Assembly: GCA_002840285.1 (NCBI GenBank)
Contig: PHAE01000010.1
Coordinates: forward strand, 1 to 62,866
Direction: 5' to 3'
DNA from: Firmicutes bacterium HGW-Firmicutes-11
GTDB taxonomy: Bacteria > Bacillota > Clostridia > Peptostreptococcales > Anaerovoracaceae
Length of the DNA: 62,866 nucleotides
The first letter of the stretch is position 1. The number at the start of each line of letters is the position of its first letter. Made by a program: the position numbers and the translations under genes. Below the pieces are notes generated by a model that did not search any database, was not told where the DNA came from, and worked only from the letters and a program-made list of their open reading frames with translations. Positions 1 to 62,866 of the stretch are shown in pieces.

Positions 1-33
1 ATGATTATTTAAGGAATAGATTGATTTGAGCAA
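1..33 (-). CDS. possible start of an unidentified gene running off the window
   Basis: After the ruvX stop there is a TTG codon at 31-33 preceded at a good distance by GAGGG, and the frame stays open for all 11 codons to the window edge (reads roughly LLKSIYSLNNH with the first codon as the start). The fragment is too short to assign to any family. It could be the next gene of the ruvX operon or chance. This is a low-confidence partial call. Confidence 0.22.
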   Translation of the reverse strand, partial: MLKSIYSLNNH

Positions 34-49
34 CAGGCGCCCTCTTCGA

Positions 50-490
50 TCACGATTCTGTTCTTGCTCTTTTGTCCAGAAAACTCTGCAATATAATAAT
101 TGCGGCCTGTTTATCGATCACATCTTTTCTTTTGTTACGTTTCACATCACCTGCGATCAAAATCGCTTCTGCCATGCTAGTCGTAAAACGTTCGTCTTCA
201 AAATGAATTTTTACATCCTGCAATCCTGTGCTCTTGAGTTTGTTCTCAAGCAGTCGTCCAAATTCACGGACTTTGATGGTTTGTTCGCTGTCGGTGCCGT
301 CCAGACGCAGTGGCAGACCGATCACTACGCCGCTGCAACCGTGTTCTTTGACCAGATCGAGCACTTTGCCGGCGTCTTTTCGCTCACCGACACGTTCGAT
401 GGTCATGAGTCCCTGTGCTGTGATCAGCAGACTGTCGCTCAAAGCAACGCCGATGGTCCTATCCCCTACATCCAATCCAAGAAATCGCAT
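50..490 (-). CDS. ruvX: RuvX/YqgF-type Holliday junction resolvase or pre-16S rRNA nuclease
   Basis: This 146-residue cytoplasmic protein of the RNase H-like YqgF family matches the family's usual length. Visible motifs are the N-terminal LGLDVGDRTIGVALSD strand with Asp7, the VIGLPLRLDGT segment near residue 57, the FEDERFTT motif (Glu98, Glu100) and a C-terminal KDVIDKQAA helix supplying the last acidic residue. In E. coli the homologue matures the 5' end of 16S rRNA; in other bacteria it resolves Holliday junctions. I start it at the ATG ending at 490, because a GGAGG lies 8 bases upstream; an ATG 15 bases further out would put that GGAGG inside the gene. It follows ireB in the common alaS-ireB-ruvX order, but a hairpin terminator lies between ireB and ruvX. 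Confidence 0.95.
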   Translation of the reverse strand: MRFLGLDVGDRTIGVALSDSLLITAQGLMTIERVGERKDAGKVLDLVKEHGCSGVVIGLPLRLDGTDSEQTIKVREFGRLLENKLKSTGLQDVKIHFEDERFTTSMAEAILIAGDVKRNKRKDVIDKQAAIIILQSFLDKRARTES

Positions 491-536
491 CGAATGATCC
501 TCCATTTCAATATATTATATTCTTATTATAGCGTAT

Positions 537-568
537 AAAAAAAGACAGCGGGCGTTTTCGCCCGCTGT
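537..568 (-). terminator. intrinsic terminator after ireB
   Basis: On the minus strand a perfect 10-bp stem (545-554 with 559-568) and a four-base loop are followed by a run of seven T residues at 537-543. It stands 7 bases after the ireB stop and about 45 bases before the ruvX start, so it would end most ireB transcripts or attenuate read-through into ruvX. Confidence 0.85.
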
Positions 569-575
569 ATCGTCG

Positions 576-824
576 TTATTTTTTCAGGAAGGCTCTCAGC
601 AACTCTTCCACCAAATCATCCCGTTCGATCTTGCGTATGAGATTTCTGGCATTGTTGTGGCCAGTGATATAGGAAGGGTCACCGGAAAGTATGTATCCGA
701 CCATTTGGTCGATCGCATTGTATCCTTTTTCTTCAAGCGCGCCGTAAACGGAGCGCAGAATCGCTTCTGTGGTTTGTTGATCCCCTTTGTCGGGGCTGTT
801 GAACAGAATGGTGTTTCGTTCCAT
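576..824 (-). CDS. ireB: IreB-family regulatory phosphoprotein (UPF0297)
   Basis: This is an 82-residue small acidic protein of the IreB family. In Enterococcus the homologue is phosphorylated on threonines by the PASTA kinase IreK and opposes its role in cephalosporin resistance. The family signature is clear: a phosphorylatable N-terminal stretch with adjacent Thr residues (DKGDQQTTEAI), then GYNAIDQMVGYILSGDPSYI and NNARNLIRKIERDDLVEELL. I prefer the ATG ending at 824, 6 bases after AGGTG, over the in-frame GTG at 833, which lacks a well-placed ribosome binding site. The gene has its own promoter and terminator although it sits between alaS and ruvX, the conserved Bacillota order. Confidence 0.95.
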   Translation of the reverse strand: MERNTILFNSPDKGDQQTTEAILRSVYGALEEKGYNAIDQMVGYILSGDPSYITGHNNARNLIRKIERDDLVEELLRAFLKK

Positions 825-848
825 TATCTTCACCTACCTTACCGTTCC

Positions 849-878
849 ATTATAGCAAAGTGGAAACCGATGTCACAA
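849..878 (-). promoter_or_regulatory. candidate sigma-A promoter of ireB
   Basis: Minus strand TTGTGA (873-878), an 18-base spacer and a perfect TATAAT (849-854) stand 24 bases before the ireB start. This would make ireB transcription independent of alaS. Confidence 0.65.
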
Positions 879-927
879 GGTATTTGGCGTTATTTAATAT
901 TGTTGTAATAATCCGAGGGTAAAATCA

Positions 928-3549
928 TCACAGAAGTGAAGCTGCGATCGCAAATGCCTCATCGATCTTTGATGGATCCTTCGCCCCGGCTTGCGCCATG
1001 TCGGCTTTTCCACCGCCACCGCCGCCTGCTGCAGCAGCTATTTTTTTGATCATAGTTCCCGCATGGTAACCTTTGTCCAGAAGATCATCAGTGACCGTAA
1101 CGATGAACGTTACTTTATCGCCGACGACCGATGCCAGGACGATGACCAGGGATCCTCTCCCCTCTTTGACTTTGTCGGAAAGCATGCGCAGCTCGTTGAC
1201 ATCGTATCCGTCAAATTTCGCTGTTAAAAGTTGTACACCATTTTTCGTGATCGCGGTTTCCATCAGAGTATTTACGGAAGAACCCAGCTCTTTCTCTTTG
1301 GTTTCCTCAAGCGCCTTGCGCATGACTCTGGATTCTTCCAGGAGTACTGCGATGCGACCGGACAGACCATCTGCGTTCGTTTTGAGCTGTTCAGCGGCAT
1401 GGGAAACGGTCCCTTCGGCTTGCCTGACCCGGTCAACCAGACCACTTCCGGTGATCGCTTCGATCCTTCGTACCCCGGCAGCCACTCCTGTTTCGGAGAT
1501 CACTTTGAAGGCGCCGATCTGACCGGCGTTTTCTACATGAGTTCCTCCACAGAATTCATTGCTGTATTGATCGACGGAGACGACACGTACGACAGCGCCG
1601 TACTTTTCACCGAACTGGGCAGCTGCGCCAGTTTTCATCGCTTCTTCAATTGGCAGTTCCTTGACATGGACCGGCAGAAATCCAGTCACTTTTTCGTTGA
1701 CCAAATCCTCGATCTGACGAATCTGGTCCTTGGTAACCGGCTCAAAGTGGGTAAAGTCAAACCGTAATCCATCCGGTGTGACGCTTGAACCGGCCTGCTC
1801 GACATGGTGTCCGACAACGTCTTTCAATGCCTGATGCAACAGATGGGTCGCTGTGTGGTTTCTTGCAGCGCTGTTGCGCTTCAACCGATCAACGACTGCG
1901 GTCACTGTAGCTCCCTTCTGGAAACTGCCGGATTCCACAAAGATCCTGTGGAGGAATACATCCTGATATTTGGTGACGCCAAGGACGCTGGCGGATCCGG
2001 TGGATCCTTCGATGCGTCCGACATCGCTCACTTGTCCGCCGCTTTCTGCGTAAAATGGAGTACGGTCAAGCAGTACACGCACAGTGGAGCCGGCCTCAAC
2101 GGTCGACATGTCTTTGGCGTCTGCAATGATCGCCAGGATCGTCGCCTCAGTTTCCAGCTTCGAATAACCGATAAACTCCGAAGAAAGTCCCTTTGTGAAT
2201 AACAGGGATTCTTCTGCCCAACCTTCGTCGGAATCCGATTTTCTGGCAGCGCGAGCGGTTTCCTTTTGGTGATCCATTCTCGCATTATAGTCGTCCACAT
2301 CGGCGGAACAGTCGTGTTCGCTGAGAATTTCTTGTGTCAATTCCAATGGGAATCCAAAGGTGTCGTAGAGGCGAAATACCTGTTCTCCGGATAAGACGCT
2401 CTTGCCTTCTTTTTTTAGCTGAGCGATGTAATCCTCAAGTAAGAGTGTGCCTTGATCGATCGTATGGCTGAATTTTTCCTCTTCCACGGTGAGGATGCGA
2501 TGGATGTACTCTTTGCGTTCGTCGATCTCCGGGTAGGCATCCTTGGAGATCTCGATCACTCGGTCGGAAAGGTCAGCAAGAAAACCACCGGAGATCCCCA
2601 GCAGTTTCCCATGTCTGGCGGCTCTGCGCAGCAAACGCCGCAACACGTATCCCCTGCCCTCGTTGCTTGGCAGGATACCGTCCCCGATCATAAAAGTGAT
2701 GGATCGGATGTGGTCGGTGATGATTCGGATCGAAATATCAGTCGGGGCCTTGCCCTCTTTGTATTCCACGCCACAGAGAGCGACGACACCGTTCAGTATA
2801 TGGCGGATGGTGTCGACGTCGAAAATAGAATCGACTTCCTGCATGATGCAGGCCAGGCGTTCCAGTCCCATGCCGGTATCGATGTTCTTGTGTTTCAGTG
2901 GCGTGTAATTGCCTTCTGCATCCCGGTTGAACTGGGTGAAGACATGGTTCCAAAACTCGACATAGCGATCGCAGTCGCAACCTGGTCGGCAATTCTCACT
3001 GCCACAGCTATAGGCCTCGCCACGATCAAAATAGACCTCGGAACAAGGACCGCATGGACCGATGCCGATCTCCCAGAAATTATCTTCTTTTCCCAGACGA
3101 ACGATCCGCTCCTCGGGGATCCCAATGATGTCTTTCCAGATGCCATACGCTTCTTCGTCATCCAGGTAGACACTGGGCCAAAGCTTGTCTGCGGGCATTT
3201 TGAGAACTTCAGTCATGAATTCCCATCCCCAGATTATGGATTCTTCCTTGAAATAATCTCCGAAGGAAAAACTGCCCAGCATTTCAAAGAAGGTAGCGTG
3301 ACGCGCCGTATAACCGACGTTGTCGATGTCTCCGGTCCGTATGCACTTCTGGCAGGTGGTCATCCGTTTGCTGGGTGGTGTCTCCAACCCGGCAAAATAA
3401 GACTTCAACGGCGCCATGCCGGAATTGATTATCAAAAGACTCTTATCGTTTTCCGGGATCAGCGAATAGCTTTTTCGTGGATAATGCTCCTTGCTGACGT
3501 AGAAATCCCGAAACATGTCGCGCAATTCATTCAAACCAAATTTTTCCAT
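928..3549 (-). CDS. alaS: alanyl-tRNA synthetase
   Basis: This 873-residue class II synthetase charges tRNA-Ala in the cytoplasm, and its length is normal for a full bacterial AlaS. The order is a class II catalytic core (TTCQKCIRTGDIDNVG, FFEMLGSFSFGDYF, NIDTGMGLERLA), a tRNA-recognition region, an editing domain with the zinc/editing motif HTATHLLHQAL near residue 560 and CGGTH near 660, and a glycine-rich C-Ala domain. So both aminoacylation and correction of mischarged Ser/Gly appear intact. The ATG start has GAGGAG about 10 bases upstream. No T-box leader is present: only about 110 bases separate it from the divergent reductase gene. Confidence 0.98.
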   Translation of the reverse strand: MEKFGLNELRDMFRDFYVSKEHYPRKSYSLIPENDKSLLIINSGMAPLKSYFAGLETPPSKRMTTCQKCIRTGDIDNVGYTARHATFFEMLGSFSFGDYFKEESIIWGWEFMTEVLKMPADKLWPSVYLDDEEAYGIWKDIIGIPEERIVRLGKEDNFWEIGIGPCGPCSEVYFDRGEAYSCGSENCRPGCDCDRYVEFWNHVFTQFNRDAEGNYTPLKHKNIDTGMGLERLACIMQEVDSIFDVDTIRHILNGVVALCGVEYKEGKAPTDISIRIITDHIRSITFMIGDGILPSNEGRGYVLRRLLRRAARHGKLLGISGGFLADLSDRVIEISKDAYPEIDERKEYIHRILTVEEEKFSHTIDQGTLLLEDYIAQLKKEGKSVLSGEQVFRLYDTFGFPLELTQEILSEHDCSADVDDYNARMDHQKETARAARKSDSDEGWAEESLLFTKGLSSEFIGYSKLETEATILAIIADAKDMSTVEAGSTVRVLLDRTPFYAESGGQVSDVGRIEGSTGSASVLGVTKYQDVFLHRIFVESGSFQKGATVTAVVDRLKRNSAARNHTATHLLHQALKDVVGHHVEQAGSSVTPDGLRFDFTHFEPVTKDQIRQIEDLVNEKVTGFLPVHVKELPIEEAMKTGAAAQFGEKYGAVVRVVSVDQYSNEFCGGTHVENAGQIGAFKVISETGVAAGVRRIEAITGSGLVDRVRQAEGTVSHAAEQLKTNADGLSGRIAVLLEESRVMRKALEETKEKELGSSVNTLMETAITKNGVQLLTAKFDGYDVNELRMLSDKVKEGRGSLVIVLASVVGDKVTFIVTVTDDLLDKGYHAGTMIKKIAAAAGGGGGGKADMAQAGAKDPSKIDEAFAIAASLL

Positions 3550-3582
3550 TTATTAACAACTCCTCATAAAAACATTGGCGAT

Positions 3583-3591
3583 ATTATATCA
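3583..3591 (-). promoter_or_regulatory. candidate extended -10 promoter of alaS
   Basis: A minus-strand TGA-TATAAT extended -10 lies about 34 bases before the alaS start. No good -35 is visible, so the call rests on the -10 alone. Confidence 0.45.
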
Positions 3592-3659
3592 CGGCGGGGT
3601 TCAAAAGTGTATACTCTGTGGTAAAATAATGCTACTATGACCAACAGAAAGGAACCTCC

Positions 3660-4616
3660 GTGAAGAAACGACAGCTTGGCTCGACCGGGATCCCGGTCAC
3701 ACCCATTGGCTTCGGGGTGCTCACCATCGGAAGAAATCAGCTGAACCTTTCCCTGGAGGAAGGCGCCGCAGTGCTTCGCCATGGCTTAGAACGGGGAATC
3801 TCTCTACTGGATACGGCCCAGTACTACGAAACCTATCCTTACATCCGGGAAGTTTTAAGAGGTGGTGCTTACGATCCGGTGATCGTCACTAAATCCTATC
3901 AGTCAAGTTATTTAGGGATGTCGGAGGCGATCGAAGAAGCGAGACGGGAAATGGATCGGGATGTCATCGACGTGTTTCTGCTTCATGAGGTTCGAAGCGA
4001 GACAGACTTCAAAGAGCGCGCCGGCGCCTGGGACTGCCTTATAAATGCCAGAGAAAAAGGATGGATCAAAGCAGTCGGTGTGTCGACGCATCATGTGGAT
4101 GTGGCCGAAGCGATCGCAATCAACCTGGAGGCCGATGTCCTCTTTCCATTGATCAATCTGGCCGGTTTGGGAATACGCAAGGGAAACGGAAGCGGAACCA
4201 GAGAAGAAATGGAAGCAGCGATCCGAACCGCGGCTGACAACGGACAAGGCGTTCTGGCCATGAAAGTGTTTGGCGGAGGATTGCTGCTGGACCGTTATCA
4301 GGATGCTTACCGTTATGCATCATCGCTATATGGTATTGCTTCGTCTATGGTGGGTTTCGGATCGATCGAAGAAGTGGACCGGATGATCGAACTGGTCGAG
4401 GGTGCGCTGCCTAACGACTATTTCCCTGACCTGTCGAGCAAGCGCATACGAATCGATCAAAGCGACTGCATCGCCTGTTATGCATGCAAAGACCGCTGTC
4501 CAAACGCGGCGATTTTTATCAATGAAAATGGACTGGCGGAGATCGATTATGATTGTTGCCTTTCTTGTGGTTACTGCGGACCGGTCTGTCCGGTCAGGGC
4601 GATCATTCTCCTTTGA
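3660..4616 (+). CDS. aldo/keto reductase with C-terminal 2[4Fe-4S] ferredoxin domain
   Basis: This 318-residue protein has a TIM-barrel aldo/keto reductase at residues 1-260 (LGSTGIPVTPIGFGVLTIG start, catalytic-type Asp and Tyr in LLDTAQYYE, Lys in VIVTKSYQ, His in FLLHEV). A bacterial-type ferredoxin at about 265-318 carries two C-x2-C-x2-C-x3-C-P clusters (CIACYACKDRCP and CCLSCGYCGPVCP). Such fusions occur in anaerobes and suggest electron exchange between ferredoxin and a carbonyl substrate, but the substrate is unknown. The start is GTG with AAAGGA six bases upstream. It is transcribed alone, divergent from alaS, and its last 14 bases overlap the end of convergent mnmA. Confidence 0.9.
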   Translation: MKKRQLGSTGIPVTPIGFGVLTIGRNQLNLSLEEGAAVLRHGLERGISLLDTAQYYETYPYIREVLRGGAYDPVIVTKSYQSSYLGMSEAIEEARREMDRDVIDVFLLHEVRSETDFKERAGAWDCLINAREKGWIKAVGVSTHHVDVAEAIAINLEADVLFPLINLAGLGIRKGNGSGTREEMEAAIRTAADNGQGVLAMKVFGGGLLLDRYQDAYRYASSLYGIASSMVGFGSIEEVDRMIELVEGALPNDYFPDLSSKRIRIDQSDCIACYACKDRCPNAAIFINENGLAEIDYDCCLSCGYCGPVCPVRAIILL

Positions 4617-5676
4617 TGATTGCACCACCAAGAAGACGTTCTCCAGAATAAAACACCATGGATTGTCCGGGCGTCGGTGCCCGTTGGGGTTCTTTGAACT
4701 GTACCGTCAATTCACGGGAGTCGATTTCCTTGATGATGGCATCAGCGGGCTTTGCTGCATACCGAATCTTTGCCTGAATCCCCTGCCCTTTTATGTTTGA
4801 GGGAAAAGCAACACCTTCCGTCTCGTGACCGGTAAAAACATGATCTTGACCTTTGACATACTGTCTGAAAAGCGCATCGTCATCCCCAAGGGTGACGGTG
4901 TTTTTTTCTTGGTCGATCGCAATGACGAACATCGGTTTTCCAAAGGTCATACCCAGTCCTTTGCGTTGACCGACCGTGTAGTGAACGATTCCCTTGTGAC
5001 GGCCCAGAATCGTCCCATTTGCGTCGATGAAGTCGCCGGGAGATGGATGGTAGCCACGCTGTTGGATAAAGTCGGCGTAATCCCCGTTTTTCACGAAACA
5101 AATCTCTTGACTGTCTTTCTTTTCTTCGTTGCCGACTTTGTAAGTCCGGACGAGTTGACGAACTTCTTCTTTCGATGTCAGTTCTCCCAAGGGGAATCGT
5201 ATTCTGGCAAGGATCGATTGGGGCAGCCGATATAGCATATAAGACTGATCTTTGGATACAGCTTTCGCTTTATTGATATAGTAGATATCATCGTCGCTGT
5301 CATAAACCACTCTGGCATAATGCCCGGTTGCGATCCAGAATGCACCGACCTCATCCGCGGTTTCGGCCAAGATCCGAAACTTGATGGTGGGATTGCATAG
5401 CACACAAGGGTTTGGCGTAAGTCCGCCGGCAAATGCATCACAAAAGTACCGAATGATTCTGCTATCAAATTCTACGGCAATATTTTTGCTTATAAAATCG
5501 ATCCCAAGACGTTCGGCAAGGGCACGCGCAGCTTCTGTTTCCTCCGTTTGGTTTCCCAGAACGTCCAAAAACAGACCAGTCACATGATATCCCTTTTGGG
5601 TCAGCAATAAAGCGGCGGCCGTGCTGTCCACGCCGCCGCTCATGCCGATCAACACATTGTTGCTATTCCTCGTCAT
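4603..5676 (-). CDS. mnmA: tRNA-specific 2-thiouridylase MnmA
   Basis: MnmA activates U34 of Lys, Glu and Gln tRNAs with ATP and inserts sulfur to give 2-thiouridine. Seen here are the N-terminal PP-loop GMSGGVDSTAAALLL, the catalytic cysteine in PNPCVLCN, the second cysteine in SQEICFVKNGDYADF, and the GQRKGLG and PGQSMVFYSGERLLGGA C-terminal domain motifs. I start at the ATG ending at 5676, which overlaps iscU by 14 bases; the ATG at 5691 has a better ribosome site (GGAAGG 11 bases upstream) and is an equal alternative, while longer starts lie deep inside iscU. Position after iscS and iscU fits direct sulfur supply by the cysteine desulfurase. Confidence 0.96.
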   Translation of the reverse strand: MTRNSNNVLIGMSGGVDSTAAALLLTQKGYHVTGLFLDVLGNQTEETEAARALAERLGIDFISKNIAVEFDSRIIRYFCDAFAGGLTPNPCVLCNPTIKFRILAETADEVGAFWIATGHYARVVYDSDDDIYYINKAKAVSKDQSYMLYRLPQSILARIRFPLGELTSKEEVRQLVRTYKVGNEEKKDSQEICFVKNGDYADFIQQRGYHPSPGDFIDANGTILGRHKGIVHYTVGQRKGLGMTFGKPMFVIAIDQEKNTVTLGDDDALFRQYVKGQDHVFTGHETEGVAFPSNIKGQGIQAKIRYAAKPADAIIKEIDSRELTVQFKEPQRAPTPGQSMVFYSGERLLGGAIIKGE

Positions 5677-6097
5677 GGTCAAATTCTGCATCCGGATCAA
5701 ATCCTTCCAGGCCGGGAAGATCCAATCCATTCTCCTTCGCATACTTATAGATTGCAGTTTTGATCGCTTGTTCCGACAAGACGGAGCAGTGGATCTTTGC
5801 ACCGGGCAGGCCGCCAAGCTCGTCGACAAAGTTTTGGTTTGTAAGCTTCAGTGCTTCTTCCAGTGTCTTTCCCTTTACCATCTCGGTAGCCACACTTGAG
5901 GATGCGATGGCAGAGCCACAGCCAAAGGTTCGAAACTTCGCGTCCACGATGACATTGTTTTCTATTTTGAGAGAGATTTCCATCATATCGCCGCAGACCG
6001 GACTCCCAAAGGTGCCGATCGCGTTGGAATCCTCCAAAGTTCCCACATTCCTTGGATTTGTGAAGTGATCCATTACTTTTTCATTGTACATACCCAT
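5663..6097 (-). CDS. iscU: IscU/NifU-type iron-sulfur cluster scaffold
   Basis: This 144-residue U-type scaffold assembles Fe-S clusters with sulfur from IscS. The three ligand cysteines are visible at C35 (SPVCGD, with the following Asp37), C60 (FGCGSAIASSS) and C104 (KIHCSVLSEQA), and the LPGAKIHC segment replaces the LPPVK chaperone motif of classic IscU. The C-terminus is acidic (DPDAEFDHDEE). The ATG has GGGAG about 9 bases upstream. It lies 31 bases after iscS and overlaps mnmA. There is no IscR, HscA or HscB gene nearby, so this is the minimal desulfurase-scaffold pair common in anaerobic Bacillota. Confidence 0.94.
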   Translation of the reverse strand: MGMYNEKVMDHFTNPRNVGTLEDSNAIGTFGSPVCGDMMEISLKIENNVIVDAKFRTFGCGSAIASSSVATEMVKGKTLEEALKLTNQNFVDELGGLPGAKIHCSVLSEQAIKTAIYKYAKENGLDLPGLEGFDPDAEFDHDEE

Positions 6098-6128
6098 TGT
6101 TTCATACTCCCTTCTGTATCAGAAACGC

Positions 6129-7319
6129 TTATCGCAGTACCTGAGTGGACTGCATACGATGATCTTTGTCAAATGGAGACAACTCCCTTAGCTTGGACAC
6201 GATTTCAACCAGTGAGGCAACCACAAGATCCAAATCTTCTTTTGTGGTGAAGTCGCCGACGGTAAATCGCAGGGAACTGTAGACCTTTTCCAGGGGCAAG
6301 CCCATGGCAGATAAAACATGAGATGGCGAAAAGCTTGCTGAGGAGCAAGCGGAGCCAGTGGACGCGCAAATGCCGCGGATATCCAGATGCAACAGAAGCG
6401 CCTCCCCTTCCACGTAGTTGAAAATCAGATTCAGATTGCCCGGCAACCTCTTCTCGAGATCGCCGTTCACAGAAATATCATCGATCCTGGAACGAATTTG
6501 TTCTAGAAAGTAATTTCTCAGATCCCGAACCTGTTTGATGTGGTCATTCAGGTTCTTGCCGGCAAGTTCTGCCGCTTTGCCGAAACCGACGATTCCCGTT
6601 AGATTTTCCGTCCCGGCTCTCCGTTTATTTTCCTGGCCGCCACCAAAAAGAATGTTTTCTATGACAACGCCTTTGCGGATGTAAAGAGCTCCGATCCCTT
6701 TGGGTCCGTAAATCTTGTGCGCCGACATGGACATCATATCCACCCCTGCGCTACGAACATCGATATCTACATTTCCGAGAGCCTGGACGCCATCGGAATG
6801 GAATAAAATTCCGTTCTCCTTTGCGATCGCGCCGATTTCAGCGATTGGTTGCAGTGTACCGATCTCATTGTTGGCGAACATGACACTGATCAGGATCGTC
6901 TGATCGGTAATGGCGTTTTTCACTTGTGCAGGATCCACGATACCGTTGTCATCCACGTCAAGATAGGTGACGACAAACCCTTCTTTTTCCAACGCTTTGC
7001 AGGTGTGCAACAAGGCGTGGTGCTCGATTTTAGTTGTAATGATGTGGTTCCCTTTATTTTTGCGTGATCGCGCTGCGCCGATCACAGCCCAATTGTCTGC
7101 TTCTGTGCCGCCGGAAGTAAAATAGATCTCCCGGTCTTCTGCTCCGATCAGAGCGGCGACCTGGCTTCTGGCAAGTTCAATGGCATCCTTGGAAGCGAAC
7201 CCGATTCCATACAAGCTGGAAGGGTTTCCGAATTTTTCAGTGAAATAAGGAATCATCGCATCCAGAACTTCTTGCTTCACCGGGGTCGTGGCGGAGTAAT
7301 CCAAATAAATTGGTTTCAT
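6129..7319 (-). CDS. iscS: cysteine desulfurase (IscS/NifS family)
   Basis: This 396-residue PLP enzyme converts cysteine to alanine and passes persulfide sulfur to IscU and MnmA. It begins MKPIYLDYSATTP, has the cofactor-contacting histidine pair at 100-101 (IEHHALL), the PLP lysine K202 in SAHKIYGPKG and the mobile catalytic cysteine C325 in CASTGSACSS. It is the first gene of an operon with iscU and mnmA, behind an extended -10 promoter. No regulator gene accompanies it. Confidence 0.96.
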   Translation of the reverse strand: MKPIYLDYSATTPVKQEVLDAMIPYFTEKFGNPSSLYGIGFASKDAIELARSQVAALIGAEDREIYFTSGGTEADNWAVIGAARSRKNKGNHIITTKIEHHALLHTCKALEKEGFVVTYLDVDDNGIVDPAQVKNAITDQTILISVMFANNEIGTLQPIAEIGAIAKENGILFHSDGVQALGNVDIDVRSAGVDMMSMSAHKIYGPKGIGALYIRKGVVIENILFGGGQENKRRAGTENLTGIVGFGKAAELAGKNLNDHIKQVRDLRNYFLEQIRSRIDDISVNGDLEKRLPGNLNLIFNYVEGEALLLHLDIRGICASTGSACSSASFSPSHVLSAMGLPLEKVYSSLRFTVGDFTTKEDLDLVVASLVEIVSKLRELSPFDKDHRMQSTQVLR

Positions 7320-7358
7320 TCACGGTCTCCTTCCTCTTCTTGTCGTTCATACCAAGAT

Positions 7359-7386
7359 ATTATACCATTGTTTCCGGAAAGATAAA
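7359..7386 (-). promoter_or_regulatory. candidate promoter of iscS-iscU-mnmA
   Basis: Minus strand TTTATC (7381-7386), a 16-base spacer ending in TGG, and TATAAT (7359-7364) form a good extended -10 promoter about 40 bases before the iscS start. Confidence 0.65.
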
Positions 7387-7420
7387 CCGTTTTATTCAAG
7401 GTGATTTGGGTTGTGAAGGA

Positions 7421-7774
7421 TCATAGACCTTCTTGCCGGAGCTTTTCGCTCGTAATGGCGATCAACTGTCGATTGGTTGGTCGTCCTTTGCCATTTCGGT
7501 ACGTAAAACGGTAAAGTTTGTCCCCCTGACACTTGCCTGGAAGATTCCACGCCAAGTCGATCGCATTTCGGATCGACCGTTCGACTCCGCATACCGTCGT
7601 GCGATTTAATTTTGCAACTTCCGGATACAGCTCTTTTGTCACTGCGCTGAGAATGTCTTCATCCCGGACTGCCAATGCGATCGCCAATTTAAGGTTTTGG
7701 AAGCCTTTGCAGTGATAAGGTACTTCCATGTCGTTCAAGAGTTCTGTGATTCGTTGATCCAGGTCATGTTCCAT
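7421..7774 (-). CDS. stand-alone Spo0A C-terminal DNA-binding domain protein
   Basis: This 117-residue protein aligns along nearly its whole length with the effector domain of Spo0A: ITELLNDMEVPYHCKGFQNLK at the start, then the conserved KELYPEVAKLNRTT and the recognition-helix region VERSIRNAIDLAW, ending PTNRQLIAITSEKLR. There is no receiver domain, so it cannot be switched by phosphorylation in the way Spo0A is. The start is fixed by GAGG eight bases before the ATG, overlapping the comEA stop codon region; the gap to comEA is 10 bases, so the two are co-transcribed. Whether it regulates sporulation, competence or its own operon cannot be told from sequence. Confidence 0.88.
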   Translation of the reverse strand: MEHDLDQRITELLNDMEVPYHCKGFQNLKLAIALAVRDEDILSAVTKELYPEVAKLNRTTVCGVERSIRNAIDLAWNLPGKCQGDKLYRFTYRNGKGRPTNRQLIAITSEKLRQEGL

Positions 7775-7784
7775 GCCGAACCTC

Positions 7785-8453
7785 CTACTCCACGGTGATG
7801 TGGTCCTTCAGTTTCTCGAAGGTTTTGTCTCCGATCCCGCTCACTTTTTTTATGTCTGCAATGGTTTTATATGGCCCTTTATCAGTTCGATAGGTTATGA
7901 TCTTTTCTGCTGTAGCAGGTCCGACACCGTTCAGCGTCTGAAGTCTCGTTAAGTCTGCGGTATTGATATTCACCTTGCTGCTTTCCTCCTGTGTGGCCTC
8001 GGTATTTAACGAAGTGTTTCCACCGACGTAGGACGTACCGGCTTTAATTCCCGTTTTTACCTCGACTGCATTCACCTCTTCCTTTGATGGAATGTAAACT
8101 TTCATCCCATCGACCAGCAAAGCGGCCAAATTGGTGTTTCTGGTATCAGCAGACTCGGTCAACCCCCCGGCGGCATCGATCCCATCGATGACCCTGCTGC
8201 CGATAGGGACTTCGTATACGTATGGGTGATGCACTTCTCCGGCGATCTCTATGGTCAAGTTCAGTGGAACCGGGATCTCCTCGTCAATTGGTAATTGGAT
8301 TTCCAATGGTTCCACTGGTTCTGCAACCAGTGTGTTCCACTCGTCATCTCCTTCAAAGCGCTCTAAAAAAAGAATCAAAACAATGCCGGCGAACACGATG
8401 CCGACGATTATTTTGATCCATGTTTTTGTTTGCAGAGTTCTGGAAAACGACAT
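7785..8453 (-). CDS. comEA: ComEA-type DNA-binding competence protein
   Basis: This 222-residue membrane-anchored protein is a receptor for incoming double-stranded DNA. It has one N-terminal transmembrane segment (about residues 13-30), an extracellular SLBB domain (about 65-125, IAGEVHHPYVYEVPIGSRV), a Ser/Thr/Glu-rich linker and a C-terminal double helix-hairpin-helix domain (VNINTADLTRLQTLNGVG, then VSGIGDKTFEKLKDHI). No comEB, comEC or comGA gene is nearby. It leads a two-gene operon with the Spo0A-like DNA-binding protein, behind a near-consensus promoter that overlaps an inverted repeat. Confidence 0.93.
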   Translation of the reverse strand: MSFSRTLQTKTWIKIIVGIVFAGIVLILFLERFEGDDEWNTLVAEPVEPLEIQLPIDEEIPVPLNLTIEIAGEVHHPYVYEVPIGSRVIDGIDAAGGLTESADTRNTNLAALLVDGMKVYIPSKEEVNAVEVKTGIKAGTSYVGGNTSLNTEATQEESSKVNINTADLTRLQTLNGVGPATAEKIITYRTDKGPYKTIADIKKVSGIGDKTFEKLKDHITVE

Positions 8454-8468
8454 ACACTTACTCCATTT

Positions 8469-8491
8469 CTGTACACGATAATAGTATACAG
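8469..8491 (-). promoter_or_regulatory. inverted repeat (possible operator) at the comEA promoter
   Basis: CTGTACAC-N7-GTATACAG, matching at 7 of 8 positions in each arm, covers the comEA -10 and the expected start of transcription. The position suits a repressor site. The binding protein is unknown. Confidence 0.5.
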
Positions 8492-8511
8492 AAAATGTAA
8501 ATAAATGTCAA
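8483..8511 (-). promoter_or_regulatory. sigma-A promoter of comEA
   Basis: Minus strand TTGACA (8506-8511), a 17-base spacer and TATACT (8483-8488) lie about 30 bases before the comEA start. Confidence 0.8.
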
Positions 8512-9201
8512 TCAGCTAAATATATTCCATAAAGAAATCATAGTTTCATCGTGTAGTTCGGTACGCTCAAATTGCACCACCGGGAACAGCTCTCCTCGCT
8601 TGACAGAATCTAGAAAGCTTTGTAGCAACACTTCTGGGTTGAGATTCGCTGAACTTCCTGCGCTGACGATGACATCGAGGGACAAGCCGGACGCATCGTC
8701 TGACACGACGGTTGCATTGTGGATCAACGGCTTCATATCGACATCGACCAATTCTTTCGATCCCTTTTTACGCTTCTTGCCGATCAAAACCGGCTGATCG
8801 ATGTACTCAAGAAATTGTTGGCCACCGGGATGGTCTGCGCCGGGCAAAGTGATTCGGTAGGAAGCCCATCGAACCAGGGAGGCCATAGTTTTTCCCGGCT
8901 CCGGGATCTCCTTGCAGCGTGTCGAATGGATCCCGTGGGGGAGCGACCGGTTCAGCGCTTCTTGTATAGCGGAGGGTTCACCTGCTTCTGCGCAGACGAT
9001 TTCCAGATATTCGCTGCTGCTTGTGAATCCCAATGACAGCGGGTGAGCAAAGGAAATTTTAGGATGGGGGCTAAAACCGGAAGAATAGGCAAGGCGAATG
9101 TTTCCACGCTTGAATGCCCTTTGAAATAACCGCATCATATCCAGATGGGACGTATACCGCACCAAACCCTGTTTGGTGAATTTGATCAAATATCGGTTCA
9201 T
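8512..9201 (-). CDS. TIGR03936-family radical SAM-associated protein (DUF2344)
   Basis: This 229-residue protein begins MNRYLIKFTKQGLVRYTSHLDMMR and carries the family's GFSPHPKISFAHPLSLG motif. It has no CxxxCxxC of its own. Members are almost always encoded beside, or fused to, a TIGR03960 radical-SAM protein, and the biochemical role of the pair is not established to my knowledge. The start is the ATG ending at 9201, whose ATGA overlaps the stop of the preceding radical-SAM gene; a longer in-frame ATG start lies within that gene and is unlikely. In many Clostridia an rng gene and rplU follow; here they do not. Confidence 0.9.
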   Translation of the reverse strand: MNRYLIKFTKQGLVRYTSHLDMMRLFQRAFKRGNIRLAYSSGFSPHPKISFAHPLSLGFTSSSEYLEIVCAEAGEPSAIQEALNRSLPHGIHSTRCKEIPEPGKTMASLVRWASYRITLPGADHPGGQQFLEYIDQPVLIGKKRKKGSKELVDVDMKPLIHNATVVSDDASGLSLDVIVSAGSSANLNPEVLLQSFLDSVKRGELFPVVQFERTELHDETMISLWNIFS

Positions 9202-11051
9202 TGGCTGCCCTCCATCGGACATGTCGTAAAGGTGTTGATTCCGCAACCGGTGCAACCCAAACGACAATCCTGCGTCTGGACCTCGCCTTTTGCAGATTCC
9301 CATTCGGCCTGCAAGTAGTCCGTTGTGACGCCGCTGTCGATCACATTCCATGGCAAAACTGTGCCGGTGGAAACTGTACCGGAGGTATAAAAGGTCGGAT
9401 CGATGCCGGTTGCGTCAAAAGCCTGCAACCAGAGGTCATACCGAAAGTGCTCTCTCCAGCCGTCAAACTTGGCTCCCAGTGACCACGCTTGTTCGATCAC
9501 GTCTGAGAGTCTTCTGTCACCTCTGGCCAGCACCGCCTCGATCCGGCTCGCATCTGAACCATGGTACTGGTACTGGACACCGCGCAGTTTTTTTAGCCGG
9601 TCTTTCAAGTACATATGCTTCTCTGTGAAGACATGGGGTTCGTCTTGCGCGACCCATTGAAACGGTGTGTGCGCCTTCGGAACAAAATTTGAGATGCTGA
9701 CAGAGAGTTGAAAACGATTGCTTTTACCTGAACCCCCGCCTTGCCGGGCTAACTGCATGATTTCAGCTGCTATATTGACGATACCATCTAAATCTTCCTT
9801 CGTTTCCGTCGGTAGCCCGATCATAAAATACAGCTTGACCGTATACCAGCCCAAAGAAATGGCTTGCTTGACACCGGTGAAAATATCATCTTCGGTGATC
9901 GACTTGTTGATCACGTCCCTTAGTCTCTGGGTACCGGCTTCCGGTGCAAACGTCAGGCCAGTCTTCTTATATTTCTGTATTTCCTGAAGAACCTGAAAAG
10001 AAAATGAATCCAAGCGAAGAGACGGAAGAGACAATGAGACGTTGTTCTCTCTTCCCCATGCCACCAGTTCCAACGCCAAAGGCTCAAAGCAAGAATAATC
10101 ACTGGTCGAAAGAGACAGCAAGGAAAGCTCATCGTAGCCGCTGGACTTCAATTGCGCATCTGCCAGTGCTAGAATGGACTCTTTGGAACGTTCTCTGACG
10201 GGACGGTAGATCATGCCAGCCTGACAAAAGCGGCAGCCTCTGGTACAACCGCGAAACAACTCGATCACCGACCGATCGTGAACGACTTCGATCAATGGAA
10301 CGATCGGCGCCTCGGGGAAGTCGAAACTGTTGAGATCGGAAAGAACGCTCTTTGTGACTCTGGCTGGCGCCGAATCGTTAAGAACCTTGATTTCTGAAAC
10401 GGTGCACTTCTCGTCGTACATCGGTTGATAGAAGCCGGGAACATAAACACCCGGCAAAGACGAAATGGTTGACAGAAATACATTTCTGTCAGCTTTGGAC
10501 CGTTTCCACTGTTGATGGAGCTCACATACCTGACGAATGGATTCTTCTCCGTCTCCGATCAGGAAGAAATCAAAGAAATCCGCAACCGGTTCCGGATTGA
10601 ATGCGCAAGGTCCTCCGCCGAGGATAAAGGGATCGGTTTCTCCCCGATCACAACTCCGCAAAGGAATGCGGGAAAGGTCCAGCATATTTAGGACATTGGT
10701 GTAGGAAAGCTCGTATTGCAGGGTGAAACCAAGAAGATCCAGTTCATTGGCAGGTGTTTTGGTTTCCAATGTAAACAGCGGCAGCCCAGCTGACCTTAGT
10801 TCTCTTTCCATATCCAGCGCCGGGGCAAAGATTCGCTCACAAAACACAGAATCCATGTCGTTCAAGGATTTATACAATATCTGAAGTCCGAGATAGGACA
10901 TTCCAAGTTCATAGGTGTCTGGAAAAGCAAAGCCGAATCGGGTCATGCCCTCTTCGGTCACTTTCGATACCGTATTCAATTCACCGCCAATATAGCGTGC
11001 GGGTTTTTCAACTTTTGGAAGAAGCAGTTCTAATTGCTTGTTTAGTGTCAT
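9198..11051 (-). CDS. TIGR03960-family B12-binding-type radical SAM protein
   Basis: This 617-residue protein has an N-terminal cobalamin-binding-like Rossmann region (about 20-190, FAFPDTYELGMSYLG, LPLFTLETKTPANELD), though I see no DxHxxG base-off motif. A central radical-SAM core carries the cluster motif C-x3-C-x2-C in RGCTRGCRFCQAG, followed by a long C-terminal region ending in a cysteine-rich CRLGCTGCGIN tail. It may modify tRNA or protein, but no substrate is known. It sits 9 bases after the MetH-activation/HD gene and overlaps the TIGR03936 gene by four bases, so the three form one operon. Confidence 0.9.
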   Translation of the reverse strand: MTLNKQLELLLPKVEKPARYIGGELNTVSKVTEEGMTRFGFAFPDTYELGMSYLGLQILYKSLNDMDSVFCERIFAPALDMERELRSAGLPLFTLETKTPANELDLLGFTLQYELSYTNVLNMLDLSRIPLRSCDRGETDPFILGGGPCAFNPEPVADFFDFFLIGDGEESIRQVCELHQQWKRSKADRNVFLSTISSLPGVYVPGFYQPMYDEKCTVSEIKVLNDSAPARVTKSVLSDLNSFDFPEAPIVPLIEVVHDRSVIELFRGCTRGCRFCQAGMIYRPVRERSKESILALADAQLKSSGYDELSLLSLSTSDYSCFEPLALELVAWGRENNVSLSLPSLRLDSFSFQVLQEIQKYKKTGLTFAPEAGTQRLRDVINKSITEDDIFTGVKQAISLGWYTVKLYFMIGLPTETKEDLDGIVNIAAEIMQLARQGGGSGKSNRFQLSVSISNFVPKAHTPFQWVAQDEPHVFTEKHMYLKDRLKKLRGVQYQYHGSDASRIEAVLARGDRRLSDVIEQAWSLGAKFDGWREHFRYDLWLQAFDATGIDPTFYTSGTVSTGTVLPWNVIDSGVTTDYLQAEWESAKGEVQTQDCRLGCTGCGINTFTTCPMEGSQ

Positions 11052-11060
11052 AGTTTCTCC

Positions 11061-12281
11061 TTATACTTCATCGACCACCTTCTGCCGTAACAGATCGTCA
11101 AGGTCGTTGCCGATCAATTCTTCGATCCTGCGGATCAGGATGCGGTTTTCATCCAATCGTTGCAGGATCCTGACAGTAGCGACGGGATCATCGCTGTATT
11201 TATCGAGTACCGATTGCATACGGGACTCAAGTCCAACGTACTTGTCTTCTTTGATCATCCGATCTGCGAGACACAGGATGTCCTGCTCGTCGATCCTGTC
11301 ATGGTAGGGATCGGATATGTAGAACATATGCCGCTTGATCAGCTTTCCGGTCTTGTGATACCCATGACGTATTGCGATCTTCGCTCCTTTGACACCGTGG
11401 TTCTCTTCCGTTCTTGCGATGTCATGGAGCAAGGATGCGCCTTCCAGCAGATCGAGGTCGATAGGCAACCCCTTCTCTTTCAGCAGACGTCCAATGCGTC
11501 CGGCAGTATCTGCAACCGCAAGACAATGAGCGATCACATGAGGTGGCGTGCCGTAGGAGTGAAGAAGCTCAAGACAAGCTTCTTTGCTGGGTATGCGGTT
11601 TTTTCCTCCACAAAACTGACAACCTTCATCACTGCCGATGCAATCTTTGCAAATCTCGGACGGTAATTGCTCCTTGTCTCTTACAGCAAACAGAAATCCG
11701 CCGCAGCTTTTCTCCGGAGATGGCGTTCCGTCAGGCGCAACTGTTATCCCGATCGATGAGGGATCCAAGATCTGTGCAAGATCTTTGAGTTTCTCCGGAT
11801 GCATGCCATAAAAACCGGGACCAAAGGAATAGGTCACATACGGGTGTTCAAAGCGGCTTTTACTGTCGCTCATCACAAAAGCGCGAATCCGTTCTCTGCA
11901 GGATTCAAGAAACCCCTCGCCCCATACATCGGCATAGTACTGTTCTGATAGGTTTTTGTCCTGGATGTTACAAGGACCAACTGTCACGAAATATATGTAA
12001 ACCTGAAGTATATTGTCATCTGGGATCTGCTCAAAAGCGGTGCATTGAAAGCTGACATCCTGAATCGAAAGCATGTGGTTCTGATAACACGTACTATCTA
12101 CCGATGTCAATACTGCGTGAGGATCAATGTTCTTCCGGCAATTTGCAAGAACCCGCAGACCTTCTTGGATGTACAGACTTTGATTTTCTGTATCATCCAG
12201 AAAGCCACAGGCATCCATGAAGTATTTTCCTGCAGTTCCAATCAGCTCTTCGTAATCGAACACAAGACAGATGTCATTCAT
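11061..12281 (-). CDS. fusion of MetH-reactivation-like domain, four-cysteine motif and HD hydrolase
   Basis: The 406-residue product has three parts. Residues about 1-205 resemble the AdoMet-binding reactivation domain of B12-dependent methionine synthase: YSFGPGFYG corresponds to the PGY motif, and IGITVAPDGTPSPEKSCGG to the conserved T..(5)..P.KS..G strand. Residues 211-224 carry C-x2-C-x6-C-x2-C, probably a metal site. Residues about 245-390 form an HD phosphohydrolase with H252, H286-D287 and D340 as metal ligands. The start is the ATG ending at 12281, six bases after GGAGG; the ATG at 12302 lacks a ribosome site. It heads the operon with the two radical-SAM genes. The substrate is unknown. 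Confidence 0.8.
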   Translation of the reverse strand: MNDICLVFDYEELIGTAGKYFMDACGFLDDTENQSLYIQEGLRVLANCRKNIDPHAVLTSVDSTCYQNHMLSIQDVSFQCTAFEQIPDDNILQVYIYFVTVGPCNIQDKNLSEQYYADVWGEGFLESCRERIRAFVMSDSKSRFEHPYVTYSFGPGFYGMHPEKLKDLAQILDPSSIGITVAPDGTPSPEKSCGGFLFAVRDKEQLPSEICKDCIGSDEGCQFCGGKNRIPSKEACLELLHSYGTPPHVIAHCLAVADTAGRIGRLLKEKGLPIDLDLLEGASLLHDIARTEENHGVKGAKIAIRHGYHKTGKLIKRHMFYISDPYHDRIDEQDILCLADRMIKEDKYVGLESRMQSVLDKYSDDPVATVRILQRLDENRILIRRIEELIGNDLDDLLRQKVVDEV

Positions 12282-12383
12282 GTCGATCCTCCGTTCTGCC
12301 ATGTTATATATTTATCATAGCAGAAAAACGAGGTCACGCCAACTAACAATTTATACCCATCATCTTGTGGTTCGAATACCTGA

Positions 12384-12413
12384 TTGACAGCGCAAACTAC
12401 TAAATGTTATAGT
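12384..12413 (+). promoter_or_regulatory. sigma-A promoter of the XRE-S24 regulator gene
   Basis: A perfect TTGACA (12384-12389), an 18-base spacer and TATAGT (12408-12413) stand 36 bases before the ATG of the regulator. Confidence 0.75.
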
Positions 12414-12449
12414 TAAATCAAAACTGTACACTTTAGGAGGTGGCGTTGA

Positions 12450-13211
12450 ATGACCTATGCACAGATGTTGGATGACATCATTCGCAAGAGCGAGCTATCC
12501 CTTCGTCAAATCGCCAGGCGGTGCAATGAACTGAACTTGAAAATAACGCCTTCTTATATATCCCAACTAAAAAATGGCAAACTTCCTCCCCCGTCGGAAG
12601 AGGTTTCCATGACGCTGGCCAAAGCCTGCGGATCCAAAAAGCAAGCGTATCTGGTGTTTCAGGGTTATATGGAAAAGGCCCCTTCTCTCGTGAGAGAATA
12701 CATGCTTGCATCATCGTCACTGAATAAAGCGATGCTGGAATCTCTATGCAAAGCAACCAACAAACCATTTACGAAAGAAATGGAAGATTACGTCAAAGAG
12801 CTGGATATCCTTTCAGCGATGGAATTGTCTTCCCGCTATGTGGGAACCGGAGAGATCCCCAAAAGCGGGGATCTGGTGCGGGAAATTTCACTGGCAAGCG
12901 GCGCGCCGACCGTGGCGGACACCAAGGGTGATATGGTGCATTTTTTCCTTGGAGATTCGTCCATGTCACCATTCATTCCAAGCCATGCTTACCTTTATAT
13001 CATGCCGACAAAGCCGGATCTACTGAAAGACCGGGATATCATTGCCTTCTATCCGGATAACAGAAGAGTACCCACGCTGCGTTATATTCATTTTGTGAAA
13101 GACAAATTGCTTCTGATTCCAGAGGAGAAGTCCTATGAGACTTTCCTGTATGAATCCATCGCGGAGATCAATTATATTGGCAAAGTGGTTTCCTTTAAGA
13201 TGGATCTGTAG
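12450..13211 (+). CDS. XRE-family regulator with S24 (LexA/signal-peptidase-like) domain
   Basis: This 253-residue protein has an N-terminal helix-turn-helix (residues about 6-62, LSLRQIARRCNELNLKITPSYISQLKNG) and a C-terminal S24-type beta domain (about 160-250). The serine motif GDSSMSPFIP is present (Ser171), but where LexA-like proteases have the catalytic Lys (TVKR pattern) this one reads TLRY, with Arg211. Self-cleavage is therefore doubtful. Known relatives regulate prophages, stress or sporulation genes; no phage genes are near. An AGGAGGTG site precedes the ATG. It is divergent from the HD/radical-SAM operon and overlaps obg by 17 bases at the 3' end. Confidence 0.85.
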   Translation: MTYAQMLDDIIRKSELSLRQIARRCNELNLKITPSYISQLKNGKLPPPSEEVSMTLAKACGSKKQAYLVFQGYMEKAPSLVREYMLASSSLNKAMLESLCKATNKPFTKEMEDYVKELDILSAMELSSRYVGTGEIPKSGDLVREISLASGAPTVADTKGDMVHFFLGDSSMSPFIPSHAYLYIMPTKPDLLKDRDIIAFYPDNRRVPTLRYIHFVKDKLLLIPEEKSYETFLYESIAEINYIGKVVSFKMDL

Positions 13212-14490
13212 TCATCTCTTCATCCAGGTACTCGAATTCGAAATCGATGATACGTACCGTATCCCCATCTTTCAACCCCATGTTTTTCAACTCGGCGATC
13301 GCACCGCTGTCTTCCACATAGCGATACAAGTATCGAAGAGAACCGGAATCGTTGAAATTGGTGGAACGGAACAACTTGTCCAACTTCTTTCCCTTCAGTA
13401 CATAGACGTCGCCATCCTTGCTGCACTCGATCTTCCCATAATCCGGCGCATCTTCGGGAGCAACGGCATGATACGCGATGACAGGCGCTTCTTCGATCGG
13501 CAGCGCCGAAAGTCTGGCCATTGCCTCGTCGATCAATTCAGAGACTCCCTGGTGCAATGGCGCGGAGATCGGAAAGACGGTGTACCCTTTGCTTTCCACA
13601 TAGTCTTTGAATCGAAGGAAATCATCGGAATCTGTCATGTCCATTTTATTCGCTGCAACGAGCTGGGGTTTTTGCCCCAGCTTTTGGCTATAGGATGACA
13701 ATTCCTTGTTGATCGTTTCAAAATCCTCGATCGGGTCCCGGCTTTCCGAGCCGGACACATCCACAACATGGATCAGCAGCCGCGTCCGCTCAACATGCTT
13801 TAAAAAGTCAAGACCCAAACCGGCGCCCTCGTGGGCTCCTTCGATCAGTCCGGGGATGTCAGCCATGACAAAGCTGCTGTCGTGGTATTGAACGACACCT
13901 AGATTTGGTGACAACGTAGTGAAATGATAATTCCCTATCTTGGGATCCGCTCCAGTAACGACGGAAAGCAAGGTGGATTTTCCGACATTGGGAAATCCCA
14001 CCAATCCGACATCGGCGATCAGCTTCAGTTCCAGAAGGATCTGCTTTTCCTGAAACATGCCTCCAGCTTCCGCAAAATTGGGTGCTTGACGGACGGAGTT
14101 CTTGAAGTGGACATTTCCCTTTCCGCCCTTCCCTCCCCGCGCGGCTACAAAACGGTCACCGTCCTTCACAAGGTCCATCATTACGGTTCCGGTCTCTTCA
14201 TCGATCACAAGAGTTCCGGCCGGTACCTTAATGATACTGTCCGCTCCGGCTTTGCCGTACTGCTGTTTCTTTCTGCCGTCTTCACCGTTTTCGGCTTCAT
14301 ACTTTCGCTTGTAGCGAAAATCCAGAAGGGTCCTTATATTGCTGTCGGCAACGAATATGACGTTGCCTCCCTTGCCTCCGTCGCCTCCGTCAGGTCCCCC
14401 GTCAGGAACGAATGGCTCTCTTCGGAAGGAAACGCTTCCGTTCCCCCCTTTGCCCGATCGTATTGTTATTCTGGCTCTGTCAATGAACAT
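13195..14490 (-). CDS. obg: Obg/CgtA GTPase
   Basis: This 431-residue essential GTPase is involved in 50S ribosome assembly and stress control. The glycine-rich Obg fold is at about 1-155 (MFIDRARITIRSGKGGNGS, PDGGDGGKGGNV). The G domain at about 160-330 has Walker A GFPNVGKSTLL, DIPGL and AANKMD. The C-terminal OCT domain at about 350-430 includes KLFRSTNFNDSGSLRYL. The ATG ending at 14490 has GGAGA upstream; the longer in-frame ATG at 14595 lies inside rpmA. It follows rpmA after a hairpin, the conserved Bacillota arrangement, and its end overlaps the convergent XRE gene. Confidence 0.97.
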   Translation of the reverse strand: MFIDRARITIRSGKGGNGSVSFRREPFVPDGGPDGGDGGKGGNVIFVADSNIRTLLDFRYKRKYEAENGEDGRKKQQYGKAGADSIIKVPAGTLVIDEETGTVMMDLVKDGDRFVAARGGKGGKGNVHFKNSVRQAPNFAEAGGMFQEKQILLELKLIADVGLVGFPNVGKSTLLSVVTGADPKIGNYHFTTLSPNLGVVQYHDSSFVMADIPGLIEGAHEGAGLGLDFLKHVERTRLLIHVVDVSGSESRDPIEDFETINKELSSYSQKLGQKPQLVAANKMDMTDSDDFLRFKDYVESKGYTVFPISAPLHQGVSELIDEAMARLSALPIEEAPVIAYHAVAPEDAPDYGKIECSKDGDVYVLKGKKLDKLFRSTNFNDSGSLRYLYRYVEDSGAIAELKNMGLKDGDTVRIIDFEFEYLDEEMTTDPS

Positions 14491-14507
14491 ATGATTTCTC
14501 CGTTTAA

Positions 14508-14534
14508 GAAAGCCCCTATCAAGTAGGGGCTTTC
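14508..14534 (-). terminator. hairpin between rpmA and obg
   Basis: A perfect 11-bp stem (14508-14518 with 14524-14534) and a five-base loop stand between the rpmA stop and the obg start. On the minus strand the stem ends in TTTC and is followed by TTAAAC, so the T tract is weak and partial read-through into obg is expected. Confidence 0.6.
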
Positions 14535-14539
14535 GATGG

Positions 14540-14800
14540 TTACGCTTCTTTCGGATATACGCTGACCTTTTTTCTGGTCTTTCCAAGCCGCTCAAATTTT
14601 ACGGCGCCTTCGATCTTGGCAAACAGGGTGTCATCCCCGCCGATGCCGACATTGTTACCAGGATGGAACTTGGTGCCTCTTTGTCTGACCAGGATGCTTC
14701 CTGCGGTCACCACCTGTCCATCAGCTCGTTTCACTCCAAGTCGTTTCGCTTCACTATCCCGACCGTTCCTGGAACTACCTACACCTTTTTTTGATGCCAT
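14540..14800 (-). CDS. rpmA: 50S ribosomal protein L27
   Basis: This 86-residue L27 begins [22 protein letters not shown], so the residues that reach the peptidyl-transferase centre follow the initiator Met directly. The ATG is preceded by an ideal AGGAGG, which fixes the start. Typical Bacillota L27 has an extra cleavable N-terminus of about nine residues ending in two aromatic residues, removed by the protease Prp. That extension is absent, and no prp gene lies between rplU and rpmA, where it usually is. The rest of the protein is canonical ([25 protein letters not shown]). Confidence 0.97.
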
Positions 14801-14829
14801 CTCGCTACACCTCCTTTATCCGTGCAGTC

Positions 14830-14848
14830 ATTTGTCCAAAGGACAAAT
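14830..14848. repeat. perfect hairpin in the rplU-rpmA gap
   Basis: ATTTGTCC-AAA-GGACAAAT is an exact 8-bp inverted repeat in the 52-base gap between rplU and rpmA, where a prp gene is usual. There is no T run, so it is not a terminator; it may be an RNA processing or stability element. Confidence 0.55.
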
Positions 14849-14852
14849 CCTA

Positions 14853-15239
14853 TTACTCTTGTGTCGCTTCCTGTACTGCTTCTGTTGTTTCTTCCGAAGC
14901 TTTTGTAGCCTTCTTTGCGCGTGGTGCTTTTGCGCTGATGGATTCTACTTTAAGCATTGTATAAGGCTGTCTGTGTCCTTGCTTTTTTCTGTAATCCTTC
15001 TTCGCTTTGTATTTGAAGATGATGACTTTTTCGCCTTTTCCGTTTTCCACAACGGTTGTTTCCACTTTGGCCCCATCAACATAGGGTGTTCCAACTTTGA
15101 CGGTCTTGTCATCGTTCAGAATCAACACCTTGTCCAAAGTTACTTTGTCTCCTGCTTCGACAGAAAGCTTTTCGACGGATAACACGTCACCTTCCTGTAC
15201 CCGGTATTGCTTACCACCGGTCTCGATCACTGCATACAT
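14853..15239 (-). CDS. rplU: 50S ribosomal protein L21
   Basis: L21 contacts 23S rRNA and L20 in the large subunit. The usual core spans residues 1-102 ([44 protein letters not shown]). An extra tail of about 25 residues rich in Lys/Ala and then Thr/Glu ([18 protein letters not shown]) makes the protein 128 residues rather than about 103. It is the first gene of rplU-rpmA(-obg), with its own promoter and a structured leader. Confidence 0.97.
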
Positions 15240-15322
15240 TTACTGTTCCCTCCTCATTCCAGTCTCGCCATACCGGGCAGCGCGATGCGCATTTAGGGGC
15301 CCGTTCTGAGCGGCTAACAAAC
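15240..15322 (-). ncRNA. candidate ribosomal protein L21 leader
   Basis: The roughly 80-base untranslated region from the predicted start of transcription to rplU can fold as an outer CGGGC/GCCCG helix enclosing a small GCGC-ATC-GCGC hairpin, followed by a GGTATGGCGAGACTGGAAT stretch that runs into the GGAGG ribosome site. Structured L21 leaders before rplU are known in Bacillota; I recall this conserved tail from them but could not align it to a covariance model. Confidence 0.55.
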
Positions 15323-15328
15323 ATGAGT

Positions 15329-15358
15329 AGATTACCATAAGAATCGAGTTTCTGTCAA
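15329..15358 (-). promoter_or_regulatory. sigma-A promoter of rplU
   Basis: Minus strand TTGACA (15353-15358), an 18-base spacer ending TGG and TAATCT (15329-15334) begin 17 bases after the oadG stop codon. Confidence 0.7.
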
Positions 15359-15375
15359 GATATTTTTGCCGAATC

Positions 15376-15546
15376 TCACTTTAGGGCATCCTTGCGATTA
15401 TCCTCTTCCAATTTCTTTCGGTTGCTTCGCTTTGAGAATTGAAGCATTGCTTTCGTAGACAAATAGAACATGATAAGAACCGTGAATACCCCACCAAGTC
15501 CAAACACCGCGACTTCAAGTCCTTTTGACATCAATTGCATATCCAT
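15376..15546 (-). CDS. OadG-family sodium pump small subunit
   Basis: This 56-residue single-pass membrane protein begins MDMQLMSKGLEVAVFGLGGVF. Its hydrophobic helix at about 11-30 is followed by a highly charged tail (KRSNRKKLEEDNRKDALK). The shape, the Gly-rich membrane helix and the position directly after oadB match the gamma/delta subunit (OadG) of Na+-translocating decarboxylases. GGGAG lies 8 bases before the ATG, and the gap to oadB is 15 bases. Longer OadG proteins have a proline-rich or metal-binding tail that is absent here. Confidence 0.8.
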   Translation of the reverse strand: MDMQLMSKGLEVAVFGLGGVFTVLIMFYLSTKAMLQFSKRSNRKKLEEDNRKDALK

Positions 15547-15561
15547 TTTACTTACTCCCGC

Positions 15562-16695
15562 CTAATGGGTCATCAGGATGGCCGGAACCAGGGCCAGCAC
15601 AAGACTGCCGGCTACGACGGATCCCAGCTGCCCGGCAACGTTGGCGCTCATCGCTTGCATCAGAATAAAATTGGAAGGATCTTCTTTTGTGGCCATCCGT
15701 TGCACCACTCTTCCAGACATAGGAAATGCGGAAATTCCCGCAGCGCCGATCATGGGGTTGACCTTGTCTTTCAAGAACAGATTTAGAAACTTTGCAAACA
15801 ATACTCCGCCTGCCGTATCAAACACGAAGGCAACCAAGCCCATGCCCATGATCATGAGTGTCTGAACGTTTAAAAACGCCGCGGCAGTCATGGTAGATCC
15901 GATGGTGATGCCAAGAAGCAAGGTTACCAGATTTGAGAGCTCATTTTGAGCAGCATTGGAAAGCCGCGTCAACACACCACAGACCCGAATCAGATTTCCA
16001 AACATAAGAGATCCGACCAGAGCGACGCTGATAGGCGCCAGGATCCCGGCAATCAAAGTGATGATTATGGGAAACAATATCTCTACGACCTTTGGGATAT
16101 CAACCTGGTTATACTTCATCCGTATGCGTCTCTCGTCCCTTGTGGTCAGGAGACGTATGACCGGCGGCTGAATGATGGGGACCAAAGACATATATGAGTA
16201 TGCCGCGACGGAGATCGGACCCAAATAATTTTGGGCAAACTCTTTTGCGACATAAATGCTTGTCGGTCCATCCGCTGCGCCGATGATGCCGATGGCCGCC
16301 GCTTCCTTTAAATCAAAATGTCCGGTAGCCAGAGCGAATAACATCGTAAAGAAGATCCCAAACTGGGCGGCGGCTCCAAAAAAGAACATAAAGGGATTCT
16401 GAAGAAGCGGTTTGAAATCGATCATGGCACCGACTCCAATGAAGATAAGAACCGGGAACAACTCGGTTCTTATTCCTGCATCATAAAGGATCGTGAGAAA
16501 ACCGTCTTCCCCCACCGCCGATGAGAACGGTATATTAGACAGAATTGCTCCAAACCCAATGGGCAATAAGAGCATCGGCTCGTATTCCTTGGCGATCGCC
16601 AAATAGATCAACAAGCCGCCGATGGCAAACATGATGAGGTTTGGCATCGCCAAATTTAAAATGCCGACCAGCAGCTCGTTCCATAATCCTTCCAA
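15562..16695 (-). CDS. sodium-translocating decarboxylase beta subunit (OadB/GcdB family)
   Basis: This 377-residue polytopic membrane protein (about 10 helices) of the family couples decarboxylation of biotin-bound carboxyl groups to Na+ export. The family signature GAADGPTSIYVA is at about 138-150, and a TMTAAAFLN segment and GAAGISAFPMSGRV lie in the C-terminal half. The alpha (carboxyltransferase) and biotin-carrier subunits needed for a complete oxaloacetate, methylmalonyl-CoA or glutaconyl-CoA decarboxylase are not in the window, so the substrate cannot be assigned. It lies 18 bases after recA, where Bacillota often carry recX or rny. Confidence 0.93.
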   Translation of the reverse strand: MEGLWNELLVGILNLAMPNLIMFAIGGLLIYLAIAKEYEPMLLLPIGFGAILSNIPFSSAVGEDGFLTILYDAGIRTELFPVLIFIGVGAMIDFKPLLQNPFMFFFGAAAQFGIFFTMLFALATGHFDLKEAAAIGIIGAADGPTSIYVAKEFAQNYLGPISVAAYSYMSLVPIIQPPVIRLLTTRDERRIRMKYNQVDIPKVVEILFPIIITLIAGILAPISVALVGSLMFGNLIRVCGVLTRLSNAAQNELSNLVTLLLGITIGSTMTAAAFLNVQTLMIMGMGLVAFVFDTAGGVLFAKFLNLFLKDKVNPMIGAAGISAFPMSGRVVQRMATKEDPSNFILMQAMSANVAGQLGSVVAGSLVLALVPAILMTH

Positions 16696-16713
16696 TGGGA
16701 ATTATCACTCCTA

Positions 16714-17754
16714 TTACTCTATGATGACGCCGTCTTCGTCGACAGCAGGTTTGACAGCTGGCCTATAGTTTTCCTTCAGATCTGCTTCCATCTGAGCAAG
16801 CATCTCTTTGTGTTCTGTTAAATAGTTCTTGACGTTTTCCCGGCCTTGACCGATCCGTTCGCCACGGTAACTATACCACGCTCCTGCTTTTTCTACAAGC
16901 TTTGCTTCCACTGCGCAGTCCAGCACATCCCCTTCTCTTGAGATCCCGTGACCGTACATGATGTCAAACTCAGCCTGTTTAAATGGAGGGGCGACTTTGT
17001 TCTTGACTACCTTGACTCTTGTTCTGCTCCCGGTCATCTGATCGCCGACCTTGATGGTTTCGATCCGTCTCACATCGAGACGCATGCTGGCGTAGAATTT
17101 CAAAGCTCTTCCACCTGTGGTGACTTCCGGATTGCCGAACATGATGCCGACTTTTTCACGGAGTTGGTTGATGAAAATCGCTGATGTGTTGGATTTGTTG
17201 ATGGCTCCGGCGAGCTTTCTCAGAGCCTGTGACATCAGGCGGGCCTGCAATCCGACGTGACTGTCTCCCATTTCTCCCTGGATCTCTGCCCGCGGGACCA
17301 ATGCGGCGACAGAGTCGATCACCACAACGTCGATGGCGCCGCTTCGTACGAGCATTTCACAGATCTCAAGCGCCTGTTCACCGGTATCCGGTTGGGATAC
17401 AAGAAGCTCAGCGATATCGACGCCCAGTTTTCCTGCATACTCCGGATCGAGAGCATGTTCCGCGTCGATGAAAGCTGCTTTACCGCCGGTTTTCTGGGCT
17501 TCTGCTATGATGTGCAGCGCCAGCGTCGTTTTTCCTGACGATTCGGGGCCGAAAATCTCGATGACCCTGCCTCTAGGAATACCGCCGATACCGGTGGCAA
17601 TGTCAAGGCTGACCGATCCCGTTGGGATCACATCGATGTTCATGCTCAACCCGCCGCTCCCCAGCTTCATGATCGCGCCTTTGCCAAACTGCTTTTCGAT
17701 CTGCTGCATGGCTGCTTCCAACGCCTTGTCTTTTTCAGTTCTGTTTATGCTCAT
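16714..17754 (-). CDS. recA: RecA recombinase
   Basis: This 346-residue RecA forms filaments on single-stranded DNA, drives strand exchange and triggers LexA cleavage. The N-terminal helix [14 protein letters not shown], Walker [10 protein letters not shown] (69-76), Walker [11 protein letters not shown] and the L2 loop region [21 protein letters not shown]-type (here with VTTGG) are intact. I start at the ATG ending at 17754, five bases after GGAGG, rather than the ATG at 17775, whose second codon contains that GGAGG. An SOS box and a strong promoter precede it. The upstream order rimO-pgsA-cinA is the usual Bacillota context. Confidence 0.98.
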
Positions 17755-17777
17755 AAGATCCTCCATTTTTCGCAAAA

Positions 17778-17789
17778 GAACACTTGTTC
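17778..17789. promoter_or_regulatory. SOS (LexA) box of recA
   Basis: GAACACTTGTTC is a perfect GAAC-N4-GTTC palindrome, the core of the Bacillota LexA operator (CGAAC-N4-GTTCG). It begins 7 bases downstream of the recA -10, covering the expected start of transcription. Confidence 0.8.
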
Positions 17790-17795
17790 CCTTTT

Positions 17796-17824
17796 ATGAT
17801 ACTTGATTTACGACCACTGGTCAA
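17796..17824 (-). promoter_or_regulatory. sigma-A promoter of recA
   Basis: Minus strand TTGACC (17819-17824), a 17-base spacer and TATCAT (17796-17801). A second possible promoter, TTGACA (17865-17870), 17 bases and TATTTT (17842-17847), lies further upstream, just after the cinA stop. Confidence 0.75.
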
Positions 17825-17880
17825 GATGAAACTTTAATCATAAAATATCATAAATGGAATATTATGTCAATTACTACGTT

Positions 17881-19128
17881 TTACTCGATTTCCTTCCCAT
17901 CCAAAAGCTTGTTAATGGTGTCGAGCATCAACAGTTTTGCAAAATTACGATTCCAGCTTCTACTGACGTTACGGATCGTTTCTTCCCGGCAAAGTGAAAT
18001 TCCATCATAGTAGCAGGAAATATATACCCTTCCAACAGGCTTGTCTTCCGTTCCCCCTTCCGGGCCGGCGATCCCGGTCACGGCGATGCAAAGCGGGCAA
18101 CCGGTGACTCTATGAAGCCCTTCCGCCATTTCCAATGCAGTCTCTCTGCTCACGGCGCCGAACCGAGCCAAAGTCTCTTCGGATACTCCCAGCTCTTCGG
18201 TCTTTGATCGGTTGCTATATGTTACAAATCCACGGTCGAAGACGGCTGAGATCCCCGGCACTTCTGTCATCGTCTGGGCAAACAGCCCGCCAGTACAGGA
18301 TTCGGCGCTGGCAAACCGGATCTCGCGCTGTATCAGTTTTTTTGCAACGACCTCATGGAGTTCTTCGTTGTCGCTACTATAGATATGATCACCGACGCGT
18401 TGTTTCACAGTCTCTATCGTTGATTCCACAGCTGCTTTGGCCTCTTCCAGTGAAGACCGTTTGGAAGCGACTCTCAGACTGCACTCCCCTTCTTTCGCAT
18501 AGGTCGCTAATGTGGGATCCGTCTGTTGGTCGATCAGATCGATCAGATCGGTCTCCAGTTGCGATTCGCCGATGCCAAAAAGGCGAAGCATGCGATAGTG
18601 GATCACGTGGTTGGTCAGTTTTTCAAGGAACGGTTTGACCTTGCCTTCAAACATCCGGGTCATTTCCCTTGGAGGGCCAGGAAGACAAATCGCTACTTTC
18701 CCTTCGTTTTCCAGGGCAAAGCCCGGAGCGGTCCCGCCTTCGTTTTTAAATACCGTACTACGGGAAGGAACAAGGGCTTGTTTGCGATTATTGTCTGTCA
18801 TCACCCGGCCTAAACGTGCAAAATAGGATTCTAGATACTCGATCGTCGGCGCATGAAGAATCAGATGATCCTGAAGTACATCACACACGATTTCTTTTGT
18901 CAGATCATCCTGGGTCGGACCAAGACCTCCCGTGGTAATGATGAGATCACACTCCTCGAATCCGTGGAGGATCAACTCTCCCAAGCGGCCGGGATTGTCT
19001 CCGACTGTGTAGTGATACAGCACATCGATGCCAAGCAAATTCAATTGCTGTGAAAGATATGCCGCATTGGTGTTAACGATCTGCCCGAACAGGAGTTCGG
19101 TTCCGACACTCACTATCGTTGCTCTCAT
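17881..19128 (-). CDS. cinA: competence/damage-inducible protein CinA (NMN deamidase fused to MoaB-like domain)
   Basis: The 415-residue protein has an N-terminal molybdopterin-binding-like (COG1058) domain, MRATIVSVGTELLFGQ and TTGGLGPTQDDLTKE, with ADP-ribose pyrophosphatase activity in studied relatives. A C-terminal PncC-type domain begins AESCTGGLFAQTMTEVPG, where the serine is the expected nucleophile for deamidating nicotinamide mononucleotide. The ATG ending at 19128 has AAAGGGTG upstream and is four bases from the pgsA stop. The pgsA-cinA-recA order is classic; co-expression with recA during competence or damage is known in streptococci. Confidence 0.96.
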   Translation of the reverse strand: MRATIVSVGTELLFGQIVNTNAAYLSQQLNLLGIDVLYHYTVGDNPGRLGELILHGFEECDLIITTGGLGPTQDDLTKEIVCDVLQDHLILHAPTIEYLESYFARLGRVMTDNNRKQALVPSRSTVFKNEGGTAPGFALENEGKVAICLPGPPREMTRMFEGKVKPFLEKLTNHVIHYRMLRLFGIGESQLETDLIDLIDQQTDPTLATYAKEGECSLRVASKRSSLEEAKAAVESTIETVKQRVGDHIYSSDNEELHEVVAKKLIQREIRFASAESCTGGLFAQTMTEVPGISAVFDRGFVTYSNRSKTEELGVSEETLARFGAVSRETALEMAEGLHRVTGCPLCIAVTGIAGPEGGTEDKPVGRVYISCYYDGISLCREETIRNVSRSWNRNFAKLLMLDTINKLLDGKEIE

Positions 19129-19132
19129 TGGA

Positions 19133-19672
19133 TCACCCTTTCTTTCCCAGGAATACATCCTTGCTTTTGACTACATACTCGATCCCCGAGTAAATGGTGA
19201 CAATAACAGCCAGCCAAAGCAATATGATCCCGAACGGGACATCAGTGAATATTGAAAACGGCCAGTTCTGAAGTAGAATGACAGATATCGCTATCATTTG
19301 CAGCACTGTTTTGACTTTTCCCGAGGTGCCGGCTGCTATGATGACCCCCTTATCGGCGGCTACGGTACGCAGACCTGTGATGAGAAATTCTCTTCCCAGT
19401 ATAACGATCACCATCCAACCCGGCACCTGTCCAAGCTCCACGAGACAGATCAGTGCCGAGGCGACCAGAAGTTTGTCTGCCAATGGATCCATGATTTTGC
19501 CAAAGTTTGTGATTTGACCACGGGATCTTGCGATATGGCCGTCCAAAGCATCCGTTAAAGAGGCGACGATAAACAGGATCCCTGCCGCGTATGGCATTCC
19601 GTTCAAAAGCAACACGATGAATATAGGAATCATCAATATTCGAAGCATCGTCAGTTGATTGGGAAGGTTCAT
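19133..19672 (-). CDS. pgsA: CDP-diacylglycerol-glycerol-3-phosphate 3-phosphatidyltransferase
   Basis: This 179-residue membrane enzyme makes phosphatidylglycerol phosphate, the committed step to PG and cardiolipin. The CDP-alcohol phosphotransferase motif is complete: Asp41 and Asp44-Gly in TDALDGHIAR, then Gly58, Asp62 and Asp66 in FGKIMDPLADK. Five to six hydrophobic segments are visible. It overlaps rimO by four bases (ATGA) and is followed closely by cinA. Confidence 0.96.
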   Translation of the reverse strand: MNLPNQLTMLRILMIPIFIVLLLNGMPYAAGILFIVASLTDALDGHIARSRGQITNFGKIMDPLADKLLVASALICLVELGQVPGWMVIVILGREFLITGLRTVAADKGVIIAAGTSGKVKTVLQMIAISVILLQNWPFSIFTDVPFGIILLWLAVIVTIYSGIEYVVKSKDVFLGKKG

Positions 19673-21009
19673 GATTGTCTCCTTTGTTCGGATGAACGTG
19701 GCAAAACAACTGCGGACAAGTCGTAGTCAAACCCATCGATGATCTCCACCTCTACGAATTCTCCCGGAAGAAGTTTTTTAGGCGAAGAAACGATCACAGA
19801 GTTGTCGATTTCCGGCGCGTCGTAGGGACTTCTTCCGATGAACGTCCCCTCCTCTTCTGCTTCGATCAGGACTTGGATTTTTGAGCCGATCAGCGACTGG
19901 TTGTGCTCCAGTGAGATCTCCCGCTGCAGCTCCATGATGCGTTCTTTCCGTCTCTGTTTTGTTGCAGTTCGAATCTGTGGTTTCATCGTTGCAGCAGTTG
20001 TACCCTCCTCCTTGGAATAGGCAAAAACCCCAAGTCGATCAAATTTCATCTTTTGAACGAATGCTTCCAATTGGAGAAAATCTTCTTCCGTCTCTCCGGG
20101 GAATCCCGTGATCAACGTCGTACGGATCCGAATATCTGGGATCGAAGTCCGGAGCCGTGTGATCGTATCAACGATGCTTTCGTAAGTCGAACGCCGTTTC
20201 ATCGCTCTGAGAATGGTGTTGCTGGCGTGCTGGATGGGAATATCGATGTATCTGCAGATTTTTTTGTTTTCTGCGATGACCTGGATCAGTTCATCTGAGA
20301 TCCTGTCTTCATAACAATACATCAGCCGCAGCCAAACAAGGTCGTTCAGGCGGCATAACTCGGTGAGCAGGTCCGGCAGTCGATAGCTCCCATAAATGTC
20401 GATGCCGTATGCGGTTACATCCTGCGCGATCAGAATGATTTCCTTGCAGCCTTCCGACACGAGTTTAGCAGCTTCTTCCAGTATTTTATCCATCGATCGA
20501 CTTCGATATGCCCCGCGGATTCCAGGGATGCTGCAGTAAGCACAGCGATTGTCGCACCCTTCTGCGATTTTGAGGTATGCAGTATAGGAAGGTCCCAAAG
20601 AGTGCCTGGATTCAAATTCCGGATACGATCCGGAATCTTGACTATGGTAAAGTTTCCCGATTTCCAGATCGAGGTGATCAAGGATCTCAGGAAGTCTGGC
20701 GTAATCATTGACACCAAGAAAGACATCGACTTCCGGGAATTCTTTTTGCAAGGTCGTTCCATATCTTTGAGACAGACAACCGGAAACGATCAACCGGGCG
20801 CCTCTCTGCCTTTCTTCTGCCATATCCAAAATACGGTCGATGGACTCCTCTTTTGCATCCTGAATAAAACCGCAGGTATTGACGAGGATCACATCCGCTT
20901 TGGACACATCCTCTGTTAATTGGTGGCCGGCTTTCTTTAGGATACCGGCGGCACCTTCGGAATCTGTGAGGTTTTTTGGACAACCGAGGGTTTCAATATA
21001 TATGATCAT
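19669..21009 (-). CDS. rimO: ribosomal protein S12 methylthiotransferase RimO
   Basis: This 446-residue radical-SAM methylthiotransferase modifies an Asp of ribosomal protein S12. The N-terminal UPF0004 domain has the second cluster's cysteines (IETLGCPKNLTDSE with Cys10, NTCGFIQDAKEES and SGCLSQRY). The radical-SAM domain carries C-x3-C-x2-C in GCDNRCAYCSIPG. The C-terminal TRAM domain ends near FVEVEIIDGFDYDLSAVV. The LGCPKN start and length separate it from MiaB. It lies between ftsK and pgsA, the usual order. Confidence 0.96.
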   Translation of the reverse strand: MIIYIETLGCPKNLTDSEGAAGILKKAGHQLTEDVSKADVILVNTCGFIQDAKEESIDRILDMAEERQRGARLIVSGCLSQRYGTTLQKEFPEVDVFLGVNDYARLPEILDHLDLEIGKLYHSQDSGSYPEFESRHSLGPSYTAYLKIAEGCDNRCAYCSIPGIRGAYRSRSMDKILEEAAKLVSEGCKEIILIAQDVTAYGIDIYGSYRLPDLLTELCRLNDLVWLRLMYCYEDRISDELIQVIAENKKICRYIDIPIQHASNTILRAMKRRSTYESIVDTITRLRTSIPDIRIRTTLITGFPGETEEDFLQLEAFVQKMKFDRLGVFAYSKEEGTTAATMKPQIRTATKQRRKERIMELQREISLEHNQSLIGSKIQVLIEAEEEGTFIGRSPYDAPEIDNSVIVSSPKKLLPGEFVEVEIIDGFDYDLSAVVLPRSSEQRRQS

Positions 21010-21038
21010 ATCGTACCTTTCTTAATAGTGTTTTGATT

Positions 21039-23396
21039 TTACTCGTCACTGGAATCGGAATCCCGGTAAAGCGCAAGGTATTGTTCTTCCGAGATCAAGA
21101 CCTTCCTTGGACGGCTGCCGTCACTGGGCCCGATGATCCCTCTCGCTTCCATCATGTCGATCAGGCGAGCCGCACGATTGTATCCGATGCGAAATCTGCG
21201 CTGAAGCATAGAAACAGAAGCTTGTTCAGCGCGAACTACGGTTTCTATGGCATCCGGCAAGATATCGTCGCTGTCATCGTCATTTCCGCTTTCGTGGGAC
21301 TTTTCGATCCGGTGCATGACATCACTGGAATAATCGCTGTCAGCGCCTTGTTTCTTGAGGAAATCGATCACCTTGTGTACTTCAGAATCGGAAATAAAGG
21401 CACCCTGTACACGGATCGGCTTTGACAGGCCAAGTGGACAAAAGAGCATGTCGCCCTTTCCCACAAGCTTTTCGGCGCCACCCATATCCAGAATCGTTCG
21501 GGAATCGAATTGGGAAGACACGGCAAAGGAGATCCTGGATGGAATATTGGCTTTGATCACACCGGTGATAACATCGACGGAAGGACGCTGCGTTGCTACG
21601 ATAAGGTGCATTCCCGCTGCTCTGGCCATTTGCGCCAGCCGACAGATCGATTCTTCCACCTGTGCCGGCGCAACCATCATCAGGTCGGCAAGTTCATCGA
21701 TGATGATCACGATCTGTGGCAAATGCTTCGCTTCCGTGTCATTGGTTGCAATGTATTCGTTGTAGGATTCCAGATCCCGCACGCCCACTTCTGCAAATTT
21801 CTTGTAACGATCCGTCATTTCTGCCACTGCCCAGTGAAGCGCTGCCGCCGCTTTTGTCGGTTCGGTCACGACGGGAATCAACAAATGGGGGATCCCGTTG
21901 TAATTTCCCAGTTCGACGACCTTCGGATCGATGAGGACGAACTTCACCTCGGAAGGAGTCGCACGGTACAGCATGCTGACGATCAGTGAATTCAGACAGA
22001 CGCTCTTTCCCGAGCCGGTGGATCCGGCGATGAGAAGATGCGGCATGTCCTTTAAATTCGAAACGATCGGATTTCCGGAGATATCTTTACCAACAGCAAA
22101 TGTGATCTTTGATTTGGCATCGGTGTATTCTTTGGATTCAATGATCTCTCGCAATACGACCAGGTTGACACGATCGTTTTCCACTTCGATACCAACGGCG
22201 GCTTTCCCCGGGATCGGAGCCTCGATCCGAATGCTCTTTGCTTCCAGGTTGAGTGCGATATCATCGGCCAACCGAACGATGCTGCTGACCTTGACACCGA
22301 CATTTGGCTGGATCTCGTATCGTGTGATCGCAGGACCTTTTGTCACTTGGAGAATTTTGGCATTCACCCCGAAATCCTTGAGTGTCTGCTCCAACTTGAC
22401 TGCCTTGGCTTTTAGATTGCCGCTTTCTCCCGGCAAGCTGATTGCTGTTGAGCGGGACAGCAGATCGATCGGAGGTTTTCGATAAGGGATCGCAGGATCC
22501 GGCGGGTGAATCTCGATATGGCCATCGGCTGGCTCTTTCTGCTCTTTGGCTTTGATATCGTAGATTTTTACTTCTGGCCTTGTAACTGGCTTGTCGAGCC
22601 CGAGGCCTGGCTTAGGAGCCACGTCCTGCTCAAAGAGCCCTTCGTCCTTGACATAATCGATGATCTTCATTTGCCCGGGTGTGATGGGAGCAATGGGAGT
22701 TGTCGTTACGGAAGATGACGTTGCCGCTCGATCAGGCGCGGTCGTTGGTATGACGATATTGTTTTCCTCATTCGCCCGTTTTTGTTTTGCCGCATTGCGT
22801 TTTTCTTTCCAACGGTCAAAGAACTCGGAAAATGGTGTATTGATGACTAAAAGTACTGATACCAGGATCACCACGCTACAAAAAAGATATAGCCCCGGGA
22901 CGCCGATCGCTTTCGTGACCCAAAGTCCCAACGACATGCCAAAGGCCCCTCCGCCGGCCAGAGTGACTCCGGAGTCGAACGCGTCTCTCAGGTAAGAAAG
23001 TGACCAAGATCCGAGTACTTCCGGAAGAAAACGTGCAGAATTGATGATCGCCGCCATGAGAAATATCAATACGAAAAAGAAGATCGATCTGCCACTGATA
23101 TGTGCGGCTCTCTTCAAGAAAAGTAAAATACCATATAGAATAAGATAATAAGGAAGCGCAAAGGCAATCAGTCCAAAGAGTCCTTTGAGCAAATCGGAAA
23201 TGATGCGGCCGAATTCTCCGGCGGCTTCGGTTTGCAGCGCGATCACCAGAAAAGCGCCGACTGCCATAATGATGATCGCCCAGATCTCATCACGGACTCG
23301 GCCTTTTGACGGCGAATTTATACTAGTCTTGTCAGCCTTCACGGATTTGTTTTTCGATCCTTTCGGCCGCCCCGGCTTGCGCTTTTGTTCCTTCAT
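21039..23396 (-). CDS. FtsK/SpoIIIE-family DNA translocase
   Basis: This 785-residue translocase pumps chromosomal DNA through the division or sporulation septum. A Lys/Arg-rich cytoplasmic N-terminus with an AT-hook-like KRKPGRPKGSKNK (residues 5-17) is followed by four transmembrane helices (about 38-190), a Pro/Lys-rich linker, and the alpha/beta motor with Walker A IAGSTGSGKSVCLN and Walker B IVIIIDELADLM. A gamma winged helix (QRRFRIGYNRAARLIDMM) reads oriented DNA motifs. The ATG ending at 23396 has AAGGAG upstream; longer ATG starts run into uppP. FtsK and SpoIIIE cannot be separated by sequence alone. Confidence 0.96.
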   Translation of the reverse strand: MKEQKRKPGRPKGSKNKSVKADKTSINSPSKGRVRDEIWAIIIMAVGAFLVIALQTEAAGEFGRIISDLLKGLFGLIAFALPYYLILYGILLFLKRAAHISGRSIFFFVLIFLMAAIINSARFLPEVLGSWSLSYLRDAFDSGVTLAGGGAFGMSLGLWVTKAIGVPGLYLFCSVVILVSVLLVINTPFSEFFDRWKEKRNAAKQKRANEENNIVIPTTAPDRAATSSSVTTTPIAPITPGQMKIIDYVKDEGLFEQDVAPKPGLGLDKPVTRPEVKIYDIKAKEQKEPADGHIEIHPPDPAIPYRKPPIDLLSRSTAISLPGESGNLKAKAVKLEQTLKDFGVNAKILQVTKGPAITRYEIQPNVGVKVSSIVRLADDIALNLEAKSIRIEAPIPGKAAVGIEVENDRVNLVVLREIIESKEYTDAKSKITFAVGKDISGNPIVSNLKDMPHLLIAGSTGSGKSVCLNSLIVSMLYRATPSEVKFVLIDPKVVELGNYNGIPHLLIPVVTEPTKAAAALHWAVAEMTDRYKKFAEVGVRDLESYNEYIATNDTEAKHLPQIVIIIDELADLMMVAPAQVEESICRLAQMARAAGMHLIVATQRPSVDVITGVIKANIPSRISFAVSSQFDSRTILDMGGAEKLVGKGDMLFCPLGLSKPIRVQGAFISDSEVHKVIDFLKKQGADSDYSSDVMHRIEKSHESGNDDDSDDILPDAIETVVRAEQASVSMLQRRFRIGYNRAARLIDMMEARGIIGPSDGSRPRKVLISEEQYLALYRDSDSSDE

Positions 23397-23407
23397 ATTT
23401 CGACTCC

Positions 23408-24241
23408 TTATAACGTCATTGTGAGCAAAAGTACCAGAATACCAAGGCCCCAGGTATAATATGAGAACCATGTCAGTTTTCGGTTGGAAACGACTCGAAT
23501 CATGAGTTTGATCGCTGCATAGCCGGTGACAGCCGCCACCGCCATACCGAGGAGAACCGGTCCCCAAAACGATGGCGCAAGACCTTCTGCAAGCGCATCC
23601 GGTGCCTCCAGCACTACAGCGCCCAGTATGGACGGTATGGAAATCAAAAATGCAAACCGTACAGCGGTTTCTCTATTCAGACCACAGAGCAAACTACCTG
23701 TAATAGTCGCCCCGGAGCGTGAAATTCCAGGCGCTATGGCAATGGATTGAAACAATCCAACCAGTATCGCATCCCGATATCGCATTTCTTTCACCGCTTT
23801 TTTTCCAGAAGCGATCCGCTCTATGAAAAAAAGAAAGGTTCCCGTAATCAGCAAGCCGATGGCGATGCCTGTCAAAGAATTGTATAAGCCAGCGAACAGA
23901 TCGTTGAACAGCAGACCGATCACGGCTGTTGGAATCGTCGCGACGATGATCATGACGCCCAGTTTCCTCGTCTCATTATTTTCCAGACAAAGCCCTTTTC
24001 CCCGCAGAAGGTCAAGGATCAAAGAAAACAATTCCTTGAACAACAAGAGGATGTCCTTCCAGTATACGGCAAAAAGCGACAACAGTGTTCCCAAATGAAG
24101 CAACACTGCAAAAAGTAAAACCTGTTCTCCATCGATGCCGAATAGTTGCTGCAAAATGGCCAGATGGCCGGAACTGCTGATTGGAAGAAACTCCGCCAAC
24201 CCCTGCACGAGCCCCAAAAGAATGCCTTCAAAAAACGTCAA
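23408..24241 (-). CDS. uppP: undecaprenyl-diphosphatase UppP (BacA)
   Basis: This 277-residue polytopic membrane phosphatase recycles the undecaprenyl carrier for peptidoglycan and confers bacitracin tolerance. The two catalytic motifs are complete: GLVQGLAEFLPISSSGHL near the N-terminus and PGISRSGATITGSLLCG in the second half. About eight hydrophobic helices are visible. It starts at the ATG ending at 24241 and precedes ftsK by 11 bases. A TATAAT at 24288-24293 on the minus strand may be its -10, with a poor -35. Confidence 0.96.
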   Translation of the reverse strand: MTFFEGILLGLVQGLAEFLPISSSGHLAILQQLFGIDGEQVLLFAVLLHLGTLLSLFAVYWKDILLLFKELFSLILDLLRGKGLCLENNETRKLGVMIIVATIPTAVIGLLFNDLFAGLYNSLTGIAIGLLITGTFLFFIERIASGKKAVKEMRYRDAILVGLFQSIAIAPGISRSGATITGSLLCGLNRETAVRFAFLISIPSILGAVVLEAPDALAEGLAPSFWGPVLLGMAVAAVTGYAAIKLMIRVVSNRKLTWFSYYTWGLGILVLLLTMTL

Positions 24242-24341
24242 ATGCTTACCTCCCTATTCGGACCAGATTCTGCAAAATATTCATATCATTATATCATTTT
24301 ACGATGAAAAAATGAATATCCCGGTTAAATTAAAATAAGCA

Positions 24342-24370
24342 TTAACATTTCCGGCCAAGTGAGTTATAAT
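24342..24370 (+). promoter_or_regulatory. sigma-A promoter of asd
   Basis: TTAACA (24342-24347), a 17-base spacer and a perfect TATAAT (24365-24370) lie 28 bases before the asd start codon. Confidence 0.8.
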
Positions 24371-24398
24371 ATCTTCTTAATACAAGGAGGACGAAGGA

Positions 24399-25388
24399 AT
24401 GGATAGAAAACCTAATTTGGCAGTAGTCGGCGCGACTGGGCTTGTGGGAAGCACGTTTTTAAAAGTATTGGAAGAACGTGATTTCCCATTCGAATCACTC
24501 TATTTGATGGCATCAAAAAAGTCGGCAGGCGCCGTCTTGCGTTTTCGGGGTAAGGACTATATAGTTGAAGAATTGACCGAATCCTCCTTTGACAAGCCGA
24601 TCGACATCGCCCTCTTTTCTGCAGGTGGCTCCGCCAGCCAGATCTATGCGCCGATCGCTGCGTCAAAAGGCGTCGTCGTTGTGGACAACAGCAGCGCATG
24701 GAGAATGGATCCTACTGTCCCGTTGGTCGTTCCGGAAGTCAATCCGGACGCTATCTCGTGGAACAAGGGAATCATAGCCAATCCAAACTGCTCTACGATC
24801 CAGGCAGTCGTTGCGCTGAAACCACTGCATGACAAATACGGTATTCGCAGGATCGTTTATTCCACATACCAGGCTGTTTCGGGTTCGGGAGTCAAGGGGA
24901 TCGAAGATCTTCGTCAGGGACTTGCCGGAAACGATATCAATATTGCCTACCCCCATCCCATTGCGGGCAATTGCATCCCTCAGATCGATGTGTTCCTGGA
25001 GAATGGATATACCAAAGAAGAAATGAAGATGATCCTTGAGACGAGAAAAATTCTTGAGGATGACAGTCTAAAAATCACAGCTACGACAGTTCGGGTCCCG
25101 GTGTTTGCATCCCATAGCGAATCCATCAATGTTGAATTTGAGCGTCCCTTTGTATTAGAAGAACTCAAAGAACTACTTGCTGCAGCTCCTGGCTGCGTGT
25201 TGCAGGACGATCCGGCAAACAGCATCTATCCCCTGGCTAGAACTGCCGCAGGGAAAGATGAAGTATTCATAGGCAGGGTCCGGAGGGATGAAAGTGTAGA
25301 AAACGGCATCAATCTCTGGGTCGTTGCGGACAACATCAGAAAAGGTGCGGCGACCAACGCGGTCCAGATCGCGGAGCTCTTACTGTAA
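24399..25388 (+). CDS. asd: aspartate-semialdehyde dehydrogenase
   Basis: This 329-residue NADPH enzyme reduces aspartyl phosphate to the semialdehyde for lysine/diaminopimelate, threonine and methionine synthesis. The dinucleotide-binding start LAVVGATGLVGSTFL, the catalytic cysteine in IANPNCSTIQ and the later GNCIPQID and THVRVP-like TTVRVPVFASHSE (with the catalytic His) are present. It is a monocistronic plus-strand gene with AGGAGG upstream of the ATG, its own promoter, and a hairpin after it shared with convergent rpmF. No dapA or dapB follows, unlike in many relatives. Confidence 0.96.
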   Translation: MDRKPNLAVVGATGLVGSTFLKVLEERDFPFESLYLMASKKSAGAVLRFRGKDYIVEELTESSFDKPIDIALFSAGGSASQIYAPIAASKGVVVVDNSSAWRMDPTVPLVVPEVNPDAISWNKGIIANPNCSTIQAVVALKPLHDKYGIRRIVYSTYQAVSGSGVKGIEDLRQGLAGNDINIAYPHPIAGNCIPQIDVFLENGYTKEEMKMILETRKILEDDSLKITATTVRVPVFASHSESINVEFERPFVLEELKELLAAAPGCVLQDDPANSIYPLARTAAGKDEVFIGRVRRDESVENGINLWVVADNIRKGAATNAVQIAELLL

Positions 25389-25440
25389 ACAGCCACTCTT
25401 AAACACTCTCTACAATAGAATGACAAGAATAAGTAAAGCA

Positions 25441-25464
25441 GCCGGCGATGATTTCATCGCCGGC
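25441..25464. terminator. bidirectional hairpin between asd and rpmF
   Basis: A perfect 11-bp GC-rich stem (25441-25451 with 25454-25464) lies between the convergent asd and rpmF stops. The flanking T tracts are short (TTTG on the plus strand), so termination may be modest. Confidence 0.65.
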
Positions 25465-25504
25465 TTTGAAAACAGATTTTATGCGAGCTCTTCTTGCGAA
25501 GACA

Positions 25505-25687
25505 TTAAGCTTCTGAGGAAATGACTTCCTTCCCGTCGTAATAATTGCAGGTCGGGCATACTCTGTGAGGAAGCTTGGGCTCGTGACACTGCGGACATGT
25601 GGATAATGCAGGTGCTGCCATCTTCATGTTCGGCGATCGTCTTTTATCTCTTCTCGCTTTTGAAGTTTTTCTCTTTGGAACTGCCAT
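25505..25687 (-). CDS. rpmF: 50S ribosomal protein L32
   Basis: This 60-residue L32 begins [17 protein letters not shown] and keeps the zinc-ribbon cysteines CPQC and CPTC near residues 31 and 44, the zinc-binding C+ form. AGGAGG precedes the ATG. The YceD (DUF177) gene that usually precedes rpmF in Bacillota is absent; instead rpmF has its own promoter directly after ackA. Confidence 0.97.
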
Positions 25688-25723
25688 TGTTTACACCTCC
25701 TTTTCTGTGTACGAACGTTACAC

Positions 25724-25753
25724 ATTATACCAACGTCGATTTTCGTTGTCAAT
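25724..25753 (-). promoter_or_regulatory. sigma-A promoter of rpmF
   Basis: Minus strand perfect TTGACA (25748-25753), an 18-base spacer and a perfect TATAAT (25724-25729) lie in the ackA-rpmF gap. Confidence 0.85.
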
Positions 25754-25770
25754 CTCTTTTTATTGTGATT

Positions 25771-26970
25771 CTAAAGAGCTTCGACGATCTCAACGGTGTC
25801 TCTTGCGATCATGAGTTCTTCGTTTGTGGGGACAAGTAGGATCTTGATCTTGGAGTCGTCTGCACTCAGGATGGTTTCTTCGCCCCGGATATTATTCTTC
25901 TCTTTGTCGATCTTGATGCCGAGAGCGTCCAGATCCTTGCAGATAAGCTCGCGCATCGCTATGTCGTTTTCTCCGACGCCAGCGGTAAACACCAACGCGT
26001 CAGCTCCGTTCATCTCGGCGATGTAGGAACCGATATAGGTCTTGACACGAAGAGCGTAAACCGCCAATGCAAGTACCGCGCGTTCCACTCCTTCTTCTGC
26101 TGCCTGTCCCAGATCTCTGAAATCACTGCTGACTCCGGAAATACCCAACACACCAGACTTTTTGTTAAGGATATTGATCACCTGATCGGCTGTGATCCCT
26201 TCCTTCTCGGCGATGTAGATAATGACAGCCGGATCGATCGCTCCGGAGCGGGTACCCATGACGAGTCCATCAAGCGGTGTGAATCCCATGCTCGTATCGA
26301 TACAGACACCGTTCTTGACTGCTGCGCAGCTGGCACCATTGCCCAGATGGCAAGTGATGACCTTGACCTCGTTGAACGCCTTGCCCATCATAGCTGCAGC
26401 CCGTTCGGCCACGTATTTGTGGCTGGTGCCGTGGAATCCATATTTACGGACTTGATATTTTTCATAATATTCATAGGGGATCGCGTAGAGATACGCTTCT
26501 TTTGGAACCGTTTGGTGAAACGCGGTATCGAATACACCGACCATGGGAGTCGTTGGCATGAGTTCTTGGCAGGCCTTGATCCCCAGGATGTTTGGCGGGT
26601 TGTGAAGCGGAGCAAGGTCGCTGCATTCTTCGAGAACTTGCACGACATCCTCTGTGATCAGTACGGAACTGGCGTATTTTTCCCCGCCGTGGACGACTCT
26701 GTGTCCGACCGCTCCCAATTCGTCGAGAGAGGTCAATACACCGTGATCTTCGTTCAACAGCGCTTCCAGAACATGAGCGATGGCATCCTTGTGATTTTTC
26801 ATTTCCACTTCCAGGACCATCTTATCGTCGCCGACTTTCTCGTGTTTCAAAAAAGATCCGGGAATCCCGATCCGTTCGACGATCCCCTTTGCCAGAAGAC
26901 CGGAACCACCCATCTCGAGCACTTGATACTTCAGAGAGGAACTACCGCAATTTACGACCAATACCTTCAT
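25771..26970 (-). CDS. ackA: acetate kinase
   Basis: This 399-residue ASKHA-family kinase makes ATP from acetyl phosphate in fermentation. The N-terminal [11 protein letters not shown], the RVVHGGEKY catalytic region, [11 protein letters not shown] and the TCHLGNGAS motif are all intact. The length is normal. No pta gene is adjacent. The upstream gap has TATAGT (27033-27038, minus) as a possible -10. It follows tmcAL, an enzyme that itself activates acetate. Confidence 0.97.
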
Positions 26971-27067
26971 TTCACCATACTCCTTTATTATTTCTCGTTT
27001 TCATGCCACAGCATGTATCATAACTAACCCTTACTATATCATTTTATTGAGCTCAAAACCAGTAGAA

Positions 27068-28300
27068 TTATCGCTTGACATAGGGTTTTTGCCGATGATC
27101 CGATTCTTTGTATACGTCTCCGTTGAAAACGAGATGATACAGATAGGAGGATCGGATATCGTAATCCATCAATTCACGTATACGTCCATCTGCTGTCTCT
27201 TCGCTGTGGATATTGGTGATGACCGGGATCGTAGCACATTGTGTCTTTTTGATCTTCTTGAGCAATGACGCCCCTTGCTTTGAGAAACCCAGAACTCTTG
27301 CATACAGTGTGCCGGCATTTAAAATGCGAAAAAAATCATCCTTTCGAAGGTCGAGCAAGGTATGGATCAACAAACGGCGGATCCGTGTTTCTGTATAGCG
27401 TCTGGTTTTGACACTTTGCACAAGATCTTCAAAGTCTTTGCTGGATTCAGCTGCTTTTCTAAGACGGTTTTCCAGTCCCTCTCCGGCAGATAGAATGTTT
27501 GACAGGTCCAGCGATGAAGTGTTCAATATTTTATAAACAGCAATTGTAAACAATAAATTATTATCGTTAAAACCATTGAAATCAATGGTTTTTAGTAATG
27601 CCTGTGTTGCCGCCGGTACCACCGGATCGATCCTTGTAAAAGGATCAGGGGCCTTGAATTCTCTTCGAATCGATGTGGCGCTGCTGATGTCGCTCCCTAT
27701 GGTTTGATCGTTATGCCCGGCCCCGATCCGCGGAATCGTTATTGGTGTCATTTTCGATTGGAGAGTGAGCCATTCTTTCAAGTATTCCACTCCGAGAATA
27801 TTGTTCGGGTCCTTCAAAACGGACGCCGCCTGCTTGCCAGCAGTCGCTTCTACCGCCTCGCAACGTGCCTTTGGGTAAGAGTGTCCTGCATTCAGAAAAA
27901 ATGCCAGTTTTTCACGAAACGCATCGCTTTCGTGCTGCAACATCTGCGCGGTGTGAAGAAGCTCATCTAAAGAACCCTGCTCGCTTCCGAAGGAAAAGCT
28001 GTCGATACATCCGAGAGCGTCAAGCAGACGCACCGCTCCTTTGGCAAAGTATTCCGCATTGTTGCATGCAAAAACAAAAGGAAGCTCAAAGACCAAATCG
28101 ACGCCATTCTCGATCGCCGCTGCCGTCCGCAGCCACTTGTCGGCGATCGCCGGCTCTCCACGCTGGGTGAAACAACCGCTCATGACGGCGACAATGCAAT
28201 CTGCCTGCCCCCTTTTTTTTGTTTCGTTCAGATGGAACAGATGGCCGTTGTGAAAGGGATTGTACTCTGCTATGATCCCAACGGTCTTTTCTGGATTCAT
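27068..28300 (-). CDS. tmcAL: tRNA(Met) cytidine acetate ligase TmcAL
   Basis: This 410-residue protein is homologous to B. subtilis YlbM/TmcAL, which adenylates acetate with ATP and acetylates C34 of elongator tRNA-Met (ac4C). The nucleotidyltransferase N-terminus is clear: GIIAEYNPFHNGHLFHL with the HxGH-type motif, VMSGCFTQRGEPAI and ELPFVFACNNAEYF. Its ATGA start overlaps the preceding coiled-coil gene, so it is co-translated. ackA follows after a 97-base gap. Confidence 0.93.
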   Translation of the reverse strand: MNPEKTVGIIAEYNPFHNGHLFHLNETKKRGQADCIVAVMSGCFTQRGEPAIADKWLRTAAAIENGVDLVFELPFVFACNNAEYFAKGAVRLLDALGCIDSFSFGSEQGSLDELLHTAQMLQHESDAFREKLAFFLNAGHSYPKARCEAVEATAGKQAASVLKDPNNILGVEYLKEWLTLQSKMTPITIPRIGAGHNDQTIGSDISSATSIRREFKAPDPFTRIDPVVPAATQALLKTIDFNGFNDNNLLFTIAVYKILNTSSLDLSNILSAGEGLENRLRKAAESSKDFEDLVQSVKTRRYTETRIRRLLIHTLLDLRKDDFFRILNAGTLYARVLGFSKQGASLLKKIKKTQCATIPVITNIHSEETADGRIRELMDYDIRSSYLYHLVFNGDVYKESDHRQKPYVKR

Positions 28301-28830
28301 CCCTTGTCGCTTTCCATTTGAGTACGATAGATCAAGTCTTTGATCTCATTCCGGTTCTCGGTCAGGGTCTCTCCGATTTGGTCAAAACTCTTCTGTAATT
28401 TGTCGAACATTTCGTTGCAGTATACTGCATTCAGATGTTCCATCTTCTCCTGGAAGTTATACAGGATGCCTTCGATGTATTCAAATGTGTTCATCTTGAG
28501 ACTTTTGACATTGGTTTCGGCTACCCGCATCAATTCGTCTGCTCTCGACTTTGCTTTCAGCGTGATGTCGTCATTTTCGATCAGAGACTCGGCTTGATTT
28601 CTCGCGTCTTTCAAAACGGATTCGTACTCCCGCTTTGCTTCATCGAGGATCCGCTGCCGTTCGTCCTTGATCCATTGCGCTTGCTGAATCTCGTCCGGTA
28701 GTTCTACCCGGATTTCCCGTACGATCTCCAAAACCTCTTCCGCATCCACCAGAATTTTTCCGGTCAACGGGAAACTGGAGCTTGTGTCGATGATCTCTTC
28801 GATTTCATCCAAGAGTTCCAAAACCTTCAT
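28297..28830 (-). CDS. coiled-coil protein of unknown function
   Basis: This 177-residue cytoplasmic protein is almost wholly charged helix, with a long predicted coiled coil (about 45-170, KREYESVLKDARNQAESL) and no catalytic motif. Homologues in Clostridia are often labelled ATPase because of resemblance to V-ATPase stalk subunits, but no ATPase operon is present and I see no Walker motif. The conserved place between coaD and tmcAL, with a four-base overlap with tmcAL, suggests co-expression only. Confidence 0.75.
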   Translation of the reverse strand: MKVLELLDEIEEIIDTSSSFPLTGKILVDAEEVLEIVREIRVELPDEIQQAQWIKDERQRILDEAKREYESVLKDARNQAESLIENDDITLKAKSRADELMRVAETNVKSLKMNTFEYIEGILYNFQEKMEHLNAVYCNEMFDKLQKSFDQIGETLTENRNEIKDLIYRTQMESDKG

Positions 28831-28847
28831 CCCTGTATCCTCCCCTA

Positions 28848-29330
28848 CTATTTATGAAAGGCGCGCTTCAATTCTTCTAAAACGACATCCGGTACCAGTC
28901 CGCTTACATCACCATCCAAGGCGAACACTTCTTTTACGATGCTGGAGCTGATAAAAGAAAACTGGGGGGTCGTCATGAGAAAAATCGTTTCGACATCCTT
29001 ATTGTATAACCTGGCATTCATTTGAGCCATCTGCATTTCGAATTCAAAGTCCATAGTGGCCCGCAAGCCGCGTATGACCGCTTCGATATGATTGCAATTG
29101 ACGTACTCTGCAAGCAACCCGTCAAAACTGATGACTTCCGCGTTTTTCAAATGGGTCGTGCATTTTTTTATCATCTCGCTTCGTTCTTCCGTTGAGAAGA
29201 ACGGTTTTTTGGATTTGTTTTCCATTACTCCGATCATCAGACAATCGCAAAGTTTTGATGCCCGGTTGATCAAATCCAGGTGCCCGTTCGTGATCGGGTC
29301 AAAGGTGCCTGCATAAAGCACTCGTTTCAT
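28848..29330 (-). CDS. coaD: phosphopantetheine adenylyltransferase
   Basis: This 160-residue hexameric enzyme makes dephospho-CoA from 4'-phosphopantetheine. The nucleotidyltransferase motif AGTFDPITNGHLDL, the VIRGLRATMDFEFE segment and the late MTTPQFSFISSSIVKEV motif are typical. It overlaps rsmD by four bases (ATGA), the near-universal rsmD-coaD pairing. Confidence 0.97.
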   Translation of the reverse strand: MKRVLYAGTFDPITNGHLDLINRASKLCDCLMIGVMENKSKKPFFSTEERSEMIKKCTTHLKNAEVISFDGLLAEYVNCNHIEAVIRGLRATMDFEFEMQMAQMNARLYNKDVETIFLMTTPQFSFISSSIVKEVFALDGDVSGLVPDVVLEELKRAFHK

Positions 29331-29905
29331 TTCGGTTCGTCCTCTCTATCGCCGGTTACAATGGCTTCCTCGCGGTAAAAGCAGATAAATACCTTGCCGT
29401 ACCGTCTCGTCCGTTCCTTGGTGTATGGACCGATCCGGTCCGGAAGCAGCAATTGCCTGTCTTGCTCAACTGCGATGATCCCGTCGGAGGCCAGCAAAGA
29501 TCGTTCGCCGATCGTTTCGATACAGTGCTCCAGTAGACCGCTTTGATATGGCGGGTCCAGAAAAATAACATCTACAGGTTCTTGGATCCTGGCGAGAACT
29601 TGTTCCCAGGAACCCCAGATCACGACGCAACGGTCTTCCGCCTTGCAGTGGGCTATGTTCCGCTTGGTCAGCTCGATCGCAGCCCGCGATTTGTCACCAA
29701 AATAGACACGTTCGGCCCCTCTGCTGACCGCTTCCAGACCGACGCTGCCGGATCCGGAAAACAGATCGACGAAGACGGCATCTTCCAGATACGGCGCCAG
29801 CATGCTGAACAGCGCTTCTTTCACGATATCGGCGGTCGGCCGTATCTCCATATCCGACGGTGAAGCCAACCGTCTACCTTTGAGTTCCCCTGCGATAATT
29901 CTCAT
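29327..29905 (-). CDS. rsmD: 16S rRNA (guanine966-N2)-methyltransferase
   Basis: This 192-residue SAM methyltransferase begins MRIIAGELKGRRL and has RPTADIVKEALFSML, the SAM-binding FVDLFSGSGSVGLEA and the catalytic DPPY motif in VIFLDPPYQSG. Its ribosome site AAAGGGG falls inside a small GGGC-ACT-GCCC hairpin (29907-29917) just before the ATG, which could limit initiation. A separate promoter stands in the gap after recG. Confidence 0.96.
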   Translation of the reverse strand: MRIIAGELKGRRLASPSDMEIRPTADIVKEALFSMLAPYLEDAVFVDLFSGSGSVGLEAVSRGAERVYFGDKSRAAIELTKRNIAHCKAEDRCVVIWGSWEQVLARIQEPVDVIFLDPPYQSGLLEHCIETIGERSLLASDGIIAVEQDRQLLLPDRIGPYTKERTRRYGKVFICFYREEAIVTGDREDEPK

Positions 29906-29930
29906 TGGGCAGTGCCCCTTTCAATTTTTA

Positions 29931-29958
29931 ATTGTAACATACGGGTCGAAAATAGCAA
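29931..29958 (-). promoter_or_regulatory. candidate promoter of rsmD-coaD
   Basis: Minus strand TTGCTA (29953-29958), a 16-base spacer and TACAAT (29931-29936) lie between recG and rsmD. Confidence 0.5.
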
Positions 29959-29971
29959 CCTAAAACCTTCA

Positions 29972-32014
29972 TTATAATGGGATTTGACCTTCCTGGGAGA
30001 ATAGACCGCCGACCAGTTTCCCAAGGGTTTTATGGTCGGGAGAACGAAACTCCGGATCCTCCCGCAGGAGAGATTCGGCTTCCTGCCGGACCGTTTCCAA
30101 GATCCTGACGTGTTTGACCAAGTCGGCGATCCGAAACTCAGGCAGACCATGCTGACGAACGCCAAAAAATTCTCCGGGCCCGCGAAGTTCCAGATCTTTT
30201 TCTGCGATCAGGAATCCATCGTTTGTCTGGGTCATGGTTTCCATTCGCTTGCGGGACAACTCGGTAACCCCGTCGGTGACCAGGATGCAGTGGGAGAGAT
30301 CTTTGCCCCTGCCGACACGGCCTCTCAGTTGATGAAGCGTGGCAAGACCGAATCGCTCTGCGTTTTCTATGACCATAACAGTGGCATTGGGCACATGGAT
30401 CCCCACTTCGATCACGACGGTTGAAACAAGAACGTCCAAAGTGCCATCGAGGAACGCTTTCATGGTCTGGTCTTTTTCTGCCGGACGCATCGCTCCGTGG
30501 AGAAGACCGATCCGGAACTTAGGGAGACGGTGGCAGATCTCCTCATACAGTTCGTTTGCTGATCTGACATCGAGAAAATCCGATTCATCGATGAGCGGTG
30601 CTACAACATATGCCTGTCTTCCCTTCGTGAGCTCTTCCGCCACAAACTCATAGACTCGTTCTCTCTTGCGTGTCGACGCCGTCGTTGTATGGACAGGCAA
30701 CCGCCCCGGTGGCAGCTCATCGATAACAGAAATATCAAGATCTCCATAGAGTATGACAGCCAAAGTTCTTGGGATCGGCGTCGCGGTCATGACAAGTATG
30801 TCTGGCTGGTTGCCCTTGGCGGACAGTATCGTTCGCTGTTCAACGCCGAAGCGATGCTGCTCGTCTGTGATCACCAACCCCAGATTGCTGAAAACGACAT
30901 TTGGTTGTATCATCGCATGGGTCCCGATCACGAAGTCGATGACGCCGGATGCCAACTGTGACAGTACTTCTTCCTTCTGACCTTTTTTCATACTGCCGGT
31001 CAGGGTTGCGACACGTATCCCGAATGGCTCGAAAATGGCACGCAGACCTTCATAGTGCTGATTGGCAAGGATCTCTGTCGGCGCCATCAAAGCAGCCTGA
31101 TAACCGCATTTAACGGCCTTGTAGGCGGCTGCGGCGGCCAGAATGGTCTTTCCCGATCCCACGTCGCCCTGGATCAGTCGGCTCATGACCTTTTCTGCTT
31201 CCATATCACGCCGAATCTCAGTCAGTACCCGACGTTGCGCATTGGTTAGACGGAACGGCAGGGAAACGAGAAATGGCTCGAACTCGATATTTGAATCAAA
31301 GACGATGCCCCCTTTTGCTGACGATATTTTCTTTCGGAGCGAGAAGAGTCCCAACTGCAGGATCAACAACTCATCAAAGACCAACCGGAACTTCGCTTCT
31401 TTTCTTTTCTGGTGGTTTTCAGGAAAATGAATGTTCTCCAAAGCATAGGCAAGGTCGCACAGTCGGTTTCTTTCTTTCAAGTCCGGCGGCAGAGGGTCCG
31501 GAAGTTCATTTTTGTAGTTCAGTGCCATTCCCACCCATTTTCGCATTTCTCTTTGGGTCAGGCCACTGGTGAGCGGATAAACAGGCAAAAGACCCAAGAC
31601 CGGATCCGATTCCAGACGTTCCACTTCGGGATGGATCATTTGAAGCCGCCCGGCATGCCTCGAGACTTTTCCGAAGAAAACGTAAGCTTGGCCTTTCTTC
31701 AGCGTGTGTTCTAAATAAGCAGACCGGAAAAACAAGATCTCAAGCGTTCCGCTTTCATCTTCAACAAGTAGCCGAAGTGTTCTCTTCTTTCCGGTTCGAT
31801 ATCCACCAGTTTCTGCCTTTTGTATCATCGCAGTGACCACAGCAGTTTCGTCTTCCACCAGAGATGCGATGGACTTTACGGTTCGTCTATCTTCATAATC
31901 CCGCGGATAATAAGAAAGAAAATCCTCGACATGACGGATTTTCAGATGATGTAAGTACGATGCCTTCTTAGGACCGATCCCCGGCAGGGATTCGACCGGA
32001 TCTTTGCTTCTCAC
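29972..32014 (-). CDS. recG: ATP-dependent DNA helicase RecG
   Basis: This 680-residue branch-migration helicase rescues stalled forks. It has a wedge/OB domain (about 50-150), then superfamily 2 motifs: Walker A LIQGDVGSGKTILA, DEQH in VITDEQHRFGVEQR, MTATPIPRT, VVIEVGIHVPNATVM and QLRGRVGRG. The C-terminal TRG region is present (GDFFG-like GEFFGVRQHG). The start codon is GTG, one base after the stop of the Asp23 gene, so translation is coupled. Confidence 0.97.
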   Translation of the reverse strand: MRSKDPVESLPGIGPKKASYLHHLKIRHVEDFLSYYPRDYEDRRTVKSIASLVEDETAVVTAMIQKAETGGYRTGKKRTLRLLVEDESGTLEILFFRSAYLEHTLKKGQAYVFFGKVSRHAGRLQMIHPEVERLESDPVLGLLPVYPLTSGLTQREMRKWVGMALNYKNELPDPLPPDLKERNRLCDLAYALENIHFPENHQKRKEAKFRLVFDELLILQLGLFSLRKKISSAKGGIVFDSNIEFEPFLVSLPFRLTNAQRRVLTEIRRDMEAEKVMSRLIQGDVGSGKTILAAAAAYKAVKCGYQAALMAPTEILANQHYEGLRAIFEPFGIRVATLTGSMKKGQKEEVLSQLASGVIDFVIGTHAMIQPNVVFSNLGLVITDEQHRFGVEQRTILSAKGNQPDILVMTATPIPRTLAVILYGDLDISVIDELPPGRLPVHTTTASTRKRERVYEFVAEELTKGRQAYVVAPLIDESDFLDVRSANELYEEICHRLPKFRIGLLHGAMRPAEKDQTMKAFLDGTLDVLVSTVVIEVGIHVPNATVMVIENAERFGLATLHQLRGRVGRGKDLSHCILVTDGVTELSRKRMETMTQTNDGFLIAEKDLELRGPGEFFGVRQHGLPEFRIADLVKHVRILETVRQEAESLLREDPEFRSPDHKTLGKLVGGLFSQEGQIPL

Positions 32015-32015
32015 T

Positions 32016-32405
32016 TCAGCCCTTTACCTCAATGTTTCGCTTCGTCATCTGTCTGGACAGAAGTCCGGTGACGACGATCGCAATGCTATTGGCTTCCATT
32101 CCTGCACAGTCTTCGATCTCTTGTTTGATGTCGTGGATCATTTGCTCTGTGACACCACCGATGCTGGTACCGAATTTTATGGCGATGAAAACGCGAAGAT
32201 CCAGACCCTTTTCTCCTGAAGTGATCTCTATGTGATCGGTAGCATCCAGAAAGCCATGGCGATTCCGAAGCTTGACGACCTTGCCTTTGTGATTGGTGAT
32301 CATGACACGACCGCCGAAACTCAAAACAGACTCAGCTACGATTTTTCCTATGATTTCCTCGCGGACGATGATGCTTCCCAATTCGGTTTCAAGTCTGTAT
32401 AACAA
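32016..32405 (-). CDS. Asp23/Gls24-family protein (YloU-like)
   Basis: This 129-residue protein has the Asp23 fold signature: LGSIIVREEIIGKIVAESVLS at the N-terminus, then VFIAIKFGTSIGGVTEQMIHDIKQEIE. Relatives act as envelope-stress or membrane-organising proteins; YloU itself has no firm function. The start is TTG, with GGGAG eight bases upstream. In many Bacillota a yloV/fakA-type kinase gene sits between this gene and recG; here recG follows directly, so that gene is missing or elsewhere. Confidence 0.9.
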   Translation of the reverse strand: MLYRLETELGSIIVREEIIGKIVAESVLSFGGRVMITNHKGKVVKLRNRHGFLDATDHIEITSGEKGLDLRVFIAIKFGTSIGGVTEQMIHDIKQEIEDCAGMEANSIAIVVTGLLSRQMTKRNIEVKG

Positions 32406-32475
32406 ACGCGTATACTCCCTTCGATTTCCTTAATAGTAGCACATAGAGGTATCTTTGGGAACCAATAAAAAATAG

Positions 32476-32504
32476 TTTACACTGCTGTTCTCCTATGCTA
32501 TAAT
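32476..32504 (+). promoter_or_regulatory. sigma-A promoter of rpmB
   Basis: TTTACA (32476-32481), a 17-base spacer and a perfect TATAAT (32499-32504) precede rpmB by about 74 bases. Confidence 0.85.
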
Positions 32505-32577
32505 GTCATTTGTTCGTATGAGAGGAATATTTCATCCATTCAATACAGGAAACCACAGTCAAGGGAGGTGTGAAAGA

Positions 32578-32769
32578 ATGTCAAGAAAATGCGAGGTGTG
32601 CGGAAAAGGTCAGGCTTCCGGAAACAACGTGAGCCACTCCAATCGGCATACCAAGAGAAAATGGAACGCCAACATCCAGACTGTTAAAGTTGATGAAAAC
32701 GGTACGGTCCTGAAAAGGAAAGTTTGCACAAGATGCATTCGTTCCAACAAGATCAGTCGAGCCATTTAA
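32578..32769 (+). CDS. rpmB: 50S ribosomal protein L28
   Basis: This 63-residue L28 starts MSRKCEVCGKGQASGNNVSHS with zinc-type CxxC (Cys5, Cys8) and a second pair in KVCTRCIRSNK. The ATG at 32578 follows GGGAGGTG; an in-frame ATG at 32503 lies in the promoter and is rejected. It is divergent from the Asp23-recG operon, the conserved rpmB/yloU arrangement. Confidence 0.97.
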   Translation: MSRKCEVCGKGQASGNNVSHSNRHTKRKWNANIQTVKVDENGTVLKRKVCTRCIRSNKISRAI

Positions 32770-32775
32770 AACGAG

Positions 32776-32805
32776 AACCCTCCGTAAACCGGAGGGTTTT
32801 GTTTT
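32776..32805 (+). terminator. intrinsic terminator of rpmB
   Basis: A 9-bp stem (32776-32784 with 32790-32798) is followed on the plus strand by TTGTTTT. It touches the end of convergent hisE and may also serve the his operon in reverse with a weaker T tract. Confidence 0.85.
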
Positions 32806-33130
32806 ATGTGTTTGGATCGGAAAGGTTTTTTTGTTTCTTGTTGCCTATTTTTTGTCCTCGTGCCTCAAGGATGGTTTCGATTTCGGAAGGTTCGATACCG
32901 CGCTCTGCCATGAGAACCACGATATGATACAACAAATCGCAAATTTCTTCCTTTAGCAGTGTTACATCGCCGTCCTTCGCTGCAATGATCACCTCGCTAC
33001 ACTCTTCACCACACTTCTTTAATATTTTATTGAGCCCCTCTTGAAACAAATAGCAAGTGTAGGAATTGTCCACCAGCTCTTGTTTGCGTTCCATGATGAT
33101 AGTATAAAGCTGTTCGATCCCTTTATCCAT
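32804..33130 (-). CDS. hisE: phosphoribosyl-ATP pyrophosphatase
   Basis: This 108-residue MazG-like all-alpha enzyme removes pyrophosphate from PR-ATP, step two of histidine synthesis. The metal-binding motif [14 protein letters not shown] and the [15 protein letters not shown] helix (E-x2-D type) are intact. It overlaps the hisF-hisI fusion by eight bases. In many bacteria hisI and hisE are fused; here hisI is joined to hisF instead and hisE remains free at the operon end. Confidence 0.96.
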
Positions 33131-34229
33131 TCGGTGTCAACTCCCCTTTCCTGTAAAAACAGCTGTGGTGACCCGTGTGGCAGGCCACGCCGGTTTGATC
33201 CACTTGGATCAAAAGAGTGTCACGGTCGCAATCCGGCGTGATGCTGATCACCTTTTGATAATGGCCGGACGTCGCCCCCTTGTTCCACAACTCCTGTCGG
33301 GATCTGCTGTAGAACCAGGTGTAACCGGTATCGATGGTCTTTTGAAGGCTTTCTCTACTCAGATATGCCATCATCAGCACTTCTTTTGTCCTGGCATCCT
33401 GAATGATGCCGGGGATCAATTGGGATTTCACAAAATAGATCGAAAGATCTCTGCCCAGAAGCAGGTCATCGGTTCGACGTACAGAGATGCCTTTCCGGTC
33501 GAGAATGGTCTTGACTTCCTGTACGGTGAGATCTCCGTAGTGGAAAATGGAAGCCGCAAGTGCGGCATCCGCATTGGTTTCTTCGAATAACTTCACGAAA
33601 TGCCCCACCGTACCGCAGCCACCGGATGCGATCACCGGAACGTTGACTGCGTTGCAGACCGCATTCAGCATGTCGTGGTCAAATCCGTTCTTTGTGCCAT
33701 CCGCATCCATCGAAGTCAAGAGGATCTCCCCTGCCCCCAGGCGTTCAGCGTCCTTTGCCCATTGCACCACGTCAATACCCGAGTCGATGCGGCCCCCATT
33801 CAAAAAGACATGGTAACTGCCGTCTTTCATCTTCTTTCCGTCAATGGCAAGAACGACGCATTGATTTCCAAATCGCGAAGCTGCTTCTTGGATCAGTTCC
33901 GGTCTTCTCACCGCAGCGGAGTTGACGGAAACCTTGTCGGCACCCGCCAGCAGCAATTCTCTGAAATCCTCTACTGAGCGGATCCCGCCGCCAACGGTCA
34001 GCGGCACAAATACGTTTTTCGCTGTGCGACGCACCACGTCCACCATGGTGCCACGACCTTCGTGGGTCGCTGTGATATCGAGAAAAACGATTTCATCCGC
34101 CCCTTGCCGATCGTATTCGATCGCGCATTCCACCGGATCTCCTACTTCACGAATTCCGACAAAATTGACTCCCTTCACGACTTTACCGTCGCGAACGTCG
34201 AGGCAAGGTATGATTCTCTTTGCTGGCAT
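33123..34229 (-). CDS. hisFI: HisF-HisI fusion: imidazole glycerol phosphate synthase cyclase subunit plus phosphoribosyl-AMP cyclohydrolase
   Basis: One continuous 368-residue frame joins two enzymes. Residues 1-253 are HisF, with catalytic Asp11 (IPCLDV) and Asp130 (VLAIDG) at canonical positions and the phosphate loops VGGGIR and ASGGCG. Residues about 262-368 are His[20 protein letters not shown], the [13 protein letters not shown] motif, the D-x-D-x-D metal site in [10 protein letters not shown] and the zinc motif [11 protein letters not shown]. The junction is a short Arg-rich stretch near 250-261, with no stop or frameshift. HisF works with separate HisH, encoded two genes upstream. 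Both active sites look complete. Confidence 0.95.
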
Positions 34230-34230
34230 A

Positions 34231-34959
34231 TTAAACCTCCCTGTCTGATCCGGAGACAGCGATCGCCTCAGTCAGATCCAATGTTCCCTGGTATAGGGAC
34301 TTTCCGCAAATGACCCCGTGCATCCCCAACTGCAATACGTCCTGAATGTCTTCGATGTTCCGGATGCCTCCGCTTGCAATGATATCGCAGGAAACAGATT
34401 CATTGATCATTTCAAGTTCTTTCAGGTTTGGTCCTGACAATGTGCCATCCCTTGCGATATCAGTGTAAATGATCGTCTTTGCACCCAACGATTCCATCGC
34501 TTTTGCCAGTTCGATGAATGACATTTTGCTACCGACCAGCCAGCCACCCGCTTTTGCTAGTCCGTCCATGGCATCGATGCCGATCGCGATCTTCGCGCCA
34601 TGGGTCTGAATCGCTTTTTTAACAAACTCCGGATCCTGGATCGCTGCGGATCCCAGTATAACTCGTGATATGCCGTGATCCAGATAGTGATCGACGGTTT
34701 CCATGTTTCTTATGCCTCCGCCAAGTTGAATCTTCGCCTTGGTTTCTTCCGCTACATGGAGAAAAATACTGCTGTTTTTTTTCACTCCTTCGACCGCTCC
34801 GTCCAGATCCACCATGTGGATCCAGGTTGCGCCCTGTTTGAGAAAATTCTTGGCTGTTTCCAGGTAGTCTTCCGCTACTTTGGAAGCAGTGGAAAATTCG
34901 CCTCGCAAAAGTCGTACACACTGTCCATCTTTGATGTCGATGGCCGGATACACTATCAT
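34231..34959 (-). CDS. hisA: ProFAR isomerase HisA
   Basis: This 242-residue TIM barrel performs the Amadori rearrangement of ProFAR to [22 protein letters not shown] carries the first catalytic Asp, YTDIARDGT the second (TDIxxDG motif), and IASGGIRN the phosphate site. I start at the ATG ending at 34959, whose ATGA overlaps the hisH stop; longer ATG starts lie inside hisH. One base separates its stop from hisFI. Confidence 0.96.
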
Positions 34960-35555
34960 TTCATACCTCCAAAGCGTTTTAGCATGGCAAGTCCGACGGA
35001 GCCGCTCTTTTCCGGATGAAACTGTGTGCCATAAATCTTGTCGCGGAATACGATCGCCGGGATCTCCCCGCCATACTCGGTATACATGCTGATCAATGGA
35101 TCCTCGGTGACAACTTTGTAGGAGTGTACGAAATAGACCATATCGCCGGATTCGGTATCCCCTGCGATCTCGCACCGGTTTTTAAGGTACAGAGGGCTCC
35201 AACCCATATGAGGTATCTTCTGTCCGGGTGCTTCAATGGGAACAACATCTCCGGGAAGCAATCCAAGCCCTTTCGTTTCGCCAAACTCGAAACTTCGATC
35301 AAAGAGCATCTGCATTCCAAGGCAAATGCCCAAAAAAGGTTTTTTCTCCGCTTCTTCCAGCAGTACGTCGCGCAGACCAGAACGATCCAGCATCTCCATT
35401 GCATCGGGAAACGCCCCGACCCCCGGCAGGATCAGCTTGTCTGCTGACCGAATCTCGCTCACTTCTTTTGTTATCACAGAGGGCAACATCAAATAATCCA
35501 AAGCGTTTTTAACACTGAACAGATTTCCGGCGCCGTAGTCGACGATTGCGATCAT
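34956..35555 (-). CDS. hisH: imidazole glycerol phosphate synthase glutaminase subunit HisH
   Basis: This 199-residue class I glutamine amidotransferase begins MIAIVDYGAGNLFSVKNAL. The nucleophile cysteine is in FLGICLGMQMLF and the His-Glu pair in GTQFHPEKSG. It supplies ammonia to the HisF half of the HisFI fusion. It has four-base overlaps with hisB upstream and hisA downstream. Confidence 0.96.
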   Translation of the reverse strand: MIAIVDYGAGNLFSVKNALDYLMLPSVITKEVSEIRSADKLILPGVGAFPDAMEMLDRSGLRDVLLEEAEKKPFLGICLGMQMLFDRSFEFGETKGLGLLPGDVVPIEAPGQKIPHMGWSPLYLKNRCEIAGDTESGDMVYFVHSYKVVTEDPLISMYTEYGGEIPAIVFRDKIYGTQFHPEKSGSVGLAMLKRFGGMK

Positions 35556-36139
35556 CCCAAATCCCCCTTTGTGGAAAGCAATACACCGGTATCGCTTCTC
35601 TTGACTGCAATTCGCAATGCGTGGGCGAATGCTTTGAACATTGCTTCGATGCTGTGGTGGTCATTTTCTCCATAAAGCAATTCGATATGAATCGTTGTCT
35701 TGCTGTTGACCGAAAAAGCATAGAAAAATTCTTTGACCATGCAAGTGTCCATCCCGCCGACGGACTCGGTTGAAAAACGGCTTCGACAAACGAGAAATGG
35801 CCGGCCGCTCAAATCAACATGACAACTTGCAAGAGCTTCGTCCATTGGGATGAAACTCGAACCATACCTTTGTAGTCCGGTCTTGTCACGGAGCGCATCG
35901 CCGAATGCAGTACCGAGCACGATGCCGACATCCTCTATGGTGTGATGGCAATCTACTGCCAGATCCCCGTCACATCGTAAAGACAGATCGAATCCGCCGT
36001 GCATTGCGAAAGAAGCCAGCATGTGATCGAAAAAACCGATCCCTGTGTGAATGTCGCTGACGCCGGTCCCGTCCAGTAGCAGTTGAAGCTCGATATTGGT
36101 TTCCTTCGTCTTTCTTTCGATTTTGGCTTCTCGCTTCAT
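35552..36139 (-). CDS. hisB: imidazoleglycerol-phosphate dehydratase
   Basis: This 195-residue protein is the dehydratase domain only, with no histidinol-phosphatase domain as in enterobacterial HisB. The manganese motifs appear as DCHHTIEDVGI and the later GENDHHSIEAMFKA, and FFDHMLASFAMHGGFDL is at the N-terminus. It overlaps hisC and hisH by four bases each. Confidence 0.96.
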   Translation of the reverse strand: MKREAKIERKTKETNIELQLLLDGTGVSDIHTGIGFFDHMLASFAMHGGFDLSLRCDGDLAVDCHHTIEDVGIVLGTAFGDALRDKTGLQRYGSSFIPMDEALASCHVDLSGRPFLVCRSRFSTESVGGMDTCMVKEFFYAFSVNSKTTIHIELLYGENDHHSIEAMFKAFAHALRIAVKRSDTGVLLSTKGDLG

Positions 36140-37224
36140 TGGTTCTTGTCCTCCCTGTTCGTATCGCTTTTGATTTCTGTGAGTATCTCTGTCAATTGTT
36201 CGATCAGCTCTTCGTTTTCCTGAAAAGATCCGGCAGTGATCCGCAATGCGCAGCCGAAATTGCGAACAAGGATCGAACGCTGTTTCAATCTATGATAGAT
36301 CTCGTTCGACCATTCAGATTCCACATACAGATAGTTGGTGTCGCTTGTATATGTTCGCCGCAGGATATCTCCATCGGTCAATGCGGACAAGGCAGTCTGC
36401 AACTGATCTCTGGAAGCCAGGATTTGTTCAAGGACATCCTTTAAATACTGTTCTTCTGAAAGAATCACACACCCGATGGCCTGGGTGATCGCATTGAGAT
36501 TGTAGGGCGGTCGCAAAGCATGGAGCACATTGGCGATGGGATACGAGGCAACAGCAAATCCCAGGCGTATCGCTGCACAACCCATCGCCTTTGAGCAAGT
36601 GCGAAGCACGACAAGATTGTCCGGTATCTCCTTGTCCCACAACATCGTCTGGTCGGAAAAGTCCATGTAGGCCTCATCCACGATGATGAGAGCATCGGTG
36701 GCATCAGCAATGCGTCTCACCTCTTCTCTTGCAAGAACGGTGGATGACGGGCTAAAGGGATTGGAGAACAGAAATGCTTTGGCTCCCGTCTCTTCTAGAC
36801 GTTTGATTGCTTCTTCCGCGGTGAATTCAAGATTCTTATCTTTTTTCAACAGTTCGACTTTTCTCCCGAAAGTGGCGGCAAAAATAGTATACATGGAGAA
36901 ATCGGGGGAAGGGATCAGCAGAGTTTCTTCCGGTTGGAGAAAAGAGCCGATCAGCAAAGCAATCAATTCGTCGGATCCGTTCCCGGCAACGATTTGATCT
37001 GGCGAAACGCCATATCGCTTTCCGATGGCTGCTCTCAATAAACTACAATTGTCATCCGGATACCGATTCAGGGGAACGGATGAAACAGCTTGTATGATCT
37101 TATCTTTCAATAAAACGCCTGGATCGAGAAAGCTCTCATTGGCATCCAGACGGATCCGGCATTCATCAGATGCGACTTCATAAGGCCGTAGCTGTTGCAA
37201 TGTCTCGTGGAGCTTATATTTCAT
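36136..37224 (-). CDS. hisC: histidinol-phosphate aminotransferase
   Basis: This 362-residue PLP aminotransferase converts imidazole acetol phosphate to histidinol phosphate. It has the N-terminal LDANESFLDPG, AGNGSDELIALL, IIVDEAYMDFS and the PLP lysine in RTCSKAMGCAAIRLGFA. I start at the ATG ending at 37224, eight bases after GGAG; the ATG at 37230 is too close to that site. It overlaps hisD by 11 bases. Confidence 0.96.
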   Translation of the reverse strand: MKYKLHETLQQLRPYEVASDECRIRLDANESFLDPGVLLKDKIIQAVSSVPLNRYPDDNCSLLRAAIGKRYGVSPDQIVAGNGSDELIALLIGSFLQPEETLLIPSPDFSMYTIFAATFGRKVELLKKDKNLEFTAEEAIKRLEETGAKAFLFSNPFSPSSTVLAREEVRRIADATDALIIVDEAYMDFSDQTMLWDKEIPDNLVVLRTCSKAMGCAAIRLGFAVASYPIANVLHALRPPYNLNAITQAIGCVILSEEQYLKDVLEQILASRDQLQTALSALTDGDILRRTYTSDTNYLYVESEWSNEIYHRLKQRSILVRNFGCALRITAGSFQENEELIEQLTEILTEIKSDTNREDKNQ

Positions 37225-38542
37225 CTTCATTTCTCCGTTCCGCAAAACGCATCTCGATAGAATTTCCATGGGCTGTCAATCCTTCTCTTCTGGCTATTTC
37301 CAGGATGTCATCCCGGGATGATTCCAGATCTTGTTTCGTGTAATAGGTGCAACTGGTGCGCTTGATAAAACTATAGACACCCAAAGGAGAAGAAAACCGA
37401 GCGGTTCCCGAGGTGGGCAGGACGTGATTCGTCCCCGCGTAATAATCTCCCAGTGGTTCCGGAGAAAAGTCTCCCAAAAACACAGAACCGGCGTTTTTTA
37501 TCTGATCGAACAATTGCTCCGGATCGCGGGTCATGATCTCCAGGTGTTCCGGCGCAACCAGGTCGCATAACCAGACCATTTCATCCCGATTTTTACACAA
37601 GATGACAGCGCCGTAATCCGCAAGAGAAGCTTCAATGACTTCATTTCTCTCCAAAAGCGCCTTCTGAGCGTCGATCTCAAGGATCGTTCGATCTGCGATC
37701 TCATCGCTTGTAGTCAACAGCATCACGGCGGCCATTGGATCGTGTTCCGCCTGGCTGAGCAAGTCGGCAGCGATGAACGCAGGGTTTGCGGTTTCGTCTG
37801 CGATGATCATGATCTCACTGGGACCGGCGATCATGTCGATGTCGACCTTTCCATAAAGCAGTCGCTTTGCTGTCGCTACGTACTGATTGCCCGGACCGAC
37901 GATTTTGTCGACCTTGGGAAAGGACACGGTGCCAAAGGCCAAGGCAGCGATCGATTGCGCACCTCCTGCAAGAAAAACCCGGTCTACACCAGCGATGTAT
38001 GCTGCAACCAGAATATCAGGATTTGCCATACCGGCGCGGTCCCCGGACTCACTCCCATGACAGGGCGGTGTCGTCATGATGATTTCCTCTACTCCCGCTA
38101 TCGTAGCCGGGATGGCATTCATCAGGACGGTCGAAGGATAGGCAGCGGTTCCTCCGGGCACGTAGATCCCGACTTTTTGCAGACCTGAGATCCTCTGGCT
38201 GAGCCAGGATCCGGACTCTTTATGGATCCGAAATCCGTTTTCGATCTGTTTCTCATGGTAGACCCTTATATTTTCGGCAGCGCGTTCCAACGCCCGGACA
38301 AACTTCGGGTCTGCCGTAGCATATGCTTGTTCCCATTCTGCTTTTGGCACCTCAAAGGACACAGGAGCGATGCCATCAAAGGCAAGACCATAGTCGCGAA
38401 CCGCATTGTCTCCACGACGTTTGACATCGTCGATGATTGCAACTACTGAAGTGACGACATTCGTGTCGATGTCGGACTCTCTGTCCTGCAAAGCATCTAA
38501 AAACTGAAATTCGGCCGAACCATCGATCTCGATCCTTCTCAT
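37214..38542 (-). CDS. hisD: histidinol dehydrogenase
   Basis: This 442-residue zinc enzyme oxidises histidinol to histidine in two NAD steps. Typical segments are VGIYVPGGTAAYPSTVLMN, VGPGNQYVATAKRLLYG, GPSEIMIIADETANP, SQAEHDPMA and APEHLEIMT. The ATGA start overlaps hisZG by four bases. Confidence 0.97.
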   Translation of the reverse strand: MRRIEIDGSAEFQFLDALQDRESDIDTNVVTSVVAIIDDVKRRGDNAVRDYGLAFDGIAPVSFEVPKAEWEQAYATADPKFVRALERAAENIRVYHEKQIENGFRIHKESGSWLSQRISGLQKVGIYVPGGTAAYPSTVLMNAIPATIAGVEEIIMTTPPCHGSESGDRAGMANPDILVAAYIAGVDRVFLAGGAQSIAALAFGTVSFPKVDKIVGPGNQYVATAKRLLYGKVDIDMIAGPSEIMIIADETANPAFIAADLLSQAEHDPMAAVMLLTTSDEIADRTILEIDAQKALLERNEVIEASLADYGAVILCKNRDEMVWLCDLVAPEHLEIMTRDPEQLFDQIKNAGSVFLGDFSPEPLGDYYAGTNHVLPTSGTARFSSPLGVYSFIKRTSCTYYTKQDLESSRDDILEIARREGLTAHGNSIEMRFAERRNEDEI

Positions 38543-40191
38543 GAATTTTCTTGAACCTTTCTTTCCATATCAGTGATCAAATCGTCGATCACATTCTTTT
38601 TTAGCTTCATGCTGGCTTCGTTTACGATCAACCTTGCCGAGATCCCTCTGATCTCTTCGACGATCACCAATCCGTTTTCTTTCAGAGTCGAACCGGTTTC
38701 TACGATGTCGACGATACCGTCAGCCAAATTCAGGATCGGCGCTAATTCCACAGAACCTTCGATTCGGATCACCTGGACGTCCATCCCCTTATCTTCGAAG
38801 AAATCTCTGGCTACCTTCGGGTATTTGGTCGCGATCCTTTTTGTGCCGTATCCTCCGAAAAAGTCCGTTTCTTTCGGAGCAGCAAGGACAAAGCGACACT
38901 TTCCGAAACCAAGGTTGAGCACTTCATAGAAGGTGCCACCGCTTTCCAATATCGTATCCATACCTACGATCCCAAGATCGCAGACGCCATGCTCGACGTA
39001 GGTGATCACATCTGCTGCTTTGGCAAATACGATGTCGATCTCGCGGCCCGGAACAGTAACGAAGAGTCTCCGCCCTTTTTCTTTTAGATGCTCTGTATCA
39101 AATCCGATCTGTTGAAACAGATCAATCGCATTTTTTTCCAGACGACCTTTGGTCAAAGCGATGCGCAGGCGATGGTTCGGCTCTTCTTCCTTCTCAAGAG
39201 AACCGTTGCTTCGTAAAAGGTCTGCGGCAAGGATATCGACACTGATGCCAAATCCAATGGCAGGAAGATCATTTCCAAAGTCCTTCAGCAGTCCATCGTA
39301 GCGTCCACCGGACAGTACCGGTTCACCAACAGAAGAAAGATAACCTTTGAACACTAGAGAACTGTAGTAATCCGCTTGGTTCACCAATCCAAAATCGATG
39401 ATCACAAGTTCTTCCAGACCGATCGCCGTCAGTTCCTCGTAGACCCGCTTCAAGTAGTCGAGCATTTCGATCAACCGCTCGTCGTAGCCGTCAAAGAGTG
39501 CTTCTGCCTTCTGGAATACTTCTTTCCCACCGAACAGTTTAGGCAATTCCCGAAGAATTCGTGTCGTTTGACTGTCCTCCAACCGGTCTAGTTTAGCAGA
39601 CAATGCCCCGTAATTTTTTGCGGAAATGAATTCATGTATTCTTGCTTTCAGTTCAGAGTCTGCCGATAAGTGTTCCATCAACAATTGGAAGACTCCAACG
39701 TGTCCGATTTCGATCCGAAGAGACGACGTTCGAACCGACGACAATGCTTTGGCTCCTAGTGTAAGAACTTCAATGTCCGACTGGAAGGTCGCATCTCCGA
39801 TCAGCTCAATGCCCATTTGAAACAGTTCATTGCTGCGTCCCCGCAGTCCTGGATTTTTCCGGAACAGAGACTGGGAATAATAGAGTTTCAGTGGCAGTGG
39901 ATATCCCTTCAATTTAGTGGATACCAGGCGGGCGATCGGAATGGTCGAGTCCGGTCGTGCCACCATGACCCTACCTTTGTCGTCCATCAACTTGTACATA
40001 TCCTCTTGCGGAAAATACATTTCGCTGGAGGAAAACACATCGTAAAATTCAAACCCGGGAGTGATCACCTGCTGGTAGCCGGCTTCTTCGAACACACTGT
40101 GTAAGGAGCTCTCTACTCTCTTTCTGCTGGCACACTCTGCAAAAAGCAGATCCTTGGTGCCTTCCGGTGTAATTCTGTCGTAACGTTTCAT
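38539..40191 (-). CDS. hisZG: HisZ-HisG fusion: ATP phosphoribosyltransferase regulatory and catalytic subunits
   Basis: One 550-residue frame holds both parts of short-form ATP phosphoribosyltransferase, the first and feedback-regulated step of histidine synthesis. Residues 1-about 328 are HisZ, a histidyl-tRNA-synthetase paralogue: TPEGTKDLLF, the motif-2 region SQSLFRKNPGLRGRSNELFQMG and motif 3 SGGRYDGLLKDFG-PAIGFGI. A Glu-rich linker (LEKEEEPNH) ends near 340. Residues 341-550 are short HisG, beginning RLRIALTKGRLEKNA with the PRPP loop region DIVETGSTLKENGL. In other bacteria these are two genes whose products form a hetero-octamer. It is the first gene of the his operon behind a near-consensus promoter; there is no T-box or leader peptide. 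Confidence 0.95.
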   Translation of the reverse strand: MKRYDRITPEGTKDLLFAECASRKRVESSLHSVFEEAGYQQVITPGFEFYDVFSSSEMYFPQEDMYKLMDDKGRVMVARPDSTIPIARLVSTKLKGYPLPLKLYYSQSLFRKNPGLRGRSNELFQMGIELIGDATFQSDIEVLTLGAKALSSVRTSSLRIEIGHVGVFQLLMEHLSADSELKARIHEFISAKNYGALSAKLDRLEDSQTTRILRELPKLFGGKEVFQKAEALFDGYDERLIEMLDYLKRVYEELTAIGLEELVIIDFGLVNQADYYSSLVFKGYLSSVGEPVLSGGRYDGLLKDFGNDLPAIGFGISVDILAADLLRSNGSLEKEEEPNHRLRIALTKGRLEKNAIDLFQQIGFDTEHLKEKGRRLFVTVPGREIDIVFAKAADVITYVEHGVCDLGIVGMDTILESGGTFYEVLNLGFGKCRFVLAAPKETDFFGGYGTKRIATKYPKVARDFFEDKGMDVQVIRIEGSVELAPILNLADGIVDIVETGSTLKENGLVIVEEIRGISARLIVNEASMKLKKNVIDDLITDMERKVQENS

Positions 40192-40226
40192 TTTGAGCTC
40201 CTTCTTCTGTAATGCACTGCTGTCCC

Positions 40227-40255
40227 ATACTACTTCACTAAAGCGTTTTTGTCAA
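40227..40255 (-). promoter_or_regulatory. sigma-A promoter of the his operon
   Basis: Minus strand perfect TTGACA (40250-40255), a 17-base spacer and TAGTAT (40227-40232). The resulting leader is only about 30 bases, leaving no room for attenuation by a T-box or leader peptide. Confidence 0.85.
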
Positions 40256-40283
40256 TAAAAAAAGAAGAAGTCAGACGATTCGA

Positions 40284-41774
40284 TTATTCGATGCGAACGA
40301 CGATACCGGAACGGCGTCCCAGACGATAGGTGGTGAGATCGGAAAATGATACATCTCCACAGATGATGAAATCGCTGATGGTCTCTCCTTCCCTAAGATC
40401 CAGCGGTAAAAAGACCGGTTCATCACCGGCATTGACACCTGCCAGTATTCTACAATGCGACCCTTCTCTATGGAAAGAAAAGAATCCGTCATTTGCATTG
40501 CCCGATCGATAGGATTGGGGAACATACTCTTCCAATGATTCGGTCGCCTTGCGAAAAGCCAAAATGCGCTTGTAAAAACCCTGGATCGTCCGATCGGCCA
40601 GCTCTGGCTGGAAACACATCCGGTTGAAGGGATCTTTACCACCGGTCATGCCGATCTCGTCTCCATAATAAATGCAAGGGATGCCGGGGAGAAACGCCCA
40701 CAACAGCAACGCCAGATATAAGATCTGTCTGCCCTCTTCCTGTGTCTCGTCTTCACTGAGTACAGTGAGGATCCGGGGAGTGTCGTGGGTACTGAGAAAA
40801 TTCATCAGTCCGTAAAAAACAGTTTCCGGGTAATTGCTTTTTAATTGATCGATGATGGCTGCAAACTCTGTCCCTTTGTTTCGGCCTTTTAGAAAATCGA
40901 GGATACCGGTCCTCAGCGGATAGTTCATGACGCTATCCAATTGTCGCCCATCCAAATATCGGCGCTTTTGTCCATAACTGATCTTGGTCGATGCATCTTC
41001 CCAGACTTCACCGATGATGGCTGCATCATCATTCACCGACTTGACGGCGATCCTCAAGGCATCAAGGAAAACGTCAGGAAGCTCATCGACGACGTCTAGA
41101 CGATAGCCGGAAGCTCCACATCGAAGCCAATGACGGATGACGGAATCTTCCTTGCGCAAAATAAAATCCATGTAGGAAGGCTCGTCTTCATACACCGAAG
41201 GCAGTGTGTCGATGCCCCACCACGACTCATAACGATCCGGGTAGTCTTGGAAACGATACCAAGGGAAATAAGGAGACTCTTTGCTTTGATAGGCGCCAAT
41301 ACCCGGATACCGCCCCTTCTTATTGAAATAGATGCTGTCGCTTCCTGTGTGGTTGAAGACGCCGTCGAGGAGAATGCGTATGCCCAATTCCTTTGCCCTT
41401 TTGCATAACAGGATAAAATCTTTCTCCGACCCAAGAAGCGGATCGATGGACATATAGTCAGCGGTATCGTATCTGTGATTGGAGTAGGCTTCGAAAATTG
41501 GATTCAGATAGATCACCGTCACTCCGAGATCCGCCAGATAGGGCAATCGTTCGACGATGCCCATCAAATTGCCGCCAAAAAAATCATTGTTTTGCACAAT
41601 GCCATCCGCATCTGGTAAATGGTCCGGCGTTCCACCCCAATCATCCCGCAACCTGTATTCCTTGTTCATTTTTGGAGGCACGTAGTCGTTTCCCCGCGCA
41701 AAACGATCGGGGAAAATTTGATACATGACCCCGGTCGACAACCAAGATGGGCAACGAAACGTAGAATCACTCAT
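40284..41774 (-). CDS. GH13 alpha-glycosidase (neopullulanase/alpha-amylase type)
   Basis: This 496-residue cytoplasmic glycoside hydrolase has no signal peptide and lacks the N-terminal starch-binding domain of classic neopullulanase. The (beta/alpha)8 motifs are complete: LLDGVFNHTG, the nucleophile Asp in GYRLDVVDE, the acid Glu in IIGEVWEDA and the third acid in LSTHDTPR. It probably trims glycogen or limit dextrin left by phosphorylase. I start at the ATG ending at 41774, overlapping glgP by eight bases. It is the last gene of the glycogen operon. Confidence 0.9.
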   Translation of the reverse strand: MSDSTFRCPSWLSTGVMYQIFPDRFARGNDYVPPKMNKEYRLRDDWGGTPDHLPDADGIVQNNDFFGGNLMGIVERLPYLADLGVTVIYLNPIFEAYSNHRYDTADYMSIDPLLGSEKDFILLCKRAKELGIRILLDGVFNHTGSDSIYFNKKGRYPGIGAYQSKESPYFPWYRFQDYPDRYESWWGIDTLPSVYEDEPSYMDFILRKEDSVIRHWLRCGASGYRLDVVDELPDVFLDALRIAVKSVNDDAAIIGEVWEDASTKISYGQKRRYLDGRQLDSVMNYPLRTGILDFLKGRNKGTEFAAIIDQLKSNYPETVFYGLMNFLSTHDTPRILTVLSEDETQEEGRQILYLALLLWAFLPGIPCIYYGDEIGMTGGKDPFNRMCFQPELADRTIQGFYKRILAFRKATESLEEYVPQSYRSGNANDGFFSFHREGSHCRILAGVNAGDEPVFLPLDLREGETISDFIICGDVSFSDLTTYRLGRRSGIVVRIE

Positions 41775-44223
41775 AGGAAAGCCCTGTGATCGGTCGAATC
41801 TTCCATATCGATTCGGCGTACTCTTTGACGCTTCTGTCCGCTGAAAAAACGCCTGCGCATGCAATATTGACCAGGGACATCTGATTCCATCGCTTACGGT
41901 CTTGATATGCTGTTGCCAGCAGGTCCTGTGAGCGTTTGTAGGAATCAAAGTCCGCCAGAACGAAATAGGGATCCGCCTGGCCATTGAAGCCGGTGGTGAG
42001 TGAATTCATAAGCTCGATGAAGTTCTCGTTATTGAGTTTCTCGGAAAGAAAACCGATCACTTCAGCAATATCAGAATTGCTTCGATAAATGCTCCATGGA
42101 TTATACGTTCCGGACTCCCGCAACTCCTTCGCTTCCTGATCTCCCATACCAAACAGGAAAATGTTATCATCTCCGACGGCTTGGTGGATCTCAATGTTGG
42201 CACCATCGCGAGTTCCTATGGTGACAGCGCCGTTCACCATCAACTTCATATTACCGGTACCAGAGGCCTCTTTGCCCGCAAGAGATATTTGTTCAGAGAC
42301 TTCCGCTGCGGGCATGATCAGTTCAGACAAGGATACGGAATAGTTTTCCAGAAAAACAAGCTTGATCCGATCCTTTATGTCAGGGTCCTCATTGATCACT
42401 TTTGAAAGATGGTACGCCAGACGTATGATCTGCTTCGCCATATAATAGCCGGCTGCGGCTTTTCCCGCGAAAAGAAACGTCCGTGAAGGGATGTTGGCAG
42501 AGGGGTCTGCTTTCATTCGTTTATAAAGATGTATGATGTGAAGCAAGTTCAGAAGCTGACGCTTATACTCATGGATACGTTTGACTTGTACGTCAAATAT
42601 CGAATCAGGGTTTACGATAATATTATTCTGTAACTTGATGTATTCAGCCAATCTGATTTTATTGGATCGCTTCACTTCTGACAAACGTTCCAATACATAG
42701 GGATCCTCACGATAGGCGAGCAGACCGGAAAGAGCGTCCCCATCTCTCCGAAACTCAGACCCGCAAACTTCTTCGATGAGACTGGAAAGCTCCGGATTCG
42801 CCTGGCACAACCAGCGGCGGTACGCGATCCCGTTAGTGACATTGGTAAACTTCTTCGGTTCGAGCTGGTAAAACCCAGAAAACAGGTCTTTTTTGATGAT
42901 CTCGCTGTGAAGAGCGGACACACCGTTCACCTTTTTCGAGGCGAACACACACAGATTTGCCATTCTGATGTTGGAAAAATGGATGATCGCCATCTGGTTG
43001 CGAAGCTCATCTTCCATCGGATAGGCCTGCTTCAGCTCTTGTTTTTGCCGTCGGTCGATCTCCTTCACGATGCTGTGGATTCTGGGCAGTAACTCTGCAA
43101 ACAAGGATTCCGGCCATACCTCAAGGGCTTCCGGCATGATAGTGTGATTGGTATAACTGATCGTTTGATGAATGATCGGCCACGCTTCTTCCCATTTATA
43201 ATTGTATTCGTCAATGAAGATCCGCAACAATTCGGGAATTGCCAACGTCGGATGAGTGTCATTGATGTGGATGGCAACCTTTTCGGCAAAATTGTCCAGC
43301 GTTCCGAATGCATTGATATGCTTTTCGATGATACTTTGCATCGATGCGGAGATGAAGAAATATTGCTGTGAAAGACGAAGTATTTTACCTTCTCTGTGAG
43401 CATCTTCCGGATAAAGTATCTTTGAAATGATTTCCGCTCTGTGCTTTTGACGCATCGATTTCAGATACTCTCCTTTTGCAAACAGTTCCATATCTATGCT
43501 GATCGGCGAGGTTGATTTCCAAAGACGCAAGGTATTGACCACTTCACTGTCATATCCGGTGATCATCAGATCCCTGGGAACAGCCAACACACGCTCATAG
43601 TCGCTGTGTATCAGTTTCATTTCACCGGCTTCGTTCCACAGTTCTTCCAATCGTCCTCCGAAGCGAACCTCCTTCGTTTCCGACTCTTTATCAACCAGCC
43701 AGATGTCTCCGAGATCCAGCCAATCATCCGGCAACTCGATCTGCTTCCCCTCTTCGACCTTTTGTTTGAAAATACCATATTCATAACAGATGGACATGCC
43801 ATGTCCTGCCATTCCAAGCGTGGCAGCTGCATCAAGATAACAGGAAGCCAAACGTCCCAACCCACCATTTCCAAGGCCTGCATCCGGATCCATCTTAAAA
43901 AGAACATCCAGATCTTTTCCCAAGTCTGTGAGCGCTTGTCTCAGACTGTCTTCCAGTCCAAGATTGAATACATTGTTTCTCAGCGAAGGTCCGGGTAAAA
44001 ACTCCATGGAAAGGTAAAAGAGTTCCTTCTGGGGAATCGCCTTGTCGTCATCGTAGGTACGTAGTTTCAGCTCGGACATGATGTCACGTATCACAAGGCA
44101 AGTCGCATCATAATACTCTCTTTCCTTGGCAAATTCCGGTTCTATGGACAGGTGACGCAACAACTTTTGCCCGATGAGTTCTTTCAATTCATCGGGAGTG
44201 CAAGAAATACAAATGTCTTTCAT
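41767..44223 (-). CDS. glgP: glycogen/maltodextrin phosphorylase
   Basis: This 818-residue GT35 enzyme releases glucose 1-phosphate. The N-terminal EFLPGPSLRNNVFNLGL, DPDAGLGNGGLGRLASCYLDA, the substrate region HINDTHPTLAIPELLR and the PLP site EASGTGNMKLMVNGAVTIGT with its lysine are complete. It lies 9 bases after glgA, so synthesis and breakdown genes share one transcript. Confidence 0.97.
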   Translation of the reverse strand: MKDICISCTPDELKELIGQKLLRHLSIEPEFAKEREYYDATCLVIRDIMSELKLRTYDDDKAIPQKELFYLSMEFLPGPSLRNNVFNLGLEDSLRQALTDLGKDLDVLFKMDPDAGLGNGGLGRLASCYLDAAATLGMAGHGMSICYEYGIFKQKVEEGKQIELPDDWLDLGDIWLVDKESETKEVRFGGRLEELWNEAGEMKLIHSDYERVLAVPRDLMITGYDSEVVNTLRLWKSTSPISIDMELFAKGEYLKSMRQKHRAEIISKILYPEDAHREGKILRLSQQYFFISASMQSIIEKHINAFGTLDNFAEKVAIHINDTHPTLAIPELLRIFIDEYNYKWEEAWPIIHQTISYTNHTIMPEALEVWPESLFAELLPRIHSIVKEIDRRQKQELKQAYPMEDELRNQMAIIHFSNIRMANLCVFASKKVNGVSALHSEIIKKDLFSGFYQLEPKKFTNVTNGIAYRRWLCQANPELSSLIEEVCGSEFRRDGDALSGLLAYREDPYVLERLSEVKRSNKIRLAEYIKLQNNIIVNPDSIFDVQVKRIHEYKRQLLNLLHIIHLYKRMKADPSANIPSRTFLFAGKAAAGYYMAKQIIRLAYHLSKVINEDPDIKDRIKLVFLENYSVSLSELIMPAAEVSEQISLAGKEASGTGNMKLMVNGAVTIGTRDGANIEIHQAVGDDNIFLFGMGDQEAKELRESGTYNPWSIYRSNSDIAEVIGFLSEKLNNENFIELMNSLTTGFNGQADPYFVLADFDSYKRSQDLLATAYQDRKRWNQMSLVNIACAGVFSADRSVKEYAESIWKIRPITGLSYE

Positions 44224-44232
44224 GGGGGCTCC

Positions 44233-45666
44233 TTATTGGTTTATTAATGAACGATACAGTTCCAGATAACGACCGGCTGGCTTTTTCCAGGAAACATCGG
44301 TACGGAAGCCGTTCTTGCGCAGACGGTCAAGGGTTGGTTTGTCATAGTACAGATCACAGGCTCGTTGGATGGCATCGAGCATATCATGGGCGTTCACGCT
44401 TGCAAAGGTGACTCCATTCCCCTTCCCAGTTACAGGGTCGAAGGGTCGTATCGTGTCTTTCAGTCCGCCTGTCTCTCTCACGATCGGAACACTGCCATAC
44501 CGTAGGGCGATCATCTGTGCCAATCCACAGGGCTCGCTGATAGAAGGCATCAAAAATAAATCGGAACCGGCATAGATGCGGCTTGCCAATTTGGAAGAGA
44601 AACCGATGATCGTCGCAACTCTTCCTTTATGGCGATTCGCCTGTTCTTGAAAAAATGATTCGTAGTTGGGATCGCCGGTCCCCAACAATACAAATTGCAC
44701 TGGAAGGTCGATGATTTCGTCGAACACATGGGTAATGAGCGCGATGCCCTTATGCTCAACCATTCTGCCAACGACAGCTAAAAGAGGAAACTCGGAGGAC
44801 AACTCCAAACCGAGTTCTTCCTGTAGCGCTGTTTTGTTTCTTTCTCTTTTTTCGATCGAGCGTGACGAATACCGCTGTACCAGTGCCTTGTCGCGATAAG
44901 GATCGTAGTGATCCTTGGCGATACCGTTTAAGATCCCGGTCAGCTTTCCTCTATGCTCTTCGATCAAGGCGGATAATCCGTGAGAGTAAAACGGATATCG
45001 GATCTCTTCTGCATAGGTGGGACTGACTGTGGTCAAACGATCACAGGCTACGATGGCTCCCTTCATGAAATTGATGTCACCATCCAGTTCCAGCAGATCG
45101 ATATGATGAGACGAAAGTCCCAATAGATCACCGGCGATCTCTTTGCCAAAACGACCCTGATACTCGATGTTGTGTATTGTAAAAACGGTCTTAAGTCTTT
45201 CATGCTCTGGTAATCCATGATACACCGTTTTTAGAAACACAGGAACCATCGCTGTCTGCCATTCGCTGAGATGGAGGATGTCCGGTTTGAAATCAAGATG
45301 TGCCAGCGATTCCAACGCCGCTTTGCTGTAAAAAGCAAAGCGTTCGCCATCATCATAATATCCATAAAGACGATCGCGGCAAAAGTATTGCTCGTTATCG
45401 AGAAAGTACCAGACCATATCATCGGCATCGAGCCGATACATGCCACAGTAGCTTCGTCTCCATCCAAGTGGAACTTCAATGCTTCCCAAATATTTCAGCA
45501 TGCTTCCATATTTTTCTTTGATGTTTTGGTACAGTGGAAGCATGATCCTGGCATCCGCGTTCTGTCTGCGAATCTCAGAGGGCAACGAGCCGATCACATC
45601 GCCCAGTCCTCCACTCTTGGCAAAGGGAACTGCTTCTGTACTGATATACAATACGTTCAAATCCAT
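44233..45666 (-). CDS. glgA: glycogen synthase
   Basis: This 477-residue GT5 enzyme extends glucan from ADP-glucose. The N-terminal KSGGLGDVIGSLP loop binds the sugar nucleotide; HNIEYQGRFG, VGRMVEHKG and the C-terminal MPSISEPCGLAQMIALRYGS motif with the catalytic acid region are present. Seven bases separate it from glgD. Confidence 0.97.
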   Translation of the reverse strand: MDLNVLYISTEAVPFAKSGGLGDVIGSLPSEIRRQNADARIMLPLYQNIKEKYGSMLKYLGSIEVPLGWRRSYCGMYRLDADDMVWYFLDNEQYFCRDRLYGYYDDGERFAFYSKAALESLAHLDFKPDILHLSEWQTAMVPVFLKTVYHGLPEHERLKTVFTIHNIEYQGRFGKEIAGDLLGLSSHHIDLLELDGDINFMKGAIVACDRLTTVSPTYAEEIRYPFYSHGLSALIEEHRGKLTGILNGIAKDHYDPYRDKALVQRYSSRSIEKRERNKTALQEELGLELSSEFPLLAVVGRMVEHKGIALITHVFDEIIDLPVQFVLLGTGDPNYESFFQEQANRHKGRVATIIGFSSKLASRIYAGSDLFLMPSISEPCGLAQMIALRYGSVPIVRETGGLKDTIRPFDPVTGKGNGVTFASVNAHDMLDAIQRACDLYYDKPTLDRLRKNGFRTDVSWKKPAGRYLELYRSLINQ

Positions 45667-45673
45667 ACCTCCG

Positions 45674-46798
45674 TTATATGATGCTTCCCTTTTCGATCAC
45701 CACAGGATACGTGATATGCCCGGTCAACCGTCGGTTTTCCCTCACGATCACGTCCTTGTCCAATATAACGTGATCAAGATGTACACCGCGCATGATTTCC
45801 GTGTTCTGCATCACCACCGAATTTCGGACGACAGCACCCTTTCCGATGCGGACGCCACGTGATATAAGAGAATTTTCAACCGTCCCCTCGATTCTACATC
45901 CGTCTGATATGATCGAGTTGGACACTTTGCATCCATCAAAATAGCGGGCAGGAACACTATCCTTGCTTTTCGTGTAGATCGGACGCTGAAAGGCTGCTTC
46001 CCGGAATCCTGACGAGAGAAAGTTCATGTTTGCTTGCATGTATCCAGTCACATTGCTGACTTCCAGCAGAAACCCCTTATATTCGTATCCCCGGATGTTT
46101 AAAACTTTCGAAAGTCGGCGCAGGATGTCCTCGTGGAAATGATATTTTCCCAACGCCATCGCATCAGCGACAAGAGTTTCCAATAATGATTTTTTGATCA
46201 CAAAGACCCCTGTGCTCCAGGCCGTTCCAGGTTGGTTTATATTTTCCTTATTCACGTAAAGCTCCTGAAACCGGCCTTCTTCGTTGAAGTGCAAGATCAT
46301 TGCGCCGGAAGGGACGGTAGGATGTCCGTTGAGATCCTTTGTATAAACCGCCGTGATATCAGCTCCACTTTCGATGTGTTGTTCTAAAAGCGTCTTGAAA
46401 TCCATACTGTAGATAATGTTGCTTCCCGTCATGATGACATATTCCGCGAGAGTTCTTCGTATCGAGTGCATATTCCCGGCCAGTGCATCAATAGAACCAC
46501 GGTAAAGTTTGTCCCGGTCGGATTCAGTCATCGAAAATGGTGGAAGCACACGCAGTCCTCCACGCTTCCGGATCAGATCCCATTCCCTGCCCGCTCCCAG
46601 ATGATCCATCAGTGAGTGGAAGTTTTTCAAAGCGATGACAGATACATCGGTGATCCCATCATTGACAAAATTCGACAAGGGAAAATCGATCATGCGGTAT
46701 CTTCCGGCCATAGGGAGTGAAGCCAGGGTTCTATGACGAGTCAACTCTCTCAGACTGTCTTGCTCTGCATAAGAAAAGATGATTCCCAAGACGTTCAT
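45674..46798 (-). CDS. glgD: ADP-glucose pyrophosphorylase paralogue GlgD
   Basis: This 374-residue protein has the nucleotidyltransferase plus left-handed beta-helix fold of GlgC but lacks the GGGxGxRL-type catalytic loop: the N-terminus reads [18 protein letters not shown]. In Bacillota, GlgD forms a heteromer with GlgC and raises its activity. Its start overlaps glgC by four bases (ATGA), fitting obligatory co-assembly. Confidence 0.95.
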
Positions 46799-48018
46799 AC
46801 GCTCACCTCCTCTATATCAGCTGAGACCACTGTGCCTGCGGGGACGACGGATCTGGCAGCGACCGTAATGTCTTCTCCGACCACGGAAATGTCACGATGC
46901 ATCCCTTCTTTTTCTACTCGTTTCCATTGTCCGATCTGGGAGGATTGTCCGATTTGAGCGCCGCGTGCTATTATAGCGTATTCTACGATTGCATCCTTCT
47001 CCACCGTTACATTGGGCATCAATATGGAGTTGGATACCACGGCACCCATTTCCACCGTGACTCCCGGAAACAAGATGCTGTTTTCGATCGTCCCGTCAAT
47101 AAAACATCCATCTGCAATGCTGGAGTTTGAAATAGTCGCATGTTCAGCTACAAACTGGGGTGGTAAGTTGGAGCTTCTGGTATAGATCCGCCAGGGAGGA
47201 TCGTCCAATTCCAGAGGAATCAACGGATCCAGAACATCCATGTTGGACTCCCACAGCGCCTGGATCGTTCCTACATCTTTCCAGTACCCTTTGAATTCAT
47301 ATGCAAAAAGAGGCTCGTCGTTTACCAGCATATCGGGAATCAAGTTTTTTCCAAAGTCGTTTGCTGATTCCTTATTCAATTCATCCTGAATCAAGTAGTG
47401 TTTCAATTTTTCCCAAGTAAAAATATAGACACCCATAGATGCAAGGTTGCTTTTTGCTTCCTTTGGTTTCTCTTGAAATTCGTAAACCCGCATTTCTTCA
47501 TCTGTATTCATGACACCAAACCGGTCGGTCTCTTCCCAGGGTACCTGGATGACAGCAAGCGTGCAGGATGCGTTTTTTCCCTTGTGATAATCCAACATCT
47601 GGTTGTAGTTCATCTTGTAGACGTGATCACCGGAAAGGATCAAAACGTACTCAGGGCTATACATGTCTATAAATTCCAGGTTTTGATAGATCGCATTGGC
47701 GGTGCCTTTGTACCATTCCCCGCCTTGAAACGACTGGTAGGGTGGAAGAATAAAAGCACCACCATATAACCGGTCCAGATCCCATGGTTGCCCGCTGCCG
47801 ATGTATGCGTTCAGTTCTAACGGTCGATACTGGGTCAGGACTCCTATCGTATCGATGCCGGAGTTCACGCAATTGGATAAAGGAAAATCGATGATCCGAT
47901 ATTTCCCGCCAAAAGGCACCGCCGGTTTGGCCACGTCGTTGGTCAGTACTCCCAGACGACTCCCCTGACCTCCGGCCAGAAGCATAGCAATCATTTCTTT
48001 CTTTTGTCGATGTCGCAT
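46795..48018 (-). CDS. glgC: glucose-1-phosphate adenylyltransferase catalytic subunit GlgC
   Basis: This 407-residue enzyme makes ADP-glucose. The intact catalytic loop [43 protein letters not shown] and the C-terminal hexapeptide beta-helix are visible. I start at the ATG ending at 48018, eight bases after GGAGG, rather than the GTG at 48027 that overlaps the site. It sits five bases after glgB. Confidence 0.97.
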
Positions 48019-48023
48019 GTTCG

Positions 48024-49889
48024 TCACCTCCGTTGCAGAAATCTTGTTGATAAAGGCGGCAGATCGATCGTGATCGTATTGGATTTAAAAGCCACAACCG
48101 CGGTATGACTATGTCCTCCGAAGGAAACGTCATCTGAGTCAAAAACAACCTCTAATGTTTCCCCCAGACCCTCATAAGACAATTGCCAATCTAAAACAGG
48201 TACGGCTGAAAAATTGCTTACTGCGAGCAATTCCGTGCCATCTTTGGCGATCCTTCGAAAAGCGATCACATTTCGATCACTGTCATCGATACGAACCCAT
48301 CGAAATCCGTTCCAGTCCTGGTCTTGTTCCCATAGGGGGCTGCTGTCAAGATAAAAATGGTTCAGTGCAGTGATAAACGTTTTGAATTTTTGATGCGATT
48401 CAAACCCGAGAAGAAGCCAGTCAAGTTCTTCCTGAAAATTCCACTCGGAAAACTGTCCCAATTCTCCTCCCATAAAAATGAGTTTCTTCCCGGGATGCGC
48501 CATCATGTAGGTCAGATAAGCCCGAAGTCCTGCAAACTTTTCCTCATAACTGCCCGGCATTTTGCCGATCAGGGATCCCTTGCCATGAACGACTTCGTCG
48601 TGAGATAGAGGTAGAATATAATTTTCAGAGAACGCATATGTCAAAGGAAACGTCAGCTCGTGATGTTTTCCTTTTCGGAAGAGTGGATCAGTTTTGATAT
48701 AATCCAGCGTATCGTTCATCCATCCCATGTTCCATTTGAAATTGAAGCCAAGTCCTCCTACATCGACCGGTTTTGTCACCAAAGGCCATGCCGTCGATTC
48801 CTCGGCGATCATAAGTACATTTGGAAATTCACGAAACACTCCTTGGTTCAGGTCCTTTAAAAAATTGACAGCTTCGGTGTTTTCTCTGCCGCCAAAGTGG
48901 TTTGGCCGAAATTTGCCATCGTTTCGCCCATAGTCAAGATAGAGCATCGACGCAACCGCATCGACTCGGAGACCATCGATGTGATATTTATCAAACCAAT
49001 AATGCGCGTTGGACAGCAGAAAGCTTCTCACTTCGTTTCTGCCCCAGTCGAATATAAGTGTCCCCCACTCTTCATGCTGCTGCTTCAGAGGGTCTTGATA
49101 CTCGTAACAGCATTTGCCGTCAAAAGCAGCAAGTCCATCGCTGTCCTTGGGAAAATGTCCAGGCACCCAGTCAAGTATCACTCCGAGGCCTTCCTGATGG
49201 CAAGCATCAATGAAGGCCATGAAACGATCCGGTGTTCCAAAACGAGAGGTAGGTGCATAGTACCCCATGACCTGATAGCCCCAGGATCCGTCAAATGGAT
49301 ATTCGCTGACCGGCATCAATTCTAGATGAGTGTATCCCATTTCCTTGACATAGGGAATCAATTCTTCTGCCAGTTTGTCGTAACTGAATGTATTCCCGTC
49401 TGGATACCGTCTCCATGATCCAAGATGAACTTCATAAATGTTGATCGGTTTATCGTAAGGTTCGGTGGAAGAACGATGTGTTATCCATTGTTTGTCATTC
49501 CAACGATATTGGTCGATTCGAACTACTTTCGAAGCGGTTGCGGGACGAGTTTCCATGTGAAATCCGTAAGGATCTGATTTGGTGATGCGCACGCCGTCGG
49601 CGCCTGTGATCGCAAATTTATAGAGATCGTATTCTCTTGCCTCCGGCAGAAACAACTCCCACAAGCCCTGATCGTTGATCTTTGTCATTGGTGCTCCATC
49701 CGGATCCCAATCATTGAAACTTCCTGTAAGTCCTATTTTCACAGCGTGTGGCGCCCAGACACGGAAGATAAAGCCATCCACAAGCCCCTGCCTGATTGGA
49801 TGGCATCCAAGAATCTCATACGCGCGACAAGCGGTCCCTTGATGAAATAAATAAATCGGCAGTTCAAGATTCTGTTCCATTGGATACAC
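48024..49889 (-). CDS. glgB: 1,4-alpha-glucan branching enzyme
   Basis: This 621-residue enzyme has an N-terminal CBM48 domain (about 35-120, [21 protein letters not shown]) and a GH13_9 catalytic barrel with the nucleophile Asp in [17 protein letters not shown], the acid Glu in IAEESTAWP and the third acid in [13 protein letters not shown], followed by an all-beta C-domain. A GTG start at 49889 has GGAGG five bases upstream; the ATG at 49880 is the alternative. It is the first glg gene, 26 bases after a GNAT gene. Confidence 0.97.
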
Positions 49890-49915
49890 TGGCGCCTCCC
49901 TGCCTGACGGATCTG

Positions 49916-50458
49916 CTATAAAAGACGTTTACAGTTCTCGTAATACTCTGCTCGCAGCATCGACAATAGATGAAAATCGACATACTTCCCGTCTTTTCTG
50001 CCGGCATGCCGCAGGACCCCTTCATAATGGAAACCGAGTTTCTGATAAAGTGACGCCGCCCGATAGTTCGTAGGGACATGGTCAAGTGTGACACGCTCCG
50101 CATGCAACTGGATAAACGCATATTCCAGAAGCACTCGCATCGCTTCTTCGCCGTAGCCCTTGCCCAGACAGTCTTCTTCTCCTATGTAGATCCTCGTGAT
50201 ATCCAAAGAATCTGAGCAAGTGTCGATTCGACTGAGGTATACTCTTCCGATCGGACGATCTTCTTCACGCAACACGATCGTAAATTGCTTTTTATCCTTT
50301 TCCAGCTCGCGAATCACAAATTCTTTCACGATTTCTTCGTAGTCACGTGTTTGAGACATGGTAAAATTGTCTTGAATAAACGACTTCGACTCCCACTCGG
50401 CAAAAAAGATGCAGTCGGGGAAAACCGACTCCCTCAGTGTCAAGTTTTGTGATTCCAT
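49916..50458 (-). CDS. GNAT-family N-acetyltransferase
   Basis: This 180-residue RimJ/RimL-like acetyltransferase has the acetyl-CoA loop region EEDCLGKGYGEEAMR (about 113-127) and a C-terminal NYRAASLYQKLGFHYEG motif. The substrate is unknown. The ATG ending at 50458 has GGAGG six bases upstream; a longer ATG at 50482 contains that site. It lies between the only visible promoter and glgB, 26 bases away, so it is probably the first gene of the glycogen operon. Confidence 0.88.
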   Translation of the reverse strand: MESQNLTLRESVFPDCIFFAEWESKSFIQDNFTMSQTRDYEEIVKEFVIRELEKDKKQFTIVLREEDRPIGRVYLSRIDTCSDSLDITRIYIGEEDCLGKGYGEEAMRVLLEYAFIQLHAERVTLDHVPTNYRAASLYQKLGFHYEGVLRHAGRKDGKYVDFHLLSMLRAEYYENCKRLL

Positions 50459-50501
50459 CGGGTACCTCCTGCCACGATCCATGTCGCGCTATCTTGCATT
50501 T

Positions 50502-50530
50502 ATTATATACGGTTTCCATTGTCGACGCAA
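50502..50530 (-). promoter_or_regulatory. candidate promoter of the GNAT-glg operon
   Basis: Minus strand TTGCGT (50525-50530), a 17-base spacer and a perfect TATAAT (50502-50507). A palindrome GTTTGCAAAC (50544-50553) lies just upstream and could be an operator. Confidence 0.65.
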
Positions 50531-50605
50531 TCGTTCCAGGGACGTTTGCAAACTTTGACATGGTTTTTACCTGAGGATAACACAGAATCGACATATTTAT
50601 TATGA

Positions 50606-50611
50606 TATAAT
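50606..50611 (+). promoter_or_regulatory. candidate -10 of the two-component system genes
   Basis: A perfect TATAAT stands 28 bases before the response-regulator ATG. No convincing -35 is visible at 16-18 bases, so activation by a regulator is possible. Confidence 0.45.
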
Positions 50612-50639
50612 AAACCAATAAAGATGTAAGAGGTGGAAT

Positions 50640-51335
50640 ATGGCGCATTTGCTGATTGCCGACGATAATCGTCAGATCACATCGATTCTGGAAGAGTATG
50701 CAAAAAAAGAGGGGCATACGGTGGAGATCGCCCTGAATGGAGAAGAAGCACTGTCCCTTTTCGCAACCGGGAAGCCGGATCTTGTTCTCCTGGATGTTAT
50801 GATGCCAAAGATCGATGGATTCGAAGTCTGCAGGGAAATCAGAAAACGATCCGACACTCCAGTGATCATGGTCACAGCCAGGGGAGAAGATTTTGAGAAA
50901 ATCATGGGACTGGATATCGGGGCGGACGACTATATCGTCAAGCCCTTTTCGCCAAGCGAAGTCATGGCTAGGATCCGATCGGTTCTTCGACGCATTTCTC
51001 TTTCAGATACCAGCAACCGAATGCAATTTCATTACGGTAGCTTGGCTGTGGATCTGTCCGATTATTCGGTAACGATCGATCACGTACCGGTGCAATTGAC
51101 AAAAAAAGAATTGGAGTTGCTTTGGACTCTCGCCACAAATAAAAACAAGGTCTTTACCCGCGACAATCTTTTAAACACGCTTTGGGGGTATGAGTACTAT
51201 GGAGACAGCCGCACGGTTGACTCCCATATCAAACGCCTTCGTGCAAAACTGGACGAGATCGACCATCCGGATTGGGCCATCCGAACCATATGGGGCGTAG
51301 GATACAAATTTGAGGGAAAAACAGATGAAAAATAG
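50640..51335 (+). CDS. OmpR/PhoB-family response regulator
   Basis: This 231-residue regulator has a receiver domain (1-118) with acidic pair Asp8-Asp9, phospho-acceptor Asp52 (LLDVMMP), Thr79 and Lys101 (VKPF), and a winged-helix DNA-binding domain (about 130-228, LTKKELELLWTLA, RTVDSHIKRLRAKL, IRTIWGVGYKFEG). The partner kinase gene overlaps its end. The signal and targets are not visible; the neighbours do not point to one pathway. Confidence 0.95.
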   Translation: MAHLLIADDNRQITSILEEYAKKEGHTVEIALNGEEALSLFATGKPDLVLLDVMMPKIDGFEVCREIRKRSDTPVIMVTARGEDFEKIMGLDIGADDYIVKPFSPSEVMARIRSVLRRISLSDTSNRMQFHYGSLAVDLSDYSVTIDHVPVQLTKKELELLWTLATNKNKVFTRDNLLNTLWGYEYYGDSRTVDSHIKRLRAKLDEIDHPDWAIRTIWGVGYKFEGKTDEK

Positions 51336-52773
51336 GATCGCCTGGAAACTGACTGTCTACTTTGCAGTAACGCTTCTCCTTTTTGCAGTGGTCATCGGAG
51401 GCGTGTTCTCTTCCCTGTTCAAGTCCCACACGATCGATCTTTACAAGTCGGATATGGAAAAGCGCGCTGTTGCGATCGCAACGTCACTATCTGAATATAT
51501 GAGCGGTTCGGGCTTCGGCCCGATGATGATGGGAAAGGCCTCCGGCATCGGCACCTACCTCCAGAACCTGGATGAGATCGCCATGTCTGACGTATGGATC
51601 GTCGACAAGAACCTGTCTCTCTATATGATCGGTCACATGGCAGATGCGAATGTCCAGTATGCCGACTTGCCCGCCGATCTCGATTCACTGATTTCCCAAG
51701 TATTCGAAGGAGACATCACATTCAGTCAAGGGTTCAGCGACCTGCTGGAATCACCTACATTGACTGTAGGAGCGCCCATATCCGCAAATGGAACGGTGAT
51801 CGGTGCGATCTTGCTTCATGCTCCGGTGGAGGGCATGGACAATGCGGTATCACAAGGTTTTCGAATATTGGCACTGAGTATCGTCGCTGCTCTTGTCATA
51901 GCCATTGGCATGTCGATCTTGCTGGCCTATACCTTCACCCGGCCCTTGAACAAGATGAAGCGGACTGCAATGGCGCTTGCCGAGGGCAACTACGATCAAA
52001 AGACCGAAGTTGGCCAAAGTGATGAAATCGGTGACCTCGCAAAGGCCATTGACACATTGAGTCAACAGCTTGCTGCCGCAAGTCGTGAAAGCGAAAAACT
52101 GGAAGCATTGCGGCAGGACTTTGTGTCCAATGTATCCCATGAGTTGCGCACTCCAGTGACAGTGATACGAGGATCTTTGGAAGCATTATGTGAAAATGTG
52201 GTAACTGACGAGGAACAAATCCGCGAGTATCATCGACAAATGCTGAAAGAAAGCATCCTCCTCCAAGGTCTTGTCAATGAACTTCTCGATCTTTCCAGAC
52301 TACAAAACACCGATTTTCAGATGAACATGGACGAATTGAATGTCGTAGACGTGGTGGAAGATGCGATTCGCAGTGCAAGTCATCTTTATCCTAAAAAAGC
52401 GGTGACAATACGGACGAAGATCGATACTTCGAAGAGATGGGTAAATGGAGACTACGGACGGTTACGGCAATTGATGCTCATCCTCTTGGACAATGCAGTA
52501 AAATTTTCCCACGAAGGAGATTCGGTCGACGTAGAGTTGAAAGAGGATATACTGACGATCACGGATCACGGAAAAGGGATCGCAGAACAAGATCTTCCTT
52601 ATGTTTTTGACAGGTTTTACAAGGTTGACTCAGAAGAGAATAAGACGGGAACTGGGCTTGGACTTGCGATAGCAAAACAGATCGCTGCCCGTCACGACTT
52701 TTCCTTATCGGTTACCAGCGAACCGGGCGAAACCGTATTTATATTGAGCTTTCGATCTCTCGCATCAAGGTAG
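51325..52773 (+). CDS. membrane sensor histidine kinase
   Basis: This 482-residue kinase has transmembrane segments at about 8-32 and 181-204 enclosing an extracytoplasmic sensor region of about 150 residues, then HAMP (about 205-255), the phospho-acceptor His272 in VSHELRTPVTV, and an ATPase domain with LLDNAVKFSHEG, DHGKGIAEQDLP and GTGLGLAIAKQ. I start at the ATG at 51325, overlapping the regulator by 11 bases, instead of the TTG at 51310. Its 3' end overlaps the convergent AI-2E-family gene by 9 bases. Confidence 0.95.
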   Translation: MKNRIAWKLTVYFAVTLLLFAVVIGGVFSSLFKSHTIDLYKSDMEKRAVAIATSLSEYMSGSGFGPMMMGKASGIGTYLQNLDEIAMSDVWIVDKNLSLYMIGHMADANVQYADLPADLDSLISQVFEGDITFSQGFSDLLESPTLTVGAPISANGTVIGAILLHAPVEGMDNAVSQGFRILALSIVAALVIAIGMSILLAYTFTRPLNKMKRTAMALAEGNYDQKTEVGQSDEIGDLAKAIDTLSQQLAAASRESEKLEALRQDFVSNVSHELRTPVTVIRGSLEALCENVVTDEEQIREYHRQMLKESILLQGLVNELLDLSRLQNTDFQMNMDELNVVDVVEDAIRSASHLYPKKAVTIRTKIDTSKRWVNGDYGRLRQLMLILLDNAVKFSHEGDSVDVELKEDILTITDHGKGIAEQDLPYVFDRFYKVDSEENKTGTGLGLAIAKQIAARHDFSLSVTSEPGETVFILSFRSLASR

Positions 52774-53892
52774 CTGTTCATCGTCCTGCAGCCGTTGATG
52801 CACAACTTCTTTCACTACGGAATAGATCAAAGCAAAGGCAGGAACGCCCAGGATCATACCGATGATACCGAACAAACCTCCCCCGATCACGATAGAGACC
52901 AGTACCCACAAACTGGGAAGGCCGAGGGTGTTGCCAAAAACATGGGGCTTTATGATATTTCCGTCGATCTGCTGAAGCGCAAAGATGAAAATCAGGAACA
53001 TCAGCGCCTGGAACGGATCCACGATCACGATAAGGAACAGACTGGGGATCGCTCCGATAAATGGCCCGAAGATGGGTATGATATTCGTTATGCCTACGAT
53101 CACGCTGACTAAAAATGAGTACGGTGTCCCCATGATCGAAGTGCCGATAAAGCACACGATTCCGACGATCAGGGCATCGATCAGGTCACCAGCGATGAAG
53201 CGGTTGAACAGCAAGTTGGTTCTGGCGCTCAGTTCGATGATACGATCGATATGTTTTTCCGGTCCGAAGGCAAGAAGCAGCAAGTTCATCTGCCGGATCA
53301 AGGTGTCTTTTGCAAACAACAGATAAATCGAGATCACGATACCGATCAGGAAATTGAAGAGCCCTGACGTGATCCCCATCACATAGTTGCCGATGTAGGG
53401 TATCGCATCCGCTAAAATCGCTGTTGCTTTCGTGTTGAACGTATCCCACAAATTGACCGTTTGTTGGTCAACGAACTGGGTAAGATGGAAGTTTTCGATA
53501 AAGCGGCTGCTGTAAAACTCCGCGACTTCAACATAGTAGGGAATGTTTTGCATTAGTTGGGTCAGGCTTTCGATCAACTGCGGTATGAAGAACCGAACTA
53601 AGACTCCGAAGATGACTCCAATGAGCAAATACGCCGTTATGATCGACAGTATGATCGAAACTTTGACGTAGATCCCCTTCTTCTCTTCGACCCGGCGGAA
53701 TATGTGCAGGCGAATCCACTTGTACGGTATGTTCAATAAAAAAGCAATCACAAATCCATAGATCGCCGGCAGAAATACGATGTAAAAGACTTTTAATGCG
53801 TCCAAAACACTGGGAAGATTCCACAACGCCAGGAACAACACGATCGCATAGCTTACGAGAATGATGTGATGCTTGAGTTTAGGCCTGTCCAT
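52765..53892 (-). CDS. AI-2E family transporter (PerM/YtvI-like)
   Basis: This 375-residue protein has about eight membrane helices and the family pattern, including the N-terminal YGFVIAFLLNIPYKW and the C-terminal IGITNIIPIFGPFIGAIPSLFLI. Members are linked to autoinducer export, Na+/H+ antiport or sporulation (YtvI), so the substrate is open. GGGAG lies six bases before the ATG. It has its own promoter. Confidence 0.92.
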   Translation of the reverse strand: MDRPKLKHHIILVSYAIVLFLALWNLPSVLDALKVFYIVFLPAIYGFVIAFLLNIPYKWIRLHIFRRVEEKKGIYVKVSIILSIITAYLLIGVIFGVLVRFFIPQLIESLTQLMQNIPYYVEVAEFYSSRFIENFHLTQFVDQQTVNLWDTFNTKATAILADAIPYIGNYVMGITSGLFNFLIGIVISIYLLFAKDTLIRQMNLLLLAFGPEKHIDRIIELSARTNLLFNRFIAGDLIDALIVGIVCFIGTSIMGTPYSFLVSVIVGITNIIPIFGPFIGAIPSLFLIVIVDPFQALMFLIFIFALQQIDGNIIKPHVFGNTLGLPSLWVLVSIVIGGGLFGIIGMILGVPAFALIYSVVKEVVHQRLQDDEQLP

Positions 53893-53945
53893 TGCATTCT
53901 CCCGTCGGTTGATGAATCAGTCGCAGAGTTCCATATCATAGGACT

Positions 53946-53974
53946 ATTCTAATCAAATTTTGCGAAATGTTCAA
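53946..53974 (-). promoter_or_regulatory. sigma-A promoter of the AI-2E-family gene
   Basis: Minus strand TTGAAC (53969-53974), a 17-base spacer and TAGAAT (53946-53951). Confidence 0.7.
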
Positions 53975-53994
53975 TACCCGGCGCAAAGTATTCT

Positions 53995-54660
53995 TCAATT
54001 GCGATTTTTGGCCCTATAATCGATCAGCACTTGGATGGCAGCTGCGAACATAAACACGATCCAACCGGGATGCCAATAACCAAACAGAAAGCCGAGGAGG
54101 AGAAACACGATCGTTGTCAATATCCATAAAACGCCGCTTGCCGCCTCGTATTTTGTGTCTTTTTTCCAGGCCTCTCCTTTCGTTTGATGTTCTTTGCCTA
54201 AGTTCAGCGCATCCTTGAATTTATCATCTTGAATCCCGAAATAAATCAACAAGGCCACACCGGCTGCAATGCACAGGAAAAAGGCGGCGATCGGCAAACC
54301 TCTAACACCAGTCTGATCTAATAGAATCACCATGACTGGAGCAAGTATAAAAAGAGCAATTGCAATTGCAGTGAACAAACCTTGTTTGCGTTTGAAATCG
54401 AAGTATTCCTTCTTTAAGCCTTCCGTCACTTGCTCGGGGACGATTTCATCCCGAATCCCCAATTCCTCTTTCAGATCTTCCACACTTCCGACGCCGGACA
54501 GAACGATACCTACCGCTTCATGCTCGCTCTTGCCTTCTTGCAGAAGTACTTCATACTTTTCTTCCAAGTGTTCCAGCATGTTCAGTTTCATTTCGATCAC
54601 CTCTTTGGTTTTAGGTAATCCACCGAACAGAGCCTCAATGTAACTTTTAATCAGATCCAT
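53995..54660 (-). CDS. HAAS-domain membrane protein paired with PadR
   Basis: The 221-residue protein starts with an amphipathic domain of about 75 residues (EALFGGLPKTKEV, a LEEKYEVLLQEGKSEHEAV helix and GVGSVEDLKEELG) of the DUF1700/HAAS kind that is typically encoded after PadR regulators. Four hydrophobic helices follow: a pair at about 95-145 and a pair at about 175-215. The function is unknown. The ATG ending at 54660 follows GGAGG and overlaps the padR gene by 14 bases. Confidence 0.8.
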   Translation of the reverse strand: MDLIKSYIEALFGGLPKTKEVIEMKLNMLEHLEEKYEVLLQEGKSEHEAVGIVLSGVGSVEDLKEELGIRDEIVPEQVTEGLKKEYFDFKRKQGLFTAIAIALFILAPVMVILLDQTGVRGLPIAAFFLCIAAGVALLIYFGIQDDKFKDALNLGKEHQTKGEAWKKDTKYEAASGVLWILTTIVFLLLGFLFGYWHPGWIVFMFAAAIQVLIDYRAKNRN

Positions 54661-54994
54661 TACTTTTTTCCTCCTCGCTGACAAACCGATCGATCACGGT
54701 CTTTGCCTGAGCCCATTCCCTGCACTTCGCCTGGTAGAGAGCCCTTCCCTCTTTTGTTATTTTGTAGTACGTTCGCCGCTTACCAAAGGTCTCATCTCCA
54801 TAATAGGACGCTACATGTCCATTGGCTTCCAGACGGGTAAACGCGGAATACAAGGTGGTTTCCTTGATTGTATAACCTCCTCCTGCCACCCGCTCGATCT
54901 CCTTTGAGATCTCATATCCGTAAGAGTCATTGGAGAGCAGGACGAAGAGGATGAACATTTCATTGTATCCACGCAGTGTATCGCTTGTGATCAA
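54647..54994 (-). CDS. PadR-family transcriptional regulator
   Basis: This 115-residue winged-helix repressor has MFILFVLLSNDSYGYEISKEIE, YTIKETTLYSAFTRLEANG and TYYKITKEGRALYQ, the core of the PadR domain, plus a short C-terminal helix. I start at TTG (54992-54994), eight bases after GGAGG; the in-frame GTG at 55003 overlaps that site. A perfect palindrome and a repeat of its half-site lie in the promoter, consistent with self-repression. Confidence 0.92.
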   Translation of the reverse strand: MITSDTLRGYNEMFILFVLLSNDSYGYEISKEIERVAGGGYTIKETTLYSAFTRLEANGHVASYYGDETFGKRRTYYKITKEGRALYQAKCREWAQAKTVIDRFVSEEEKSNGSD

Positions 54995-55010
54995 GGCTTT
55001 CACCTCCTTT

Positions 55011-55033
55011 ATTACTACGTCTGTTGTAGTAAT
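55011..55033. promoter_or_regulatory. palindromic operator upstream of padR
   Basis: ATTACTAC-N7-GTAGTAAT is a perfect 23-base palindrome at the expected start of padR transcription. Confidence 0.75.
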
Positions 55034-55036
55034 AAC

Positions 55037-55065
55037 ACAGTATCACAATTACTACGTCAGGTAAA
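55037..55065 (-). promoter_or_regulatory. candidate promoter of padR
   Basis: Minus strand TTTACC (55060-55065), a 17-base spacer and TACTGT (55037-55042). The spacer contains a second copy of half of the operator. Confidence 0.55.
55048..55058. repeat. second operator half-site in the padR promoter
   Basis: ATTACTACGTC repeats exactly the first 11 bases of the palindrome at 55011, with a 37-base offset, inside the promoter spacer. Confidence 0.6.
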
Positions 55066-55100
55066 GTACTTTTTCAAATATTTTATTTTATTTTTTGCGG

Positions 55101-55109
55101 TGGTATAAT
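55101..55109 (+). promoter_or_regulatory. extended -10 of the small membrane protein gene
   Basis: TGG-TATAAT, an extended -10, stands 40 bases before the ATG at 55149. The -35 region is T-rich without a clear match. Confidence 0.6.
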
Positions 55110-55148
55110 AAATCATGGATTTGGAACAATGAAAGGAGGCATCGGCAA

Positions 55149-55481
55149 ATGTACCGATACCTGAGAGACCATGAGTCGTATATCACAGCGCTTCTCGAAA
55201 GTGGTAAGGAATTGGATTGGGGAGCGATCGCAAGCTATCACAAAACACAGATCCGTTTCCTTCAGCATGAACGCCTGGTTCATCTGATCGTGACTTGTGT
55301 GTTCGGGATGCTCTTCTTCTTTTCTTCTATCACAACGGCTTTTATGCCGTTTCCCGCATTGTATGGATTGGATCTCATCCTTGGAGTCACGCTGGTCTTT
55401 TACATAATTCACTATTATCGTCTGGAAAATGGTGTACAGCGCTGGTATCGACTTTATGTATCTCTTAAGCAGAAAAGCTGA
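55149..55481 (+). CDS. small two-helix membrane protein of unknown function
   Basis: This 110-residue protein is not a family I recognise. Residues 1-42 are soluble and charged; two hydrophobic helices (about 44-65 and 69-87) form a hairpin, and a basic tail (RLENGVQRWYRLYVSLKQKS) follows. AAAGGAGG is nine bases before the ATG, and an extended -10 promoter makes the gene convincing. It faces the DEAD-box gene, whose stop lies four bases from its own, and is divergent from padR. Confidence 0.75.
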   Translation: MYRYLRDHESYITALLESGKELDWGAIASYHKTQIRFLQHERLVHLIVTCVFGMLFFFSSITTAFMPFPALYGLDLILGVTLVFYIIHYYRLENGVQRWYRLYVSLKQKS

Positions 55482-55484
55482 GAG

Positions 55485-57134
55485 TTACCGCCTTCTGGCT
55501 GATCCGGACGTTCCTTTGCCACCCTTGCTGCTGTGAGGCCGTTGCCGTTTACTTGCCTTTTCCATCGAGACTTTTCTTCCACGATAAGTGAAATCTTGCA
55601 TCGCCCGGATCACTTCTTCTGCATGTTCCGCCGGCACCTCGATGAAGGTGAACTGCTTGCGAATGTCGATGGACCCGATCAGTTTACCGGACAGGGAAGA
55701 TTTGGACGCAATTCCCTGCATGATATTTTTCGGTTTGATATTGTCCATGGCTCCAACATTCATGAAGAGTCGAACCATTCCTTCTTTCTTGTATTGTGTC
55801 GACGGATCATCCAGATCCGATAGCTCATAGTTGCGTTCCAACTCGCCGAATGCAAGCTTAAAAAGTACGCATGCAACGTCCAAACTGCTGGTGTCTTCGG
55901 TTTCCATCAATATCTTTTCAATGATCTTGTCGTACTGGGAGTAGTTTCCTACATTCAACAAATCGACGACCTTCTTGACAGATGCCTCGACACGGGCTTC
56001 TTCTATGTCGGAGATGCTTGGCGGTTGCATCGGCAGTATCACCGACTTCGTATAACGTTGTATGTCCTTTAATTTGTAAATATCTCGTCCGAAGATAAAG
56101 GAATAGGAGACACCCTTCTTCCCTGCCCTTGCTGTTCGTCCGATCCTGTGGACATAATACTCTTCATCGCTTGGGATGTCGTAGTTGAACACAGCTTCGA
56201 TGTCATCCACGTCGATCCCTCTGGCCGCCACGTCTGTAGCGACGAGTATGTCGATCGTCCCTTTGCGGAATTTGGTCATGACTCTGTCGCGTTCCGACTG
56301 TTTCATATCGCCATGAAGGGCCTCTGCCGAATATCCTCTTGTTTGCAGCGCGCTGGTGACTTCGTCGACCTTTTTCTTTGTATTGCAGAAGACCAGGCCA
56401 AGGCGAATGTTCTTTGCGTCGATCATGCGGCAAAGAAGTTCGAGTTTGGATGACTCTCTGACTTCCAGATAGAATTGCTCGATGCTGGGGATGGTCATCT
56501 CCTTATGAACTGCCAGGACTTGCTTTGGGTCATTCAGATACAGCTTCGCAATTTCTTTGATCTCGGCGGAAAGAGTGGCGGAAAACAATAGTGTCTGACG
56601 TTCTGAAGGAAGATCCTGCAGAATGATATCGATGTCTTCCCGAAATCCCATGTTCAACATCTCATCCGCTTCATCCAAAACGAGAATCTTGAGAGCGTTC
56701 AATTTGAGGGTGTGCCTGCGCATATGATCCATGACTCTGCCAGGTGTCCCAACGATGATCTGTGGTTTGTTCTTCAGTGCCAATATTTGGCGATCGATGG
56801 ATTGGCCGCCATAGATCGGCAAGACCTTGATCCCTTTTTTGTATTTCCCCACTTCTTTGATTTCTTCGGAAACCTGGATCGCCAGTTCTCTTGTGGGACA
56901 TAGAATGAGTACCTGAACCGCTCCATTTGCAGGATCGGCCATATCAACTGCGGGAATACCAAAGGCGCAGGTTTTGCCTGTTCCGGTCAACGCTTGCCCA
57001 ATGATGTCCCTGTGATTCAAGATCAGGGGGATCGCCATTGTTTGGATGGGAGTTGCTTCTTCAAAACCCATGTCATCAAGTGCCCGTTGCACCTCATTCG
57101 ACAGGTCGAGATCTTTAAAAACTAAAGTGTCCAT
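55485..57134 (-). CDS. DEAD-box RNA helicase with DbpA-type RNA-binding domain
   Basis: This 549-residue helicase carries the Q motif (FEEATPIQ), Walker A ALTGTGKT (about 48-55), PTRELA, VLDEADEML, SAT, and HRIGRTARAG. A C-terminal DbpA/CsdA-type RRM at about 445-525 (VRLFMNVGAMDNIKPKNIMQGI) is followed by a short basic Ser/Gly/Arg tail. The RRM suggests a 23S rRNA or cold-shock role (DbpA, DeaD or CshA-like). I start at the ATG ending at 57134, with AAAGGA upstream; it overlaps nothing, and 10 bases separate it from the FUSC-family stop. Confidence 0.94.
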   Translation of the reverse strand: MDTLVFKDLDLSNEVQRALDDMGFEEATPIQTMAIPLILNHRDIIGQALTGTGKTCAFGIPAVDMADPANGAVQVLILCPTRELAIQVSEEIKEVGKYKKGIKVLPIYGGQSIDRQILALKNKPQIIVGTPGRVMDHMRRHTLKLNALKILVLDEADEMLNMGFREDIDIILQDLPSERQTLLFSATLSAEIKEIAKLYLNDPKQVLAVHKEMTIPSIEQFYLEVRESSKLELLCRMIDAKNIRLGLVFCNTKKKVDEVTSALQTRGYSAEALHGDMKQSERDRVMTKFRKGTIDILVATDVAARGIDVDDIEAVFNYDIPSDEEYYVHRIGRTARAGKKGVSYSFIFGRDIYKLKDIQRYTKSVILPMQPPSISDIEEARVEASVKKVVDLLNVGNYSQYDKIIEKILMETEDTSSLDVACVLFKLAFGELERNYELSDLDDPSTQYKKEGMVRLFMNVGAMDNIKPKNIMQGIASKSSLSGKLIGSIDIRKQFTFIEVPAEHAEEVIRAMQDFTYRGRKVSMEKASKRQRPHSSKGGKGTSGSARRR

Positions 57135-57144
57135 TTTGTTCCTT

Positions 57145-57645
57145 TCACTGTTCCCGATATGGGAAGAAAAACTTATTGAGGAGTGTCGCGATAACGATAC
57201 CAACGGTGGTAAAAGCAACACGCATGAAAATATAGGTCAAGGTGTATTCCACATTCAGCATCGGATCCAGCGCGATCCCAAGATAAACGACACAGCAGAT
57301 GACCACTGCATCCCTTTTATTGATCAGTATGCAGACATAAATACAAATCAGTATACCCAATGGGACGACAAAAAGATAGAGTGCTTCTTCATAGAAAGGG
57401 ATACTATTTTTTAGATTCATCAGACCAAAGCCTAAAATACCGCCAAGAAGCGTCCCGATAAAACGATCTCTACCGATCAGAAGAGATTGGTCCGGCGTTT
57501 CCCGCATGCATACGATCGCAGCGATCGCCGCGTAAAACATGTCCATCGATGAAGTGTCCAAAACCATGTCCAAAAGGAGGCAAAGGAAGACGGCGATGGC
57601 TGTTTTTGTCGTCCGTAACCCGATTTTGTGTTTTGCTTCCATCAT
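57145..57645 (-). CDS. aromatic acid exporter/FUSC-family membrane protein
   Basis: This 166-residue protein has the single N-terminal membrane block (about six helices) of the ArAE_1/FUSC-like family, starting KIGLRTTKTAIAVFLCLLLD and with the Gly-rich GRDRFIGTLLGGILGFG. It lacks the cytoplasmic domain of longer members. The substrate is unknown. AAGGA lies before the ATG. It follows the glycosyltransferase remnant and precedes the helicase gene. Confidence 0.85.
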   Translation of the reverse strand: MMEAKHKIGLRTTKTAIAVFLCLLLDMVLDTSSMDMFYAAIAAIVCMRETPDQSLLIGRDRFIGTLLGGILGFGLMNLKNSIPFYEEALYLFVVPLGILICIYVCILINKRDAVVICCVVYLGIALDPMLNVEYTLTYIFMRVAFTTVGIVIATLLNKFFFPYREQ

Positions 57646-57660
57646 GATTCAAATCCTTCC

Positions 57661-57747
57661 TCATTTGATTTGTCTTAGCATTTCTGCAATCGTTAATGAT
57701 GGTTCAATATCTCCTCTGGTTCCGATTGCTATTGCCAATAGTTTCAT
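57661..57747 (-). pseudogene. 28-codon N-terminal remnant of a GT-B glycosyltransferase
   Basis: A well-formed ribosome site (AAGGAGAG) and ATG are followed by MKLLAIAIGTRGDIEPSLTI and eight further residues, then TGA. The GTRGDxEP motif is the nucleotide-sugar glycosyltransferase start found in GT28/GT1 UDP-glucosyltransferases, which run about 400 residues. The rest of the gene is missing, and the FUSC-family gene begins 16 bases after the stop. This looks like the stub left by a deletion; translation into a short peptide remains possible. Confidence 0.75.
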
Positions 57748-57817
57748 TATCGAACTCTCCTTATAATTTGCCCTCATGCGTCGGTTGAAAGTCTAGATTT
57801 CTGAGAAAAAGGATTTG

Positions 57818-60800
57818 TCAGATAAGTTCCGACTTTTGCAGCAAACGCTGAATCATCACAGCAACCTCGGCGCGAGTCACCTGCTCCTTTGGAGAAAGTG
57901 TATGTGCTGTTGTTCCGGTTATGATGCCCGTCTGCACGCAGATCGCTACGCTCTCTTTTGCATAACTTGAAATGTTTGTTCCGTCAGTGTACTCAGATAA
58001 AAGAGCACACATTTCGCTGTCAGTCAGAGTTACGGTCAATCCAGTCAGCTTCATCGCTCTTGTAATAATAGACATAGCCTGTTCGCGGGTTATGGCATCG
58101 TAAGGTCCAAAAGTTGCGCTAGTATAACCTGTTATCAACGCGTATTGTGCTGCGGTATCGACATAACCGTTAAACCAGTCGGTCAGCGTTACATCTTCAA
58201 ATCTACTCTCATTTGAGCCCGGAGCAAGACCTAATGCGTTGACAACGATAGCAGAAAATTCTGCTCTATTTATCTTTGTGTTTGGTTGGTATAGACCATT
58301 TCCGATTCCCTTTACTATCATCCTGGATCCCACATGATTTATGGTATCTTCTGCCCAATGATCTTCAATGTCTAAAAACTGTGCCGAATGATGAATAACT
58401 GTGTATCCGCTGTTGGTCATGCTATTGATCTTCGCGTAAAATTCTCCATCCTTCTCCATTATGATCGTTGGCACATGCCGAAATGTTCCGGTCTGTTCTA
58501 CATAGATGGCAGTCGTGATTTGGGAAGGATCGACACCTTTCTGTATGGCTATCGTTCTCTCTACATAAGAATTGAAATTTTTAACATAAATAGTCATCCC
58601 TTTGTAATCGCAACGAACGGAAAAGTCAACTGGAGGGACCACTAGGGTAAACCGTCCTTCCTCGGCAGCATTTCTGACTAAGTTTAGGATCTCTTCACTT
58701 GGCTCGGAAATACTGACTGTAAATCGGATGTCCTCCAATTTCACGTTTTCTCCAAACTGTTTTGCTATGTCAGTGATATCGATTTCTGAGGATGGCAAAG
58801 TATAAGATGCCCTTTGGGTCTTTAACACCAAGGTGGCGCCCTTATTCTTTATGGCATTCGCCATATCACCGGTGAAAATGCCTGATGCGATGTCAGCCTG
58901 GGCGGCCATGGATAAAGTCACAACCGGATTAGCCCTCACTGATTCAGTTATTCTGACTACATTTTCACGTTCCAGAGTGATCGATGTAACACTCTTCCCC
59001 TCCGAATCGATCCAGTTTCTACTGTTTACAACGGTTTCTTCCACTCCGTTGATAAGAATTCGTCCGTTCCCAATAATGGAGGACCCTGCAACTCTGGGAG
59101 ACTTGGCCGTAGTCATTGAAGTAGATGTATATGCCGTTATATTTCCGGCCTCATCCTTTACCAACACATTAAAATAGTATTCCGTGCTTGCCATGAGACC
59201 TGTTATCGCCCCTGTGGTGATATTCGTAGTCCAATCTTTCGCTATCGCACCATGACTCACCGCTTCTCGATCGGTAGCAATGTTATTTTCTGGCGATTGT
59301 ACAATCATATATTGAAGGTTAGCAGCTGTCGTCTTTTGATCGGTAGCCGCCACCCAAGTCAACTGAACGGATTTTGACGTGACAGCACTTGCTATAATGG
59401 CTCCTGATGTTCCCAATGTGGGGGATATTTGATCCTGAAGGTATATAACTCCCGTCGTCTCACCAACCACCATAGCATTACCCAAAACATCGAATATAGT
59501 AGACCCATTCAGAGGGCCTATCTCGATGGCCTCCAAGCCAGATGGTGTTCCGATTATATTTACAAATACACGAACTACGGTCTCACCTCCTCCGAGCGAG
59601 AGAGCCATGCCCTCCTCATCGGTATCGTTCTTTTTAAGAGAACTAATTGTAACAGCTGTAGCATCTCCTCCATTTCTAGAAAATCTCAACGATAGATTGT
59701 CTGCTGTCAAATTTCCTTCTCCATAAACCCCTTTTGAAAAAGTAATGTCGATGTAACGATTCCTAGAATCCACTGTAGCAGAAACAATCTCCGGCAGAAC
59801 GGCATCTACATAAATCTCTGATGTGTCGCCTACCCCATCCAACTGAAGCACAGCATCGTTTCCGGCGATATCTTGAATTGAGGAGTTGTTTAAGACGATA
59901 TCCTCTCCCACGAAAATCCCGTCTACATCCAGATCTCCAGGAAGAATGGTGTACCGAAACATCAATGCATTGCTTCCGCTACCGCTCACATAATCGGCAT
60001 TCACCGTGCCTGCTGAAGAAATACCCAAGGACAAGCTTGGCTTGCCGTTTTCTAAATTTACCACCACATTCTCATCAAAGGTAACTGTTAAATCTAGATT
60101 TTGCCTTGACCAATATGTCACGGCATCTGGAACCAAAACTGTCAACACACTTGGAGGTGTTGTGTCCACCAGAATTCCATACGTGTCTTCCACGTTCAAT
60201 AATTGCAGGTTGGCATCATTGCCCGCCATATCCCTGATGGATCCCTCGTTGATAAAAATTTCATCCGAAGTGATCTCTATCCCGTTGGGATCTTGGTTCC
60301 CTTGAGACACGGTGTATCGAAACACCAAAGAAGATGTCCCGCTTCCACTTATATAATTCGCATTCACCGTCCCGCCGGTTTCAAGAGCTATCTGTATATG
60401 GGGCGTTCCGCCGTTTACAAAAACACTTTCACTAAAATTTATGGCGAAATCAATATGCCGCCCTGCTCTATAAGAAGCCGACTCCGGTACAGTTACAGAC
60501 TCTATGCTTGGCGTAGTATAGTCTACAGTTAAAGATGGATTGTTTTCTAGACTGATCGATATGTTCCCATAAACATCATTTAGCTCTACGGTCACAATCC
60601 CCCCTGCTGTCACCTTGGATTGAAGTTCCGAGACCGAACTTTGTCCCAGATCAAAAGTGACTTGAGTATCTCCTTCAGAAATAGAGGTATCCGTTGCCAG
60701 TGCAATACCATTCACGTAAAGAGTCGAACTTCCGTCCGTGGCTTCCCCAGGGGCAATGGAAGCCACAGCCTGCATATTCGTGTTGGTCCCATTTAATGTA

Positions 60801-62713
60801 TCAGATACGATGGTTCCTCCTACTGGGACGATTCGTACATCTGTAGCCGGAAAAGGAGCCGTTGTATCTAAAGAAAGGATTTTGCTATATCCTACCGGTC
60901 CTATATTTCCTGCTTCGTCAATGATTCGAGGGGTAATCAATTTGATACCGTCTTCCCCTAATCTTCCCTTAGGAATGGTTATAATGCAGCTGTTAGCCGT
61001 AATGTCGGCACTATTTAAAACATGTCTTACCGGTATGGGAAAAGGTTCCGTGTTTAGAAGCAATTCAGCCACATCATTTGCCAACGCGCCGCTTGCGCCC
61101 AAAGATAAAACAACTTCTATTCCGGCAGTTTCTTCTTGCGCGTTGATCAAAGTCCCGGCAGAGATCGTTAGTCCTCCTGGTGCATCAGGTGGGGTAATGT
61201 CCAATTGCTTAACATTGAAAGTATTTATTCCACTAATAAGATGAAACGTTTGAGATAAAGTATTCGAATTTTGCAAAACATCGATTCCCATGGCTCCTTC
61301 GTAGACTCCTGCATTATCCACCGTTGTGGCAAAGGAAACATAATTGGCGGGAAGCACAATTGTTTTACTGCTTTCTGGTTCTCCGCCGGTCAAGACAATT
61401 GTATTCGCACGGGGAGTGGAAGGAAATATGCCCGCCATTACAGGCACCGTTGATGTGATGGATTTGGCATAGATGGGTTTCACCGCTTCATCGTCCCAAC
61501 CTCGATTATCAAGATAATACTCATCCCCTTGCTTATTGGGAGAATAAACGGTAATGCTTGGGGAACCGGAAATGACCAGATGAGAGGAAGAAATGGTTCC
61601 ACAATCCGAATTGTAAGTATTTGTTCCTTTCCATGCGGTCACTGTTGCAGTGCCACCTATGGCAATACTCCCGTTATCATTATGACCAATCGCCGCATAG
61701 GCACCAGTCCCATTTGCAGAAGATGCCGTGACTATCGCACTTCCCGTAATTGTTAACGAAGCAGGATCTGTCCTTACTAAGTTAACGGCATTGGCATACC
61801 CATATCCGATCCCGCTGGAATTATATGAACCATTACCGCTCCTGGCAGTGACGGTACCCCCGTCAATAAGAACGGTTCCCATCGTACCAGAGTGAGATGC
61901 AGGACCTCCGCCGATACCTGGTCCAGAGTAATTGCCACTTCCTCCAGTTGCTATGATTGTGCCTCCATGTATCGTGATATTCCCTGCGTTGGGGCCATCA
62001 TTATATCCGCCACCGCCGCCAATTCCTGCACCGGAATATCTAGTACCGGCGCCTCCTGTAGCGTTAATGGTTCCGCTATTTATGATAATGTCCCCTCCGG
62101 AAGGGATCGTCGTAGCCGACCATATAATGCCATTACTTCCTATTCCAGCGCCAGAGCCAGACAGCCAATGATCTGGACCTCCGGATCCTCCGATTGCATT
62201 GAGTATACCGTCGCCATCGATCCTAAGAGTAGCTGCTGTTCCGGAAACTGGTTTTTCCACTCGAATCCCTGCTTTTACGATCCCGCTTTTGAATGTATTA
62301 TCGCTACCCGAACCAAGGGTTAGTTCTACCTCTGCACCATCTCCAATGTCAAATGCACATATGGATATTCTGGGGTCTGTCGTACTGATCCCACTGACAT
62401 CAATGTTCACATTGTTGAGAACGATATTTATCCCTCGAACTCCAGGAGCCACGTTAATGGCGTTGGTTGTGGTGGTTCCCGTTATGGTAATGGAGTCGCT
62501 TGAGGTAATGTACCTTACAGATCCCTGGGAAACTGCTATTTTCCCTTCGTTGCTTCCCGTTCCATTTGCAATGCTGATACTTCCAGCCGCAATATCATAA
62601 GAGTAGTTCGCAGCCGCTGCTATCGGACTAAATAATATGAGAAATACTGCCAGTACTGCGGGGATCACTAAAACTCTCATTGTCATACTCTTTTTACTCC
62701 GTCGAACAATCAT
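57818..62713 (-). CDS. SLH-domain surface protein with beta-helix, Ig-like and FN3-like regions
   Basis: This protein of about 1,631 residues is exported and bound to the cell-wall polymer. A signal peptide (basic RRSKKS, then a hydrophobic stretch to SPIAAAA) leads into about 400 residues of Gly/Ser/Thr-rich beta-helix (repeats such as GIGGG and GTINATGG), then two clear tandem Ig-like repeats of about 105 residues (each ending RYT...DIAGNDA-like, then VDTTPP or VDAVLP), further beta domains, an FN3-like module (TEYYFNVLVKDEAGN) and three C-terminal SLH domains, the last three short blocks (FLDIEDHWAED, FEDVTLTDWF, ISSYAKESVAI). No catalytic domain is recognisable. The ATG at 62713 forms TGATG with an upstream short frame and keeps the basic n-region; the ATG at 62686 has GGAG ten bases upstream and is the alternative. 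Confidence 0.9.
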   Translation of the reverse strand: MIVRRSKKSMTMRVLVIPAVLAVFLILFSPIAAAANYSYDIAAGSISIANGTGSNEGKIAVSQGSVRYITSSDSITITGTTTTNAINVAPGVRGINIVLNNVNIDVSGISTTDPRISICAFDIGDGAEVELTLGSGSDNTFKSGIVKAGIRVEKPVSGTAATLRIDGDGILNAIGGSGGPDHWLSGSGAGIGSNGIIWSATTIPSGGDIIINSGTINATGGAGTRYSGAGIGGGGGYNDGPNAGNITIHGGTIIATGGSGNYSGPGIGGGPASHSGTMGTVLIDGGTVTARSGNGSYNSSGIGYGYANAVNLVRTDPASLTITGSAIVTASSANGTGAYAAIGHNDNGSIAIGGTATVTAWKGTNTYNSDCGTISSSHLVISGSPSITVYSPNKQGDEYYLDNRGWDDEAVKPIYAKSITSTVPVMAGIFPSTPRANTIVLTGGEPESSKTIVLPANYVSFATTVDNAGVYEGAMGIDVLQNSNTLSQTFHLISGINTFNVKQLDITPPDAPGGLTISAGTLINAQEETAGIEVVLSLGASGALANDVAELLLNTEPFPIPVRHVLNSADITANSCIITIPKGRLGEDGIKLITPRIIDEAGNIGPVGYSKILSLDTTAPFPATDVRIVPVGGTIVSDTLNGTNTNMQAVASIAPGEATDGSSTLYVNGIALATDTSISEGDTQVTFDLGQSSVSELQSKVTAGGIVTVELNDVYGNISISLENNPSLTVDYTTPSIESVTVPESASYRAGRHIDFAINFSESVFVNGGTPHIQIALETGGTVNANYISGSGTSSLVFRYTVSQGNQDPNGIEITSDEIFINEGSIRDMAGNDANLQLLNVEDTYGILVDTTPPSVLTVLVPDAVTYWSRQNLDLTVTFDENVVVNLENGKPSLSLGISSAGTVNADYVSGSGSNALMFRYTILPGDLDVDGIFVGEDIVLNNSSIQDIAGNDAVLQLDGVGDTSEIYVDAVLPEIVSATVDSRNRYIDITFSKGVYGEGNLTADNLSLRFSRNGGDATAVTISSLKKNDTDEEGMALSLGGGETVVRVFVNIIGTPSGLEAIEIGPLNGSTIFDVLGNAMVVGETTGVIYLQDQISPTLGTSGAIIASAVTSKSVQLTWVAATDQKTTAANLQYMIVQSPENNIATDREAVSHGAIAKDWTTNITTGAITGLMASTEYYFNVLVKDEAGNITAYTSTSMTTAKSPRVAGSSIIGNGRILINGVEETVVNSRNWIDSEGKSVTSITLERENVVRITESVRANPVVTLSMAAQADIASGIFTGDMANAIKNKGATLVLKTQRASYTLPSSEIDITDIAKQFGENVKLEDIRFTVSISEPSEEILNLVRNAAEEGRFTLVVPPVDFSVRCDYKGMTIYVKNFNSYVERTIAIQKGVDPSQITTAIYVEQTGTFRHVPTIIMEKDGEFYAKINSMTNSGYTVIHHSAQFLDIEDHWAEDTINHVGSRMIVKGIGNGLYQPNTKINRAEFSAIVVNALGLAPGSNESRFEDVTLTDWFNGYVDTAAQYALITGYTSATFGPYDAITREQAMSIITRAMKLTGLTVTLTDSEMCALLSEYTDGTNISSYAKESVAICVQTGIITGTTAHTLSPKEQVTRAEVAVMIQRLLQKSELI

Positions 62714-62811
62714 CAATAACGATAGAAATGGTCTTCTTCTGCTGCTAGTAACGCATCAATCAAATCGATTCTGAGTTCCTCTCTTGGGCAACCTTTGCAT
62801 GGGACGTACAT
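62713..62811 (-). CDS. possible 32-residue peptide coupled to the SLH gene
   Basis: A short frame from an ATG at 62811 encodes MYVPCKGCPREELRIDL plus 15 more residues and stops with TGA overlapping the SLH gene's ATG (TGATG). The CxxC and acidic helix look protein-like, but there is no clear ribosome site and the frame is closed by a TGA about 24 codons upstream of the ATG. I recognise no family. The upstream gene may lie beyond the window edge. Confidence 0.3.
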   Translation of the reverse strand: MYVPCKGCPREELRIDLIDALLAAEEDHFYRY

Positions 62812-62866
62812 CTGCTTCTTTAGTCTCTCCGCTCCTTCACTAGCAGTGTTACGACCTCAATGTGGC

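Follow-up and report, generated by a model that had tools for sequence, protein, structure and literature searches.

The window, a stretch of 62,866 nucleotides from contig PHAE01000010.1 of Firmicutes bacterium HGW-Firmicutes-11, carries a gene, P0001, in which an activation-type domain is joined to an HD hydrolase. The features of the locus are as follows.

11061..12281, minus strand: fusion gene P0001, 406 aa, an open reading frame with ATG at 12281 and a GGAGG ribosome site before the ATG
11607..12281, minus strand: N-half of P0001, residues 1-225, with the MetH activation-domain fold, of the RACo-associated branch (structure and profile)
11802..11828, minus strand: SFGPGFYGM motif, residues 152-160, the counterpart of canonical R-F-S-P-G-Y-G-D, with Ser for Arg and Phe for Tyr
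11610..11651, minus strand: C211-x2-C214-x6-C221-x2-C224, the end of the N-half domain, found in all five fusions and in free-standing relatives
11082..11594, minus strand: HD half of P0001, residues 230-400 (Pfam, ligands, structure)
9198..11051, minus strand: TIGR03960 radical-SAM protein, 617 aa (NCBIfam 825 bits, cut-off 462)
8512..9201, minus strand: TIGR03936/DUF2344 partner (NCBIfam 181 bits, cut-off 72)
12450..13211, plus strand: divergent HTH/S24-peptidase-like regulator upstream of P0001, at the same position in several related genomes

The stop of P0001 lies 9 bases from the start of TIGR03960, and the stop of TIGR03960 overlaps the start of TIGR03936 as ATGA, so that the three genes form a tight operon with P0001 as the first gene. 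A sequence-only reading had placed P0001 at the head of an operon with a radical-SAM gene and its partner, which was borne out by the two NCBIfam scores. The SFGPGFYG (152-159), TPSPEKSCGG and C-x2-C-x6-C-x2-C motifs that it had named were all found in the 406-aa open reading frame, to which it had given no strand and which is encoded on the minus strand. A promoter-like hexamer pair is located 5' of P0001; such matches are hardly commoner in the region (7) than in shuffled sequence (mean 6.4). The genes obg, rplU and rpmA lie near the TIGR03960/TIGR03936 pair in the window. The divergent regulator adjoins the HD gene in several relatives.

Based on the Pfam search, PF01966 is the sole family above cut-off in P0001, scoring 35.6 bits on the HD half against a cut-off of 22. 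The complete HD metal site claimed earlier is indeed present: its six ligands H252, H286, D287, H295, H318 and D340 (numbered by adding 225 to the position in HD alignment A4) were invariant in 37 related HD sequences, as were V256, E332 and R354. When the other fusions were added (41 rows), H318 and D340 remained conserved at 90% or more, the fall being due to one fusion fragment that ends before them. A review takes the set H..HD..H..H..D to be characteristic of YqeK-type sites with two metals (PMC8177086). The HD half is a YqeK-type HD phosphohydrolase with six ligands, and the ligand set suggests that its site probably binds two metals. The structural neighbors of the HD half were exopolyphosphatase HD domains (8jgx, Z 13.8, 4.1 Å over 129 residues) and YqeK (2o08, Z 11.7, 3.4 Å over 143 residues). 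In the plain Foldseek list for P0001, 1j6r alone passed E 0.001 and the YqeK rows stood at E 0.04 and above; the evidence for the HD assignment therefore comes from Pfam, from the ligand residues and from the second structure alignment. YqeK (COG1713, Ap4A hydrolase HD family) has the HD fold and the six-ligand set in common with the HD half. The spacing from the HD pair to the next His, however, is 32 in YqeK (numbering of PMC8177086), whereas H295 comes 8 after HD in P0001, and the partner of YqeK is NadD, whereas that of the HD half is TIGR03960. An Ap4A activity of the HD half is putative. NCBIfam matches in P0001 were confined to the HD half, where NF045665, the DVU_1551 family NTP transferase, scored 125 bits (E 3e-36) without reaching its cut-off of 315; the C-terminal HD of that transferase resembles the HD half, but P0001 has no transferase domain. 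Across the class as a whole, members of the HD family are scarce. At E 1e-8, P0001 had matches in 22 of 391 genomes, and the window genome was alone in matching both halves; of the 15 HD matches outside its family, 10 sit in frames of 369-397 aa.

The N-half had been likened to a MetH reactivation domain. Profile searches detected the HD part of the earlier proposal and not this one: no Pfam or NCBIfam family was above cut-off on the N-half, and PF02965 gave no Pfam match to P0001 up to E 1. On the window genome's own N-half paralog PF02965 reached 20.5 bits, under the cut-off of 25. A sub-threshold Pfam PSI_integrin match spans the N-half cysteines. Structure prediction, on the other hand, gave the MetH fold. 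The AlphaFold2 model of P0001 (mean pLDDT 90, pTM 0.87) aligned with the MetH activation domain of PDB 1j6r at Z 17.6 (rmsd 2.7, 186 aligned), and the N-half modelled alone aligned at Z 18.3, with MetH entries in the top 14 rows and the next row at Z 5.3. The input for the N-half-alone fold, alignment A2, includes one PF02965-type row (L003), and A3 and A6 hold no such row; alignment A1, which set free-standing N-halves over the HD region, was left out, and A2 and A3 were made for the folds. A profile of 16 N-half family members, built without canonical activation domains, matched 10 canonical domains from related genomes in hhalign with a probability of 99 (E 9e-18), and the five fusions by themselves matched with a probability of 95 (E 2e-8). 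The likeness is beyond chance, and the N-half is a separate branch of the MetH activation-domain fold.

The branch keeps some of the canonical residues and has lost others. At the position of Glu1097 of E. coli MetH, 15 of 16 family members have E or D, and Pro1137-Gly1138 is kept in 16/16. The Arg of RxxPGY (Arg1134), read by its spacing from the Tyr because the aligner placed a gap there, is found in 9 of 10 canonical domains and in none of the 16 family members. Tyr1139 is present in 10/10 canonical domains and 9/11 free-standing relatives and in 0/5 fusions, where the residues are F, F, F, C and F, with Phe in P0001. The AdoMet/B12-type signature read from the sequence was half right, given the missing Arg and the Phe at the Tyr position. 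In E. coli MetH, Arg1134 and Tyr1139 have a role in handling AdoMet and at the face of the cobalt. Since the Arg is absent throughout the family and the Tyr is lost in all fusions, AdoMet-driven chemistry of the MetH type is doubtful in the N-half, and we favor a role independent of AdoMet, in the manner of RACo systems. The family invariants F83, D118, W120, G154-P155-G156, G159, G195, C211, C214 and C221 are kept in 5/5 fusions, so that the GPG..G, DxW and Cys motifs of the RACo-associated branch are all present. The N-half thus resembles the MetH activation domain (PF02965/TM0269) in fold, in the acidic residue at the Glu1097 position and in P-G, and small canonical forms have a Cys-rich tail as well; it differs in the missing Arg, in Phe for Tyr, in a score under Pfam detection and in its partner, which is methionine synthase for the canonical domain and RACo or HD for this branch. 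The four cysteines were also considered as a separate zinc finger between the domains, a candidate that was dropped because the motif closes the N-half domain and recurs in the free-standing relatives.

The free-standing relatives of the N-half often lie among genes of corrinoid metabolism. A phmmer search with a small number of query proteins covered four corrinoid components, and among 51 free-standing N-half loci there was RACo, the ATP-driven corrinoid activase, in 31, a corrinoid protein in 17, a URO-D type methyltransferase in 16 and a dimethylamine-type methyltransferase in 9; at least one of the four was found in 36 loci and none in 15. These 51 include duplicates (L110 = L057, L122 = L060) and query-source loci (L024, L055, L056, L058), without which 30 of 45 were positive, near-copies (L120/L123/L124, L117/L144, L130/L131) being kept. 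By the same phmmer search, the four components were found at 0/29 HD loci, two of which (L025, L026) are fusion loci, and at 0/4 named fusion loci, which carry no corrinoid methyltransferase gene within up to 8 kb. RACo beside the N-half often comes without its ferredoxin and linker segments: at 16 loci the match is confined to residues 185-617 of full RACo. At five loci the N-half and the ASKHA part of RACo share a single frame:

L063:1160-3127, L113:7965-10055, L133:3845-5908, L167:5624-7900 and L168:5712 on: N-half joined to the RACo ASKHA part

Pfam found no ferredoxin domain in L063, L113, L133, L167 and the short L119; L167 and L168 align by BLAST with nearly the whole length of full RACo, so that a diverged ferredoxin part may exist in these two. 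N-half relatives often adjoin RACo/RACE corrinoid activases (PF14574, PF17651) or share a frame with their ASKHA domain, a domain that P0001 itself does not have. Clusters of corrinoid methyltransferases with RACE proteins have been described, and the portion of that paper available makes no mention of an activation-domain protein alongside them (PMC10418091). A RACo with an activation-fold domain next to its ferredoxin part, or in its stead, would represent a new architecture among corrinoid activases.

How widely is the fusion itself distributed? A few uncultured bacteria carry it. Among the matches listed, it was found at full length in 5 of the 197 genomes of the window genome's family, in three genera (the window genome G000, G022, G166, G117 and G007, the G007 copy being interrupted by unread assembly bases). 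The other family genomes with a listed HD match have HD without any N-half. The same fusion appeared in the named records JAQUJQ010000063, DCUA01000161, DGEG01000060 and JAKJCD010000002, but not in the rest of the 44 loci found by a scan with two patterns from the alignment of the five fusions; the scan is not exhaustive because both patterns lie in the N-half. Relatives found in this way include Sinanaerobacter and Anaerovorax, which, together with the tree labels, make Anaerovoracaceae the probable family; a contig scan with P0001 as sole query found no relative. The fused N-halves form one clade (SH-aLRT 99, quick tree of 52 rows). The fusion of an activation-type domain with an HD hydrolase is real, and the N-half joined the HD gene and its operon once, as seen in three genera. 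In L169 and L170 the genes flanking the fusion are arranged as in non-fusion relatives. Both halves of the fusion had pN/pS below 1 (N-half 0.31-0.59, HD 0.19-0.35), a ratio given instead of dN/dS because synonymous sites were saturated in most pairs. Searches of the PMC literature on activation domains and corrinoid activases gave, by title, no paper on such a fusion.

These data bear on two alternative views of the N-half. In the first, the HD half alone serves the TIGR03960 operon, and the N-half is a chance fusion that acts in trans on corrinoid proteins with RACo. Corrinoid proteins are found in 5/5 fusion genomes and RACo, elsewhere in the genome, in 4/5, and the HD domain does stand without the N-half in the other family genomes. 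However, the window genome has a free-standing relative (G000:C67:57823-58503) clustered with RACo and corrinoid protein genes, and G022, G117 and G166 have one as well among the matches listed, so that in four of the five fusion genomes the fused N-half would be redundant in trans; the single clade of fused N-halves with a Tyr loss in common also speaks against chance. We consider this view to be rather unlikely. In the second, the N-half no longer acts on corrinoid proteins and has become a domain for ligand sensing or dimerisation that controls the HD hydrolase. The loss of the PGY Tyr and the canonical Arg would fit this, as does the faster evolution of the N-half (pN 0.24-0.44 vs 0.14-0.27 for HD), but the retention of the family invariants from F83 to C221 in all five fusions does not, and we hold it to be unlikely.

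The linkage of the HD half to TIGR03960 is much broader than the fusion. Among the 197 family genomes, TIGR03960 is present in 164, and an HD match is listed in 114, of which 104 have TIGR03960 and 10 do not. Thermotoga maritima, a control genome, has a TIGR03960 match too. All places of HD and TIGR03960 are those among the matches listed, and in these the HD gene precedes TIGR03960 on the same strand in 95/95 genomes with both on one contig; of the remaining genomes with both, five have the two genes on separate contigs and four have no listed TIGR03960 place. Neither outcome that the sequence-only reading had named as its refutation occurred: the N-half has the MetH activation fold, and a radical-SAM link is conserved. 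This link belongs to the HD half, and the N-half relatives link to RACo and methyltransferases instead. The gap between HD and TIGR03960 is below 150 bases in 71/95, fusions included, and 0.7-1.8 kb in 24/95. In the loci inspected, wide gaps hold M23/M50-peptidase (SpoIVFA/B-like) genes (L025); in the window both peptidase genes are absent between HD and TIGR03960. In seven inspected loci (L035, L037, L042, L043, L047, L050, L051) HD forms the N-terminal region of the TIGR03960 protein itself, and 25 TIGR03960 frames of at least 750 aa were found among the matches listed. HD has a role of its own, as it is kept in the 10 genomes without TIGR03960, six of which show no sign of cobalamin. Detected without TIGR03960, the HD gene is retained at L158, L159, L161 and L163 (G084, G072, G099, G089), and at L159 it still adjoins the regulator, a SpoIVFA-like gene and comEA.

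A third alternative starts from the HD half. In this view HD proofreads nucleotide cofactors in the way that YqeK does for NadD, and it belongs with a MobA-like nucleotidyl transferase and a histidine phosphatase, its position beside TIGR03960 and the N-half being secondary. The NF045665 match on the HD half and the YqeK-NadD precedent, described in PMC9426524, are in line with it, as are several gene neighborhoods: a MobA-like/HD/His_Phos_1 fusion protein in L044 (Pfam) and L039 (by likeness), a His_Phos_1-HD protein adjoining XdhC in L048, an HD protein adjoining XdhC and His_Phos_1 genes in L052, and adjacent HD, MobA-like and XdhC genes in L165 (BLAST). Most TIGR03960-linked HD genes, however, are frames of about 175-210 aa, too short for a transferase part, and the 95/95 linkage among the matches listed places HD with TIGR03960. 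We regard the proofreading view as distinctly unlikely. As observations in their own right, the three-domain proteins of MobA-like NTP transferase, HD and histidine phosphatase lie at L044:387-2171 and L039:1690-3456; the former directly precedes TIGR03960, and the remainder of this fusion fills the HD-TIGR03960 gap in L044.

Does TIGR03960 handle cobalamin? A sign of cobalamin, taken as a PF02607 corrinoid domain or a cobalamin riboswitch, was present in 155 of the 164 genomes with TIGR03960 vs 22 of the 33 without it (Fisher p 3e-5, a value that ignores kinship and completeness). Among genomes without PF02607, a riboswitch was found in 17/26 with TIGR03960 vs 2/13 without (p 0.006, which likewise ignores kinship and completeness). 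From this co-occurrence we infer that TIGR03960 may handle cobalamin. Nine TIGR03960 genomes show neither sign, including G091 (95% complete) and G149 (96%), of one genus, in both of which a riboswitch was absent even in a more sensitive run, and 17 genomes without TIGR03960 carry both signs. Nine of the 114 HD genomes also show neither sign, which suggests that the HD reaction as such can do without cobalamin. Among solved structures the radical-SAM protein 9ccb is closest to the TIGR03960 core, and the second-best NCBIfam model is TIGR04014 (B12_SAM_MJ_0865, C-methyltransferase) at 55.6 bits, with a cut-off of 360. Sequence comparison of the N-terminal domain of TIGR03960 with B12-binding families and structures gave no match. 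TIGR03960 and TIGR03936 are an uncharacterised gene pair, widespread in the window genome's family; the PMC literature held no mention of TIGR03960 and, by title, nothing relevant on DUF2344.

The explanation we prefer, tentatively and as something short of an even chance, is that P0001 is an accessory protein of TIGR03960/TIGR03936, in which a YqeK-like hydrolase is combined with a corrinoid-protein docking and activation domain that resets the radical-SAM cobalamin. The HD gene would have captured this domain in three genera, and the HD protein would bring the N-half to TIGR03960. There the N-half may cap or reset a cobalamin bound to the radical-SAM enzyme, probably by assisting its AdoMet-free reduction by RACo or a different donor. 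The HD half would hydrolyse a by-product of this TIGR03960 reaction, either a phosphoanhydride or a nucleotide; YqeK-NadD proofreading offers a precedent for an HD hydrolase that cleans up after the enzyme to which it is fused (PMC9426524). We counted in favor of this accessory role the fold and profile match, the 95/95 HD linkage, the HD-TIGR03960 fusions, the RACo neighborhood, the corrinoid proteins of all five fusion genomes with RACo in four of them, the cobalamin co-occurrence, 9ccb, TIGR04014, the single origin of the fusion and pN/pS below 1. Counted against it were the null result for a B12 domain in TIGR03960, the nine sign-free genomes, the lost PGY Tyr, the HD genes kept without TIGR03960 and the absence of corrinoid methyltransferases at the fusion loci. 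A cofactor repair or modification pathway, as the sequence-only reading had suggested, is reasonable but unproven.

The fusion gives a testable hint that the TIGR03960 radical-SAM enzyme handles a B12-type cofactor. Through two fusion links, of the activation domain to HD and of HD to TIGR03960, together with the cobalamin co-occurrence, the 'B12-binding' label that NCBIfam attaches to TIGR03960 becomes a testable claim, and a hydrolase of the nucleotide type is indicated as the partner of TIGR03960. The full proposal, that TIGR03960 is a cobalamin radical-SAM enzyme whose corrinoid is reset by an AdoMet-independent activation domain fused with a by-product-clearing HD hydrolase, we would call improbable as it stands. 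We are not aware of another system that maintains a corrinoid enzyme of the radical-SAM kind.

Two minor observations may be added. TIGR03960 ends in a D-C-R-x2-C-x2-C-G-x6-C motif (residues 595-611) that was invariant in 14 sequences and is possibly a second metal or Fe-S site. A further type of activation domain, with PGQ for PGY, was found at L087:1420-2094, L097:1384-2145 and L098:1009-1710, with one copy in the window genome.
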